A DNA stretch of 48,041 bases from Parcubacteria group bacterium. GTDB taxonomy: Bacteria; Patescibacteriota; Minisyncoccia; Phycocordibacterales; CSBR16-119. Where the stretch lies: positions 1 to 48,041 of the forward strand of contig CALRFT010000006.1 of the NCBI GenBank assembly GCA_943356745.1. The letters run 5' to 3'. The notes under the pieces were generated by a model. It was not told where the DNA came from and ran no database searches. It saw nothing but the letters and a program-made list of their open reading frames with translations. A program made the position numbers and the translations under genes. Of this stretch, positions 1 to 48,041 are shown piece after piece (position 1 is the first letter of the stretch; every line of letters starts with the position of its first letter).

Positions 1-1743
1 ATTTTTATACTCTTTTCTTTTTTCTTTGCGTCTTTCGCATATGCAGAAAATATTGACCCAGCAGATGCTGGTAATGATTTTGCGGTGCTTGAGTTTGATG
101 ATTCCCAAATATCTTTTGATTGTACTTCTTGTAATGTTGAAGTAACTGATTCTGAAATTACAGGATATGCTTGGGGAGAAAACACTGGTTGGATCAATCT
201 TCAGCCTGGATCTTCTGGAGTTTTAAATGACGGTAATGGAAACCTTTCGGGATATGCTTGGGGAGAAAACACTGGTTGGATAAATTTCGAACCAACTTTC
301 GGAGGGGTTTCTATTGTTGACGGAGAATTTGACGGATATGCTTGGAGTGAAAATTATGGATGGATTCAATTTGATTGTGGGATTTCTGGTGCGTGTGTTG
401 AAACAAGTTGGCAGCCTGCAGGTGAGGAACCAGGAGGGGGTGGTGGAGGTGGGGGGTCTGGAGGAAGTAATCCAAATCCAGTAGATCCAATCCCAGGTTG
501 TACAGATAACGCTGCTTTGAATTTTAATTTGCAAGCAAATCAAAATGATGGAAGCTGTATTTTCCCAGCAGATACTATTTTTGGTTGTACTGTGAGTGAG
601 GCTCTCAATTACAACCCTAATGCTGATATAGATGATAATTCATGCCAGTTTGGTCAGGTGGAAACTCCAGATAATCCAGAAGATGATGACGGTGAAAACC
701 CTTTTGATTTACCAAATGAAGATACTGATCCGGAAAGTGAAGATGACCAAAACGGAGAATCTCTCGGGGGTTCTTCTCAAAATGAAGAGGGAAATAATAA
801 TACCTTTATTCCAAATTACACTTTTTCAAAAATTGATGTAGAGGAGGCTTCAAAAATAATCCCAATAATTCTTCTTGGTCTTTCTTTGCTTTCTATACCA
901 TTTCAACAACTACTTCAAGTTCCATCTCGAGCGGCTCAACTTATCTTCTCTTGGTTTGGAATTGGAAAGAAAAAAACATGGGGAGTGGTTTTTGATTCAA
1001 TGACAAAACAAGCTCTTGACCCTGTTGTTGTTGCATTGAAAGATATGCAGGGAAAAATAGTTCAAACCTCAATCACAGACATGGAGGGAAGGTTTGGATT
1101 TATTACAAGCCCTGGATTATATAGTTTGGAAGCACATAAGGCAGACTACACTTTCCCATCTCAAAAACTTGCTGGAAAAACTGGAGATGGATTGTATGAC
1201 GACTTGTATTTCGGTGGAACATTTCAAGTATTAGAAGAGGGGGAAATTATTACAAAAAATATTCCTCTCGATGCTGTAAACTTTAACTGGAACGAATATG
1301 AAAAAGCTCGTCTTGGAATCGGACACAAAAAAACTTTGTGGGAGAAAATTCAAAAATACGGAACCGCAATATTTGCTTTTGGATTCACCTTATCAATTGT
1401 CGCTGTGTTTATCCTCCCAACAATTTGGAACTATATCGTTCTCGGTTTGTATATTGTTGCGGGAATTCTTCAAATGCTTGGACTTCCAAAACATTCAGGA
1501 AAAGTTACAAGAAATGGACAACCACTTTCTTTTGGTGTGATGAGAGTATTTTCAAATTCACTCAAAAAAGAAATGAAAAAAGTTGTAATAGATAATCTTG
1601 GTAACTACTATTGTCTCATTAGAAGCGGGGAGTACTATGTAACATTTGAACAAAGAAATGAAGATGGTACATATGGGCTTGTCTATACTTCAGAACCATT
1701 TAAGGTTCGAAATGGTTCAATCCGTAAAAAATTTAATATTTAA
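1..1743 (+). CDS. Secreted/membrane surface protein with GYAW repeats, 5' end cut by window edge
   Basis: The reading frame is open to the first base, so the real start lies upstream. The first residues form a hydrophobic signal-peptide core ending in AYA, then ENIDPADAG. Three repeats of about 35 residues follow, each with GYAWGENTGWIN or a close variant, then a glycine-rich linker and two small cysteine repeats (GCTD..ALNFN..NDGSC and GCTV..ALNYN..DDNSC). After a long acidic linker come a hydrophobic segment, a CarboxypepD-reg/Cna-B-like beta domain (near KTWGVVFDSMTKQALDPVVV), two more membrane segments and a second similar beta domain at the C terminus. 580 residues are visible. Both repeat types occur in surface proteins of Parcubacteria, and the GCTD type also in Bacteroidota (family knowledge). 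The exact role is unknown; a cell-surface structural or binding protein is the likeliest. An internal GTG at 85 is possible but would remove the signal peptide. Confidence 0.75.
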   Translation: MFILFSFFFASFAYAENIDPADAGNDFAVLEFDDSQISFDCTSCNVEVTDSEITGYAWGENTGWINLQPGSSGVLNDGNGNLSGYAWGENTGWINFEPTFGGVSIVDGEFDGYAWSENYGWIQFDCGISGACVETSWQPAGEEPGGGGGGGGSGGSNPNPVDPIPGCTDNAALNFNLQANQNDGSCIFPADTIFGCTVSEALNYNPNADIDDNSCQFGQVETPDNPEDDDGENPFDLPNEDTDPESEDDQNGESLGGSSQNEEGNNNTFIPNYTFSKIDVEEASKIIPIILLGLSLLSIPFQQLLQVPSRAAQLIFSWFGIGKKKTWGVVFDSMTKQALDPVVVALKDMQGKIVQTSITDMEGRFGFITSPGLYSLEAHKADYTFPSQKLAGKTGDGLYDDLYFGGTFQVLEEGEIITKNIPLDAVNFNWNEYEKARLGIGHKKTLWEKIQKYGTAIFAFGFTLSIVAVFILPTIWNYIVLGLYIVAGILQMLGLPKHSGKVTRNGQPLSFGVMRVFSNSLKKEMKKVVIDNLGNYYCLIRSGEYYVTFEQRNEDGTYGLVYTSEPFKVRNGSIRKKFNI

Positions 1744-1747
1744 AAAT

Positions 1748-1787
1748 AAAAACAAACCCATCTGTTGAAAAGGTGGGTTTGTTTTTT
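1748..1787 (+). terminator. Rho-independent terminator
   Basis: The 10-bp stem AACAAACCCA/TGGGTTTGTT (1751-1760 with 1774-1783) is followed by a T run. It closes the first gene. The next promoter begins within its 3' side. Confidence 0.85.
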
Positions 1788-1789
1788 GG

Positions 1790-1795
1790 TACAAT
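1790..1795 (+). promoter_or_regulatory. -10 box (TACAAT) of the first S74 adhesin gene
   Basis: TACAAT ends 8 nt before the ATG at 1804, so transcription would begin at or just before the start codon. A TTGAAA at 1765-1770 inside the upstream terminator loop is a possible -35, but its 19-nt spacing is long. No Shine-Dalgarno sequence is present. Confidence 0.6.
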
Positions 1796-1803
1796 ACAAA
1801 GAC

Positions 1804-4620
1804 ATGAAGAGGAATTTTCTCTACATACTTATACTTCTTCTCTCTCTCACTTTTTATACAAAAAGTGTTTTTGCTGTACCACCAGCAGGAGGATATGAAC
1901 CAGGGGAAACACTTGATCCAAACTGTGCTCCGGGGGATGCAGATTGTATTGTGACTCCACTCATTGCTCAAGATGAAGGAGTGGATCTTTCAGGTAATGT
2001 TCTCAAATTAAACTTCACAGGTGATGGAGTTTCTTCAAGTATTTCAAGTGGAGTGGTGACAGTGAATGTGCCAGGAGGGCCAATAGAAGAACTTTTTCCT
2101 GGAGGGCAGTTTGGCCAAGGTTCAACTCTTTCTAGTACAGGAGTCGGTGCTGCTACAGGTACTAGTATAGGAGGTAATGTTTATTTAGGTTGGCAAGCAG
2201 GGCATAGCGAGCTAAATTCTGGTTACGGTAATACAGCGGTTGGAAGCAAAGCTGGTTCGAGTCTGTTTTTCTCTGGAATAGCAATTGGTCTTAATGCTGG
2301 AGGTGATGGAGACATTGCACCTCCTTTTGGTGATGGAAATGGACAAAATGGAGGTGTCTTTATTGGTCAAGGTGCTGGAAATACAGCTAGAGCAGTTGAT
2401 GGTATTGGTATTGGGGACGGTGCATTAAGACAGGCTTCTAGAATGACAAATGTTATTGCAATTGGTGAACGCGCAGGTTCCAACATAGCACTCACAAAAT
2501 CAACTAACCCTACCTCAAACTCTATCATGATTGGAGATGATACATATCACGGAGGTTTCTCAAACTCAATTGCCCTTGGTACAAACGCTGAAAATACTGC
2601 GCCTAACCAACTTCTTTTAGCTAGTTCGTACACAAACCTATCTCTCAGAGGTGTTAATTATGTTTTACCTGGAAGTGGTGGCGGAGCAGGTACTGTTCTA
2701 ACAAACGATGGTTCAAATAATCTTTCTTGGTCTGCAATTCCTGATAGTAATAATATAACACCTTCGCTCACTCTTCAGTCAACTTTCGAGCTACCTCAAT
2801 CATATTTGAATCTTCTTGGATATAAAGAATCCCTTTTCTTAAAATCTAGTAATCAATTTACAGCTATTGATGTTTCAAATCCTTATTTGCCAAATATTAT
2901 AGATTCAGAAACTCTTACTAGTTCTTCAGGGAATTCTGGCGCTATGGATATTGATACTAATACTGCCGTAGTTTCTACTGGGGATAATATAGATATATTT
3001 GATATATCAAACACATCAAATATAGTAAAGACAGATACTCTATCAATTACAGAGCCATATGATATTAAAATATACGGTCAATATGTTTATGTGCTACATA
3101 ACTCTGTTTCAAATACACTTTCAGTTGTAGATATTTCAGATAAACAAAATGTCTCTATTGTTAATACAGTTTCATTATCTTTTAGTTCACCTCGAATTAT
3201 TTCGTTAGAAAATGACACAATGGTAATTGGAGATCTGGGAGAAATTCAAATCATTGATGTTTCAAACTCATCAGATCCAGTTCATGTTGAGACTTCAAAT
3301 AATCTTGGGTCTTCGTATTTTTTTAACAATGCTACAATCGACGGTAACTATGCTTATGTTAGTTATAACGATGGTGTAACTCTTGAGTTAAGAGTTGTAG
3401 ATATTTCAGATATTTCTAATATAGTTAATTATTATTCCGTAGAAACAGGAGGTGTATTCTTGGTGAGACTTGAAAAACAAGGAGATTATTTGATTGCCAC
3501 TGGCTATGGATCTGGATCTGCGACTATTAATATGTTGAATATAGAAGATCCTGACAATGTTTCTCTTGTGTCATCTATTAATGCAGATACCGATGAACTT
3601 ACAGGAACTGCTATAATTGGAAATAGGGTATTTACAGCTGATGTTGTTGAGGTTACAAATAATTTGTATACATATAATATTGGAGGTATTAAAACACCCT
3701 CGATTATTTCATCTGTCATAAAAGCTGGTGATATTACAGCACAGAAAATAATTTCAAATTTTGCTAAGATAGATAATGCACTTTCGGTGGGGCAGGGTGG
3801 TATAATCTCCTCTGGATTAATGAGTATTTCTCCGAATTTTTCTACAGATCAAATTGCATTAAGAGCAGGAAGTTCATTTGTAACTGATGGAACTGCGATT
3901 CTTCGACTTCAAGATGCAAACAGTACTTGTGATTTTGATGCTGATACTGGATCTCCAACTTGCGGATCTGATGAAACACTTAAGAAAAATATTTCTTCAA
4001 TAGAAGGTTCACTTTCAAAAGTTTTAGGTCTTCGACCTGCAAACTATAATTGGCTTACTGAAGAAGATGAGGCACCACTTCAACATGGATTTATTGCACA
4101 AGAAGTAGAGGTAGTATTTCCTCATTTGGTAAGTGAAAATACTTGGATTGATGGAACAACAAGAAAGTTCTTGAACACCGGAGGAATGATTCCATACATT
4201 GTCGGTGCAATCAAAGATATGTATACAGAATTTAAGACAAATTTTGTGACGAAGCGTGTTCAGGTTGAAGAAGAGATTTGTTTTGATGATGTGTGTTTGG
4301 ATAAAGAAAAAGTTCTTGAGCTTTTGAATGAATCAAATATAAGTTCATCATCAAATTATAATCAAGATCAAGAAGAGGGTCAGGTGATTGAATCTTCCGA
4401 AAATAATTCAACCCTACAAAACCAAACCTCTTTATCTGAAGAACAAACACAAGAAGAAACATCAGTAAACACTGAAGTAGACACAGAAGAGCAGGTCACA
4501 AACCAAAACCTTGTAGAAAAACTACTAGAAGAACAACCAGCTCCAACAGAAAAACAAACTACAGAGGAAACTGAAAATGGCTCAGTAGAAGAAACAATTG
4601 CCCAGCAAACTACTGAATAA
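1804..4620 (+). CDS. Secreted trimeric adhesin-like protein with LVIVD-type repeats and C-terminal S74 chaperone domain
   Basis: 938 residues from the ATG at 1804. An earlier TTG at 1765 lies in the preceding terminator and was rejected. A signal peptide ending SVFA is followed by a motif shared with the gene at 5513 (PP.GGY.PG.TLDPNCAPGD.DC). Next come YadA-head-like repeats (AIGLNAG, GVFIGQGAGN, IAIGERAGSN, SIALGTNAEN), then five or more repeats of the kind VDISD..N...V....., like LVIVD beta-propeller repeats. Near residue 722 the motif SDETLKKNI begins a Peptidase_S74 intramolecular chaperone domain, with GFIAQEVEVVFPHLV downstream. In phage tailspikes this domain trimerises the fibre and then cuts itself off at the Ser (family knowledge). 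An acidic E/Q/T-rich tail of about 100 residues follows. It is likely a cell-surface fibre used for attachment (inference). Confidence 0.8.
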   Translation: MKRNFLYILILLLSLTFYTKSVFAVPPAGGYEPGETLDPNCAPGDADCIVTPLIAQDEGVDLSGNVLKLNFTGDGVSSSISSGVVTVNVPGGPIEELFPGGQFGQGSTLSSTGVGAATGTSIGGNVYLGWQAGHSELNSGYGNTAVGSKAGSSLFFSGIAIGLNAGGDGDIAPPFGDGNGQNGGVFIGQGAGNTARAVDGIGIGDGALRQASRMTNVIAIGERAGSNIALTKSTNPTSNSIMIGDDTYHGGFSNSIALGTNAENTAPNQLLLASSYTNLSLRGVNYVLPGSGGGAGTVLTNDGSNNLSWSAIPDSNNITPSLTLQSTFELPQSYLNLLGYKESLFLKSSNQFTAIDVSNPYLPNIIDSETLTSSSGNSGAMDIDTNTAVVSTGDNIDIFDISNTSNIVKTDTLSITEPYDIKIYGQYVYVLHNSVSNTLSVVDISDKQNVSIVNTVSLSFSSPRIISLENDTMVIGDLGEIQIIDVSNSSDPVHVETSNNLGSSYFFNNATIDGNYAYVSYNDGVTLELRVVDISDISNIVNYYSVETGGVFLVRLEKQGDYLIATGYGSGSATINMLNIEDPDNVSLVSSINADTDELTGTAIIGNRVFTADVVEVTNNLYTYNIGGIKTPSIISSVIKAGDITAQKIISNFAKIDNALSVGQGGIISSGLMSISPNFSTDQIALRAGSSFVTDGTAILRLQDANSTCDFDADTGSPTCGSDETLKKNISSIEGSLSKVLGLRPANYNWLTEEDEAPLQHGFIAQEVEVVFPHLVSENTWIDGTTRKFLNTGGMIPYIVGAIKDMYTEFKTNFVTKRVQVEEEICFDDVCLDKEKVLELLNESNISSSSNYNQDQEEGQVIESSENNSTLQNQTSLSEEQTQEETSVNTEVDTEEQVTNQNLVEKLLEEQPAPTEKQTTEETENGSVEETIAQQTTE

Positions 4621-4639
4621 AATTCTTCATAGTGTGACA

Positions 4640-4672
4640 AGAAAAACCCCTACTAAACTAAGGGCTTTTTCT
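4640..4672 (+). terminator. Rho-independent terminator
   Basis: The stem AGAAAAA.CCC/GGG.TTTTTCT has one C-C mismatch and a loop rich in A and T. It lies 20 bp after the stop at 4620. Confidence 0.7.
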
Positions 4673-4687
4673 GTAATTAGAAATAAC

Positions 4688-4715
4688 TTGCATTTTTCTG
4701 TATATATTGTATTAT
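4688..4715 (+). promoter_or_regulatory. Promoter TTGCAT-N16-TATTAT
   Basis: TTGCAT at 4688-4693 and TATTAT at 4710-4715 are 16 bp apart. The same promoter, followed by an A-rich leader ending AAAACCCAAAAAAA, occurs at 7760-7812 before a gene with the same signal-peptide start. Confidence 0.65.
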
Positions 4716-4739
4716 TTAAATAAATTAAAACCCAAAAAA

Positions 4740-5453
4740 ATGAAAAAGTTCTTTGTTTCTATCGTATTATGTTTCTCTTGCGTCTTTGTTCGAGGGCAAG
4801 ATACATGCCTTGTTGAAAATATGGAAGTTGTGGGAAGTCTTGGCGGTGCTTGGCTTCGTCAATCCTTCACTCTTGCAGAAGATATTTCTCATCCCCATAT
4901 TTCTATGCCGATTTATGCACCAATCACAACTTTTATGGTCCGAATCAGTTTGTATCAAGGAAGTGTCTGGGATCAAAATCCTACCTTGCTTGGTGAGATA
5001 GTGCAAGGGCCTGTTGTAGCAAATCCAAATAGCTGGTGGCCAGATATTCCATGGTTTGGAATATCTGTACCAAATATCACTTTGTATGCTGGGCAGCAGT
5101 ATTTCATAGAAATACAAGATGATGCCGAGGATATTAGTGTGTTTTCTTTTGGACAAGCTGGATTTGATGATCTTTTTCCTGGAGGAGAACAGCGTGATCC
5201 ATTCACAAATCAAATCACTACTAATGTATGGTTTTCTGATATCGCAATACGAATCAGTGGAACCTGCGGTGAAGCATGTCTTGGAGATATTAACCAAGAC
5301 GGTATTGTCGGGATAGCCGACATTATGATTGTGCTCAACACCTTTAGTTGTGTTGGTGCGAACTGTGGTCTCTCGGACTTGGATGGCAACGGTGTTGTCG
5401 GCGCATCAGATCTTCTTCTCATTATGAATCTCTTTGGAGAATCATGTAATTAA
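4740..5453 (+). CDS. Bacteroidota-like secreted protein with C-terminal dockerin-like calcium-binding repeats
   Basis: 237 residues from the ATG at 4740. A longer in-frame reading from 4707 would start upstream of the likely transcript start and was rejected. The signal peptide begins MKKFFVSIVLCFSC and ends in GQD, a style common in Bacteroidota. The middle (about residues 25-180) is a beta-rich domain resembling carbohydrate-binding or choice-of-anchor jelly rolls, with no clear family. The C terminus has two EF-hand-type loops (GDINQDGIVGIADIM and DLDGNGVVGASDLLL) separated by a short cysteine-bearing link, like dockerin modules. The upstream 50 bp and first codons match those of the gene at 7813, so both probably derive from one duplicated or imported expression cassette. 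The partner bound is unknown. Confidence 0.75.
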   Translation: MKKFFVSIVLCFSCVFVRGQDTCLVENMEVVGSLGGAWLRQSFTLAEDISHPHISMPIYAPITTFMVRISLYQGSVWDQNPTLLGEIVQGPVVANPNSWWPDIPWFGISVPNITLYAGQQYFIEIQDDAEDISVFSFGQAGFDDLFPGGEQRDPFTNQITTNVWFSDIAIRISGTCGEACLGDINQDGIVGIADIMIVLNTFSCVGANCGLSDLDGNGVVGASDLLLIMNLFGESCN

Positions 5454-5460
5454 AAAAGTA

Positions 5461-5492
5461 ATCCCCATTTCTTACGAAATGGGGATTTTTTA
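5461..5492 (+). terminator. Rho-independent terminator
   Basis: A perfect 11-bp stem ATCCCCATTTC/GAAATGGGGAT with loop TTAC, followed by T6. It ends 4 bp before the -10 of the next gene. Confidence 0.9.
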
Positions 5493-5495
5493 GTG

Positions 5496-5501
5496 TATAA
5501 T
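5496..5501 (+). promoter_or_regulatory. -10 box (TATAAT) of the second S74 adhesin gene
   Basis: A consensus TATAAT lies 11 nt before the ATG at 5513. The predicted leader is only a few bases long and carries no Shine-Dalgarno sequence. Confidence 0.65.
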
Positions 5502-5512
5502 TTGTATACAGT

Positions 5513-7708
5513 ATGCGTAAAATTTACATAGCTATCATAGCTTTTTTTGGTATTGTGGGATTTGCTCATGGTGTTTTTGCTGCGCCGCCAACTGGTGGCT
5601 ACACTCCAGGACAAACACTCGACCCAAACTGTGCTCCGGGGGATACTGACTGTGTTGTAACCCTAACTCCATCTCCATGGGAAGTTTCTGGATCTAACAT
5701 TTTCTACGATGCAGGTAATGTTGGGATTGGGACAAGCAACCCTGGATCTGCAAATTTTATGGTTGTTGGTGATAGTCTCTTTAGAGGTCGGGCTGATTTT
5801 GAGGGATTATCAGGATCTTCTACTGTAATTTCCTCTGGTATTCTTGGTACTGAGGGTGGTTTGTATGCTTCCTCTGGCGATCAGCAAATAGCAACCTATG
5901 ACGAGCTTACTAGTTTCTACAGATATGCAAACGGTGCTTTAGTGTATGATGAAAACAATAATGAATTTACTCAAACAGGTTTGAGTAAATTTACCAGAGG
6001 TAGTGCAACTGGAACTTATTTATCTGCTGAGATTCTTGAAACAGAGGCAGGACTTTACAGTGCGGTTGCAGATCAACAAATAGCAACGTATGACGAAATT
6101 TCAAACAGGTATACTTATGCCAATGGGGCATTACAATACAACGCAGACACTGGATTTTTAGGTGTTGATGGAATATCCACATTCGAACTTATCGCTGGTG
6201 GAAATGTATCTTTTTATACTGAAGGCTTAGGGATCAATGCCAATACAGTACACCCTTCAGCCGTGCTCGATATTTCTTCTACGACCCAAGGTTTACTTGC
6301 TCCACGAATGACGACGGTTCAAAGAAATGCCATAGCATCACCTGCAACAGGTCTTTTGGTGTACAACACCACAGACAATGCTTTTAATTTCTATAATGGA
6401 ATATCTTGGACAACATTCGGGGGCGGTAGTAGTTTGATTGGATCTACTAGTCAAATCAATCCAGGTGCTATATTCGAAACTTTTCTTGGGGAAGAGGCGG
6501 GAAGTGTCGGTGATATGGAATCAGCTGTGGCTGTTGGTTGGAGGGCAGGTAAAAGTAATACAGATTCTGGGGGAGTTTTTATTGGTGGAGAAGCGGGATA
6601 TACTCCAAATTCTGGTGATCTTTTCACTTCTACAATAGTTGGTCTTCGAGCAGGATATGAATCAGAAGGAGACATTACAGCTTTTGGAGAGCTTGCAGGT
6701 AGTGGTGTAAGTATGCCAAATGGAAATTATGGAACATTTGTGGGTTATGCAGCAGGTTCTGATGCAACCAATGCCAGTGATTCTGTTTTTATAGGAAGTG
6801 GTGCAGGTTCTTCAGCAGCTAGTGCACGAAATAGTATTTTTATTGGTGCAAATGCTGGCACTGCTGATTTTGTTGATAATACCACTTCAGAATATTCTAT
6901 CCTTATTGGTAAAAATACTTCTACTGGAAACTTTTCAAACTCGATTGCTCTTGGTTTCAGTGCTGCAAACACCGCCTCAAATCAATTCCTTATCGGTAAT
7001 AGTACCTCAAGCCCTATCAATACTACTCGTATCAACGGTAGTGCAGGTACTCAATGTACCATCACCACGGGGACAGGTATCGCGTGTACTTCAGATGAAA
7101 GGCTGAAGGATAATATACAAAGTATAGAGGATGGTATTCTAGAAAAGATACAAGGATTAGATGCTGTGACCTATACATGGAGTCAGGATGAAAATAGTAC
7201 AACTCAAATAGGATTTCTTGCTCAGCAATTGGAAACAATCTTCCCTGAACTAGTAGCCACAGACAGTGAAGGATACAAATCTGTATTTTACTCACAAATG
7301 GTACCAATACTCACTAAGGGGATACAAGAGATATATGAATTAGTGGAAGGAATATTTGAAAATCTGGAAACACAAAGAGTTCAGACAGAAGAACTCTGTG
7401 TCGGCTCAACATGTATTACTGAAGAGCAATTTTTGGAAGTGTTTGGTTCAACAGGGCAATCTGGTTATGTTGAACAAAACAGTCAGGAGCAAAATGAAGT
7501 AATGCAAGATAATCAAAATTCTGAAAATCAACAAATTGTACCTGAGGAGAATAATGAAGCATTAGACCAATCTCAGAATCAAGAAAATAACCCAGAAATC
7601 ACTTTAACTGAAACAGAATCTTCACAAGAGGAAGCTGAAATTCAGCTCATGGAAGAAACAACCCAAGAGGGAGATATGCAAAATATCGAACCTTCTAATA
7701 TTGAATAA
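5513..7708 (+). CDS. Secreted trimeric adhesin-like protein with C-terminal S74 chaperone domain
   Basis: 731 residues, a paralogue of the gene at 1804. The signal peptide ends GVFA, then the shared motif APPTGGYTPGQTLDPNCAPG and DTDC. The body includes GNVGIGTSNPGS, a segment common in tail-fibre-like proteins (DISSTTQGLLAPRMTT...ASPATGLLVYNTT), and YadA-head-like repeats (AVAVGWRAG, SVFIGSGAGSS, SIFIGANAGT, SIALGFSAAN). SDERLKDNI at about residue 527 starts the S74 self-cleaving chaperone, with IGFLAQQLETIFPELV downstream. As in the paralogue, a cysteine pair (ELCVGSTC) and a long acidic E/Q/N-rich tail follow. After release of the chaperone the fibre would remain on the surface (inference). 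It lacks the LVIVD-type repeats of the other copy. Confidence 0.8.
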   Translation: MRKIYIAIIAFFGIVGFAHGVFAAPPTGGYTPGQTLDPNCAPGDTDCVVTLTPSPWEVSGSNIFYDAGNVGIGTSNPGSANFMVVGDSLFRGRADFEGLSGSSTVISSGILGTEGGLYASSGDQQIATYDELTSFYRYANGALVYDENNNEFTQTGLSKFTRGSATGTYLSAEILETEAGLYSAVADQQIATYDEISNRYTYANGALQYNADTGFLGVDGISTFELIAGGNVSFYTEGLGINANTVHPSAVLDISSTTQGLLAPRMTTVQRNAIASPATGLLVYNTTDNAFNFYNGISWTTFGGGSSLIGSTSQINPGAIFETFLGEEAGSVGDMESAVAVGWRAGKSNTDSGGVFIGGEAGYTPNSGDLFTSTIVGLRAGYESEGDITAFGELAGSGVSMPNGNYGTFVGYAAGSDATNASDSVFIGSGAGSSAASARNSIFIGANAGTADFVDNTTSEYSILIGKNTSTGNFSNSIALGFSAANTASNQFLIGNSTSSPINTTRINGSAGTQCTITTGTGIACTSDERLKDNIQSIEDGILEKIQGLDAVTYTWSQDENSTTQIGFLAQQLETIFPELVATDSEGYKSVFYSQMVPILTKGIQEIYELVEGIFENLETQRVQTEELCVGSTCITEEQFLEVFGSTGQSGYVEQNSQEQNEVMQDNQNSENQQIVPEENNEALDQSQNQENNPEITLTETESSQEEAEIQLMEETTQEGDMQNIEPSNIE

Positions 7709-7712
7709 GTCT

Positions 7713-7744
7713 ACAAAAAGCCCGCTTTTGAGTGGGCTTTTTTG
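7713..7744 (+). terminator. Rho-independent terminator
   Basis: The stem AAAAAGCCCGC/GTGGGCTTTTT (one G-T pair) is followed by T and TTG-rich sequence, 5 bp after the stop at 7708. Confidence 0.85.
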
Positions 7745-7759
7745 TTTGTTTTAAAAAGC

Positions 7760-7787
7760 TTGCATTTTTATTTTTATATTGTATAAT
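7760..7787 (+). promoter_or_regulatory. Promoter TTGCAT-N16-TATAAT
   Basis: TTGCAT (7760-7765) and TATAAT (7782-7787) are 16 bp apart. The predicted transcript starts near 7794 and has an A-rich 19-nt leader almost identical to that before the gene at 4740. Confidence 0.75.
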
Positions 7788-7812
7788 GTAGCTAAATCAA
7801 AACCCAAAAAAA

Positions 7813-9348
7813 ATGAAAAAGTTCTTTGTTAGTTTAATGCTTTTTGTGTCATGTTTTGGCGCTCAAGCTCAAGATGAAACTTGTCCAGAAGGGACAGTTC
7901 AATACATTGTTGCTATTACTGTTGACTACTATGGATCAGAAACAGGATTTTACATTAATGAAAATCCCGACATGATTCAGTATGATGGAGTAAATGACCC
8001 AATCTCAAGCCTTGGTCCGATTGTTTATTCAATTCCCGCAGGTACTTATCCTGACTTAATTCAGGGGCAAACTTTTTTTGAAGAAGTTTGCCTTACTAAT
8101 GGATGCTATTCCTTCAGTATTTATGATACTTGGGGAGATGGTATAGGATTTACAAATGGCTCATATCAGCTTTTGGTGGGGGATTCTGTAGTATTGTTTG
8201 GCGGTGGAAATTTTGGCGCCTGGGATTCACAAGTTTTTTGTGTTGATTCAGCGATCGAAATTTTATCTGTTCTTGGTTGTACTGATACTAGTGCTTGTAA
8301 CTATTATCCAGGCGCAACAGAAGATGATGGAAGCTGTTTGTTTCATGGCTCGCCATGTGCACATGAGAATCCTCTCATTACGAATGCAGTTTTTAATGAA
8401 AATTGTTTTTGTGAAGGAAGTATTATTTACGGATGTACAGATTCACTTGCTATGAACTACAATCCAGAAGCAGCTGTTTCCGATGGTCAATGTTATTACA
8501 CACCAGGTTGCACTGAAATCTTGGCTTGTAACTACAATCCACTGGCTGATTGGAACGACGGTAGCTGTGATTTTGTGTCTTGTATGGTCATTGGATGTAT
8601 GGATGAATTGGCAAATAATTATGATTCACTTGCTACTCTTCCAAACCCCAATGCTTGTCTGTATCAAACAGTATCTTTTTCAGTTGTTCAAAACTGCAAA
8701 GAGGTTATGTTGATCAACACAACTCCAGACGCTCCCGTGGCTGGTCCCGGCGTATTCTTTATTTGGGAGTTTGGGGATGGTGAAAGTCTTACTACATTGT
8801 ATGATACTTTGTATTATGGATATGAAAATGGTAGCTATACTATTACACTTATCTATGCGCAAGGTATGTCGCTTCAGTCGGTGTCTTACGACATTACGGT
8901 CTCTGATTTTTTAGAAACCCCGGAGCTTCAACTTGTGGGTCAGACACTTGTCTGTTCTGCAGATGCAGTGGAGTATCGATGGTTTTTAGATCAGGTGGAG
9001 ATTGCTGTCACTTCTGATAATGCACTTGAGGTTAATGCTACTGGTGAGTACCGCTGTCAACTTGTTGGACATGGTGGATGTCTTGCGTCTTCTCTTCCAT
9101 ATATAGTGAACACTGTCTCGTTGGAAGAAATGAAAGACGTACAACCTTTCATTGCCCCTACTTTAGTCAACACAGATTTTACTGTGAGAAATATAGAGGG
9201 TCTCTTGTCTATTTATGATATTTCAGGACAAGGTGTCTGGGAAGGGAATGTATATAATGGAGTGCGGGTAGACTGTTCTTTCCTTGCGTCTGGAACGTAT
9301 GTGGTAAGATTGCCAAATTGGACCACTTTACGTTTTGTAAAAAATTAA
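7813..9348 (+). CDS. Bacteroidota-like secreted protein: GCTD repeats, PKD domain, type IX-like sorting domain
   Basis: 511 residues. The signal peptide starts MKKFFVSLMLFVSC and ends AQAQD, typical of Bacteroidota exported proteins. After an N-terminal domain of about 130 residues (YSFSIYDTWGDGIG) come four cysteine repeats (GCTDTSACNYYPGATEDDGS and three variants), then a PKD-like domain (FIWEFGDGE), an Ig-like segment (YRWFLDQVEIA...GEYRCQL) and a C-terminal domain of about 70 residues. That last domain has the layout of the type IX secretion type A sorting signal: LLSIYDISGQGVW, FLASGTYVVRL and a terminal RFVKN. This signal is known from Bacteroidota and relatives, so transfer from that phylum is likely (inference). 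Whether this cell has any type IX machinery cannot be seen here. Terminator and promoter are its own. Confidence 0.8.
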   Translation: MKKFFVSLMLFVSCFGAQAQDETCPEGTVQYIVAITVDYYGSETGFYINENPDMIQYDGVNDPISSLGPIVYSIPAGTYPDLIQGQTFFEEVCLTNGCYSFSIYDTWGDGIGFTNGSYQLLVGDSVVLFGGGNFGAWDSQVFCVDSAIEILSVLGCTDTSACNYYPGATEDDGSCLFHGSPCAHENPLITNAVFNENCFCEGSIIYGCTDSLAMNYNPEAAVSDGQCYYTPGCTEILACNYNPLADWNDGSCDFVSCMVIGCMDELANNYDSLATLPNPNACLYQTVSFSVVQNCKEVMLINTTPDAPVAGPGVFFIWEFGDGESLTTLYDTLYYGYENGSYTITLIYAQGMSLQSVSYDITVSDFLETPELQLVGQTLVCSADAVEYRWFLDQVEIAVTSDNALEVNATGEYRCQLVGHGGCLASSLPYIVNTVSLEEMKDVQPFIAPTLVNTDFTVRNIEGLLSIYDISGQGVWEGNVYNGVRVDCSFLASGTYVVRLPNWTTLRFVKN

Positions 9349-9353
9349 AATCT

Positions 9354-9390
9354 AAAAAGCTTCGCACGTGTGCGAAGCTTTTTCTTTTTT
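9354..9390 (+). terminator. Rho-independent terminator
   Basis: A 13-bp perfect stem AAAAAGCTTCGCA/TGCGAAGCTTTTT with loop CGTG, then a T-rich tract. Confidence 0.92.
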
Positions 9391-9401
9391 CTTTTTTTAT
9401 A

Positions 9402-9407
9402 TACAAT
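9402..9407 (+). promoter_or_regulatory. -10 box (TACAAT)
   Basis: TACAAT ends 8 nt before the ATG at 9416; a near-leaderless arrangement without a Shine-Dalgarno sequence. Confidence 0.55.
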
Positions 9408-9415
9408 AGTTTTAT

Positions 9416-9919
9416 ATGAATACAATCAAAGATTATGGAAATTTTGGACCGATGAGTTCATCTAAAAAGAAAAAACATATTACTTTAAAACGAGGGGTAT
9501 TTTTTGGGTTGATAATTCTCCTACTCGCGGCTTTAGTTGGAGCTGGATTTTTGTGGTACAAGAAAAATCAATCACCAGAAGAATTGTCTCAAAAACAAAC
9601 AGAAAAACTTCTTGAAGAAATGTCTCGGTTTGTACTTCTCCCTGATGAGATTCCAGCTGTTTTTACTATTTCAGATATTGATACCCTTGTTCAACAGCAA
9701 CCTTTTTTTACAGGTGCCCAAAATGGGGATGTTCTTTTCGTTTTTCCTCAAGCTGTGAAGGCTGTAGTTTATAGTCCAGACCGAAAGCGGATTATAAATA
9801 TGGGTCCTGTGACAGGAACTGGATCAGAAAATTCACAAATAAGTCAGCAGATAAGTGCCCCAGCCCAACGAACAGGAGAGATTATATCAAACGAAGACAT
9901 AGAGGCTCCAGTGGAATAA
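9416..9919 (+). CDS. Single-pass membrane protein of unknown function
   Basis: 167 residues. A short basic cytoplasmic N terminus (SSKKKKHITLKRG) precedes one transmembrane helix (about residues 28-46, VFFGLIILLLAALVGAGFLW), then an external domain. The conserved-looking core is LPDEIPAVFTISDIDTLV through GDVLFVFPQAVKAVVYSP, followed by a Ser/Gln-rich low-complexity tail. No enzyme motif is visible. The gene is monocistronic, between two strong terminators and beside secreted-protein genes, so a cell-envelope role is likely, but its function is not known. Confidence 0.7.
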   Translation: MNTIKDYGNFGPMSSSKKKKHITLKRGVFFGLIILLLAALVGAGFLWYKKNQSPEELSQKQTEKLLEEMSRFVLLPDEIPAVFTISDIDTLVQQQPFFTGAQNGDVLFVFPQAVKAVVYSPDRKRIINMGPVTGTGSENSQISQQISAPAQRTGEIISNEDIEAPVE

Positions 9920-9922
9920 TAT

Positions 9923-9953
9923 AAAAAAAGACTGTTTTCAACAGTCTTTTTTT
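9923..9953 (+). terminator. Rho-independent terminator
   Basis: A 7-bp perfect stem GACTGTT/AACAGTC, extended by A7/T7, loop TTC, with a T run. Confidence 0.9.
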
Positions 9954-9963
9954 ATATACACGA

Positions 9964-9969
9964 TATAAT
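9964..9969 (+). promoter_or_regulatory. -10 box (TATAAT), longer leader
   Basis: TATAAT lies 57 nt before the ATG at 10027. This gene therefore has one of the few longer untranslated leaders in the window; later TATACA/TAATAC sequences nearer the start are alternatives. Confidence 0.4.
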
Positions 9970-10026
9970 ACAAGGGTGGCGTGTTCTATGGTTTTATTAG
10001 TTTTTAGTAACATTTATACATAATAC

Positions 10027-11577
10027 ATGAAGAAATTTATAATACTATGCTTACTCGGAATGGCGATTGCTACTCCTCAGAGTTCTCAAGCAGTAACTCT
10101 TTCTGAGGTTGTCACAAAAATAGAACAACTTCAAAGAGATGTTGAGGATCTTCGTATGAGATTTATGGGGCAAGCTAGTGGCGCAGCTCTCGTGGGTGGG
10201 TTAGCAACTCCACTTCGAAGAGGTTCGACAGGAGTTGAGGTAACAGAGCTACAAAACTTTTTATCTGAGCGAGGTTTCTATACCGGACTCGTTGACGGAG
10301 TATTTGGTATGTCTACACTCAATGCTTTGAATGCATACAAAGCTTCACTTGGATTTTCAAGCTTTGGATCTTCTTTTGGGGGATCTTGGCGAGTGATTGG
10401 TGATCCTGTCACAACATATGTAGTGAGTTCATCAGCATGTAAGGCAGACTTTGATGGAAATGGAAGAGTTCAGATAGCAGACTATATTCTACTTGAAGAA
10501 AAACTTGGTACAGTTCCAAGTCCTGATCAAATTATGTTCGATATTAAAGTTGATGGTATTATCGACAAATATGATATTCGAGAATGGATGACACATTACG
10601 GAAAAACAAATTTCTGTTTTAATGCTCAAGCGTCAACAGAAGCACAGTGGATTGCAAGTACTGCTGGTAATGTAGTAAATCCACCAGCGCCAAGTGCGGT
10701 ACCTGCAAATTCAAACTGGTCAGCAGAAACTTTGGGAATTGCAGAAGAAGACGCGTGGCTTTGGGATTATCAGGTGGTGCGAGTTACTAGACATGCACGA
10801 CGACAGGTTCCTGTGACAGTCGGGGGTGTTTCATCAGGAAATGGTTTTGTGAGTGTGATTGAGCCAGTACAAAACTCTCCAGTTACTCTACTTGCACACC
10901 AATTTGCTGGTATGTATGATCGAGTAGAAAACAACAATGGTACATTGTTTCTTGTTCAAGAGGCAACATATATATCACCAAATGGACGACAACATGATAC
11001 TGTACGAAAGTTTGAATTGAAAAAGCCAACTGCAAGTGAAAACCAAACAACAAGTATCGATATGATATATACGAAAAGTGATACTGGAATTGAAGGAACA
11101 ATCTATATCAACAAGCGACCAATTTCTTCATATAATGGAGTGTTTCCAAGATTCTTTAACTTCTTTACTACAGACGCAAAATGGATGATGACGATGAGAG
11201 TTTTGAATGATGGTCCTATTGAAAATACAAGTGTGCTTGGGGTAAATGATAATGCCCCAGAAGCAGCATTTACTTTTGAAACAATCGCGGATCCAAGATT
11301 GGCATCAATCAATATTATGCAAGGATCTTCTACTTTTAATCCAACAACACCACAAGGATATTACAATCCAGATACTAATACTATCACTTTGAAGCCAAAC
11401 CAAGGACAGGTAGTATGGTTTAAACTTTTCCAAAAACCACCTTCAGTATTTCCAATAGGATTTTCTGGTATGAGTGAGACAAAAACATTTGGAACAGATT
11501 TTGCTATTAATCTCCAAAGAAATACAGCTGTGATTCAAAATGGTGATTTTGTGTCATTGCAAGAACAGGGACTTTAG
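10027..11577 (+). CDS. Secreted peptidoglycan-binding and dockerin-like protein
   Basis: 516 residues with a signal peptide ending SSQA. A short coiled coil (VTKIEQLQRDVEDLRMRF) is followed by a PG_binding_1 domain at about residues 57-105 (LRRGSTGVEVTELQNFLSE, then GFYTGLVDGVFGMSTLNALN). Residues 137-195 hold two dockerin-like calcium loops (ADFDGNGRVQIADYILLEEK and DIKVDGIIDKYDIREW) between two cysteines. The C-terminal 300 residues are beta-rich and not assigned. The first module suggests attachment to peptidoglycan and the second calcium-dependent protein contact, so it may tether other surface proteins to the wall (inference). Its stop codon lies within the 5' arm of the shared terminator with comFC. 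Confidence 0.75.
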   Translation: MKKFIILCLLGMAIATPQSSQAVTLSEVVTKIEQLQRDVEDLRMRFMGQASGAALVGGLATPLRRGSTGVEVTELQNFLSERGFYTGLVDGVFGMSTLNALNAYKASLGFSSFGSSFGGSWRVIGDPVTTYVVSSSACKADFDGNGRVQIADYILLEEKLGTVPSPDQIMFDIKVDGIIDKYDIREWMTHYGKTNFCFNAQASTEAQWIASTAGNVVNPPAPSAVPANSNWSAETLGIAEEDAWLWDYQVVRVTRHARRQVPVTVGGVSSGNGFVSVIEPVQNSPVTLLAHQFAGMYDRVENNNGTLFLVQEATYISPNGRQHDTVRKFELKKPTASENQTTSIDMIYTKSDTGIEGTIYINKRPISSYNGVFPRFFNFFTTDAKWMMTMRVLNDGPIENTSVLGVNDNAPEAAFTFETIADPRLASINIMQGSSTFNPTTPQGYYNPDTNTITLKPNQGQVVWFKLFQKPPSVFPIGFSGMSETKTFGTDFAINLQRNTAVIQNGDFVSLQEQGL

Positions 11578-11624
11578 CCCAATAAAAATAACCTCTCTCG
11601 AGGTTATTTTTATTGGGCTAAAGT
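11571..11624. terminator. Shared convergent terminator, 25-bp stem
   Basis: A perfect inverted repeat of 25 bp per arm with loop TCTC. It carries both the forward stop TAG (11575-11577) and the comFC stop on the minus strand (11610-11612). It would end transcription from both sides. Confidence 0.9.
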
Positions 11625-12260
11625 AAAACCATACACAGACCTTGCTCCATTTTGAATTAAAATATTTTTTAATTCAAAAATAGTTGCTCCTGTTGTTGTT
11701 ACATCGTCTATAATAATTATGTTTTTGTTTTTAAAAAAATCTTTATTTGTGATACTAAAACATTTTGAAATATTTGCTATTCTTTCATTTTTATTTTGTA
11801 TCTTCGCTTGAGGTATTGTATATCTATTTCTTATGATATGTTTTGTATCTATATTAAACAATGAAGGATTTCGTGAATATATCCCGAATGCAATTAGTTC
11901 AGATTGATTAAACCCTCTTTCCTTGAGTCGTTTTGTATGAAGAGGAACAGGTATGAGTACTGGTTTTTCTAAATTATTAAACAATTGTAAATCTTGCATT
12001 TCATCAAGTAAAACATCAAAAGCTTTTCGAGATAGGGTATATGCAATATCTTTTTTATTATAAAATTTTAAATTCCAAATAGCTTTTTTAACAATTGGAT
12101 TTTTATAAGAAAATGCAAAAAATATATCACTTCTTTTATTTTTTATTTCAAAAGGTATTTTTTCAAGGCAGGTGTTGCAAAGGTGTGTTTCATATTTTTG
12201 AAGACAATTAACACAATGTATTGGAAATAGTATATTAAGAAATTTCTTTAACAAATCCAT
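11610..12260 (-). CDS. comFC: ComFC-family phosphoribosyltransferase-like competence protein
   Basis: 216 residues from the ATG at 12260 on the minus strand. An upstream in-frame ATG at 12296 would overlap pilM and was rejected. An N-terminal four-cysteine zinc ribbon (CVNC...CNTC) is intact. The phosphoribosyltransferase fold follows, with the ComF signature LIPVPLHTKRLKERGFNQSE and the PRPP loop IIIIDDVTTTGAT. ComFC is needed for natural transformation in several bacteria, and its place beside the type IV pilus genes fits a DNA-uptake role (inference). Its start is 18 bp from the start of pilM on the other strand. Length is close to the family norm (about 220-240). Confidence 0.88.
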   Translation of the reverse strand: MDLLKKFLNILFPIHCVNCLQKYETHLCNTCLEKIPFEIKNKRSDIFFAFSYKNPIVKKAIWNLKFYNKKDIAYTLSRKAFDVLLDEMQDLQLFNNLEKPVLIPVPLHTKRLKERGFNQSELIAFGIYSRNPSLFNIDTKHIIRNRYTIPQAKIQNKNERIANISKCFSITNKDFFKNKNIIIIDDVTTTGATIFELKNILIQNGARSVYGFTLAQ

Positions 12261-12278
12261 GGTATAATTGTAATACAT
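12261..12278. promoter_or_regulatory. Shared divergent promoter of comFC and pilM
   Basis: The whole spacer between the two start codons is 18 bp (GGTATAATTGTAATACAT). TATAAT at 12263-12268 serves pilM, with a 10-nt gap to its ATG. On the minus strand TACAAT (12267-12272) lies 6 nt before the comFC ATG. The two -10 boxes overlap by 2 bp, so polymerase could not easily use both at once. Confidence 0.65.
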
Positions 12279-13418
12279 ATGGCTAATATTCTTCAAGATA
12301 TAACAAAAAATTTTTCTGCATTATTTAAAAATAAATCACAGGGTAGTGTGATTGGTGTTGATATTGGTTCTTCTTCAATAAAAGTTGTACAACTAAAAAC
12401 AGAAGGTGGTATTGCTGTTCTTGAAACATATGGAGCTGTATCTTTTGGATCGTATATTTCAAATTCATATATAGGACAAGCTGTTAATCCATCTCACGAC
12501 CAAACTATTCAAGCGATAAATGATCTAATAAAAGAGGCAAATATAACGACCCTTTCTGCGGCGGTGTCTATACCCTCTGCGTCGAGCCTTGTTTTTCTTA
12601 TTGAACTTCCTGCGACTGTGCCACAAAAAGAATTTGCAAATGTAATTCCTCTTGAGGCGAGAAGATATATTCCAGTACCAATGACAGAAGTTTCAATTGA
12701 TTGGTGGGTTGTTCCTCATGATGAAGTTTTTGAAGGGAATGACGATTCTGGAGAGATTGAAAATATTAAAAAAGTAAGACCTTTTCGGGTGCTTGTTGCA
12801 GCAATACACAATGAAGCCCTCGGTCGTTTTCAAGAAGTTGTAAAAGACGCAAAGCTTTCTTCAGATTTTTTTGAAATTGAAATGTTTTCTAATGTGAGAT
12901 CTTGTATTGGTAAAGATCTTTCCAATGTTGTATTAGTAGATTTCGGAGCGGCAAAGACAAAAGTTACTGTTGTGTACAGGGGAGTACTTCAAGATTTTCA
13001 TATTGTAAATCGAGGCTCTCAAGATCTCACAAGGATACTCTCAACCGGATTAAATATCCCTGTTGTAAAAGCAGAAGAGGTTAAGAAAAAATATGGAATA
13101 CTTCCAAATGATGAATACAAAGAATCTGAAAATATTATTTCAAGTTCTTTAGAGTATTCTATGGCAGAAATAAATAATATTATTTTATCATATGAAAAAA
13201 AATATAATCAGAGTATTGATAAAATAATTATTACAGGTGGAGGATCTGCACTTCCGGGGCTTGTTGAATATATGTCAAAAAAACTTCCAGCACCTGTTTC
13301 AAAATCACATCCGTTTTCTCATGTGAAATCACCAGCTTTTTTAGACCCAATTTTAGCAGAAGTAGGTCCCGAATTTGGTGTCGCTCTTGGTCTTGCGATG
13401 AGAAAGTTAACTTCGTAA
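12279..13418 (+). CDS. pilM: Type IV pilus assembly protein PilM
   Basis: 379 residues, the normal PilM length. The actin-like ATPase fold shows its phosphate-1 motif GVDIGSSSIKVVQLK near residues 26-40, ANVIPLEARRYIPVPMTEVS in the middle, the phosphate-2 region (NVVLVDFGAAKTKVTVV) and the adenosine motif IIITGGGSALPGLVEYM near the C terminus. PilM sits on the cytoplasmic face and binds the N-terminal tail of PilN in the alignment complex (family knowledge). It is followed by a 62-bp spacer with a new -10 box before pilN, so it may be transcribed apart from the rest. Confidence 0.92.
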   Translation: MANILQDITKNFSALFKNKSQGSVIGVDIGSSSIKVVQLKTEGGIAVLETYGAVSFGSYISNSYIGQAVNPSHDQTIQAINDLIKEANITTLSAAVSIPSASSLVFLIELPATVPQKEFANVIPLEARRYIPVPMTEVSIDWWVVPHDEVFEGNDDSGEIENIKKVRPFRVLVAAIHNEALGRFQEVVKDAKLSSDFFEIEMFSNVRSCIGKDLSNVVLVDFGAAKTKVTVVYRGVLQDFHIVNRGSQDLTRILSTGLNIPVVKAEEVKKKYGILPNDEYKESENIISSSLEYSMAEINNIILSYEKKYNQSIDKIIITGGGSALPGLVEYMSKKLPAPVSKSHPFSHVKSPAFLDPILAEVGPEFGVALGLAMRKLTS

Positions 13419-13460
13419 TCACACAAAAGAAATCCACTGCATTGTTTCTTGTTTTCAAGA

Positions 13461-13466
13461 TATAAT
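13461..13466 (+). promoter_or_regulatory. -10 box (TATAAT) of the pilN-pilC operon
   Basis: TATAAT lies 14 nt before the pilN ATG, in the only sizeable gap between pilM and pilN. No terminator is seen after pilM, so read-through is also possible. Confidence 0.55.
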
Positions 13467-13480
13467 AAAAATATAAATTT

Positions 13481-14086
13481 ATGGATCAAGAATTTCAAAC
13501 ATCGTTTATTCCTAAAAAGACTCTTACACAAAAACCAGAAAGAACTTCTGGAGGGTCTTTTGGTTTAGTAAATGTTGTTGCTTTTATTATCATGATAATT
13601 TCTCTTCTGGTTGCGGGCGGTGCTTACTTATATAGAGATAATTTGTCAAAAAAAGTTGATGAAATGAAAGTTTCTCTTGAGCGTGCTCAGAATATATTTG
13701 AACCAGAATTACTAGCTGAACTTGAAACTCTAGACAGAAGAATTCAGGCCGCTGATGAGATTCTATCAAAACATATTGCTGTATCCCCAATTTTTGAAGT
13801 TTTGCAAGAAATAACCTTACCAACAGTTCGATATATTGATTTTACATACGAAATTGATGCTATTAATCCAGAAGTCGTGCATGTTTCAATGACAGGAGAA
13901 GCTGTGTCTTATGATGCAATTACATTACAAGCAGATCTTTTTAGTAATAATAGATTTATTCGAAATCCAATATTTTCAAATTTCTCTTTAAATCGAACAG
14001 GTAGTGTTGAGTTCGATCTTATGTTTGATGTTTCGAAATCACTTGTAAATTTTGAGCAGAAAGTTGAAAGAACAAGTTTGGATTAA
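13481..14086 (+). CDS. pilN: PilN-like pilus assembly protein
   Basis: 201 residues. The N-terminal tail MDQEFQTSFIPKK is the type of short peptide that binds PilM. One transmembrane helix (about residues 29-50) is followed by a coiled coil (KKVDEMKVSLERAQNIFEPE) and a small beta-alpha domain typical of PilN/GspL C-terminal regions (VHVSMTGEAVSYDAITLQAD). Sequence identity to well-studied PilN is low; the assignment rests on membrane layout and on the pilM-N-O-P order. It would connect cytoplasmic PilM with PilO in the membrane. Confidence 0.78.
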   Translation: MDQEFQTSFIPKKTLTQKPERTSGGSFGLVNVVAFIIMIISLLVAGGAYLYRDNLSKKVDEMKVSLERAQNIFEPELLAELETLDRRIQAADEILSKHIAVSPIFEVLQEITLPTVRYIDFTYEIDAINPEVVHVSMTGEAVSYDAITLQADLFSNNRFIRNPIFSNFSLNRTGSVEFDLMFDVSKSLVNFEQKVERTSLD

Positions 14087-14092
14087 AATATT

Positions 14093-14725
14093 ATGCGTTT
14101 CTTATTGCCAATCATTTTTATAATAGTTGCTATCACCGTTTTTATGGGGGTTATTTCTCCTATTTATGCAAATATTCAGGATCTTACATTGCAGGCTGAA
14201 AGTTATAATGAAGCTTTGTCTAATTCAAAGCGTCTTCAGGTTCGTCGGGATGAGCTGACTCAAACATATAACCAATTTTCTCAAGATAGTGTTAAAGCGC
14301 TTGAAGTGATGATACCTAATTCTGTGGATAATATTGGTCTTATACAAGAAATTCAAAGAATGGCTCTCCGTTTGGGTATTGTTATTAAGAATGTAAATTT
14401 TGACCCAAATCAAGTCCAGCTTGAAGATGGTGAGTTTGAAGAAGGAGCTGAAAATACAGCAGTGGTTCAACAACAAAATCAAAATCTCCCAAGAAGAGGG
14501 GCTGTTGAAGAGAATGGTCTATATGATACTTTTCTCCTCGAGTTTACAATAGAAGGTTCTTATCAGGATTTCGTTGCCTTTTTGCAAGAGCTTGAAATGA
14601 ATCTTCGAATCGTGGATATTAGTAATATAAATTTTACAGCAACATCTTTGGATTCTCAGGGTTCAGTTAGTGATGTTTATGACTATACTTTTACAACGAA
14701 AACATATCGTTTAATCACAGAATAA
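14093..14725 (+). CDS. pilO: PilO-like pilus assembly protein
   Basis: 210 residues. A transmembrane helix covers about residues 3-23, followed by a coiled coil (YNEALSNSKRLQVRRDELTQ) and a ferredoxin-like PilO domain (MIPNSVDNIGLIQEIQRMA, then FTIEGSYQDFVAFLQELE). A glutamine/asparagine-rich insertion lies near residues 110-135. PilO pairs with PilN in the inner-membrane alignment complex (family knowledge). The gene starts 6 bp after pilN ends with no Shine-Dalgarno sequence, which implies translational linkage within the operon. Confidence 0.82.
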   Translation: MRFLLPIIFIIVAITVFMGVISPIYANIQDLTLQAESYNEALSNSKRLQVRRDELTQTYNQFSQDSVKALEVMIPNSVDNIGLIQEIQRMALRLGIVIKNVNFDPNQVQLEDGEFEEGAENTAVVQQQNQNLPRRGAVEENGLYDTFLLEFTIEGSYQDFVAFLQELEMNLRIVDISNINFTATSLDSQGSVSDVYDYTFTTKTYRLITE

Positions 14726-14729
14726 ATTT

Positions 14730-15245
14730 ATGAGTAAAACACTTAAGAAAATAATAATAATTCTAGTAATTTTTGCACTTGTTGGTGTAGGAGCTTCTTT
14801 GTTCTTGGGTGGTGAGGGTCAAACAACAAATCAACTTCAATCTTTAGGAAGTGGAACAACAGCTGCTCCTCTTACTCAAAACGCAACTACAAATACTTCA
14901 GTTGCTGATACTGAAGAAATAAATAGAGAATTCATCTCTATGCTTTTAAATCTCCAAACAATTAATCTTAATGATGACATCTTTTCAGAGCCAGCATTTC
15001 AAGCTCTTGTAGATAATACTGTCAGACTCAATCAGCCTGGAAACCAAGGAAGACCAAATCCTTTCGCTCCAATCGGTACAGATGATTTTCTATCTGGTAG
15101 AAATATGGAAGCCAGTGCTTCAGCCGCTCTCGATTCCGCGTCGGTGAGTGAATCAGTTGCTAATGATGTAGAGACTGCTTCAGATATATCAAATTCTGAA
15201 AATGTAACTGACTCAAATCCATTATTGCCATTAGGATCTATTTAG
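14730..15245 (+). CDS. PilP-position membrane protein of pilus operon
   Basis: 171 residues. It has a hydrophobic N terminus (KKIIIILVIFALVGVGASLF), a low-complexity Thr/Asn/Gln stretch, a helical segment (EEINREFISMLLNLQTINLN) and a conserved-looking motif GRPNPFAPIGTDDF. It takes the PilP position between pilO and pilB, and NPF near a proline-rich link resembles PilP proteins, but there is no clear PilP beta domain. Given the lack of an outer-membrane secretin, a reduced PilP that no longer meets PilQ is plausible (inference). It starts 4 bp after pilO ends and ends 4 bp before pilB. Confidence 0.6.
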   Translation: MSKTLKKIIIILVIFALVGVGASLFLGGEGQTTNQLQSLGSGTTAAPLTQNATTNTSVADTEEINREFISMLLNLQTINLNDDIFSEPAFQALVDNTVRLNQPGNQGRPNPFAPIGTDDFLSGRNMEASASAALDSASVSESVANDVETASDISNSENVTDSNPLLPLGSI

Positions 15246-15249
15246 TATT

Positions 15250-17004
15250 ATGAGTCTTATACAAGAACTTGTAACAAGAGGAGTTGTCTCGCAAGGACAA
15301 GTTGCTGATGTTGTTAGACTTGCAGATGAAAAATATAACGGAGATATTGATGAGGCTCTTGTAGCTGTTGGTGTCAATGAAGATCAATTACTTGCTTTTA
15401 AAAGCGAGTATTTTTCTCTTCCATCAGCAACTCTTGGAAAAGAGGGTGTTGATGGAGAGGTTTTGAAACTTTTCCCAAGAGAGACAATGAGTCAATATAA
15501 AATGATTCCACTTTCCATTGAAAATGGAATTATGAATGTTGGTATCCTTAATCCTGAGAATACAGAAACTACAGACGCGCTTCAATTTATTTCTTCAAAA
15601 AATGGTCTCGGTTTTAAAATATTTATTATTCGAAAAAAAGATTACGATAAAGTAACTCAGCAATATCAGGGTTTTTCAAGTGAGGTTACAAAGGCTCTTG
15701 ATGATCTTGATTCTGAAGGACCAAATGCTCCAGGTTCTGAATTTAAAGATAGTACTTCTGATATCGTTGATATTAATGCTCCAAATCAGGTTTTATCCGG
15801 AAAAAAAGAAGATGCAAAAATTGTGGAAGATGCACCGGTTATCAAAATTGTAGCTGTAATGCTTCGTCATGCAACAGAGGGAAACGCCTCAGATATTCAT
15901 ATTGAAAATACAGGGGCTGAAGTGAAGGTGCGTTTTCGTGTTGATGGTATTTTACACACCTCTCTTAAATTACCTCTCAATGTATATTCAGGAGTTGTTG
16001 CTCGTGTAAAAATTCTTTCAAAACTTCGCCTTGATGAAAAAAGAAGACCACAAGATGGAGGTTTTTCTGTAAAAATAAATAACAGAAAAGTTGATTTCCG
16101 AGTTTCTACATTCCCTGCTTATTATGGAGAAAAAGTAGTACTTCGTATTTTGGACCAAGAAAAAGGTGTTCGATCTCTTGAAGATCTAAACTTTAGTAGC
16201 GAACATTTTTCAATGATTAAAAAAGCACTAGATCTCCCGTATGGATTGGTTATTATTTCTGGTCCAACGGGTTCTGGAAAATCAACAACATTATACGCAA
16301 TGCTCAATGCTCTTGATCGTGAAGGGAGAAATGTAGTCTCTCTTGAAGAGCCGGTTGAATATCAGATTGAAGGAGTTACCCAATCTCAAGTTCGACCAGA
16401 AATAGGATACACCTTTGCTGCAGGGCTTCGGTCAATACTTCGACAAGATCCAGATGTTATCATGGTGGGAGAAATTCGAGATGCAGAAACAGCGCAGCTT
16501 GCAATTCAAGCTGCTTTGACTGGACACTTGGTAATTTCAACTCTCCACACAAATAACTCAATTGGTATTGTTCCTCGTTTGGTTGATATGGGAATCGATC
16601 CATATCTTATTGCACCAACTCTTCGGCTGGCAATAGCTCAGCGTCTTGCTCAGAGAAGTTGTGAAGATGCGACACGTGAAGTTGCAATGGACGAATCAAT
16701 TCGAACTATGATCATGAATCAGTTTAAAGATCTTCCAGATCAATTTAAATCTTCTCTTGGAATTACATCAAAGGTTGTTCAAACAACATCTTCTCCGACA
16801 TGCCCATCGGGAACAAGGGGGCGTATCGCGATATTTGAAATGTTTGAGATAACAAAAGAAATAGAACGAATGATTTTGGAGACTCCAACAGAACAAGATC
16901 TTTATAAGGCACTTCGAGCAAAAGGTATGATTACCATGAAAGAAGATGCACTTCTTAAATCTCTTAAGGGTGAAATACCACTGAAAGAAGTTTATAAATT
17001 CTAA
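15250..17004 (+). CDS. pilB: Type IV pilus extension ATPase PilB
   Basis: 584 residues. It has an N-terminal GspE-type MshEN domain (about 1-160), then the hexameric ATPase core: Walker A GPTGSGKST at 338-346, the Asp box region VVSLEEPVEYQIEG, Walker B (DPDVIMVGEIRD) and the His box (TGHLVISTLHTNN). It drives pilin polymerisation at the inner membrane with PilC. The usual four-cysteine zinc site late in PilB is reduced to single cysteines (RSCEDAT and SPTCPSG), so zinc binding there is unlikely. The gene is the fourth in a tight pilN-led operon with gaps of 4-11 bp. Confidence 0.93.
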   Translation: MSLIQELVTRGVVSQGQVADVVRLADEKYNGDIDEALVAVGVNEDQLLAFKSEYFSLPSATLGKEGVDGEVLKLFPRETMSQYKMIPLSIENGIMNVGILNPENTETTDALQFISSKNGLGFKIFIIRKKDYDKVTQQYQGFSSEVTKALDDLDSEGPNAPGSEFKDSTSDIVDINAPNQVLSGKKEDAKIVEDAPVIKIVAVMLRHATEGNASDIHIENTGAEVKVRFRVDGILHTSLKLPLNVYSGVVARVKILSKLRLDEKRRPQDGGFSVKINNRKVDFRVSTFPAYYGEKVVLRILDQEKGVRSLEDLNFSSEHFSMIKKALDLPYGLVIISGPTGSGKSTTLYAMLNALDREGRNVVSLEEPVEYQIEGVTQSQVRPEIGYTFAAGLRSILRQDPDVIMVGEIRDAETAQLAIQAALTGHLVISTLHTNNSIGIVPRLVDMGIDPYLIAPTLRLAIAQRLAQRSCEDATREVAMDESIRTMIMNQFKDLPDQFKSSLGITSKVVQTTSSPTCPSGTRGRIAIFEMFEITKEIERMILETPTEQDLYKALRAKGMITMKEDALLKSLKGEIPLKEVYKF

Positions 17005-17010
17005 AATACT

Positions 17011-18081
17011 ATGAACAACTACGAACAAAAATTACATGATGTAATATCATATGCGTTTCGTGAACAAGCTTCGGATATTCACTTGGCATCTGAACGTTTC
17101 CCTATGATGCGTGTTTCTGGTGAATTAATACAAATTCCAAATCTTGAAGCACTTTCATTGGATGACGTTGTTTCTATTTTGGCAGTTATGGTATCTAATC
17201 ATGACAAAATAGAAGATGTTTTGTTGAAACGTCGAGAGGAGCTTGATTTTGCGTATGAATTTGATCATTCTATTCGCCTTCGTGGAAGTGCTTATTTTCA
17301 GCAGGGAAGACTTTCTGTTGCACTTCGTGTTATTCCAAAAGTAAAAACTTTCGAAGAACTGCAACTTCCATCAATTTTGAAAGATTTTACAAGAATCAAG
17401 CAAGGTTTTTTCTTGATCGTTGGTCCGGTCGGGCAGGGTAAATCAACAACGATGGCCGCAATGATTGATCTTATAAATCAAGAGAGAAGAGAACATATTA
17501 TTACAATCGAACAACCAATTGAGTATGTTTTTCAAGAGTCTAAATCAATTATCGATCAACGAGAAGTTGGTCTTGATACTGGCTCATTTGAATCAGCGCT
17601 TAAGTCTGCTTTCCGTCAAGATGCAAATGTGATTATGATTGGAGAAATGAGAGATTCAGAAACGATTGCTGCTGCTGTTACTGCCGCTGAGACGGGTCAT
17701 TTTGTTATTTCTACTCTCCATACAAATAATGCGTCCCAAACAATTGATAGAATTATTGATTCTTTTCCAGGTGATCAACAAGAGCAAATTAGAACACAAC
17801 TAGCAAATTCACTCACTGGAATATTGTCTCAGAGATTAATTCCAAAAGTCTCAGGTGGACTTGTTCCTGCTTTTGAACTTCTTGTGAACACAAAAGCCGT
17901 GGCGAATCTAATTCGAGAAGGAAGAACACATGAGATTGATATTCTTATCGAAACAGGAAGAGAACATGGTATGATTGATATGAGTTATAGTTTAGCAACC
18001 CTTGTTCAACAAGGACAGATAAGTGTTGATAATGCTAAACGGTATGCTTTTAATGAAAAATCTTTGTCTAGTATTTTATAA
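17011..18081 (+). CDS. pilT: Type IV pilus retraction ATPase PilT
   Basis: 356 residues, the normal PilT length. It has an N-terminal PAS-like domain (QASDIHLASERFPMMRVSGE), a Walker A variant GPVGQGKST at 138-146 (usual GPTGSGKST), the Walker B region (ANVIMIGEMRDSETI) and His box TGHFVISTLHTNNASQTIDR. The motif QLANSLTGILSQRLIP before the C-terminal domain is also PilT-like. PilT disassembles pili and powers twitching and DNA uptake (family knowledge). It begins 6 bp after pilB ends. The Gln in the P-loop is uncommon but leaves Lys and Ser in place. Confidence 0.93.
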   Translation: MNNYEQKLHDVISYAFREQASDIHLASERFPMMRVSGELIQIPNLEALSLDDVVSILAVMVSNHDKIEDVLLKRREELDFAYEFDHSIRLRGSAYFQQGRLSVALRVIPKVKTFEELQLPSILKDFTRIKQGFFLIVGPVGQGKSTTMAAMIDLINQERREHIITIEQPIEYVFQESKSIIDQREVGLDTGSFESALKSAFRQDANVIMIGEMRDSETIAAAVTAAETGHFVISTLHTNNASQTIDRIIDSFPGDQQEQIRTQLANSLTGILSQRLIPKVSGGLVPAFELLVNTKAVANLIREGRTHEIDILIETGREHGMIDMSYSLATLVQQGQISVDNAKRYAFNEKSLSSIL

Positions 18082-18091
18082 ATAAATTATT

Positions 18092-19294
18092 ATGCTTTTT
18101 ACATACCAAGCACTTGACCAAGCGGGAGCAAAAAAAAGTGGAACAATCGATGCTCTCAATAAAACAGTCGCAATAAGCGCCCTTCAAAGAAGAGGTCTTA
18201 TTGTTGTTTCGATTCGTGGGGAAGAGGAAAAAGGAGTTTTTCAAATGACTTTTTTTGAAAGAGTTCCTCTTCGAGATGTTGTAGTAATGTCGCGTCAAAT
18301 TTCAACTCTTTTTTCTTCTCAGATTTCAGCATTAAAAGCTTTTACGCTTCTTGGTACAACAACAGAAAATCCACTTCTTCGAAAACAACTTCTTCAAATT
18401 GGAAATGACCTCCAAGCAGGGTCTTCAATATCAGCAGCGCTTTCAAGACATCCTGAATCTTTCTCAAGTTTCTATATCTCAATGGTAAAGGCTGGGGAAG
18501 AGTCTGGAAAGTTAAATGAAGTATTTGATTTTCTTGCGGATTATCTTGATAGGCAGTATGAACTTACCTCAAAAGCAAGAAACGCTTTAATTTACCCAGC
18601 GTTCGTTATTGTGGTATTTATTGTGGTGATGGTTCTTATGTTCACTATGGTAATTCCAAATCTTTCAAAGCTTCTTTTGGAATCTGGACAAGAAATTCCT
18701 GTGTACACACGTGTGGTTATTGGAATTAGTGAATTTTTTGTAAACTATGGAGTGTTTATTCTTATTCTTCTTGCTGTTGTTGCTGTGTATCTTTTCTTTT
18801 CTGCACGAAAAGAATCAGGTAAGCGAGCTCTAGATCATCTCAAAATCTCAACACCGTTGATTGGAAGTTTGTATAAGAAAATGTATCTTGCTCGTATTGC
18901 AGACAACCTCCATACAATGCTTTCATCCGGTATCCCAATTCTTCGATCTATTGAAATTACAGGTGAAGTGGTGGGTAATAAAATATATTCTGATATTATG
19001 AAAAAGTCAGAAGAGGCAGTAAAAGCAGGATCATCTTTCTCAAAAGCTCTTTCTCAATATCCAGAAGTACCAGCGCTTCTAACTCAAATGATTCAGGTTG
19101 GAGAAGAAACAGGATCTCTTGGTGATATTTTAAAAACTCTTTCAGGTTTTTACAAACGAGAGGTAGACGATGCTGTTGATACACTGATTGGTTTGATTGA
19201 ACCAATTATGATCGTACTACTTGCTCTTGGGGTAGGTGTTCTTTTGGCGGCTGTTCTTGTCCCAATCTACAATATTGCTTCAGGAATTGTATAA
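18092..19294 (+). CDS. pilC: Inner-membrane platform protein PilC
   Basis: 400 residues with two T2SSF domains. The first has MSRQISTLFSSQISALKAFT and MVKAGEESGKLNEVFDFLAD; the second has ARIADNLHTMLSSGIPILRS and MIQVGEETGSLGDILKTL. Membrane helices are at about residues 168-190, 212-235 and at the C terminus (IMIVLLALGVGVLLAAVLVP). PilC is the platform on which PilB and PilT act (family knowledge). It closes the pilN-led operon; no terminator is visible before the pilin promoter. Confidence 0.94.
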   Translation: MLFTYQALDQAGAKKSGTIDALNKTVAISALQRRGLIVVSIRGEEEKGVFQMTFFERVPLRDVVVMSRQISTLFSSQISALKAFTLLGTTTENPLLRKQLLQIGNDLQAGSSISAALSRHPESFSSFYISMVKAGEESGKLNEVFDFLADYLDRQYELTSKARNALIYPAFVIVVFIVVMVLMFTMVIPNLSKLLLESGQEIPVYTRVVIGISEFFVNYGVFILILLAVVAVYLFFSARKESGKRALDHLKISTPLIGSLYKKMYLARIADNLHTMLSSGIPILRSIEITGEVVGNKIYSDIMKKSEEAVKAGSSFSKALSQYPEVPALLTQMIQVGEETGSLGDILKTLSGFYKREVDDAVDTLIGLIEPIMIVLLALGVGVLLAAVLVPIYNIASGIV

Positions 19295-19326
19295 AAATAT
19301 CCACAGGTTCTTTAAAAAAGGCTTGA

Positions 19327-19332
19327 TATAAT
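19327..19332 (+). promoter_or_regulatory. -10 box (TATAAT) of pilin gene
   Basis: TATAAT lies 38 nt before the pilA ATG. The leader of about 30 nt is very AT-rich. A separate promoter fits the high expression usually needed for a major pilin. Confidence 0.55.
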
Positions 19333-19370
19333 GAAAATGTCTTAAAATTTATTAATAGATATTTAGTATT

Positions 19371-19781
19371 ATGAATAAAAATAAAAAATCAGGATTTACC
19401 CTTATCGAACTTCTTGTGGTGGTGGCGATTATTGGTATCCTTGCATCTCTTGTGATTGCATCTTTGAACCAAGCTCGATCTCGAGGAATTGATGCTGCGA
19501 TTAAAGGAACAATGTCTTCAATGCGAGCACAGGCAGAAATTGCATATGATGATAATAATGATTATGATGGAATCTGCGGAGGAATATTACTTCCTTTAAT
19601 AACAGATGTTGATTCAAAAAATGGAGACACTGTTGGGGTGGAATGTAATGCCTCTGGTCAGACCTGGGCAGCTGCTTCACGACTAACCTCGAGTACGACA
19701 GAGGGATTCTGTGTGGACCATACTGGCTTCGCTGGTACTATAACAACATCCCTTGGATCAGTTACAACTTGTCCTCAATAA
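19371..19781 (+). CDS. pilA: Major type IV pilin (prepilin)
   Basis: 136 residues. It has a short basic leader (MNKNKKSG) cleaved by PilD before FTLIELLVVVAIIGILASLV; Glu5 of the mature protein is present. The globular domain is short with four cysteines (ICGGI, VECNA, FCVDH, TTCPQ) that could form two disulfides. It has its own promoter and a strong terminator, unlike the minor pilins downstream, which supports its being the major subunit (inference). Confidence 0.9.
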   Translation: MNKNKKSGFTLIELLVVVAIIGILASLVIASLNQARSRGIDAAIKGTMSSMRAQAEIAYDDNNDYDGICGGILLPLITDVDSKNGDTVGVECNASGQTWAAASRLTSSTTEGFCVDHTGFAGTITTSLGSVTTCPQ

Positions 19782-19785
19782 AAAT

Positions 19786-19816
19786 AAAAAAACCTCTCTT
19801 TTGAGAGGATTTTTTA
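19786..19816 (+). terminator. Rho-independent terminator
   Basis: The stem CCTCTC/GAGAGG with loop TTTT is flanked by A7 and T6. It ends the pilA transcript. Confidence 0.88.
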
Positions 19817-19827
19817 TTTTTTAATGA

Positions 19828-19833
19828 TACAAT
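19828..19833 (+). promoter_or_regulatory. -10 box (TACAAT) of pilD operon
   Basis: TACAAT ends 6 nt before the pilD ATG (19840): a leaderless arrangement. Confidence 0.6.
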
Positions 19834-19839
19834 TACAAT

Positions 19840-20649
19840 ATGTATTTTTTGCTTTCAATTTTTTCTTTTATTTTCGGAACATTAGTTGGTTCATTTTTGA
19901 ATGTTGTTATTCTTAGGCATGGAACCGGAATGGGGCTTGGTGGAAGGTCTCGATGTGTTAGCTCAGGAAATATTTTGAAATGGTATGAACTTATTCCTGT
20001 GGTTAGTTTTATAATTCAAAAAGGAAGATCAAGATATACAGGAGCAAAATTATCATGGCAATATCCGTTGGTTGAAATACTTACAGGATTTCTATTTTTA
20101 CTTTCTTTTAAGAATGCATTTTCGATGTTTGGTTTTTTACATGACACAGCTTTGATTATCTCTTTCTTCTTTTTCACTCTAGTTTCAATTTTTATTGTTT
20201 TAGTATCTGTCTACGATATCAAACATATGATAATTCCAAATCAGTTTATCTATCCACTGATTGGACTTTCTTTTGTTCAGCTTTTCATCTCCCTCCCTTC
20301 ACTCGCTTTTGAAATCCCTTCTGTTTGGCTACTTCTTTCCGGTCCAATTCTAGCACTGCCTTTTGTTTTGCTTTGGTTTGTCTCTCAAGGAAAATGGATG
20401 GGTTTTGCTGATTCAAAAGTAGCTTTGGTAATTGGGTGGTTTTTGGGTGTGTCACAAGGTTTTTTTGCAATAATTATTTCTTTTTGGATTGGCGCAGTTA
20501 TTGGCGTTTTATTGTATCTTTACGCAAAAATTCTAAAAAAGAAAACAATTCACCATGTGCCTTTCGGTCCCTTTCTTCTCACAGGTCTTATTCTTAGTTT
20601 CTTGTATAATATAGACATCGGAACTTTTATTAGCCTTCTATATTCATGA
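19840..20649 (+). CDS. pilD: Prepilin peptidase PilD
   Basis: 269 residues with about eight membrane segments. The N-terminal motif GSFLNVVILRHG and the second half of the signature (SWQYPLVEILTG) are present. The two catalytic aspartates lie in VYDIKHMIIPNQ and GFADSKVA; the usual G-x-G-D is here G-F-A-D. The cytoplasmic loop that normally carries two CxxC pairs keeps one cysteine (SRCVSSG), with RSRYTG in place of the second pair, so zinc binding is probably lost. PilD cuts and N-methylates prepilins. Its stop TGA overlaps the start of the next gene (ATGA). Confidence 0.9.
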   Translation: MYFLLSIFSFIFGTLVGSFLNVVILRHGTGMGLGGRSRCVSSGNILKWYELIPVVSFIIQKGRSRYTGAKLSWQYPLVEILTGFLFLLSFKNAFSMFGFLHDTALIISFFFFTLVSIFIVLVSVYDIKHMIIPNQFIYPLIGLSFVQLFISLPSLAFEIPSVWLLLSGPILALPFVLLWFVSQGKWMGFADSKVALVIGWFLGVSQGFFAIIISFWIGAVIGVLLYLYAKILKKKTIHHVPFGPFLLTGLILSFLYNIDIGTFISLLYS

Positions 20650-21326
20650 GTGTATTTTCATTTACAAAAAATCTGAAAGCTGGAATGACCTCGATTGAAC
20701 TCGTTGTTGTGTTTAGTATTTTTGCAGCTCTTGCTGCAACGGTACTTTTTAACTATCGAGAATTTAGTACGAATATCAAACTCCAAAATCTTGCCCAAGA
20801 TATCGCGCTTCAAATTAGACAAGCACAAAATAGATCTGTATCTGGTTCTTATCCAAATTTAAATAGTGCACAACTTCCTCCTAGTATAAACTGGACTCCA
20901 AGTTATGGTTTATATTTTTCTACAGAAGAGGCGCTCAGTAATCAATTTATTTTATTTTTTGATAGAAATGATTCAGCAATTAGTGATCCTCAGCCTTTTA
21001 ATTTTGGAGATAGACAAATACCACAAGGTGATATTGATTGTAATTCAACAGATACAAACTCAGAATGTCTGGATATTATTCAAATTACAACAGGGGAGAG
21101 GATTACGGATATTTGTTTAGACGAATTTAGTTATGGGAATGGAGATTGTGATTCTGCAGAAGATATCCATATTGTTTTTTCTCGACCATTAAATAGAGCT
21201 TATATTTCATATACTGGAATGCCTCAAGATGTTTTTATTTCTGATGTATCTTTGTATGTAGTATCGGTTGATGGACTATCTTCTGTTATAAGAGTAACTG
21301 CAACGGGTCAAATTATCGTTGAATAA
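20646..21326 (+). CDS. Minor pilin, GspH/FimT-like
   Basis: 226 residues. The prepilin N terminus reads NLKAG-MTSIELVVVFSIFAAL: the cleavage Gly and Glu5 are present, but Met replaces the usual Phe1. The first helix is followed by a long polar domain with many Asp, Asn and Cys (IDCNSTDTNSEC, DICLDEFSYGNGDCDSAED), possibly a calcium site. It starts by ATGA overlap with pilD. Position as first of four pilin-like genes suggests a pilus-tip or initiation role like GspH (inference). Confidence 0.75.
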   Translation: MSVFSFTKNLKAGMTSIELVVVFSIFAALAATVLFNYREFSTNIKLQNLAQDIALQIRQAQNRSVSGSYPNLNSAQLPPSINWTPSYGLYFSTEEALSNQFILFFDRNDSAISDPQPFNFGDRQIPQGDIDCNSTDTNSECLDIIQITTGERITDICLDEFSYGNGDCDSAEDIHIVFSRPLNRAYISYTGMPQDVFISDVSLYVVSVDGLSSVIRVTATGQIIVE

Positions 21327-21329
21327 TAC

Positions 21330-22004
21330 ATGAAAATTTGTAAACAAAAATCCTATATTGAAAACAAGAAAGGCTTTACTTTGGTAGAAGTTCTTGTTTC
21401 AGTTACTTTGTTTACAGTCGTTGCTGTGGTAGGTATTTCTGCTGTGATTGTTGCAAAATCTGCATATGAAAAAAATCAAGCAATAAAAGCAACAAGTGAT
21501 TCACTTATGTTTGTTGTTGAAGATATTTCTCGAACAGCACGTCTCGGGGATCTATATCGTTGTTTGCCTTCAGTGGTTCCAAGTATTAACTTGGAAGATA
21601 TTGAGTCTCCTCAAGATAGTATTCCAGGTCAAAATTGTTATGGTGTGGCTTATGAGCCATTTTGGAATATGACTTCTGGAGACCCTGAGGATCAGATTAT
21701 TTACGCATTTGCGCCGGTTGAAGATGATGGTGAAATTGTCGGGGCTCTTTTCGCACGTAGCTTAGACGATCAAACAGCAGGAGGTTTAATTGGTATTAAT
21801 GATGGTTATTTTCAAAGAATTACTCCAAGAAATTTGAATATCGATTTAGAAAGATCAGGCTTTGATGTTGTTGGATCGGAAGATTTTATATCACAACCTC
21901 GAATTGTTATGAGAATTCATGGGACGATTACTGAAAGAAATCAAACAACAGAGTTGTCTCTTCAGACAACAATTTCACAGCGTGCTATTCGTGTTCAACC
22001 ATAA
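21330..22004 (+). CDS. Minor pilin, PulJ/PilW-like
   Basis: 224 residues. A 14-residue basic leader is followed by a canonical cleavage site KG-FTLVEVLVSVTLFTVVAVV. The rest is a soluble domain with two cysteines (YRCLP, QNCYG). Ends TAA 2 bp before the next gene. Family by position (third in an H-J-I-K-like series) is tentative. Confidence 0.78.
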   Translation: MKICKQKSYIENKKGFTLVEVLVSVTLFTVVAVVGISAVIVAKSAYEKNQAIKATSDSLMFVVEDISRTARLGDLYRCLPSVVPSINLEDIESPQDSIPGQNCYGVAYEPFWNMTSGDPEDQIIYAFAPVEDDGEIVGALFARSLDDQTAGGLIGINDGYFQRITPRNLNIDLERSGFDVVGSEDFISQPRIVMRIHGTITERNQTTELSLQTTISQRAIRVQP

Positions 22005-22006
22005 TC

Positions 22007-22549
22007 ATGTTTACAAAAATACACACAAAACAATATAGTTATGAATACAAAAAAGGATTTACCATTATCGAAGCTTTGGTGGCTATTTTTATTCTGACTG
22101 TTTCTGTAACTGCACTGATGTCTGTAGTAACTCAAGGTATTTTTAATTCTTCATATATTAAAAATAAAGCAGTTGCAATTTCTTTAGCTCAGGAAGGTAT
22201 GGAACTTGTTCGAAATATTCAAGACTCAGCTTTGTTGTCTAACGAATATGTTGATTTCGACTCGTTGGCTTCAGATGTTTTTCCCCCTTGTGTTTCTAAT
22301 GATGGGGTTTGTACAATTGACCCACTCTCTCTTGAGGTTGCTTCTTGTCAGGATGAATGTCCGCTTCGTTTATCTGATACAGGTTATTTTAATTATACCT
22401 ATGGAGAAGTGAGTCCTTTTACTCGTACTATTACAATGAATTCAGATACGGTTGATTCTGGAACTGTAGAGGTTATTGTGTCCTGGGTACAGGGAAATAC
22501 TCCCCGCGAAGTTGCGTATCAATCAAATCTATTTCTTTGGATAGAATAA
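22007..22549 (+). CDS. Minor pilin, PilV/GspI-like
   Basis: 180 residues. It has a leader ending KKG and a mature start FTIIEALVAIFILTVSVTAL with Glu5. The segment AISLAQEGMELVRNIQDSAL is characteristic of PilV/GspI-type minor pilins. Four cysteines (FPPCVS, VCTID, ASCQDEC) suggest a disulfide-stabilised domain. Starts 2 bp after the previous stop. Confidence 0.8.
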   Translation: MFTKIHTKQYSYEYKKGFTIIEALVAIFILTVSVTALMSVVTQGIFNSSYIKNKAVAISLAQEGMELVRNIQDSALLSNEYVDFDSLASDVFPPCVSNDGVCTIDPLSLEVASCQDECPLRLSDTGYFNYTYGEVSPFTRTITMNSDTVDSGTVEVIVSWVQGNTPREVAYQSNLFLWIE

Positions 22550-22553
22550 ATAT

Positions 22554-23018
22554 ATGAATATCATATCTTACAAACAAGGTTTTATATCTCTATTCACAGT
22601 TCTACTCGCAACTGTGATTTTGGCTATTACGATTGGTATGTCTTCGGTTGCTTTAAAACAAATCGTACTGACTTCAACGGTTGATGATTCAAACGAAGCC
22701 TTTTATGCTGCTGATTCTGCTCTTCAATGTGCAATTATGCTTGATGTTCAAGGTATTTTCCAAGTTGGAGGTCCTGATGAAGTTTACTGTGGTTCAATAG
22801 GTCCAATTTCTATTGACGACAGTGACTCAGGTATTTTTATTTTTAATCAACAGACAAATGGATTTGAGTGGGCTAATTCAAACTGTACTCGAGTTCGTGT
22901 GGAAAAAGATGCTGCTGCGACTCAAATTGAAGCACTTGGATATAATGTTACCTGTGACCAAGTTGGGCAAAGTCCAAGAACTGTAGAGCGTGCCCTACGG
23001 GTAAGGTATGGAAATTAA
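22554..23018 (+). CDS. Minor pilin, PilX/GspK-like
   Basis: 154 residues. The N terminus KQG-FISLFTVLLATVILAITI keeps the Gly cleavage site and Phe1 but lacks Glu5 (Phe is at that position), as is known for GspK/PilX-like tip pilins. The motif NEAFYAADSALQCAIM is the PilX-type signature. It ends the pilD operon; no clear terminator is seen before the ligA promoter. Confidence 0.75.
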   Translation: MNIISYKQGFISLFTVLLATVILAITIGMSSVALKQIVLTSTVDDSNEAFYAADSALQCAIMLDVQGIFQVGGPDEVYCGSIGPISIDDSDSGIFIFNQQTNGFEWANSNCTRVRVEKDAAATQIEALGYNVTCDQVGQSPRTVERALRVRYGN

Positions 23019-25061
<2,043 letters not shown>

Positions 25062-25087
25062 ATTTGATATACTACATAGTATAAAGT

Positions 25088-25579
25088 ATGAAGCACGAAA
25101 ATAACTTTTTCATGTATGCAATAGCATCTGCATTTCTCATGGTATCAGGAATGATGCTTATTTCGAGTGCTTCTTATGAAAGAAATGTTAATCTTTCAGC
25201 AAACATTGTTTCTGTTACAGCTATTGTTCCCGAAAAGGAAATATATAAACCATATTCAGTATCAGGCTCTATTACTGGTTTGGATGAAAATTCAAAACAG
25301 GTTGTAAAAGTTTCTTTGTGGCGTGAAAATGGAGACGGCGCAATGAAGCAGATTGATTCTCTGCAGTTAAATGAAACAACAGGATTTTCTTACTCATTTG
25401 AAAATCTGCGAGCTGGGTTATATGCTCTCAAACTCGAACCAAGTGATGGGGTAGATGTTTTGGAACCAAGGGCATTTATTCAAGGTATTTCTGAAAGTTC
25501 ACATATTATGTTTATCTCAACCACGCCGGAATATGTAAACTACATCGCTCCTAATTTCACAGTTTCAGAGACTTTATAA
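25088..25579 (+). CDS. Small secreted protein of unknown function
   Basis: 163 residues. It has a signal peptide or membrane anchor (FFMYAIASAFLMVSGMMLIS), then a beta-rich domain with a greedy-key-like Ig/transthyretin pattern (KPYSVSGSITGLDENSKQVV, FSYSFENLRAGLYALKLEPS). No catalytic motif. A TATACT at 25068-25073 lies 14 nt before the ATG. It stands between ligA and gatC with no functional link visible. Confidence 0.65.
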   Translation: MKHENNFFMYAIASAFLMVSGMMLISSASYERNVNLSANIVSVTAIVPEKEIYKPYSVSGSITGLDENSKQVVKVSLWRENGDGAMKQIDSLQLNETTGFSYSFENLRAGLYALKLEPSDGVDVLEPRAFIQGISESSHIMFISTTPEYVNYIAPNFTVSETL

Positions 25580-25586
25580 GGGTATC

Positions 25587-25615
25587 TTGCGCTTATAAGT
25601 CATACAAACTATACT
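25587..25615 (+). promoter_or_regulatory. Promoter TTGCGC-N17-TATACT of gatCA
   Basis: TTGCGC (25587-25592) and TATACT (25610-25615) have a 17-bp spacer. The ATG at 25623 follows after 7 nt, so the mRNA is predicted to be leaderless. Confidence 0.68.
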
Positions 25616-25622
25616 TATCACC

Positions 25623-25898
25623 ATGACACATGAAGAAATAAAAAAGCTCGGTTTCCTTGCTCGAATTGAGGTTTCTGAAGAAGATACTGTCCGCTTTGCG
25701 GGAGATATGGATAATATTCTTAACTTTTTAAAGCAGATTGAATCTGTTGATGTTTCAGATGTTACTCCAGTACATCGTTTTAAAAATGTTTCTCGGGAAG
25801 ATGGAAATCCATATGAAAAAGGTCAATTCTCTCAAGATCTTTTGGCGGAAGCTCCAGATGTGCAAGATGGTTTTATTAAGGTAAAGAAAATTCTCTAA
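25623..25898 (+). CDS. gatC: Asp/Glu-tRNA amidotransferase subunit C
   Basis: 91 residues, the normal GatC length. The N-terminal helix EEIKKLGFLARIEVSEEDT and the conserved segment ILNFLKQIESVDVSDVTP with VHRFKNVSREDG are typical. GatC wraps around GatA and stabilises the GatCAB complex, which converts mischarged Glu-tRNA(Gln) or Asp-tRNA(Asn). gatA begins 2 bp after its stop. No gatB is seen in this window. Confidence 0.9.
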   Translation: MTHEEIKKLGFLARIEVSEEDTVRFAGDMDNILNFLKQIESVDVSDVTPVHRFKNVSREDGNPYEKGQFSQDLLAEAPDVQDGFIKVKKIL

Positions 25899-25900
25899 AT

Positions 25901-27325
25901 ATGGAAATCGATATTCTCAAACTTACTGTAGCAAAAGCTCATGAAGATATGAAAGCAGGTCTTTATACTCCAAAAGATTTGTTTTTTGCTTGTAAAAAAA
26001 ATATTGATGAAAGAAATGATTCAATTAATGCATTCCTTGAGGTTTTTGATGATGCAGAAGAAATGGCAATAAGGGCGGGTGAGATGTTTCAAAATGGAAC
26101 AGCAACTCTTATGACTGGAATCCCTGTTTCTTTGAAAGATAATATTTTATACAAAGGTCATCGAGTGAGTGAATCATCAAAAATTCTTGAAGGATACAAA
26201 GCTCCGTATGATTCAAAAGCAGTTGAAGAGCTCAAAAAAGTCGGCGCTGTGATTATTGGACGAACAAATATGGATGAATTTGCTATGGGTTCTTCAACAG
26301 AGTCAAGTGCGTATGGAATTACAAAAAACCCATTAGACGAAACAAGAGTTCCAGGGGGTTCTTCAGGTGGAGCGGCGGCAAGTGTTGCTATGGGTGGATG
26401 TCTTGTTGCTCTTGGATCTGACACAGCGGGATCTGTTCGACAACCTGCAGGTTTCTGTGGAGTTGTTGGACTGAAGCCAAGTTATGGAACTGTTTCCCGA
26501 AGTGGGCTTATGTCTATGGGATCTTCACTTGATGTTATTGGACTACTTGGAAAAACAGTTGAATGTGCACGAGCTGCATATGATGTGATTGCTGTAGCTG
26601 ATTCACTCGACGGAACTTCTGTTTCAGATGAAATGAGAAAAGCTGTTGTTTCAAAACCAGTTACAAAAATCGGTATTCCAAGAGCCTTTGTGCAAATGGA
26701 AGGAGTCACAGAAGAAGTGAAGCAGAGATTTTTTGAAACTCTTGAAAAACTAAAACAAAATGGATATGAGATTATAGACATTGAACTTCCACATATTCAT
26801 TACTCACTTCCAACATATTACATCGTAATGCCGGCTGAAGTTTCAACAAATCTTGCGCGGTATGATGGTGTAAGATTTGGGCTTTCTGTTCCAGGAAAGA
26901 ATCCAGATGAATCATATATGAAAACTCGAGAGACTGGATTTGGGAGAGAAGTAAAGCGAAGAATCTTGCTTGGTACTTATGTGCTTTCTCATGGATATGC
27001 TGATGCATACTATAATAAGGCGATTAAGGTACGTCATAAAATTACAAAAGAAATTGAAGAAGTTCTTAAAACTGTGGATGTTATTGTAACACCAACATCG
27101 CCAGCACCAGCATTTCAGTTTGGTGAAAAACAAGACCCTCTTCAATTGTACGCTGCTGATATTTTTACTGTACCAGCAAACATTGCAGATATTCCAGCGA
27201 TTTCGATTCCAAACGGAATGAATAAGCAAAATCTTCCGCTTGATATTCAAGTCATGGGTTCATATCTTCATGATCAAGACATGCTCTCGTTTGCTCAAAA
27301 ACTCGAACAAATAATTTCACAATAG
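25901..27325 (+). CDS. gatA: Asp/Glu-tRNA amidotransferase subunit A
   Basis: 474 residues. The amidase signature is complete: SLKDN with the catalytic Lys, GGSSGGAAASVA with the first Ser, and GSDTAGSVRQPAGFCG with the nucleophilic Ser. RTNMDEFAMGSSTESSAYG is the GatA-type tRNA amidase region. It releases ammonia from glutamine for transamidation by GatB. Operon with gatC. No ordinary terminator follows; the inverted repeat at 27336-27365 lies directly downstream. Confidence 0.94.
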   Translation: MEIDILKLTVAKAHEDMKAGLYTPKDLFFACKKNIDERNDSINAFLEVFDDAEEMAIRAGEMFQNGTATLMTGIPVSLKDNILYKGHRVSESSKILEGYKAPYDSKAVEELKKVGAVIIGRTNMDEFAMGSSTESSAYGITKNPLDETRVPGGSSGGAAASVAMGGCLVALGSDTAGSVRQPAGFCGVVGLKPSYGTVSRSGLMSMGSSLDVIGLLGKTVECARAAYDVIAVADSLDGTSVSDEMRKAVVSKPVTKIGIPRAFVQMEGVTEEVKQRFFETLEKLKQNGYEIIDIELPHIHYSLPTYYIVMPAEVSTNLARYDGVRFGLSVPGKNPDESYMKTRETGFGREVKRRILLGTYVLSHGYADAYYNKAIKVRHKITKEIEEVLKTVDVIVTPTSPAPAFQFGEKQDPLQLYAADIFTVPANIADIPAISIPNGMNKQNLPLDIQVMGSYLHDQDMLSFAQKLEQIISQ

Positions 27326-27335
27326 AAAACTTTTT

Positions 27336-27365
27336 ACATAGCTCCATGATATAATGGAGCTATGT
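27336..27365 (+). promoter_or_regulatory. Operator-like 12-bp inverted repeat around -10 and start codon
   Basis: ACATAGCTCCAT (27336-27347) and ATGGAGCTATGT (27354-27365) are perfect inverted copies. Between and across them lies TATAAT (27350-27355), and the ATG of the next gene (27362-27364) is in the right arm. The layout suits a dimeric repressor, a cruciform, or an RNA hairpin that hides the start codon. A weak terminator for gatA is the alternative. Confidence 0.6.
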
Positions 27366-28078
27366 TTAATTCTGGTAACTTTGAACCAACATATTTAAAT
27401 GTCGAATACCTCTTCTTCTTGGTTTATAGACTTTTTAAAGGAATTGTAAATTTCTTTAAGGGGCTTTTTACTGGTTTTAGTGGAGAGTCGAGATTTCTAA
27501 AATTTTATACAAGCACTGGAGGTGAAGGGAACTGTAATCCATTTCTTGGTGATATTTGTTCTTCTACTACCTCTGGAGATGTTGGTGGGATTTCTTCTTC
27601 TGGAGCGGCTGCGTTTGGAATGGGGCTTCGTGTTTTTCTTATAATCCTCATCCTTCTTCTTTTGTGGGTGATTATCTACTCGTATCGTGAATGGAAAAAA
27701 GTAAAAGACGCATCGGATAAACATATTGAAGGTTTAATACCTATTGAAACACCAGAGCAAAAAGAAAATAAACGATGGAAACATGTCCAAGAGTTGATTG
27801 CAACAAACAATCCGAATGATTGGCGAATGGCAATTCTTGAGGCGGATTCAATGCTTGAAGATTTAACTATTGCGATGAACGTGCCCGGTGATACACTTGG
27901 AGAAAGACTCAAGGCTATTGAACCAAGTGATTTTCTTACACTTCAAAATGCTTGGGAAGGTCACAAAGTGCGAAACCTTATCGCTCATCAGGGAAGCACG
28001 TTTCAGCTTGATCAAAGAACAGCTCTGAATGCTATAAAGAATTTTGAAGCAGTATTTCAAGAGTTTGAGGTGATTTAA
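27362..28078 (+). CDS. Membrane protein with cytoplasmic HEPN-like C-terminal domain
   Basis: 238 residues. A first hydrophobic region (about 18-42) and a clear transmembrane helix (about 88-106, VFLIILILLLLWVIIYSY) flank an external Gly/Ser-rich loop with two cysteines. The cytoplasmic part (about 107-238) is all-helical: RWKHVQELIATNN, DWRMAILEADSMLEDLTIAM, DTLGERLKAI, then WEGHKVRNLIAHQGS, with R204 and H209 forming an R-x4-H motif, and a last helix. R-x4-6-H at the start of a helix is the catalytic signature of HEPN RNases (family knowledge), but non-catalytic HEPN-like folds also exist. A membrane-bound RNA-cutting or nucleotide-sensing role is possible but unproven. The start overlaps an operator-like palindrome. 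Confidence 0.7.
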   Translation: MFNSGNFEPTYLNVEYLFFLVYRLFKGIVNFFKGLFTGFSGESRFLKFYTSTGGEGNCNPFLGDICSSTTSGDVGGISSSGAAAFGMGLRVFLIILILLLLWVIIYSYREWKKVKDASDKHIEGLIPIETPEQKENKRWKHVQELIATNNPNDWRMAILEADSMLEDLTIAMNVPGDTLGERLKAIEPSDFLTLQNAWEGHKVRNLIAHQGSTFQLDQRTALNAIKNFEAVFQEFEVI

Positions 28079-28085
28079 AAACAAT

Positions 28086-28115
28086 AAAACCATCCTTTTG
28101 AAAAGGATAGTTTTT
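28086..28115 (+). terminator. Rho-independent terminator
   Basis: The stem AAAAC.ATCCTT/AAGGAT.GTTTT with loop TTGA and a T5 tail lies 7 bp after the stop at 28078. Confidence 0.82.
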
Positions 28116-28127
28116 AGTAAATTATGA

Positions 28128-28133
28128 TATTAT
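28128..28133 (+). promoter_or_regulatory. -10 box (TATTAT)
   Basis: TATTAT ends 7 nt before the ATG at 28141: leaderless layout. Confidence 0.5.
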
Positions 28134-28140
28134 TTTAAAT

Positions 28141-29052
28141 ATGAAAATAGTAATTACAGCAGGGGAAGCTTTTACAGATATAGATGTTTTTGCTTCTGCT
28201 GCCGCTTATTCGGAATTATTAAATCTCAAAGGTATTGAAAATCAAGTTGTTTTACCTGGAATTCTCAATGCTAGTGTGCCTAAAAAAATATTGGAATTAT
28301 TTCAGAATTTTAAAACAAATCCAACGTTTGAAGACTTTGAAGTTGTTATTGTGGATGTTTCTGAGCCTGCATTCGTTGCAAAATTTGTAGATATTGAAAA
28401 TATTTATGAGATCTATGACCATAGGTATGGGTTCGAAGATTTTTGGAGAGAAAAATTAGGTGAAAAATCCCACATTGATATGGTGGGGGCTTGCGCTACT
28501 CTTATTTGGGAAAAATATAAAGAATATGGATATTCTGAATCTATTTCACAAGCTTGTGCCAATTTAATTTCAATTGCAATTGTTTCAAATACTCTTGATT
28601 TTAAATCTTCAGTTACTACACAAAGAGACATTATTGCTTTTGAGGAGTTGTCTAAGTTTACTAATCTTTCAGACACTTGGAAAAAAGATTATTTTAATGA
28701 TGTTGAAAGCTCTATCTTCCAAGATATAAAAAATGCAATAGCTGGAGATACAAAAAAAATTAACTTCGGGGATAACGCAGTTGTTATGGGGCAATTAGAG
28801 TTGTGGAACGGTGGTTCTGTGATTTCGGAATACGCGAAAGATATTGAAGATATAATGAATTCTTTTGATGATGAAAATTGGTTTTTGAGTATAGTTTCTA
28901 TTTCTGAAAATAAAAACTATTTTTATACTAAAAGTGTTTATGTAAAAGATATATTATCAAAAATCATTCCAATTAACTTTAAAGAAGATATTGGGTTTAC
29001 TGATAAACTCTGGTTAAGGAAAGAAATTCGTAAAAAGCTTTTATTGCTTTAA
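28141..29052 (+). CDS. DHH/DHHA2-like phosphoesterase, divergent
   Basis: 303 residues, close to the length of Mn-dependent inorganic pyrophosphatases. The order of motifs fits the DHH family: TDIDVFASAAAYSELL for the D-x-D helix, VVIVDVSEP for motif II, and YDHRYGFEDFW for the DHH motif, here D-H-R. MVGACATLIWEKYKEYG is the following conserved helix. The first-motif His of GHxxPDxD appears replaced (GEAFTDID), and the C-terminal LWLRKEIRKKLLLL resembles the DHHA2 basic signature. It may hydrolyse pyrophosphate, polyphosphate or nucleotides, but the altered metal residues leave activity uncertain. Monocistronic. Confidence 0.65.
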   Translation: MKIVITAGEAFTDIDVFASAAAYSELLNLKGIENQVVLPGILNASVPKKILELFQNFKTNPTFEDFEVVIVDVSEPAFVAKFVDIENIYEIYDHRYGFEDFWREKLGEKSHIDMVGACATLIWEKYKEYGYSESISQACANLISIAIVSNTLDFKSSVTTQRDIIAFEELSKFTNLSDTWKKDYFNDVESSIFQDIKNAIAGDTKKINFGDNAVVMGQLELWNGGSVISEYAKDIEDIMNSFDDENWFLSIVSISENKNYFYTKSVYVKDILSKIIPINFKEDIGFTDKLWLRKEIRKKLLLL

Positions 29053-29057
29053 AAATA

Positions 29058-29099
29058 AAAAAAGAAAAACACCTATTTGAAAATAGGTGTTTTTCTTTT
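29058..29099. terminator. Bidirectional terminator, 18-bp arms
   Basis: AAAGAAAAACACCTATTT (29061-29078) and its inverted copy (29081-29098) are perfect. It ends the DHH-family transcript and abuts the encoded CCA of tRNA-Asp, so it could also end the minus-strand tRNA transcript. Confidence 0.88.
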
Positions 29100-29175
29100 G
29101 GCGCAGTCGACGAGACTTGAACTCGCAACCTCCCGCGTGACAGGCGGGTGCTCTAACCAGTTGAGCTACGACTGC
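29099..29175 (-). tRNA. tRNA-Asp (anticodon GTC), CCA encoded
   Basis: Full cloverleaf on the minus strand: acceptor GCAGTCG/CGACTGC, D-stem GCTC/GAGC, anticodon stem CCCGC/GCGGG with loop CTGTCAC, T-arm GCGAG-TTCAAGT-CTCGT, discriminator G and an encoded CCA. A TATAAT on the minus strand (29195-29200) lies about 20 nt upstream. Confidence 0.95.
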
Positions 29176-29227
29176 ATTTGTAACCTTGGGTAACATTATA
29201 CTAGCATATCTGCTGGTATTTTGTCAC

Positions 29228-29248
29228 TTGTGTCGAGGGAGAGAATTG
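29228..29248 (-). repeat. Duplicate of the tRNA-Met 3' end (att-like direct repeat)
   Basis: 21 bp here are identical, in the same orientation, to 29386-29406, which covers the 3' T-arm and acceptor strand of tRNA-Met plus 3 bp of 3' flank. The core is TGTCGAGGGAGAGAATTG. A 3'-tRNA duplication downstream of the tRNA is the usual mark of a tyrosine-integrase insertion; only 137 bp remain between the copies, so it would be a relic. Confidence 0.6.
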
Positions 29249-29386
29249 GTCAGGAATATTTTGCTTCGCAAAATTTCACGACCCTGCCTCAGCTGTTTCG
29301 CTTCGCTCAACATGCTTCCGGCTTTCAATTCTCTACGAAAAGCAAATAAATTTGCTTTTCTCCCTCTAAACTTTTTTTAAAAGTTT
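29240..29386. other. Cluster of nested hairpins between the tRNA-Met repeats
   Basis: The 9-bp stem AGAGAATTG (29240-29248) / CAATTCTCT (29326-29334) encloses a hairpin GGTC...ATTTTGC-TTC-GCAAAAT...GACC (29248-29283). It is followed by an 11-bp near-perfect palindrome (29337-29360) and an AT hairpin AAACTTTT/AAAAGTTT (29368-29386). GAGGGAGA and TCTCCCTC copies allow other pairings. No gene is visible here. Structured RNA or repeat-element DNA are both possible. Confidence 0.5.
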
Positions 29387-29388
29387 TG

Positions 29389-29462
29389 TGTCGAGGGAGA
29401 GAATTGAACTCTCGACCTCAGCGTTATGAGTGCTGCGCTCTAACCATCTGAGCTACCCCGAC
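29389..29462 (-). tRNA. tRNA-Met (anticodon CAT), elongator-type
   Basis: Cloverleaf on the minus strand: acceptor GTCGGGG/CCTCGAC (one G-T pair, G1-C72 paired), D-stem GCTC/GAGC, anticodon loop CTCATAA on a CAGCA/CGCTG stem with one A-C mismatch, T-arm GAGAG-TTCAATT-CTCTC, discriminator A. No encoded CCA. The paired 1-72 excludes an initiator. tRNA-Ile2 (CAT modified to lysidine) cannot be excluded. Confidence 0.9.
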
Positions 29463-29468
29463 GTCTAT

Positions 29469-29474
29469 ATTGTA
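29469..29474 (-). promoter_or_regulatory. -10 box (TACAAT) of tRNA-Met
   Basis: On the minus strand TACAAT ends 6 nt before tRNA position 1, so transcription may begin at or next to the mature 5' end. Confidence 0.5.
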
Positions 29475-29546
29475 GGGAGAGGCACTTTGGGGTGTCACTC
29501 CCATATTTTATTTGTGCGAATATTGTATTTGACAAGACTCGCATTG

Positions 29547-29617
29547 TTGCGGGATCTGGACTCGAACCAGAGTCTTCAGGTTATGAGCCTGACGAGATAC
29601 CACTTCTCTATCCCGCT
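29547..29617 (-). tRNA. Initiator tRNA-fMet (anticodon CAT)
   Basis: Minus-strand cloverleaf with an unpaired 1-72 (A1, A72), acceptor GCGGGA/TCCCGC (G2 to A7 paired), D-stem GAGA/TCTC, anticodon stem TCAGG/CCTGA with loop CTCATAA, T-arm TCTGG-TTCGAGT-CCAGA and discriminator A. The mismatch at 1-72 is the hallmark of bacterial initiators. The anticodon stem has A-T at 29-41 in place of the usual third G-C pair. CCA is not encoded. Confidence 0.88.
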
Positions 29618-29629
29618 ATATAATTTACT

Positions 29630-29721
29630 TTGCAAAACAGGGAAGCTTGGTAAGACTCAAAACCTTTCAGGTTATTCGCTCTTATGATTTCCTTTCGGAG
29701 ATACCACTTCTCTATCTTGCG
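29630..29721 (-). pseudogene. Decayed or remodelled tRNA-fMet-like copy
   Basis: The 19-mer GAGATACCACTTCTCTATC (29698-29716, plus strand) and TTCAGGTTAT (29666-29675) match the D-arm/5' acceptor and the anticodon stem of tRNA-fMet at 29594-29612 and 29575-29584. The acceptor strands CGCAAGA and TTTTGC-A still pair and keep a C1-A72 mismatch, but anticodon and T-arms do not fold. It lies downstream of a good minus-strand promoter, so it may be transcribed. Confidence 0.5.
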
Positions 29722-29750
29722 ATATTTACATACCTTTCGGCACGTCACAC

Positions 29751-29778
29751 ACTATAGCATAAATGACATTTTATGCAA
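29751..29778 (-). promoter_or_regulatory. Minus-strand promoter TTGCAT-N16-TATAGT
   Basis: On the minus strand TTGCAT (29773-29778) and TATAGT (29751-29756) are 16 bp apart, the same spacing as the promoters at 4688 and 7760. A 7-bp hairpin GCATAAA/TTTATGC (29757-29776) fills the spacer. Transcription would run into the tRNA-fMet-like copy and then tRNA-fMet. Confidence 0.55.
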
Positions 29779-29826
29779 ATTTTATTATACCCATTTCCAT
29801 AAGTCCTGTTATACTAGAGATATTAA

Positions 29827-29832
29827 TATAAT
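29827..29832 (+). promoter_or_regulatory. -10 box (TATAAT)
   Basis: TATAAT lies 12 nt before the ATG at 29845. Confidence 0.5.
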
Positions 29833-29844
29833 AGTAATTTTTTT

Positions 29845-30267
29845 ATGTATTACAACGTTGATTTACTTGCGATACTCGCAGCTTCCATAGGATCCTTTAT
29901 TTTTAGTTGGTTTTGGTATTCCCCAAAGATTTTTGGTACAGTATATCGAAAACTTCAACCTGTGATTCTTTACGAAGACTTAAGTATTAATAGAGCAAAA
30001 AAAGTAAATCGAAATGCTTCAATATTAATGTTTTTAACAAACATGATTCAAGCTTCTGTGTTGTATTTCCTTGTCTTCATCACACGAGCAGGATCAGTTG
30101 CTCAACTTATGACAATCGTATTTCTTACTTGGGCGGGATTTAGTTTGGTTAATATTATTATGGATGTTATGTGGAAAGATATTTCCCCAAAACTTATCAT
30201 TATCGATGGATTCTTTTCATTGTTCTCAAGTGTTTTGATGATGTTTATTCTTCTTCTTATTCTTTAA
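29845..30267 (+). CDS. DUF1761-like four-helix membrane protein
   Basis: 140 residues with four predicted membrane helices (about 7-27, 60-80, 85-108, 117-138). The segment SWFWYSPKIFGTVYRKLQP after helix 1 matches the W-Y-S-P...FG signature of the DUF1761 family, whose function is unknown. It begins at the first ATG after an AT-rich leader. The gene has its own promoter and ends 55 bp before tRNA-Thr; no clear terminator is present. Confidence 0.7.
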   Translation: MYYNVDLLAILAASIGSFIFSWFWYSPKIFGTVYRKLQPVILYEDLSINRAKKVNRNASILMFLTNMIQASVLYFLVFITRAGSVAQLMTIVFLTWAGFSLVNIIMDVMWKDISPKLIIIDGFFSLFSSVLMMFILLLIL

Positions 30268-30277
30268 AATACATACA

Positions 30278-30306
30278 TTGAAAAAGCTGAGTAAATAGGC
30301 TATATT
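30278..30306 (+). promoter_or_regulatory. Promoter TTGAAA-N17-TATATT of tRNA-Thr, with flanking inverted repeat
   Basis: TTGAAA (30278-30283) and TATATT (30301-30306) have a 17-bp spacer. GCTGAGTA (30286-30293) and TACTCAGC (30312-30319) are perfect inverted copies on either side of the -10. Confidence 0.65.
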
Positions 30307-30322
30307 GCTGATACTCAGCAAT

Positions 30323-30395
30323 GCCGTTGTAGCTCAGCTGGTAGAGCACTCCCATGGTAAGGGAGAGGTCTCGGGTTCGATCCCCGACAATGGCT
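30323..30395 (+). tRNA. tRNA-Thr (anticodon GGT)
   Basis: Cloverleaf: acceptor GCCGTTG/CAATGGC (one G-T pair), D-stem GCTC/GAGC, anticodon stem CTCCC/GGGAG with loop ATGGTAA, T-arm TCGGG-TTCGATC-CCCGA, discriminator T. CCA is not encoded. The next coding region starts 9 nt after its end. Confidence 0.95.
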
Positions 30396-30403
30396 CAATA
30401 TTT

Positions 30404-31084
30404 ATGCAACATTCTTGGGAACGGGAATATACAAACCCCACATTTATTTCAAAAGACGGAAAGCCTCAAGAGGACTTTCTCAAGTTTTTGAAATGGGTGA
30501 AAAAGAACAGAGTGCGAGAGTTGGAAGGATCGAGTATTCTTGATGCGGGTTGTGGTACGGGAAGAAACGCATTCTATTTGGTAGAAAAATACGATGCAAA
30601 AGTAGAGGCTTTTGATTTTGCAAAATCTGCAATCTCTTTTGCAAAAGAAAACTTTTCTCATCCACATATTTGTTTTTCTGTTCACAATATGAAAGACACA
30701 CTCTCATATTCTGATGAAAGTTTTGATTTTGTCTTTGATATCATGGCTTCGTTTTCGCTTTCTGATGGTGATAGAGAAATATACCTCCAAGAACTTCATA
30801 GAGTTTTGAAGCTGGATGGGCTCATGTATGTACGAACCCTTGCAAAAGAAGGAGACAAGAATGCTCAGTTTTTGATTAAGAATAATCCAGGAGACGATCC
30901 TGATACCTATATCCACCCAACCTTGTTGTCACAAGAAAAAGTTTTTTCAGGTCCAAGTTTTAAAGAAGTATATGAAAAATATTTTGAAGTAGTGTTTATG
31001 GAACGAAAAAGCGGGTATCAAAAATTTGATGGACAGCCATATAAAAGAAATTATTGGAATGTATATTTAAGAAAAAATGTCTAA
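30404..31084 (+). CDS. Class I SAM-dependent methyltransferase
   Basis: 226 residues from the ATG at 30404. A longer open frame from 30305 runs through tRNA-Thr and is not credible. Motif I is SILDAGCGTGRNAFYLVEKY, followed by the acidic end of strand 2 (VEAFDFAKSAI), motif FDFVFDIMASFSL and post-motif LHRVLKLDGLMYVRTLAKEG, typical of the Methyltransf_11/25 group. There is no NPPY motif, so it is not the RF methylase PrmC or an N6-adenine enzyme. Substrate unknown. It appears co-transcribed with tRNA-Thr upstream and overlaps prfB by 8 bp. Confidence 0.82.
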   Translation: MQHSWEREYTNPTFISKDGKPQEDFLKFLKWVKKNRVRELEGSSILDAGCGTGRNAFYLVEKYDAKVEAFDFAKSAISFAKENFSHPHICFSVHNMKDTLSYSDESFDFVFDIMASFSLSDGDREIYLQELHRVLKLDGLMYVRTLAKEGDKNAQFLIKNNPGDDPDTYIHPTLLSQEKVFSGPSFKEVYEKYFEVVFMERKSGYQKFDGQPYKRNYWNVYLRKNV

Positions 31085-31952
31085 AGAGGAAATTCAAAAA
31101 AAGATAGAGATACTTGAAAGTGAAATGTCTTCACCGCATTTTTGGTTTGATAAAAATACTGCTCAAGCAAAAATTAAAGAACTTCAAGAACTCAAAGATG
31201 AACTTTTGGGTGTTGGCAAGTATGATAAGCTCGGATCGGTGATTACTATTTTTGCTGGTGTTGGAGGTGATGATGCAGAAGATTTTGTTTCCATGCTCTA
31301 TAAAATGTATTCAAAGTATTGTGACGGAAAAGGTTGGCAACAAAATATTTTGAACGAAAGTGAAAATAGTAACGGAGGTTATAGAAGTATCACTCTTGAA
31401 ATTCCGAATAAAAATTCTTATGGAGTTTTGAAAAATGAATCAGGGGTTCACAGACTTGTTCGAATTTCTCCATTTAACGCTCAAGGAAAAAGACAAACCT
31501 CCTTTGCTATGGTAGAAGTTGTTCCGCTTATTGGTGATACCGAATCCTTTGTTTTGGATGAAAAAGATTTGAAAATTGAATTTGCAAAATCAGGCGGTGC
31601 AGGAGGACAAAATGTAAATAAAAGAGAAACAGCGGTGCGAATTGTTCACACGCCAACAAATATTTCTGCAGGATGTCAGAGCGAGAGAAGTCAGGAGGCA
31701 AACAGAGAAAAAGCAATGAATCTTTTGAAAGCAAAACTCGTGAAAAAATTTGAAGAAGATAAAAAGAAAGAAGAAGCAGGACTTGCGATTTCAAAGACGG
31801 TTGAGATTGAGTGGGGGAATCAAATTCGAAACTATGTTTTGCATCCTTATAAGCTTGTTAAGGATCTTCGAACAGATTTGGAAACAAGTAATGTTGACGC
31901 TGTACTCGCTGGGGATATTGAGGGATTTATTCAAGCGGAAAGAGAACTCTAA
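31077..31952 (+). CDS. prfB: Peptide chain release factor 2, shortened domain 1
   Basis: 291 residues against about 365 in typical RF2. The stop-reading loop has the RF2 type SPF (RISPFNAQGKRQTSF), so UGA and UAA are read, and the peptidyl-transfer motif is GGAGGQNVNKRETAVRI. The N terminus (SEMSSPHFWFDKNTAQAKIK) matches the start of the family domain 1, but about 60-75 residues are missing before FAGVGGDDAEDFVSML, where typical RF2 reads H/QAGxGGTEAxDW. No programmed frameshift is seen. Its presence implies TGA is a stop in this genome. Overlaps the upstream methyltransferase by 8 bp. Confidence 0.93.
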   Translation: MSKEEIQKKIEILESEMSSPHFWFDKNTAQAKIKELQELKDELLGVGKYDKLGSVITIFAGVGGDDAEDFVSMLYKMYSKYCDGKGWQQNILNESENSNGGYRSITLEIPNKNSYGVLKNESGVHRLVRISPFNAQGKRQTSFAMVEVVPLIGDTESFVLDEKDLKIEFAKSGGAGGQNVNKRETAVRIVHTPTNISAGCQSERSQEANREKAMNLLKAKLVKKFEEDKKKEEAGLAISKTVEIEWGNQIRNYVLHPYKLVKDLRTDLETSNVDAVLAGDIEGFIQAEREL

Positions 31953-31956
31953 AATT

Positions 31957-31978
31957 AAAAGCCCAAAAGGGCTTTTTA
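31957..31978 (+). terminator. Rho-independent terminator of prfB
   Basis: AAAAGCCC/GGGCTTTT with loop AAAA and T5, 4 bp after the stop. Confidence 0.88.
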
Positions 31979-32086
31979 GTTGAGTGAAAATTTTATTTTT
32001 AAGACTCCCCAGATTGCGTATTTAGGAATTATGATTTGGAATTTGTTTTTGGTAATCCAATTTTTGCACTTTTTTGCTTTGGACAT
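31976..32086 (-). CDS. Possible small basic protein, 36 residues
   Basis: On the minus strand an ATG at 32086 opens 36 codons (start MSKAKKCKNWITKNKFQIII, end KIKFSLN). A TATAAT lies about 18 nt upstream on the same strand, and its stop falls at the edge of the prfB terminator. The peptide is basic with a hydrophobic middle (IIIPKYAIWGVL). No homologue is recalled. The rest of 31979-32178 holds no other clear feature. Weak call. Confidence 0.3.
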   Translation of the reverse strand: MSKAKKCKNWITKNKFQIIIPKYAIWGVLKIKFSLN

Positions 32087-32184
32087 GGTTTTGAAATTTT
32101 TTTTATTATACAATAATTAAATAATATTAACAAGTATTTCTTATATTGCTTGCGAGTTATCTATAAATAGTTACCATAGTGTGT

Positions 32185-33222
32185 ATGGATCATCTTTTAA
32201 GGAATAGAAAATCTAAAGAAGAGCTTCTGGCTCATCTTGAACAAGAAACCTTTAAACGAAAGACTATTTCGTTTTATCGCTATGTCAAAATTTCCGACCC
32301 AAAAGCTATAAGAGATATGCTTTTCGAAAAACTTGAAAAGTTCAGTTGTCTTGGAAGAATATATGTTGCTCAGGAGGGTATTAATGCTCAGATGAATATC
32401 CCAGAGCATAATTTTGAAGCTTTTGATTATTTTATTCAATCAATCCCGGAATTTAGAGGTGTGCCTTATAAGGTTGCTGTTGAGGAAAAAGGAAAATCTT
32501 CTTTTTTGAAATTAACAATAAAAGTGAAAGAAAAAATTGTTGCCGACGGACTCAATGATTCGACTTTTGATCCGAGTAATACTGGTGAATATGTAACAGC
32601 AGAAGATGTGAATGATATGATTGATCGAGGTGTAACTGTGATTGATATGCGAAATGCATATGAAGCAGAAGTTGGTCATTTTGAAAACGCAAAAATTATG
32701 CAGGTTGATACTTTTCGAGAACAGCTTGCAAAGGTTGAAGAAGAATTTAAGGATGATAAAAACAAAGAAGTTCTTCTGTACTGCACTGGAGGTATTCGAT
32801 GTGAAAAGGCGAGTGCGTGGATGAAGCATCGAGGGTTCCAAAATGTAAAACACGTGAAGGGTGGAATTATTGATTACGCACATCAGGTGCAAGAAAAAGG
32901 ACTTCTAAATAAATTCAAAGGAAAGAACTTTGTCTTCGATGAGCGTCTTGGTGAACGTATATCTCCAGAAATAATTTCAAATTGTCATGTGTGTCAGAGT
33001 GTGAAATCAGATGATCACTTTGATTGTAATAATAAGTACTGTAATCGATTGTTTATTTCCTGCGAGTCATGTTTAGAAAAACACAAGGGATATTGCGGAA
33101 CTGTTTGTGGTATTCTCGACGGAAAACCAAGATGGATACAAAAGCTGTTTATCTTTAAACCAAAGCAGTCAAAAAATGGAGTATTTAGAAAAAGATATTT
33201 TAGAACTAAAAAATTAGCATAG
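32185..33222 (+). CDS. trhO: tRNA uridine(34) hydroxylase TrhO (rhodanese family)
   Basis: 345 residues from the ATG at 32185; a GTG two codons earlier is an alternative. An N-terminal acylphosphatase-like domain (ISFYRYVKI...GRIYVAQEGINAQMNIP) is followed by a rhodanese domain with the active loop YCTGGIRCEKASAWMKHRGF (Cys present). The C-terminal part is cysteine-rich (CHVCQS, CNNKYCN, CESC, YCGTVC). TrhO (YceA) makes 5-hydroxyuridine at tRNA position 34 with oxygen (family knowledge). An oxygen-dependent enzyme hints that the cell meets oxygen at times (inference). Monocistronic or loosely followed by the next gene. Confidence 0.9.
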   Translation: MDHLLRNRKSKEELLAHLEQETFKRKTISFYRYVKISDPKAIRDMLFEKLEKFSCLGRIYVAQEGINAQMNIPEHNFEAFDYFIQSIPEFRGVPYKVAVEEKGKSSFLKLTIKVKEKIVADGLNDSTFDPSNTGEYVTAEDVNDMIDRGVTVIDMRNAYEAEVGHFENAKIMQVDTFREQLAKVEEEFKDDKNKEVLLYCTGGIRCEKASAWMKHRGFQNVKHVKGGIIDYAHQVQEKGLLNKFKGKNFVFDERLGERISPEIISNCHVCQSVKSDDHFDCNNKYCNRLFISCESCLEKHKGYCGTVCGILDGKPRWIQKLFIFKPKQSKNGVFRKRYFRTKKLA

Positions 33223-33237
33223 GTAATTATTAAGTGA

Positions 33238-33243
33238 TATTAT
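33238..33243 (+). promoter_or_regulatory. -10 box (TATTAT)
   Basis: TATTAT ends 8 nt before the ATG at 33252; leaderless layout. Confidence 0.5.
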
Positions 33244-33251
33244 GAAATAAT

Positions 33252-33803
33252 ATGGATAAAAAATTAAACCAATGGTGGTTTCGATTATTAAAAGTAATTT
33301 ATGTTATTCTATTTTTAACCACAATCGGTTTTTCTCTGGGGGTTACTTTAAGTGATTCAAAACCTCATACAAATATTTATCTAAGTACATATAATTTTAT
33401 GTGCCAAGATGGTTCTGTTCACGGTAAATATGATTCAGTTCTCCTAGATAAACAATATTACTTAGATGTCGAATATTTCGATTTTTATGATGTTACTTAT
33501 AAAAGACTTGCTCGTTTTCAATGTCAATATAATGAATATCTAAAAACTTTAGATGAAGAAGATAAAAAAGAGTGGTATACATTGGCAATTAATAATGAAA
33601 TTGAAGATTTATCAATAACAAAAAACTATACAATTGGTTTTGAAGAGAAAATTATCACTGGTACTTGGCAAGAATATTATCTTCTTATCTTGTTGTCGTT
33701 GATAGTCCCGATTATAGTTTTTAGTTTAATAAGATATATTTTCTTTTATGTTGCAAAAAATGAACATAAATTCATATTTAATGAGTTTAAAAATATCAAA
33801 TAA
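33252..33803 (+). CDS. Two-helix membrane protein of unknown function
   Basis: 183 residues. Helix 1 is at about residues 12-32 (LLKVIYVILFLTTIGFSLGV) and helix 2 near 143-166 (YLLILLSLIVPIIVFSLIRY), leaving an external loop of about 110 residues rich in Tyr and Asp with two cysteines (FMCQDG, FQCQYN). No family recognised. The next gene starts 5 bp after its stop, so the two are probably one transcript. Codon use is more AT-rich than in the flanking genes. Confidence 0.65.
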   Translation: MDKKLNQWWFRLLKVIYVILFLTTIGFSLGVTLSDSKPHTNIYLSTYNFMCQDGSVHGKYDSVLLDKQYYLDVEYFDFYDVTYKRLARFQCQYNEYLKTLDEEDKKEWYTLAINNEIEDLSITKNYTIGFEEKIITGTWQEYYLLILLSLIVPIIVFSLIRYIFFYVAKNEHKFIFNEFKNIK

Positions 33804-33808
33804 TTTTT

Positions 33809-34942
33809 ATGGAAATTAATATACATACACAAGAAGAACAAGATTTGAGAAAGAGTCTTGCAGAGCGAACTGATGCAGAAGCGATGAGAATGCATCGATA
33901 TCTTTCAATGCCAGATTTGGCTCGAACTCCTGGAAGTCCGCTCCATGAAATCGTGAGACGAGTACAAAAAGTTCCAGCGCTTGCTGGACTTGATATTATT
34001 CAAATCCCAGAAATTGTCCCTGCTGAAATCACTTTTGATCTTTTTGATTTTCCTCTCGATCACGTCGCGCGAAGTACTTCTGATACATATTATGCAAACG
34101 ACAGTCATATTCTTCGAACACACAATACAGTGTCTTGGTATTACTATTTCCACAATCAAGATGTGATTGAACGAGCAAAACGAAAAGAACATCTTGGCGC
34201 ACTTTGTTTTGGAAAAGTATACCGAAAAGATGAAATTGATCGAAGACACATGAATGTTTTTCATCAAATTGATGGATGGAAACTTATCCCAAATGAAGAA
34301 GGAGTAATGCCGCTCGACGAGCTCAAAAGAGTGCTTTCAGAAATTGTAGAAACTGTATTTGGAAAAGAAACAGAATATCGATTTTTGGAAGATACATTTC
34401 CATACACAGATCCATCAACACAGATTGAAGTAATGGTGAACGGACAATGGGTTGAAATTCTGGGTGCGGGAATGGTCAAACCATCAGTACTTAAAAAAAT
34501 GGGAATTGAAGGATATAACGGTTGGGCATTTGGTTTTGGTCTTGAACGTCTTGCTATGCTTTCGATGGAACTCCCAGATATCCGACTTCTTTGGTCAGAT
34601 GATGAGCGAGTTAAAAAACAACTTGTTCTTGGAATAAAGTTTCAGGAGGTAAGTAAATACCCACCAGTAATTCGAGATATTTCATTTTTGGTAGACACAA
34701 AAGATTTTCAACCAAATAATTATTTTGACCTGGTTCGAGATGTTGTGGGAGACACAGCAGAAGAAATGGCTTTGATTGACGAGTATGAAAATGCTGCAAA
34801 ATTTGGAGAAGGAAAGAAAAGTTATGCATACAGAATTACATACCGCTCACTCGATCGAACACTTACCGATGAAGAGGTAAATTCGCTTCATAAGAATCTT
34901 GAAGATAAAACAAAAGAAATACTGCACGCTGTAGTACGATAA
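33809..34942 (+). CDS. pheS: Single-chain phenylalanyl-tRNA synthetase (PheS core plus anticodon-binding domain)
   Basis: 377 residues. Residues about 20-280 are the class II PheS catalytic core: motif 2 region GKVYRKDEIDRRHMNVFHQI, the GAGMVKPSVLKKMGI segment, and motif 3 GWAFGFGLERLAML. Residues about 285-377 form a ferredoxin-fold anticodon-binding (FDX-ACB) domain (KYPPVIRDISFLVD...YRSLDRTLTDEEVNSLH), normally the C terminus of the large subunit PheT. The PheS N-terminal coiled coil is missing. This is the layout of the monomeric mitochondrial enzyme (FARS2), not of bacterial (alpha-beta)2 PheRS. It would charge tRNA-Phe alone. Whether a pheT exists elsewhere cannot be seen. Confidence 0.88.
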   Translation: MEINIHTQEEQDLRKSLAERTDAEAMRMHRYLSMPDLARTPGSPLHEIVRRVQKVPALAGLDIIQIPEIVPAEITFDLFDFPLDHVARSTSDTYYANDSHILRTHNTVSWYYYFHNQDVIERAKRKEHLGALCFGKVYRKDEIDRRHMNVFHQIDGWKLIPNEEGVMPLDELKRVLSEIVETVFGKETEYRFLEDTFPYTDPSTQIEVMVNGQWVEILGAGMVKPSVLKKMGIEGYNGWAFGFGLERLAMLSMELPDIRLLWSDDERVKKQLVLGIKFQEVSKYPPVIRDISFLVDTKDFQPNNYFDLVRDVVGDTAEEMALIDEYENAAKFGEGKKSYAYRITYRSLDRTLTDEEVNSLHKNLEDKTKEILHAVVR

Positions 34943-34970
34943 AAAGAACCCCTCTAAAGGGGTTCTTTTT
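34941..34970 (+). terminator. Rho-independent terminator
   Basis: A 13-bp near-perfect stem AAAAAGAACCCCT/AGGGGTTCTTTTT; the stop codon TAA (34940-34942) overlaps its 5' arm. Confidence 0.92.
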
Positions 34971-35044
34971 ATCCCCAGTTTAATTAAAAAAATCCTTCTA
35001 TAATTAAACTATTATAAGTTTATAAGCACTGTATATAAGTTTTT

Positions 35045-38000
35045 ATGATTAAAAATATGTTTAGCGAAAAAGTGTCTACAAGTAAGAAGACACTTACTGC
35101 TGTGTTTGTGGTAGGGGTTTTGTTATTTTCTGCTTTGGTTATTAATTCTATTCAACAGAAAACAAACCTTCAGGCTCAATCTGGTTTTTTGGTTCGAACC
35201 CTTTCTAATTTAATAGGAAGTAGACTCGATCCGCTAAAAAATATACCAAATGATAACTTAACATTTTCTTCTGAATCAGCGCAACAGAATAATGCTATTC
35301 TTTTTACAGAAGAAGGACAGCCGATTATTGATTTTAATAATTTAGATAGTATAAAAAACTCATCAGCTACCGGGTCTAGTTCTGGTTTTTTTATTTTGCC
35401 AGAAGATAAAGATCCGCTAGGAGTAAATTCCTATATTGTTACATTCAAGGCGGATCCAATTGCAGAAAAAGCAAAAAATGTTTTAGCGTCCCAAGGAAAA
35501 GAAATTTTACCTGGTGAAAAAAATAAAGAAGCGCTAAAACAAGATCTTCAAAAAATTAAACCTCAAATTGATTCTCAAAAAACACTTATTGCAAATCAGC
35601 AAAATGGACTACTTACAAAAGTAGGTTCTGAATTTGGTGATGTTAAAAGTACACGAGGATCAGTAAAAGTTTATAATGATGGACAAAAAGAGGTTACAGT
35701 GCGACAACTTAAATCTGCCATCAATGCAGTGACTATTTCTAACGTAACCGAAGATGAAATAAAACAACTTACTCGAGGTGTCTCAAATATTGAAAGAATC
35801 GAGAAAGCTCAACTAATTACTGCAGACCTTACTGATACAGCAGAAATTATTAATACAGAACAATTACAACAGTACTTAGGTGCAAACGGAGTTCCTCTCA
35901 CTGGACAAGGAACAATTATCGGAGTTGTTGATACAGGGGTGGACTACACTCATCAAGATCTTGGTTCTTGCAGTTTCCTTCTTGAGGCTGGTTGTAAGGT
36001 TGCTTATGGATATGATTTTGTTAATAACGATCCAGATCCTATGGATGATCAGGGGCACGGGACTCATGTGGCTGCAACCGCTGCTGGAAATGGTTACTAT
36101 ACTCAATCTAATGGAAATACACAGCCTCTTCTTGGAATTGCTCCTGATGCAACAATATATGCATTTAAAGTTCTAGGAGCTAATGGATCAGGATCAAATG
36201 TTGGTGTTATTGCAGCTATGGAGGCTTGTGTAGATCCAAACGGAGACGGAGACATTTCTGATCGAGTTACTGTTTGTACATTAAGTCTCGGTTCTGCTAA
36301 TGGTAATCCAACAGACGCAACTTCACTTGCTGCAGATGCCGCTGTTGATGCGGGGGTTATTATGACAATCGCTGCTGGAAACGATGGTCCTGGTCCTGAA
36401 ACAATTGGATCACCGGGAACTTCAAGAAAAGCTATTACAGTTGGTGCGGCTTGTAAACCTTCTCAGGTTGGCAATGATGCTCTTTGTAATGAAGCAGTTG
36501 CTTCGTTTTCTTCGCGTGGTCCAGTACTTTTCAGTGAAAATGGACAAAATATTTCTATAAATAAGCCAGATGTCGTTTCTCCAGGTGTTTCAATATGTGC
36601 TGCACAATGGGGTGATTGGTTACAAGGAAAATCATGTCTTGGAGATAACCAACATATTGCTATTAATGGTACATCGATGGCAACACCAACAGTTGCTGGA
36701 CTTATGGCATTGTTAGCTCAAGCACATCCTGAAAAAAGTGTTGCTGAATTAAAAGAAGCATTGATGACAAGCGCAACAGATCTTAATCTTCCTGTTAGTG
36801 TGCAAGGGCAAGGTTTGGTTGATGGTCAAGCTGCTTTAGAGACTCTCGGAATACCAAATGCATTTGTTCAAATTCAAGGTTTACCATTCAATGTTAATGA
36901 TACGGGAAACTCTCAAACTGCTAGTTATTCAAAACAACTGACTTTGACCAATACTTCAAATACACCTCTTAATCTTACTGCTACCCGTGTAACTTCAAAT
37001 GCAGGTGTTGATCTTACATTTCCTGGAACTGTTTCTATTCCTGTCGGTGGTCAACAAAATTTCAACATCACTATGGGTATTGACCATACTCAAGCAATAT
37101 CTGGAAATACTAAAGAAACTATTAAGTTAATGAATGGTTCAGAAAGTGTAAATCTTACAATTTCTAGAAAAACACCAGATTATCTTACGACAAATAAAAC
37201 AAAACTTGATTTTGGATTGTTTCACGCATCTCAAGCAAACTTTAGTGCAACATTACCCATTCAATTAACAAATAGAATGAATTTCCAAGGAGAGACATAT
37301 GATGTTGTGATTGATGAATCTCTCATTCAGACACCCTATCAAGATAATATTACTGTTACACCTTCTAGTTCTCAAATTACCCTGAATGCTGGACAGCAAA
37401 CAACATTGAATGTTTCTATGTCTGCACTCTCTGCTACTGGTAACATACTTCCTAATAAGGAATATAAAGTTATATTGAAACTCGTTTCTGATAAAGAAAC
37501 TATCCCTATTGAACTTACTCTTTTCAGAGGATATAGTTTTGAATTGTATTATGGAAATGTTGTGCCTGATATGGCTACTGTGTCTGGATCAACATGGCAG
37601 CTTTCTTATGTTCCTAATCCACAAGCTCAAAGCATGATATTTAAGACTACTCAACAAGGTCCTTATCACGCTATTGGTATTTATACAGATAACCAATCTG
37701 GATTTCAAAGATTAACAACTATTTATCAACATGATATAGGGCTCAATGGAAGTACCGGAGTTGTTACTTATGATATTTCAAAAAATAAAGCAGAGCATAG
37801 AATAGAGAATACTTACTCTGGTAACGCTTGTGTTTTTAGAACTATTCCAGACACTGGTGAATGGTCAAGAGGGTTAACTTCTTCAATAGGAGGAAAAATT
37901 GCGGTTGAATATAATACAATCCCTGAAAATATGCACTTCTCTTTGATTTGCGGAGACTTAATGCCGGCAAATGATAGAATCATATTTTCTCAGATTTATC

Positions 38001-40609
38001 TGACTGAAGGATTGAATCAAGATTTTTCTTTGAATAATAATACTGCTGATATATCAACTCGATATATGTATGGTTTTGACAATAGAGAAGGAGAAGACAC
38101 ATTATCTCTCGGAATTAATATTTGTAATTTTAGGTCATTTAGAGAAAATGGTGAAGTTGATAGTAGGTATAATTTGTGTAATCTCTGGCAATATGAAGGA
38201 GGTGGATTAAATATAGAAGAGGGCGGAAGTGCGATTATTGAAGTACGAAGTCTTCACACTGATACTCCAGAAACAGCTGAGGTTCCTTCTTATCCAGCAT
38301 TTCGTATTCACGCATTAAGCGGAACAGGAACCCCTGCTGATGAATATATGTATGTTACTCCTGAAATGTTTGGAACTTCTGAAAAAATGTTCGCCTGGGC
38401 TCCAGGTATGACGGGTGCACTTACTACAAGTCAATCAACTTTAAATTATTATCAAACACACAAAATTCCACTGGTGAACGATGACTTCATAACAGTAGGA
38501 ACTGGTCCTGTTGTTGATACATCTTCAATAAAAGCTTTTAAAGATGATTTTGGATTTGTTTCTGGAAGAGATGCTAGTTACTTTAGTATGTATCGATATG
38601 CGGATGGAACTACTGAATCAGCAATGTCTCAAAATCCAAACCCAACAAAGGCAAGAATTAATTTCTTTAGAGATGGTCAGCTTGTAAAAACTGTAACGCC
38701 TAAGATGGATAGTTTCTTTGAAATGGCTGGTTCAAATATTCCAGATGAAGAAGGTGATCTGAAAGGAAATAATTATGGAGGTCCAGTTGTTGGAGACTAT
38801 CGAATTGAAATTGATAGAATAGGTAAATTTAATGGGCAGGAACAGGATGGATTTTTCTCAAGCGAGCTAGAGTTTGATATTTCTTCAAATATTGTTGACT
38901 CAACTCCTCCATTTATAAAAACTATTCAACTTGTTCAAGATGGAATTTTGCAAAATAACTTCGACCCCCAAAATCCGGGAACTTTGCGTCTATATGTTGA
39001 TCCAGGTAAAGGTATTCAATCTCACAACTTAACAGAAGACTCTGTAGGAGCTTATAATATTTCATTTATGAATGACTCTATCACTTCTATTACAGTTTTT
39101 GCAGGAGATTCATATAATCAATTGACCGCTCTGCCGAACCCTCAATTAACAGATGGTTACTATGCAGTGAATCTTGGTTCTCTTGTTGCAGCTCCTAACG
39201 AATACAAATATTTTAGAGTTGAAGTACAAGATGTTGCTGGAAATAAAATCAAATATAATTTTGCTATTGAAGTAGGTGAATCACTTACAATCGAGGATAT
39301 TGCAGATGAGTTACTTTTGGTTTGTGTTAAGAGTGCTCCTCTCATTGCTTACTCTCCAGCGACTCCATTGGTGATTGCTGGCGCACCGTATATTACATTC
39401 GATATGTCGATAAAAAATCAAGATTCTCAAGCTTGTGCTCCTACCGCACACACTGTTACACTTAAATCAAGCCAGTATCCTCCACTTAATAGTAATGCTA
39501 CAGGAACGCCAAAGATTAGAATGACTCAATGGAGTAATACACTTTCTCCAACATTTCCTACAACCACAAGTTATGTGTATACAAATCCTTACAATCCTGG
39601 CGCTACTATAGTTAGAAAAATTACTGTGAGAGCTGATGCCGGACTTGCTAACGGAAACTATCAAATTGGTGCAAGTGTAAAAGAGGGGCAAACCTCATCT
39701 ACATCACCATCTACAGAATTAACCAATCTATTTGTTGATGTTGGAGTTGTTTCAGATGATCCAATTGATACACCAACTTGTACACCAAACACAACAAGCG
39801 TTACACTGAATCCTTCGCAGTCTACAATCGACTCAGGTGGTCCTGTAACATCATTCGGATTTACAATTACAAACAATGACTCAGCTCCTTGTTCACCTTC
39901 AAGCTTCTCTCTAGCATTTGATACCGATCAATTCCCAGCATCAATATCTGGAACAAGGAAGATTCGAGGTAGTGCGACAAATACGAGTTCATTTACAACA
40001 ACAGAGTTTACGATTGCAAGTGGTTCATTAAATCCTGGACAGTCTTACACTGGAACAGGGTACCTTCGAGCTGATACCTATTTCCCAAATGGTTCATATC
40101 AAATTGGAGCAGTGCTTACTGATACAACAAACAATCAAACTCAAACAGTTCCTATGACTGTGGTTGTGAATGGGGCTGAAACAGAAAATCCAACAGGGGG
40201 AACATGTACAAGAAACCCTGCTACCGTTACCCCGATTGGTCTGATTGCTAGTCATCCAAATACAGAACTTACAACAAAAGCATACCAACTATCAATCACA
40301 AATAATGATAGTACTGGTTGTCCAAATACAACATTCAAAGTACTCATTACAGAACCGCTGGATGGATTTGGTTTAGGAAAATCAAATCTAGTAACACCGC
40401 AAAATAATCAAAACAAATTTGATCATTTCTGGTCTCTAGCTCCAGGACAGACACAAGTAAAAAATGTGTTTTATAGGAATTTTGGTTCCGTGACAGATCA
40501 GTTAGTGCCGTTGACTGTTCAAGTTACCGACATAACTCAAGTAGGTGGAGGTTCAACACATACACCTGCAACATTGCAAGGTTCAATCAAGTTTGGAAAT
40601 CCTCAGTAA
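35045..40609 (+). CDS. Giant secreted subtilisin-like (S8) protease with Ig-like repeats
   Basis: 1854 residues. An N-terminal signal peptide or anchor (LTAVFVVGVLLFSALVINS) is followed by a propeptide-like region (to about 270). The S8 catalytic domain runs about 285-605 with Asp296 (GVVDTGVD), His338 (GHGTHVAA), Asn446 (AAGND) and Ser544 (GTSMATPTVAG); all four are present, so it should be active. Beyond are Fn3/Ig-like beta domains (about 610-790), a long unassigned region, and three C-terminal repeats of about 130 residues beginning CVKSAP, CTPNTT and CTRNPA, each with a TNNDS-like turn and a cysteine. It probably cuts proteins of a host or competitor, or processes surface fibres (inference). 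No LPXTG or type IX signal is seen. Confidence 0.88.
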   Translation: MIKNMFSEKVSTSKKTLTAVFVVGVLLFSALVINSIQQKTNLQAQSGFLVRTLSNLIGSRLDPLKNIPNDNLTFSSESAQQNNAILFTEEGQPIIDFNNLDSIKNSSATGSSSGFFILPEDKDPLGVNSYIVTFKADPIAEKAKNVLASQGKEILPGEKNKEALKQDLQKIKPQIDSQKTLIANQQNGLLTKVGSEFGDVKSTRGSVKVYNDGQKEVTVRQLKSAINAVTISNVTEDEIKQLTRGVSNIERIEKAQLITADLTDTAEIINTEQLQQYLGANGVPLTGQGTIIGVVDTGVDYTHQDLGSCSFLLEAGCKVAYGYDFVNNDPDPMDDQGHGTHVAATAAGNGYYTQSNGNTQPLLGIAPDATIYAFKVLGANGSGSNVGVIAAMEACVDPNGDGDISDRVTVCTLSLGSANGNPTDATSLAADAAVDAGVIMTIAAGNDGPGPETIGSPGTSRKAITVGAACKPSQVGNDALCNEAVASFSSRGPVLFSENGQNISINKPDVVSPGVSICAAQWGDWLQGKSCLGDNQHIAINGTSMATPTVAGLMALLAQAHPEKSVAELKEALMTSATDLNLPVSVQGQGLVDGQAALETLGIPNAFVQIQGLPFNVNDTGNSQTASYSKQLTLTNTSNTPLNLTATRVTSNAGVDLTFPGTVSIPVGGQQNFNITMGIDHTQAISGNTKETIKLMNGSESVNLTISRKTPDYLTTNKTKLDFGLFHASQANFSATLPIQLTNRMNFQGETYDVVIDESLIQTPYQDNITVTPSSSQITLNAGQQTTLNVSMSALSATGNILPNKEYKVILKLVSDKETIPIELTLFRGYSFELYYGNVVPDMATVSGSTWQLSYVPNPQAQSMIFKTTQQGPYHAIGIYTDNQSGFQRLTTIYQHDIGLNGSTGVVTYDISKNKAEHRIENTYSGNACVFRTIPDTGEWSRGLTSSIGGKIAVEYNTIPENMHFSLICGDLMPANDRIIFSQIYLTEGLNQDFSLNNNTADISTRYMYGFDNREGEDTLSLGINICNFRSFRENGEVDSRYNLCNLWQYEGGGLNIEEGGSAIIEVRSLHTDTPETAEVPSYPAFRIHALSGTGTPADEYMYVTPEMFGTSEKMFAWAPGMTGALTTSQSTLNYYQTHKIPLVNDDFITVGTGPVVDTSSIKAFKDDFGFVSGRDASYFSMYRYADGTTESAMSQNPNPTKARINFFRDGQLVKTVTPKMDSFFEMAGSNIPDEEGDLKGNNYGGPVVGDYRIEIDRIGKFNGQEQDGFFSSELEFDISSNIVDSTPPFIKTIQLVQDGILQNNFDPQNPGTLRLYVDPGKGIQSHNLTEDSVGAYNISFMNDSITSITVFAGDSYNQLTALPNPQLTDGYYAVNLGSLVAAPNEYKYFRVEVQDVAGNKIKYNFAIEVGESLTIEDIADELLLVCVKSAPLIAYSPATPLVIAGAPYITFDMSIKNQDSQACAPTAHTVTLKSSQYPPLNSNATGTPKIRMTQWSNTLSPTFPTTTSYVYTNPYNPGATIVRKITVRADAGLANGNYQIGASVKEGQTSSTSPSTELTNLFVDVGVVSDDPIDTPTCTPNTTSVTLNPSQSTIDSGGPVTSFGFTITNNDSAPCSPSSFSLAFDTDQFPASISGTRKIRGSATNTSSFTTTEFTIASGSLNPGQSYTGTGYLRADTYFPNGSYQIGAVLTDTTNNQTQTVPMTVVVNGAETENPTGGTCTRNPATVTPIGLIASHPNTELTTKAYQLSITNNDSTGCPNTTFKVLITEPLDGFGLGKSNLVTPQNNQNKFDHFWSLAPGQTQVKNVFYRNFGSVTDQLVPLTVQVTDITQVGGGSTHTPATLQGSIKFGNPQ

Positions 40610-40615
40610 TAATCT

Positions 40616-40650
40616 AAGAAAAAAGCCTTATTTAAAGGCTTTTTTCTTTT
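40616..40650 (+). terminator. Rho-independent terminator
   Basis: The stem AAGAAAAAAGCCTT/AAGGCTTTTTTCTT is followed by further T. It lies 6 bp after the stop. Confidence 0.9.
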
Positions 40651-40714
40651 ATTGCAATTCATGTAAATTATTGCAAAATGCTTATTTTAAAACGTTTTTA
40701 TTGTTGTTTTGTGA

Positions 40715-40720
40715 TATAAT
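40715..40720 (+). promoter_or_regulatory. Extended -10 (TGATATAAT) of gyrB
   Basis: TATAAT preceded by TGn ends 8 nt before the ATG at 40729: leaderless layout. The 64 bp before it are AT-rich with two TTGCAA sequences but no well-spaced -35. Confidence 0.65.
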
Positions 40721-40728
40721 CTAGTCAT

Positions 40729-42777
40729 ATGGCAATCAATAAAAAAGAAGAAAAAGTCGAAAAGAAAAGCTATTCTGCAAAAGATATCTCTGTTCTTGAA
40801 GGACTCGAACCAGTACGAAAAAGACCAGGTATGTATATTGGTTCAACAGGACCACAGGGACTTCACCATCTTGTTTGGGAGATTTTTGACAACTCTCGAG
40901 ATGAGGCAATGGCTGGAGAAGCAGACAAGATTGAACTTGTTCTTCTTCCTGGAAATAGAATCCGAGTTGCTGATAACGGACGAGGTATCCCAGTTGATAA
41001 GCACCCAAAAACAAAAGTTTCTGCACTTGAAACAATCATGACGGTTCTTCATGCCGGAGGAAAATTTGGAGATGGTGGATATCAGGTTTCAGGAGGGCTC
41101 CACGGAGTAGGTGCTTCTGTTGTAAACGCACTTTCTGTCTATACTCGAGCAGAGGTTCACAAAGAAGGTGGAATTTATGTTCAAGAATATTCTATCGGAA
41201 AGAAAAAAGCAGATGTTAAAAAAATAGGTTCAACAGATTACCGAGGAACCATAATGACATTTGAACCAGATATAGAAATTTTTAAGGAAATAAAATTTAA
41301 TCTCGACACAATCATTAACCGAATCAGACAACAGGCTTACCTTGTGAAAGGTATGAAGGTTACTGTTATTGATGCTCGTGAGGTTGATAAGAAAATTGAC
41401 CCAACATCTACATTTTGGTTTAAAGATCAAGGTGTTGAAGCTCCATCTCAAACTTTTTATTTTGAAGGAGGTCTGCAGTCTATGGTTGCTTTTTTTAACC
41501 AAGATCAAAAACCAGTTCATGACACAATTTTTTATGTAGAAAAACAGCAAGATGGAGTTGGTGTAGAAGTCGCACTTCAGTATGTGGATGATATTATTTC
41601 AAAAGTAAATGGTTTCGCAAATACAATTTTTACACCTGGAGGTGGAACACACATAACTGGATTTAAAACTGCTCTTACTAGAACAATTAATAACTATGTA
41701 AAAGCTAACAAGCTTGTTCCAGAAAAAGAAGGAACCTTTGATGGAACAGATGTTTTGGAAGGGCTTACGGCTGTTATTTCAGTAAAGCTCCCAGAGATTC
41801 AATTTGAGGGACAAACAAAAGATAAACTTGGTTCAGTAGAGGCTCGGGGAGCTGTTGAAACAGCTTTTGGAGAAGCTTTTACAGCTTATTTTGAAGAAAA
41901 TCCAGACGAGGCTCGAGCCATTATTAAAAAATCTCTTCTTGCACTTCGTGCTCGAAAAGCTGCTAAAGCTGCTAAAGATTCTGTTCTTCGAAAAGGTGCT
42001 TTGGAAGGGATGACACTTCCTGGAAAACTTGCAGATTGTCAGACAAAATCATCCGATGAAGCAGAACTCTTCATTGTAGAGGGAGACTCTGCGGGGGGTT
42101 CAGCAAAAATGGGGCGAGACAGACGAACACAAGCCGTTCTTCCACTTAAAGGAAAAATTTTGAACGTTGAACGAGCGCGACTCGATAAGATGCTCGCTTC
42201 AAAAGAAGTAAAAGCTCTTGTGATCGCACTTGGAACTTCAATTGGTGATACCTTTGATTTAGACCGTGCCCGATATAAGAAAATTATTATCGCAACAGAT
42301 GCTGATGTTGACGGTTCTCACATTCAAACTCTCTTGCTTACATTGTTCTATAGACACTTCAGAGAAATTATCGATGCTGGATACTTGTATCTTGCACAGC
42401 CACCACTTTATAAAATTGTAAAAGGAAAAGATATTCGTTATGCATATAACGATGATGAAAAACACAAGATTGTAAAAGAGCTTGGTGGTGAAGTTGAAGA
42501 AGTTTCTGAGGAAGGAGATGAAAAAGAAGAAGAGGAAGAAAAAGAAAAGAAATCAAACAATAAAATTAAGATTCAACGATACAAGGGACTTGGAGAAATG
42601 AATCCTGAAGAGCTTCGGGAGACAACCTTGGATAAAGAAAAGAGAGTCTTGAAACAAATTAATGTCAATGATGCAATTGAGGCTGACAAGATATTTGATA
42701 CCCTTATGGGATCACTTGTTCCACCTAGAAAATCATTTATTCAAAATAATGCAAAACTTGCAGATATTGATCTCTAA
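40729..42777 (+). CDS. gyrB: DNA gyrase subunit B
   Basis: 682 residues. The GHKL ATPase motifs are intact: EIFDNSRDEAMAG, DNGRGIPVDKHPKTKVSALE and GGLHGVGASVVNALS. The transducer has QTKDKLG, and the TOPRIM domain has EGDSAGGSAKMGRDRRTQAV, PLKGKILNVE and DADVDGSHIQTLLLTLFYRH. The C terminus has QRYKGLGEMNPEEL. A strongly charged insertion rich in Glu and Lys (about residues 585-612) separates the last two; it is longer than in typical short GyrB. GyrB and GyrA introduce negative supercoils. gyrA is not in the window. ParE is the alternative, but the QRYKGLGEMNP form favours GyrB. Confidence 0.93.
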   Translation: MAINKKEEKVEKKSYSAKDISVLEGLEPVRKRPGMYIGSTGPQGLHHLVWEIFDNSRDEAMAGEADKIELVLLPGNRIRVADNGRGIPVDKHPKTKVSALETIMTVLHAGGKFGDGGYQVSGGLHGVGASVVNALSVYTRAEVHKEGGIYVQEYSIGKKKADVKKIGSTDYRGTIMTFEPDIEIFKEIKFNLDTIINRIRQQAYLVKGMKVTVIDAREVDKKIDPTSTFWFKDQGVEAPSQTFYFEGGLQSMVAFFNQDQKPVHDTIFYVEKQQDGVGVEVALQYVDDIISKVNGFANTIFTPGGGTHITGFKTALTRTINNYVKANKLVPEKEGTFDGTDVLEGLTAVISVKLPEIQFEGQTKDKLGSVEARGAVETAFGEAFTAYFEENPDEARAIIKKSLLALRARKAAKAAKDSVLRKGALEGMTLPGKLADCQTKSSDEAELFIVEGDSAGGSAKMGRDRRTQAVLPLKGKILNVERARLDKMLASKEVKALVIALGTSIGDTFDLDRARYKKIIIATDADVDGSHIQTLLLTLFYRHFREIIDAGYLYLAQPPLYKIVKGKDIRYAYNDDEKHKIVKELGGEVEEVSEEGDEKEEEEEKEKKSNNKIKIQRYKGLGEMNPEELRETTLDKEKRVLKQINVNDAIEADKIFDTLMGSLVPPRKSFIQNNAKLADIDL

Positions 42778-42807
42778 AAGAAAAAGCGCCTCGCGGCGCT
42801 TTTTCTT
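42778..42807. terminator. Bidirectional terminator of gyrB
   Basis: AAGAAAAAGCGCC/GGCGCTTTTTCTT with loop TCGC: a perfect 13-bp stem directly after the stop. The minus-strand gene stops inside the 3' arm at 42806-42808. Confidence 0.92.
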
Positions 42808-42994
42808 ATGAAAGAGATGATTTAATCATCTCTTTTAATTCCTTGATATGGTTTTCCTTGTCATTGACGAGGTTTTTCCAAAAGACTCTTTCTTCTTCAG
42901 AAGAAGCCTCTTCAAGGTAATGTTTTTTGATTCTCCAAAGACTTTTCTGCTCAGTGGTCATTTGGGTCATCAGGTTGTAAATATGGTTATCCAT
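42806..42994 (-). CDS. Small helical protein of unknown function (62 residues)
   Basis: The protein is almost entirely helical and charged (TTEQKSLWRIKKHYLEEASS, then EEERVFWKNLVNDKENHIKE), with two Trp and regular heptad-like spacing; it looks like a two-helix hairpin or coiled coil. No motif of toxin or DNA-binding type is seen. The last codons carry a 12-bp inverted repeat (42811-42835). Convergent with gyrB, sharing its terminator. Recalled as a conserved small protein in related genomes only vaguely; function unknown. Confidence 0.65.
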   Translation of the reverse strand: MDNHIYNLMTQMTTEQKSLWRIKKHYLEEASSEEERVFWKNLVNDKENHIKELKEMIKSSLS

Positions 42995-43086
42995 TGTAAA
43001 TCTTGATTAGATTTATAAGGCGTTAATCCCGTTTTACCCCCAAAATCATTATATACTATTTAAAATAAAGATTTTTGCCCAGGTAC

Positions 43087-43114
43087 TTGCTTTTTTATGG
43101 TTTTAGGATATACT
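43087..43114 (+). promoter_or_regulatory. Promoter TTGCTT-N16-TATACT of rpmF
   Basis: TTGCTT (43087-43092) and TATACT (43109-43114) are 16 bp apart. The ATG at 43124 lies 9 nt downstream, which decides this start over the upstream TTG at 43097 (before the -10). Confidence 0.68.
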
Positions 43115-43123
43115 ATTTTCGTT

Positions 43124-43330
43124 ATGGTAATTCGAATGAGACACACACGATCGCACACAAAAAATCGCCGATCGCATCATAAAGTAGCAAACCCTGCAAT
43201 TTCTATTGATAAAGAGACAGGTACTCCTCACTTGCGACACCGAGTGTCTTTGGAGACTGGAATGTATCGAGGAAGAAAGGTTTTGAACACAACTAAAAAA
43301 GTTGAGAAAAAAATCGCAAAGAAGGCTTAG
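43124..43330 (+). CDS. rpmF: Ribosomal protein bL32, zinc-free form
   Basis: 68 residues. MRHTRSHTKNRRSHHKVANP is the basic N-terminal arm of bL32. The later segments correspond to the two CxxC knuckles but without cysteines: ISIDKETGTPHLRHRV for SVCPxCG..KLPHRV, and SLETGMYRGRKVL for CPxCGxYxGRxV. Loss of the zinc site in bL32 (C-minus form) is known in some bacteria. The position before nusB and rnc fits. The promoter sets the start at 43124, with a second ATG at 43136 possible. The last codons and stop form part of its own terminator. Confidence 0.85.
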   Translation: MVIRMRHTRSHTKNRRSHHKVANPAISIDKETGTPHLRHRVSLETGMYRGRKVLNTTKKVEKKIAKKA

Positions 43331-43350
43331 TCCTTCTTTGCGATTTTCTC
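43311..43350 (+). terminator. Terminator embedded in the end of rpmF
   Basis: AAATCGCAAAGAAGG (43311-43325) pairs perfectly with CCTTCTTTGCGATTT (43332-43346); the stop TAG (43328-43330) is in the loop and T-rich sequence follows. The 5' arm encodes the last residues KIAKKA. Confidence 0.88.
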
Positions 43351-43422
43351 TTTTTCCTATATACTACATACTGTTATTAGATTATTTATAACGAGTTCTT
43401 TTTCGTTCTTAACTTACAATTT

Positions 43423-44340
43423 ATGGCAAATAGGCACCTTCAACGTTCAATAGTTTTACAAACCCTCTTTGAGTGGGATTTTAATCAGGATAAAGAAGAT
43501 TTTGATATTGTTGCATCGCTTCATCGAAATATTGATGAATTCGCACCAGGTCTTACGGATCGGGCTTTTATGGAATATTTACTTCTGCTTGTGCACAAGA
43601 AAAGAAATCTTGTGGATGAAGTAATTACAAAAGCAGCACCGGAATGGCCAATCGAAAAGATTGCAAATGTCGATCGAAATATTCTCCGTCTTGGATTAAC
43701 CGAGCTCTTGTTTGGAGAGCGTGATCAAGTTCCACCAAAGGTTGCTATCAATGAAGCAATCGAACTTGCAAAAACATTTGGAGGAGATAAAAGTTTTAAA
43801 TTTATCAATGGAGTTCTTGGGGCGGTTTACAAAGAAATTGGTGAACCAGGAAAAGAGCAGGCAAGTAAACCAAAGAAAAAGAAAGTTGATGAACCAATTG
43901 ATCCAGAAAAACTTCCTATTGAAAAGAAGGCTGGAGCGCTTGTCTATGCTATGGATGGTGATGAAATAAAATTTGCTTTTGTGCATGATGTTTTTGGCTA
44001 TTGGACAATTGCAAAAGGTGGAGTTGAAGAAGGGGAAGATTCAAAAGATGGAGCTATAAGAAAGGTAAAAGAAAAAATAGGTGTTGATATTGAAATAATA
44101 GATTTGTTGGGAGAAAACGAATATATTGCTTCTCATCCAGAAAAAGGAAAACTTCGAAAACAAGTAAGTTATTTTCTTGGTAAGTCTAATTTTGTTCCAC
44201 TTACTTTGAGTAAGGATGCTGGAGGGCTTAACGATGCAAAATGGTTCGATCTTTCTGAACTTCAGCAGGACTTTAATACCTATGACGATATTTACCCTTT
44301 GATTGCTCGTGCTGTCACAATTATTACACAGGCTAACTAG
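43423..44340 (+). CDS. nusB: NusB-Nudix fusion protein
   Basis: 305 residues, about twice the length of NusB. Residues 1-145 are a complete NusB fold: RHLQRSIVLQTLFEWDFNQD, APEWPIEKIANVDRNILRLG, PPKVAINEAIELAKTFGGD, KFINGVLGAVYKEI. A basic linker (KPKKKK) leads to a Nudix-like domain at about 165-305, with the box at about 199-221. The box starts GGVEEGE correctly, but the core REUxEE is RKVKEK, so most metal-binding Glu are gone and hydrolysis is doubtful. NusB joins NusE and boxA RNA in rRNA antitermination. The added domain may bind a nucleotide or RNA (inference). rnc begins 5 bp after its stop. Confidence 0.87.
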   Translation: MANRHLQRSIVLQTLFEWDFNQDKEDFDIVASLHRNIDEFAPGLTDRAFMEYLLLLVHKKRNLVDEVITKAAPEWPIEKIANVDRNILRLGLTELLFGERDQVPPKVAINEAIELAKTFGGDKSFKFINGVLGAVYKEIGEPGKEQASKPKKKKVDEPIDPEKLPIEKKAGALVYAMDGDEIKFAFVHDVFGYWTIAKGGVEEGEDSKDGAIRKVKEKIGVDIEIIDLLGENEYIASHPEKGKLRKQVSYFLGKSNFVPLTLSKDAGGLNDAKWFDLSELQQDFNTYDDIYPLIARAVTIITQAN

Positions 44341-44345
44341 AAAAT

Positions 44346-45044
44346 ATGAAAGATTTTACTGAATTTGAAAAAAGAATTGGAGTTACTTTTCAAGATAAAA
44401 GTATTTTACAACAAGCTTTTACTCACCGTTCGTACATCAACGAACACCCAGGTCTTGATATCAAACACAATGAAAGATTAGAGTTCTTAGGGGACGCAGT
44501 TCTTGAACTTGTTTCAACCGAAGAACTTTTTAAAAGATATCCTGATGTACCAGAAGGAGAGCTTACTGCATACCGAGCCGCAATGGTAAATACAGTTTCT
44601 CTCGCGGAAACATCGAGTGAAATTGGACTTGATTCTTTTTTGCTTCTTTCAAAAGGAGAATCAAAAGATAAAGGAAAAGGACGCTCAAATATATTAGCAA
44701 ACACTTTTGAGTCAGTGGTTGGGGCTTTATATTTGGATCAAGGGTATTCAGCAGCTCAAAAGTTTATTGCTGACACTTTGTTCCCTAAAATACAAGAAAT
44801 TGTAGATAAAAAACTATATCGAGACGCAAAGAGTCTCGTGCAGGAAATGTCTCAAGAAAAACTTGGAGTTACTCCTTCATATGAAATTATCAGTGAAAAA
44901 GGACCTGATCATGATAAGCATTTCACTGCTGGAATTTATTTTGGAGAAGAGCTCGCTGCTCAAGGACGAGGCGCTTCAAAGCAAGAAGCTGAACAAGCCG
45001 CGGCTCGAAAGGCTCTCGAAGAACGAGGTTGGCTCGATGATTAA
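44346..45044 (+). CDS. rnc: Ribonuclease III
   Basis: 232 residues, the usual length. The catalytic domain has QAFTHRSYINEHPG and the signature NERLEFLGDAVLELV; the later acidic residues are in ANTFESVVGALYLDQG. A C-terminal double-stranded RNA-binding domain follows (DAKSLVQEMSQEKLG through RGASKQEAEQAAARKALE). It cuts structured RNA, including rRNA precursors. Being in an operon with nusB is a common arrangement for rRNA-related genes. Confidence 0.95.
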   Translation: MKDFTEFEKRIGVTFQDKSILQQAFTHRSYINEHPGLDIKHNERLEFLGDAVLELVSTEELFKRYPDVPEGELTAYRAAMVNTVSLAETSSEIGLDSFLLLSKGESKDKGKGRSNILANTFESVVGALYLDQGYSAAQKFIADTLFPKIQEIVDKKLYRDAKSLVQEMSQEKLGVTPSYEIISEKGPDHDKHFTAGIYFGEELAAQGRGASKQEAEQAAARKALEERGWLDD

Positions 45045-45049
45045 TTAAC

Positions 45050-45076
45050 AAAATCCCTTATTGTAAGGGATTTTTT
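45050..45076 (+). terminator. Rho-independent terminator
   Basis: AAAATCCCTTA/TAAGGGATTTT with loop TTG and T6, 5 bp after the rnc stop. Confidence 0.9.
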
Positions 45077-45081
45077 AATGG

Positions 45082-45087
45082 TACAAT
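45082..45087 (+). promoter_or_regulatory. -10 box (TACAAT) of the SMC-like gene
   Basis: TACAAT ends 12 nt before the ATG at 45100. The preceding terminator ends 5 bp upstream of it. Confidence 0.5.
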
Positions 45088-45099
45088 ATACAAGTATCT

Positions 45100-47358
45100 A
45101 TGCTTAAAAGTCTTGAATTAAACGGTTTTAAATCATTTGCTAAAAAATCCGAACTCGAGTTCGGTTCTTCAGTTTCGGCGATTGTTGGACCAAATGGTTC
45201 AGGAAAATCAAATGTCGTAGAGGCATTTCGATTTGTGCTCGGAGAACAGTCTATCAAATCAATGAGGGGAAAATCAGGAAGTGACCTTATCTTTAAAGGA
45301 TCAAAAACAATTGCAAAGCTAAACAGAGCAAAGGTTACTATTGTTTTTGATAATAAAAAAAAAGTTTTTAAATTGTCAGCTTCTGAAGGTGAACAAACTC
45401 TCAATCTTGATTTTGATGATATTGAAATCGCTCGAGAAGTTTTTGCTGATGGGACAAATAAATATACGATCAATAACACTGAAGTTCGTTTGAAAGATAT
45501 TCATGAACTTCTTGCCTCTGTACATGTTGGTTCATCTGGTCATCATATTATCTCTCAAGGTCAAGCCGATAGACTTTTGTCATCAAATGGAAAAGAAAGA
45601 CGCCAGATGATTGAAGACGCACTTGGGCTCAAAGTTTATCAAACAAAAATAAAAGACGCTGAGAAGCGGCTTGAAAAAACAGATCAAAATATTAAAGAAG
45701 TTGAATCACTCAGAAGAGAAATTGCACCTCATTTACGATATTTGCGAAAACAGGTTGAAAAGGTAAAACAATCAGAAGAACTCCGAAACTCTCTCGCTGG
45801 AATGTATCGAGAATATCTTGCAAAGCAAAATTATCTTCTTAATAAAGAATATGAAGATTTAATTAAAGATCAGACAAGAATTACTGATGAGCTTTCAAGT
45901 CTTGATTCCAAACTTGCTGTGTTTGGAAATGAACAAAGTTTTGTTCCTGATGTAAACATTACAAAAGAAATTAATCAAGAATATGAATTAATTAAAAGTC
46001 TTTCTCTACAAAAAGAAGAATTATCTCGAACAATCACTCGTCTTGAGGTAATGCTTGAGATGTCTGAAAAAAAACATACCCCAAAACAAGAAACCTCACA
46101 ATATGTTTCAGTGAACAAACAAGACTTTGAAGTTTTTGTCAGAAATATGAATGTTTTTATTGATCAAGCATCTCAATCTCAAGATATTGTAAGTATTAAA
46201 AACATTGTTTCTCGAATCAAAGACTCTCTTTCACTTATTCAAAAATATGGAGAAGTTCAGGAAAGAGTAAATGAAAATGAACAAGTTTCCCAAGATTCTT
46301 TGAATTCTATGAGACAAGAACTTGCTTCGCTTTCTGTAAATTTCAAAGAGCTACTTACTGCTATTGATTCAAAACAGGCAAAGATTCGAGATTTTGAAAA
46401 ACAAATTGAATCAATGAGAAATGACTTTTATGCAAGCCAAAGAGAGCGGTTCGAGGTTGAGAAGGAACGTTCTCGGTTTGCTTCTCAGCAGGAGCTTGTT
46501 CATGAAAGAATTGGAAGAGTAAGAGAATCACGACAATTTTTGGAAGAGGAGATTAGAGAAGGAGTTATTTTAGTTGGAAGAGAAATTCTTTCTTACGGAG
46601 AAACAATTTTGTCCGATACAAATTTTGATAAAACAACAGTTGATGAGATTCGGAGAAATATTGAGCGAATCAAAATAAAACTTGAAGAAGCGGGCGCTTC
46701 ACAAGGTGAAGAAGTCTTGCAGGAGTTTCAAGAGGTTTCAGAACGTGATGCTTTCTTGGAAAAAGAACTTCTGGACTTATCTTCAGCTTTGGAATCACTG
46801 AAGCAGCTTATCTCCGATCTTAAACTGGCGCTTGATGAAGAATTTCAATCTGGAATTCAAAAGATTAACAAAGAGTTTCAAGAATTCTTTAGTCTTATGT
46901 TTGGAGGAGGTTCGGCAGGACTTTCTGTTGTTAAAAAACAAATCAAGAAAAAAGTTTCCGAAGATGAATCAGAAGAAGATTTAGAAGAAGAAAAACAACA
47001 AGAAGAAGGTGTTGAGATTGAGGTGAGTTTACCACACAAGAAAGTGAGAGAACTCACTATGCTTTCTGGAGGAGAACGTTCTCTGACTTCAATTGCACTT
47101 TTGTTTGCAATGTCACAAGTAAATCCACCACCATTTCTCGTACTCGATGAAACAGATGCGGCTCTTGATGAGGCAAACTCTCGCAGATATGGAGACATGA
47201 TTGAAAAACTTTCAGAATATTCTCAACTCATCGTTGTTACTCATAATCGAGAGACAATGTCTCGAGCAAAAACACTATACGGAGTTACTGTTGGAGCTGA
47301 TGGTGCTTCGAAGCTACTTTCAATTAAATTTGGCGATGCCGAGCAATATGCAAAATAA
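45100..47358 (+). CDS. smc: Short SMC-like ATPase without recognisable hinge
   Basis: 752 residues against about 1150-1200 in bacterial SMC. The N-terminal head has Walker A GPNGSGKSN (about 31-39) and the SMC-type segments GEQSIKSMRGKSGSDLIFKG and ISQGQADRLLSSNGKERR. The C-terminal head has the signature LSGGERSLTSIALLFA, Walker B PFLVLDETDAALDEAN and the switch VVTHN. Between them are about 480 residues of mostly charged coiled coil; the two glycine-rich hinge halves of SMC are not seen. The C-terminal head has an acidic insertion (DESEEDLEEEKQQEE). It is probably a chromosome-organising ATPase that dimerises by another region (inference). RecN- or SbcC-like roles are less likely given the head motifs. 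Confidence 0.85.
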   Translation: MLKSLELNGFKSFAKKSELEFGSSVSAIVGPNGSGKSNVVEAFRFVLGEQSIKSMRGKSGSDLIFKGSKTIAKLNRAKVTIVFDNKKKVFKLSASEGEQTLNLDFDDIEIAREVFADGTNKYTINNTEVRLKDIHELLASVHVGSSGHHIISQGQADRLLSSNGKERRQMIEDALGLKVYQTKIKDAEKRLEKTDQNIKEVESLRREIAPHLRYLRKQVEKVKQSEELRNSLAGMYREYLAKQNYLLNKEYEDLIKDQTRITDELSSLDSKLAVFGNEQSFVPDVNITKEINQEYELIKSLSLQKEELSRTITRLEVMLEMSEKKHTPKQETSQYVSVNKQDFEVFVRNMNVFIDQASQSQDIVSIKNIVSRIKDSLSLIQKYGEVQERVNENEQVSQDSLNSMRQELASLSVNFKELLTAIDSKQAKIRDFEKQIESMRNDFYASQRERFEVEKERSRFASQQELVHERIGRVRESRQFLEEEIREGVILVGREILSYGETILSDTNFDKTTVDEIRRNIERIKIKLEEAGASQGEEVLQEFQEVSERDAFLEKELLDLSSALESLKQLISDLKLALDEEFQSGIQKINKEFQEFFSLMFGGGSAGLSVVKKQIKKKVSEDESEEDLEEEKQQEEGVEIEVSLPHKKVRELTMLSGGERSLTSIALLFAMSQVNPPPFLVLDETDAALDEANSRRYGDMIEKLSEYSQLIVVTHNRETMSRAKTLYGVTVGADGASKLLSIKFGDAEQYAK

Positions 47359-47388
47359 ACCCGCTTACTTATGTAAGCGGGTTTTTTT
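47357..47388. terminator. Bidirectional terminator
   Basis: AAACCCGCTTAC/GTAAGCGGGTTT with loop TTAT and T7. Its 5' end overlaps the smc stop; it also ends the minus-strand gene that stops at 47392. Confidence 0.92.
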
Positions 47389-47391
47389 GTT

Positions 47392-47826
47392 TTACATGTA
47401 GTTTGCTGGTCTTTCCATGCATTTTTTTGCAAAGTAAGGAAGATGATCAATAGACTGAACTGTTTGTAAAAAAAATTCAATTTGGTTTTGGTTATTTTCT
47501 ACATGTGATTTCCAGGTATTTTCCCAGTGTGTTTCAATGGTTTCTTGAAGGTTACGTAAATCTGGATTCCCGGAACATAACTGTCTCATCTCGAGAAGTC
47601 GAACCAAGTTTGTTTCTTGTGACACAATCTCTTTTGCTCTATCTTTTGCATAATCACGAGCTTGTGAGTTTGTAAAAGATTGATTAATTCTTTCTAGGAC
47701 TTCTTCAAATGTTTGAAGATTAGAAAGAAATGCTACGATTGATTTTTTACCTGATTTTTCAAGAAAAATTTCAACATTTTGTTTGAGGATTTTTTTGCGA
47801 TCGGTTTTTTCTGTTGTTTCTTGCAT
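47392..47826 (-). CDS. Helical cytoplasmic protein of unknown function
   Basis: 144 residues from the ATG at 47826 on the minus strand. A longer reading from 47886 would place codons in the terminator-like hairpin at 47876-47906. The protein is helical and polar (KKILKQNVEIFLEKSGKKSI, then SIVAFLSNLQTFEEVLERIN, ETNLVRLLEMRQLC), with no membrane segment. A TATAAA on the minus strand about 30 nt upstream could be its -10. No family is recognised. Confidence 0.6.
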   Translation of the reverse strand: MQETTEKTDRKKILKQNVEIFLEKSGKKSIVAFLSNLQTFEEVLERINQSFTNSQARDYAKDRAKEIVSQETNLVRLLEMRQLCSGNPDLRNLQETIETHWENTWKSHVENNQNQIEFFLQTVQSIDHLPYFAKKCMERPANYM

Positions 47827-47875
47827 AAAAGTACTTTTTAGAAGTTTGACTATTTTATAGCATATCTCAACAAAA

Positions 47876-47906
47876 AATAAAACCACCTTATAAAGGTGGT
47901 TTTATT
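47876..47906. terminator. Terminator-like hairpin, 14-bp stem
   Basis: AATAAAACCACCTT/AAGGTGGTTTTATT with loop ATA. On the minus strand it follows the stop of the partial carboxypeptidase gene, which lies within the arm. Confidence 0.88.
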
Positions 47907-48041
47907 GTTCTATATTTTCCTCGTCCGAAAGGTATTCGATTGTTGTAATGCCTTTATTTTGTATTGAGAGCGCATGATTTTTTCCAAGGTATCTCCAATG
48001 CCAGCTTTCTGGAATGTACCCAGTTATGGCCTCTTTTCCAG
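47902..48041 (-). CDS. VanY-type D-alanyl-D-alanine carboxypeptidase, C-terminal fragment
   Basis: Only the last 46 codons are in the window; the gene enters from the right edge on the minus strand and stops at 47902-47904. The peptide contains ITGYIPESWHWRYLGKNHA and then GITTIEYLSDEE. E-x-WHWRY-x-G with a downstream GIT..EYL is the C-terminal signature of the LAS/VanY family, including one zinc-ligand His and the catalytic Glu region. These enzymes trim the last D-Ala from peptidoglycan stem peptides. It indicates a peptidoglycan wall in this organism. Confidence 0.8.
   Translation of the reverse strand, partial: GKEAITGYIPESWHWRYLGKNHALSIQNKGITTIEYLSDEENIEQ

Follow-up and report, generated by a model that had tools for sequence, protein, structure and literature searches.

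Type A cargo proteins of the type IX secretion system (T9SS) of Bacteroidota (TIGR04183/PF18962) are modular exported proteins with a Sec signal peptide and a sorting domain (CTD) of about 70–80 aa at the extreme C terminus. The distributions of CTDs and of the T9SS have been reported as strictly correlated, with few exceptions (PMC10202324). The proteins described here share this architecture, and their sorting-domain profile matches solved CTDs. Unlike the Bacteroidota cargo, however, they are encoded in organisms without detectable T9SS or Omp85, and the copy in the DNA analysed here, P0001, lacks motif B. A second known arrangement, the type B cargo with its PorP/SprF partner, resembles a genus-level locus at which a CTD gene immediately precedes one whose exported product has a barrel-like size; there, the partner belongs to no known family and the truB-linked CTD matches TIGR04183 weakly. 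Overall, exported proteins that bear T9SS tags extend over whole patescibacterial families in which neither T9SS nor Omp85 is detectable. The literature searched, most subscription journals lying outside its scope, yielded no paper describing T9SS tags in Patescibacteria.

The window, i.e. the whole stretch of 48,041 nucleotides that was analysed, represents the entire contig C6 of genome G000 (685,622 bp, 8 contigs, 96% complete). P0001 is encoded on its forward strand at positions 7813–9348 in an intact reading frame of 511 aa. The protein begins with a Sec signal peptide (7813–7872, MKKFFVSLMLFVSCFGAQAQ, next residue D), called by a hydropathy script from a basic N terminus and a hydrophobic core and not by a dedicated predictor. 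It continues with an N-terminal module (residues 28–145, 7894–8247) that matches a plasmid of the Bacteroidota Persicobacter sp. JZB09 (tblastn: 36.7% identity, E 1e-8). Cysteine-bearing GCTD..NYxPxA..DDGSC repeats (8275–8664) follow, which recur in other proteins of G000, G001 and G012, and then a weak PKD-like domain (residues 308–363, 8734–8901; PF00801 20.1 bits, below the cut-off of 23.5). These findings support the view of the initial annotation that a gene of FCB-type architecture resides in a Patescibacteria genome. Elsewhere in the genus, GCTD repeats are found at positions 1–1743 (+) of the window, L022:10690–12333 (−) and L024:3–1496 (−); some of the repeat proteins also contain membrane segments and carboxypeptidase-regulatory-like domains, and G012 contains a 2188-aa frame rich in GCTD-type repeats that gave no CTD match.

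The sorting domain of P0001 (9190–9342, +) covers model positions 20–71 of 72 and stops one residue short of the C terminus. The initial annotation had proposed a type A sorting domain at this end of the protein, and TIGR04183 confirmed it, with 25.8 bits (E 7.8e-6) for the C-terminal 72 aa and 24.4 bits in the genome translation (alignment A3), both above the cut-off of 23. The same model against the whole protein (21.0 bits) and Pfam PF18962 (16.5 bits, cut-off 27) stayed below their cut-offs because the PNP of motif B has been lost: in the alignment, IAPTLVNTDFTV replaces YPNP. The motif D-like G-x-Y (LASGTYVVRL) and the C-terminal RFVKN, both named in the initial annotation, are present; with the PNP missing and the motif E lysines reduced, this copy has degenerated in part. 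The PNP is kept in the copy L022 on contig C1 and in most relatives, and is lacking in 9/74 domains of the set. In HBP35, the last 22 CTD residues are enough to carry GFP out (PMC10202324). Motifs D and E have proved sufficient at least once, again in HBP35 (PMC10202324), so that loss of the PNP need not abolish recognition. With regard to a possible Ig-like fold, a single-sequence structure model of the domain shows four strands at a mean pLDDT of 59; a profile built from this domain and 13 related ones (A3) matches the solved T9SS sorting domains of gingipain R2 and RemZ in the PDB. A chance match is unlikely because only one of 14 control genomes, Bacteroides ihuae, gave a signal in the search of 397 genomes (E ≤ 1e-4). 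We conclude that the sorting domain of P0001 is a real but weak and partly degenerate copy.

The gene is solitary and is flanked by terminator-like hairpins on either side, one upstream (7715–7742, +; 12 bp stem, T run) and one directly after the stop codon (9354–9383, +; 13 bp stem, T run). A possible promoter read from the sequence, TATAAT at 7782–7787 (+) with TTGCAT (7760–7765) 16 nt upstream, is no stronger than chance, as are the sites found by a promoter scan of this region. Neighbouring genes likewise encode surface-type proteins, namely two S74-chaperone proteins (1765–4620 and 5513–7708) and a peptidoglycan-binding/dockerin-like protein (10027–11577), followed by a PilM-type pilus gene. 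Further along the window, a subtilase-family protein of 1854 aa is encoded at 35045–40609 (+); its best NCBIfam match is mycosin, far under the mycosin cut-off. Codon usage of the P0001 gene is mildly atypical (z −1.6; GC3 29% vs 23%), and its composition falls inside the range of its own genome.

Two more CTD proteins are encoded in G000, both on a 284-kb contig. The first (1049 aa, 51 bits) adjoins a gene in which GCTD repeats and a membrane protein are fused. The second (687 aa, weak match) lies between truB and native genes; its ortholog in G001, another species of the genus (“Candidatus Nomurabacteria”; 52% identity), is likewise located next to truB. This truB-linked pair shows ordinary codon usage. 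For P0001 itself, no ortholog was found. Another CTD gene of G001 runs across two frames (L026:11285–12104) and is either decayed or affected by a sequencing error. Near the truB-linked CTD locus, a lipoprotein-like gene of Bacteroidota appearance (LVACSGSKDTT) is located at L023:9131–9751 (−).

One genome, G036, calls for separate treatment: its contigs C14, C15 and C19 (L027, L028, L029) look like Bacteroidota mobile DNA in a patescibacterial bin, a probable contamination. Its 10 hits were not used as evidence and were left out of the promoter/terminator and dialect tests; they are still contained in the counts marked below as including G036. CTD genes were present in 3/3 genomes searched of the window's family (including G036), and a TIGR04183 domain above the cut-off was found in 35/397 genomes of the order (including G036). 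In family f87, 40/79 genomes exceeded the cut-off and 23/24 genera showed a match at E ≤ 0.01; in family f53, the cut-off was exceeded by 17/20 genomes. A phylum-wide sample gave 7/380, and the distant genome G662 encodes four CTD proteins on long contigs. The distribution is patchy, f87 included. Matches lie on contigs of up to 388 kb flanked by housekeeping genes, and most of the CTD genes inspected are single genes amid neighbours such as tpiA, nusA, valS and secA. In view of the length of the contigs and of the neighbouring genes, contamination was rejected for G000, G001, f87 and f53; hits in G025, G048 C10 and G061 were judged false. The sorting domain is a lineage trait that the initial annotation had overlooked. 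Its observation is confirmed and was understated: P0001 belongs, as a weak member, to a lineage-wide set of exported proteins with T9SS tags.

Across the set, 53/55 domains end nine or fewer residues from the stop, and 67/71 full-length ORFs begin with a signal-peptide-like segment (both counts including G036). Among 59 upstream regions, 16 contained a near-consensus sigma-70 site (11/12 or better), compared to 0.3 expected from shuffles, and a terminator hairpin followed 35/74 genes (0.5 expected). The Bacteroidota-type promoter TTTG...TAnnTTTG was absent from all 67 upstream regions, a hardly informative result given an expectation of 0.55. In genus g88, positional homologs of CTD genes are located beside hsp20/valS and nusA, and in these sets the last 80 residues are 58–73% identical, whereas the cargo reaches 21–44%. 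Paralogs of G403 and G662 likewise show a domain more conserved than the cargo. No such excess was seen in f1 or f53, and domain and cargo are level (50% vs 52%) in the window's genus. A general rule that the domain is more conserved than the cargo was rejected, as this held for 15/37 homologous pairs (including G036). Both members shared the same CTD type in 22/24 within-genome pairs versus 14.6 expected, the dialect label being a rough script rule and paralogs contributing to the count. Many g88 domains retain the ordinary T9SS consensus.

In the producers, nothing points to an outer membrane or a T9SS, in line with the initial annotation. Omp85 (PF01103) was detected in 0/30 genomes, and this search gave a signal in seven named control genomes. 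No SprA match was obtained in the sets of 11 and 30 genomes, and no C25 (PorU-type) peptidase match in 11 genomes; for both, the control genomes gave no convincing signal, so that absence is unproven. A PorU match at L111 (NF033707) spans the CTD alone and is not a sortase.

How could a sorting domain be maintained in such cells? The initial annotation had left the choice between a passenger and a new role. At the level of the lineage, the balance shifts towards a role, because of vertical retention in the genus, occurrence in two families, promoters and terminators, and a domain more conserved than the cargo in g88. “New role” may nevertheless be misleading, since the domain may still serve its original function, but in the machine of another organism. 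The reading we favour, with a probability of roughly 40%, is that the CTD proteins are host-directed cargo: an epibiont would export them, and Bacteroidota-like hosts would bind them with their T9SS surface machinery. Still more tentatively, this could be described as cross-species addressing: epibiont proteins would be tagged in the T9SS dialect of the host, whose surface machinery would capture, display or process them. P0001 would then belong to a set of tagged exported proteins of a Nomurabacteria-type genome, with the tag as a label read by another bacterium.

The proposed pathway starts from CTD genes that probably came from FCB bacteria. Judged by its flanking hairpins and by the promoters and terminators of homologs, the P0001 gene is probably transcribed as a single-gene unit. 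The signal peptide would direct the product via Sec across the single cell membrane of a producer that presumably lacks both an outer membrane and a T9SS with which it could itself read the tag. On a T9SS-bearing FCB host (Bacteroidota, Ignavibacteria and similar), surface-exposed PorV-type shuttles may bind the tag, PorU processing would be possible, and the protein may be displayed or released at the host surface. The outer membrane has been found to hold a large excess of free PorV, which keeps cargo at the surface (PMC5562754), and modelling places CTD motifs B, D and E against the extracellular loops of PorV (PMC10202324); an epibiont protein with such a tag could therefore be captured from outside. 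External capture of CTD proteins by PorV was not described in the literature searched. In activated sludge, the abundances of Patescibacteria, Parcubacteria among them, are correlated with that of Chitinophagales (PMC9530719), and Bacteroidota are among the inferred gene donors to Patescibacteria (PMC12455944). Host-directed cargo is favoured because of these PorV findings, the Chitinophagales correlation and the Bacteroidota donors. It is further favoured by the lineage trait, the C-terminal placement, the promoters and terminators, vertical retention, conservation in g88, the shared dialect, the PDB matches and the 0/30 result for Omp85. Against it count that the conservation excess is not general, that the PNP is lost in P0001 and that the distribution is patchy even within f87.

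The main rival, which we consider a real though doubtful possibility, is that genes for secreted proteins were acquired horizontally from neighbouring FCB bacteria and retained because their cargo was of use (adhesion, binding, enzymes), while the domain came along and is tolerated as a folded C-terminal cap without a specific reader. The FCB-type cargo and signal peptides, including the Persicobacter-like module of P0001, fit such an origin, as do the Bacteroidota donors (PMC12455944), and the patchy distribution, the loss of the PNP in P0001 and in the other domains counted above, the frameshifted copy in G001 and a domain conservation no better than that of the cargo in f1 and f53 are consistent with tolerated baggage. 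It accounts less readily for the syntenic g88 loci, where conservation of the domain is about double that of the cargo, and for a domain kept at the extreme C terminus of diverse cargo in two whole families. For P0001 itself, the passenger half of the original alternative is still viable, given the loss of motif B, the lack of an ortholog among the genomes searched and the slight deviation in codon usage; this degenerate gene is explained about as well by passengers as by host-directed cargo.

It is unlikely that the Ig-like CTD has been repurposed and now docks or anchors proteins on the patescibacterial cell's own surface, where a native partner would read it. Retention of the domain without a detected T9SS would agree with this, and a candidate partner exists: in both species, the truB-linked CTD gene lies directly 5′ of a gene for a conserved small exported protein of 257–270 aa (P0004/P0005; L023:5316–6164 (−), L025:2943–3788 (+)), an order reminiscent of the PorP/SprF shuttle genes that come after type B cargo genes (PMC12618676). 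However, this partner was seen solely in G000 and G001 and not beside CTD genes elsewhere in the order. It matches no Pfam or NCBIfam family, and so neither PorP nor SprF, and its structure model (pLDDT 31) is not usable; a beta-barrel identity was dropped on these grounds. In addition, many g88 domains stay on the ordinary T9SS consensus and not on a new one.

A divergent, unrecognised T9SS and outer membrane in the organism itself would find room in the SprA and C25 searches, which had no working positive control, but is highly improbable given the Omp85 result with its seven responding controls and the near absence of SprA candidates at the first-look stage. An assembly or binning artefact that mixed Bacteroidota DNA into patescibacterial genomes is close to refuted: the three G036 contigs resemble Bacteroidota mobile DNA, but a chimera, named by the initial annotation as refuting its claim, left no sign in G000 and is very unlikely because both further copies are part of a 284-kb contig, on which one of them is flanked by truB and native genes, the truB-linked ortholog has the same neighbour in G001, hits elsewhere sit amid housekeeping genes on contigs of up to 388 kb, and the codon usage of P0001 is only mildly atypical, with its composition inside the genome range.

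If the CTD proteins are indeed host-directed cargo, they would provide a mechanism for epibiont–host contact, and their tags would serve as a sequence clue to the hosts of uncultured Nomurabacteria-type Patescibacteria, an idea that could be tested without culturing the epibiont. Even if they are passengers, they document that genes have flowed into this lineage from FCB bacteria in a sustained way.
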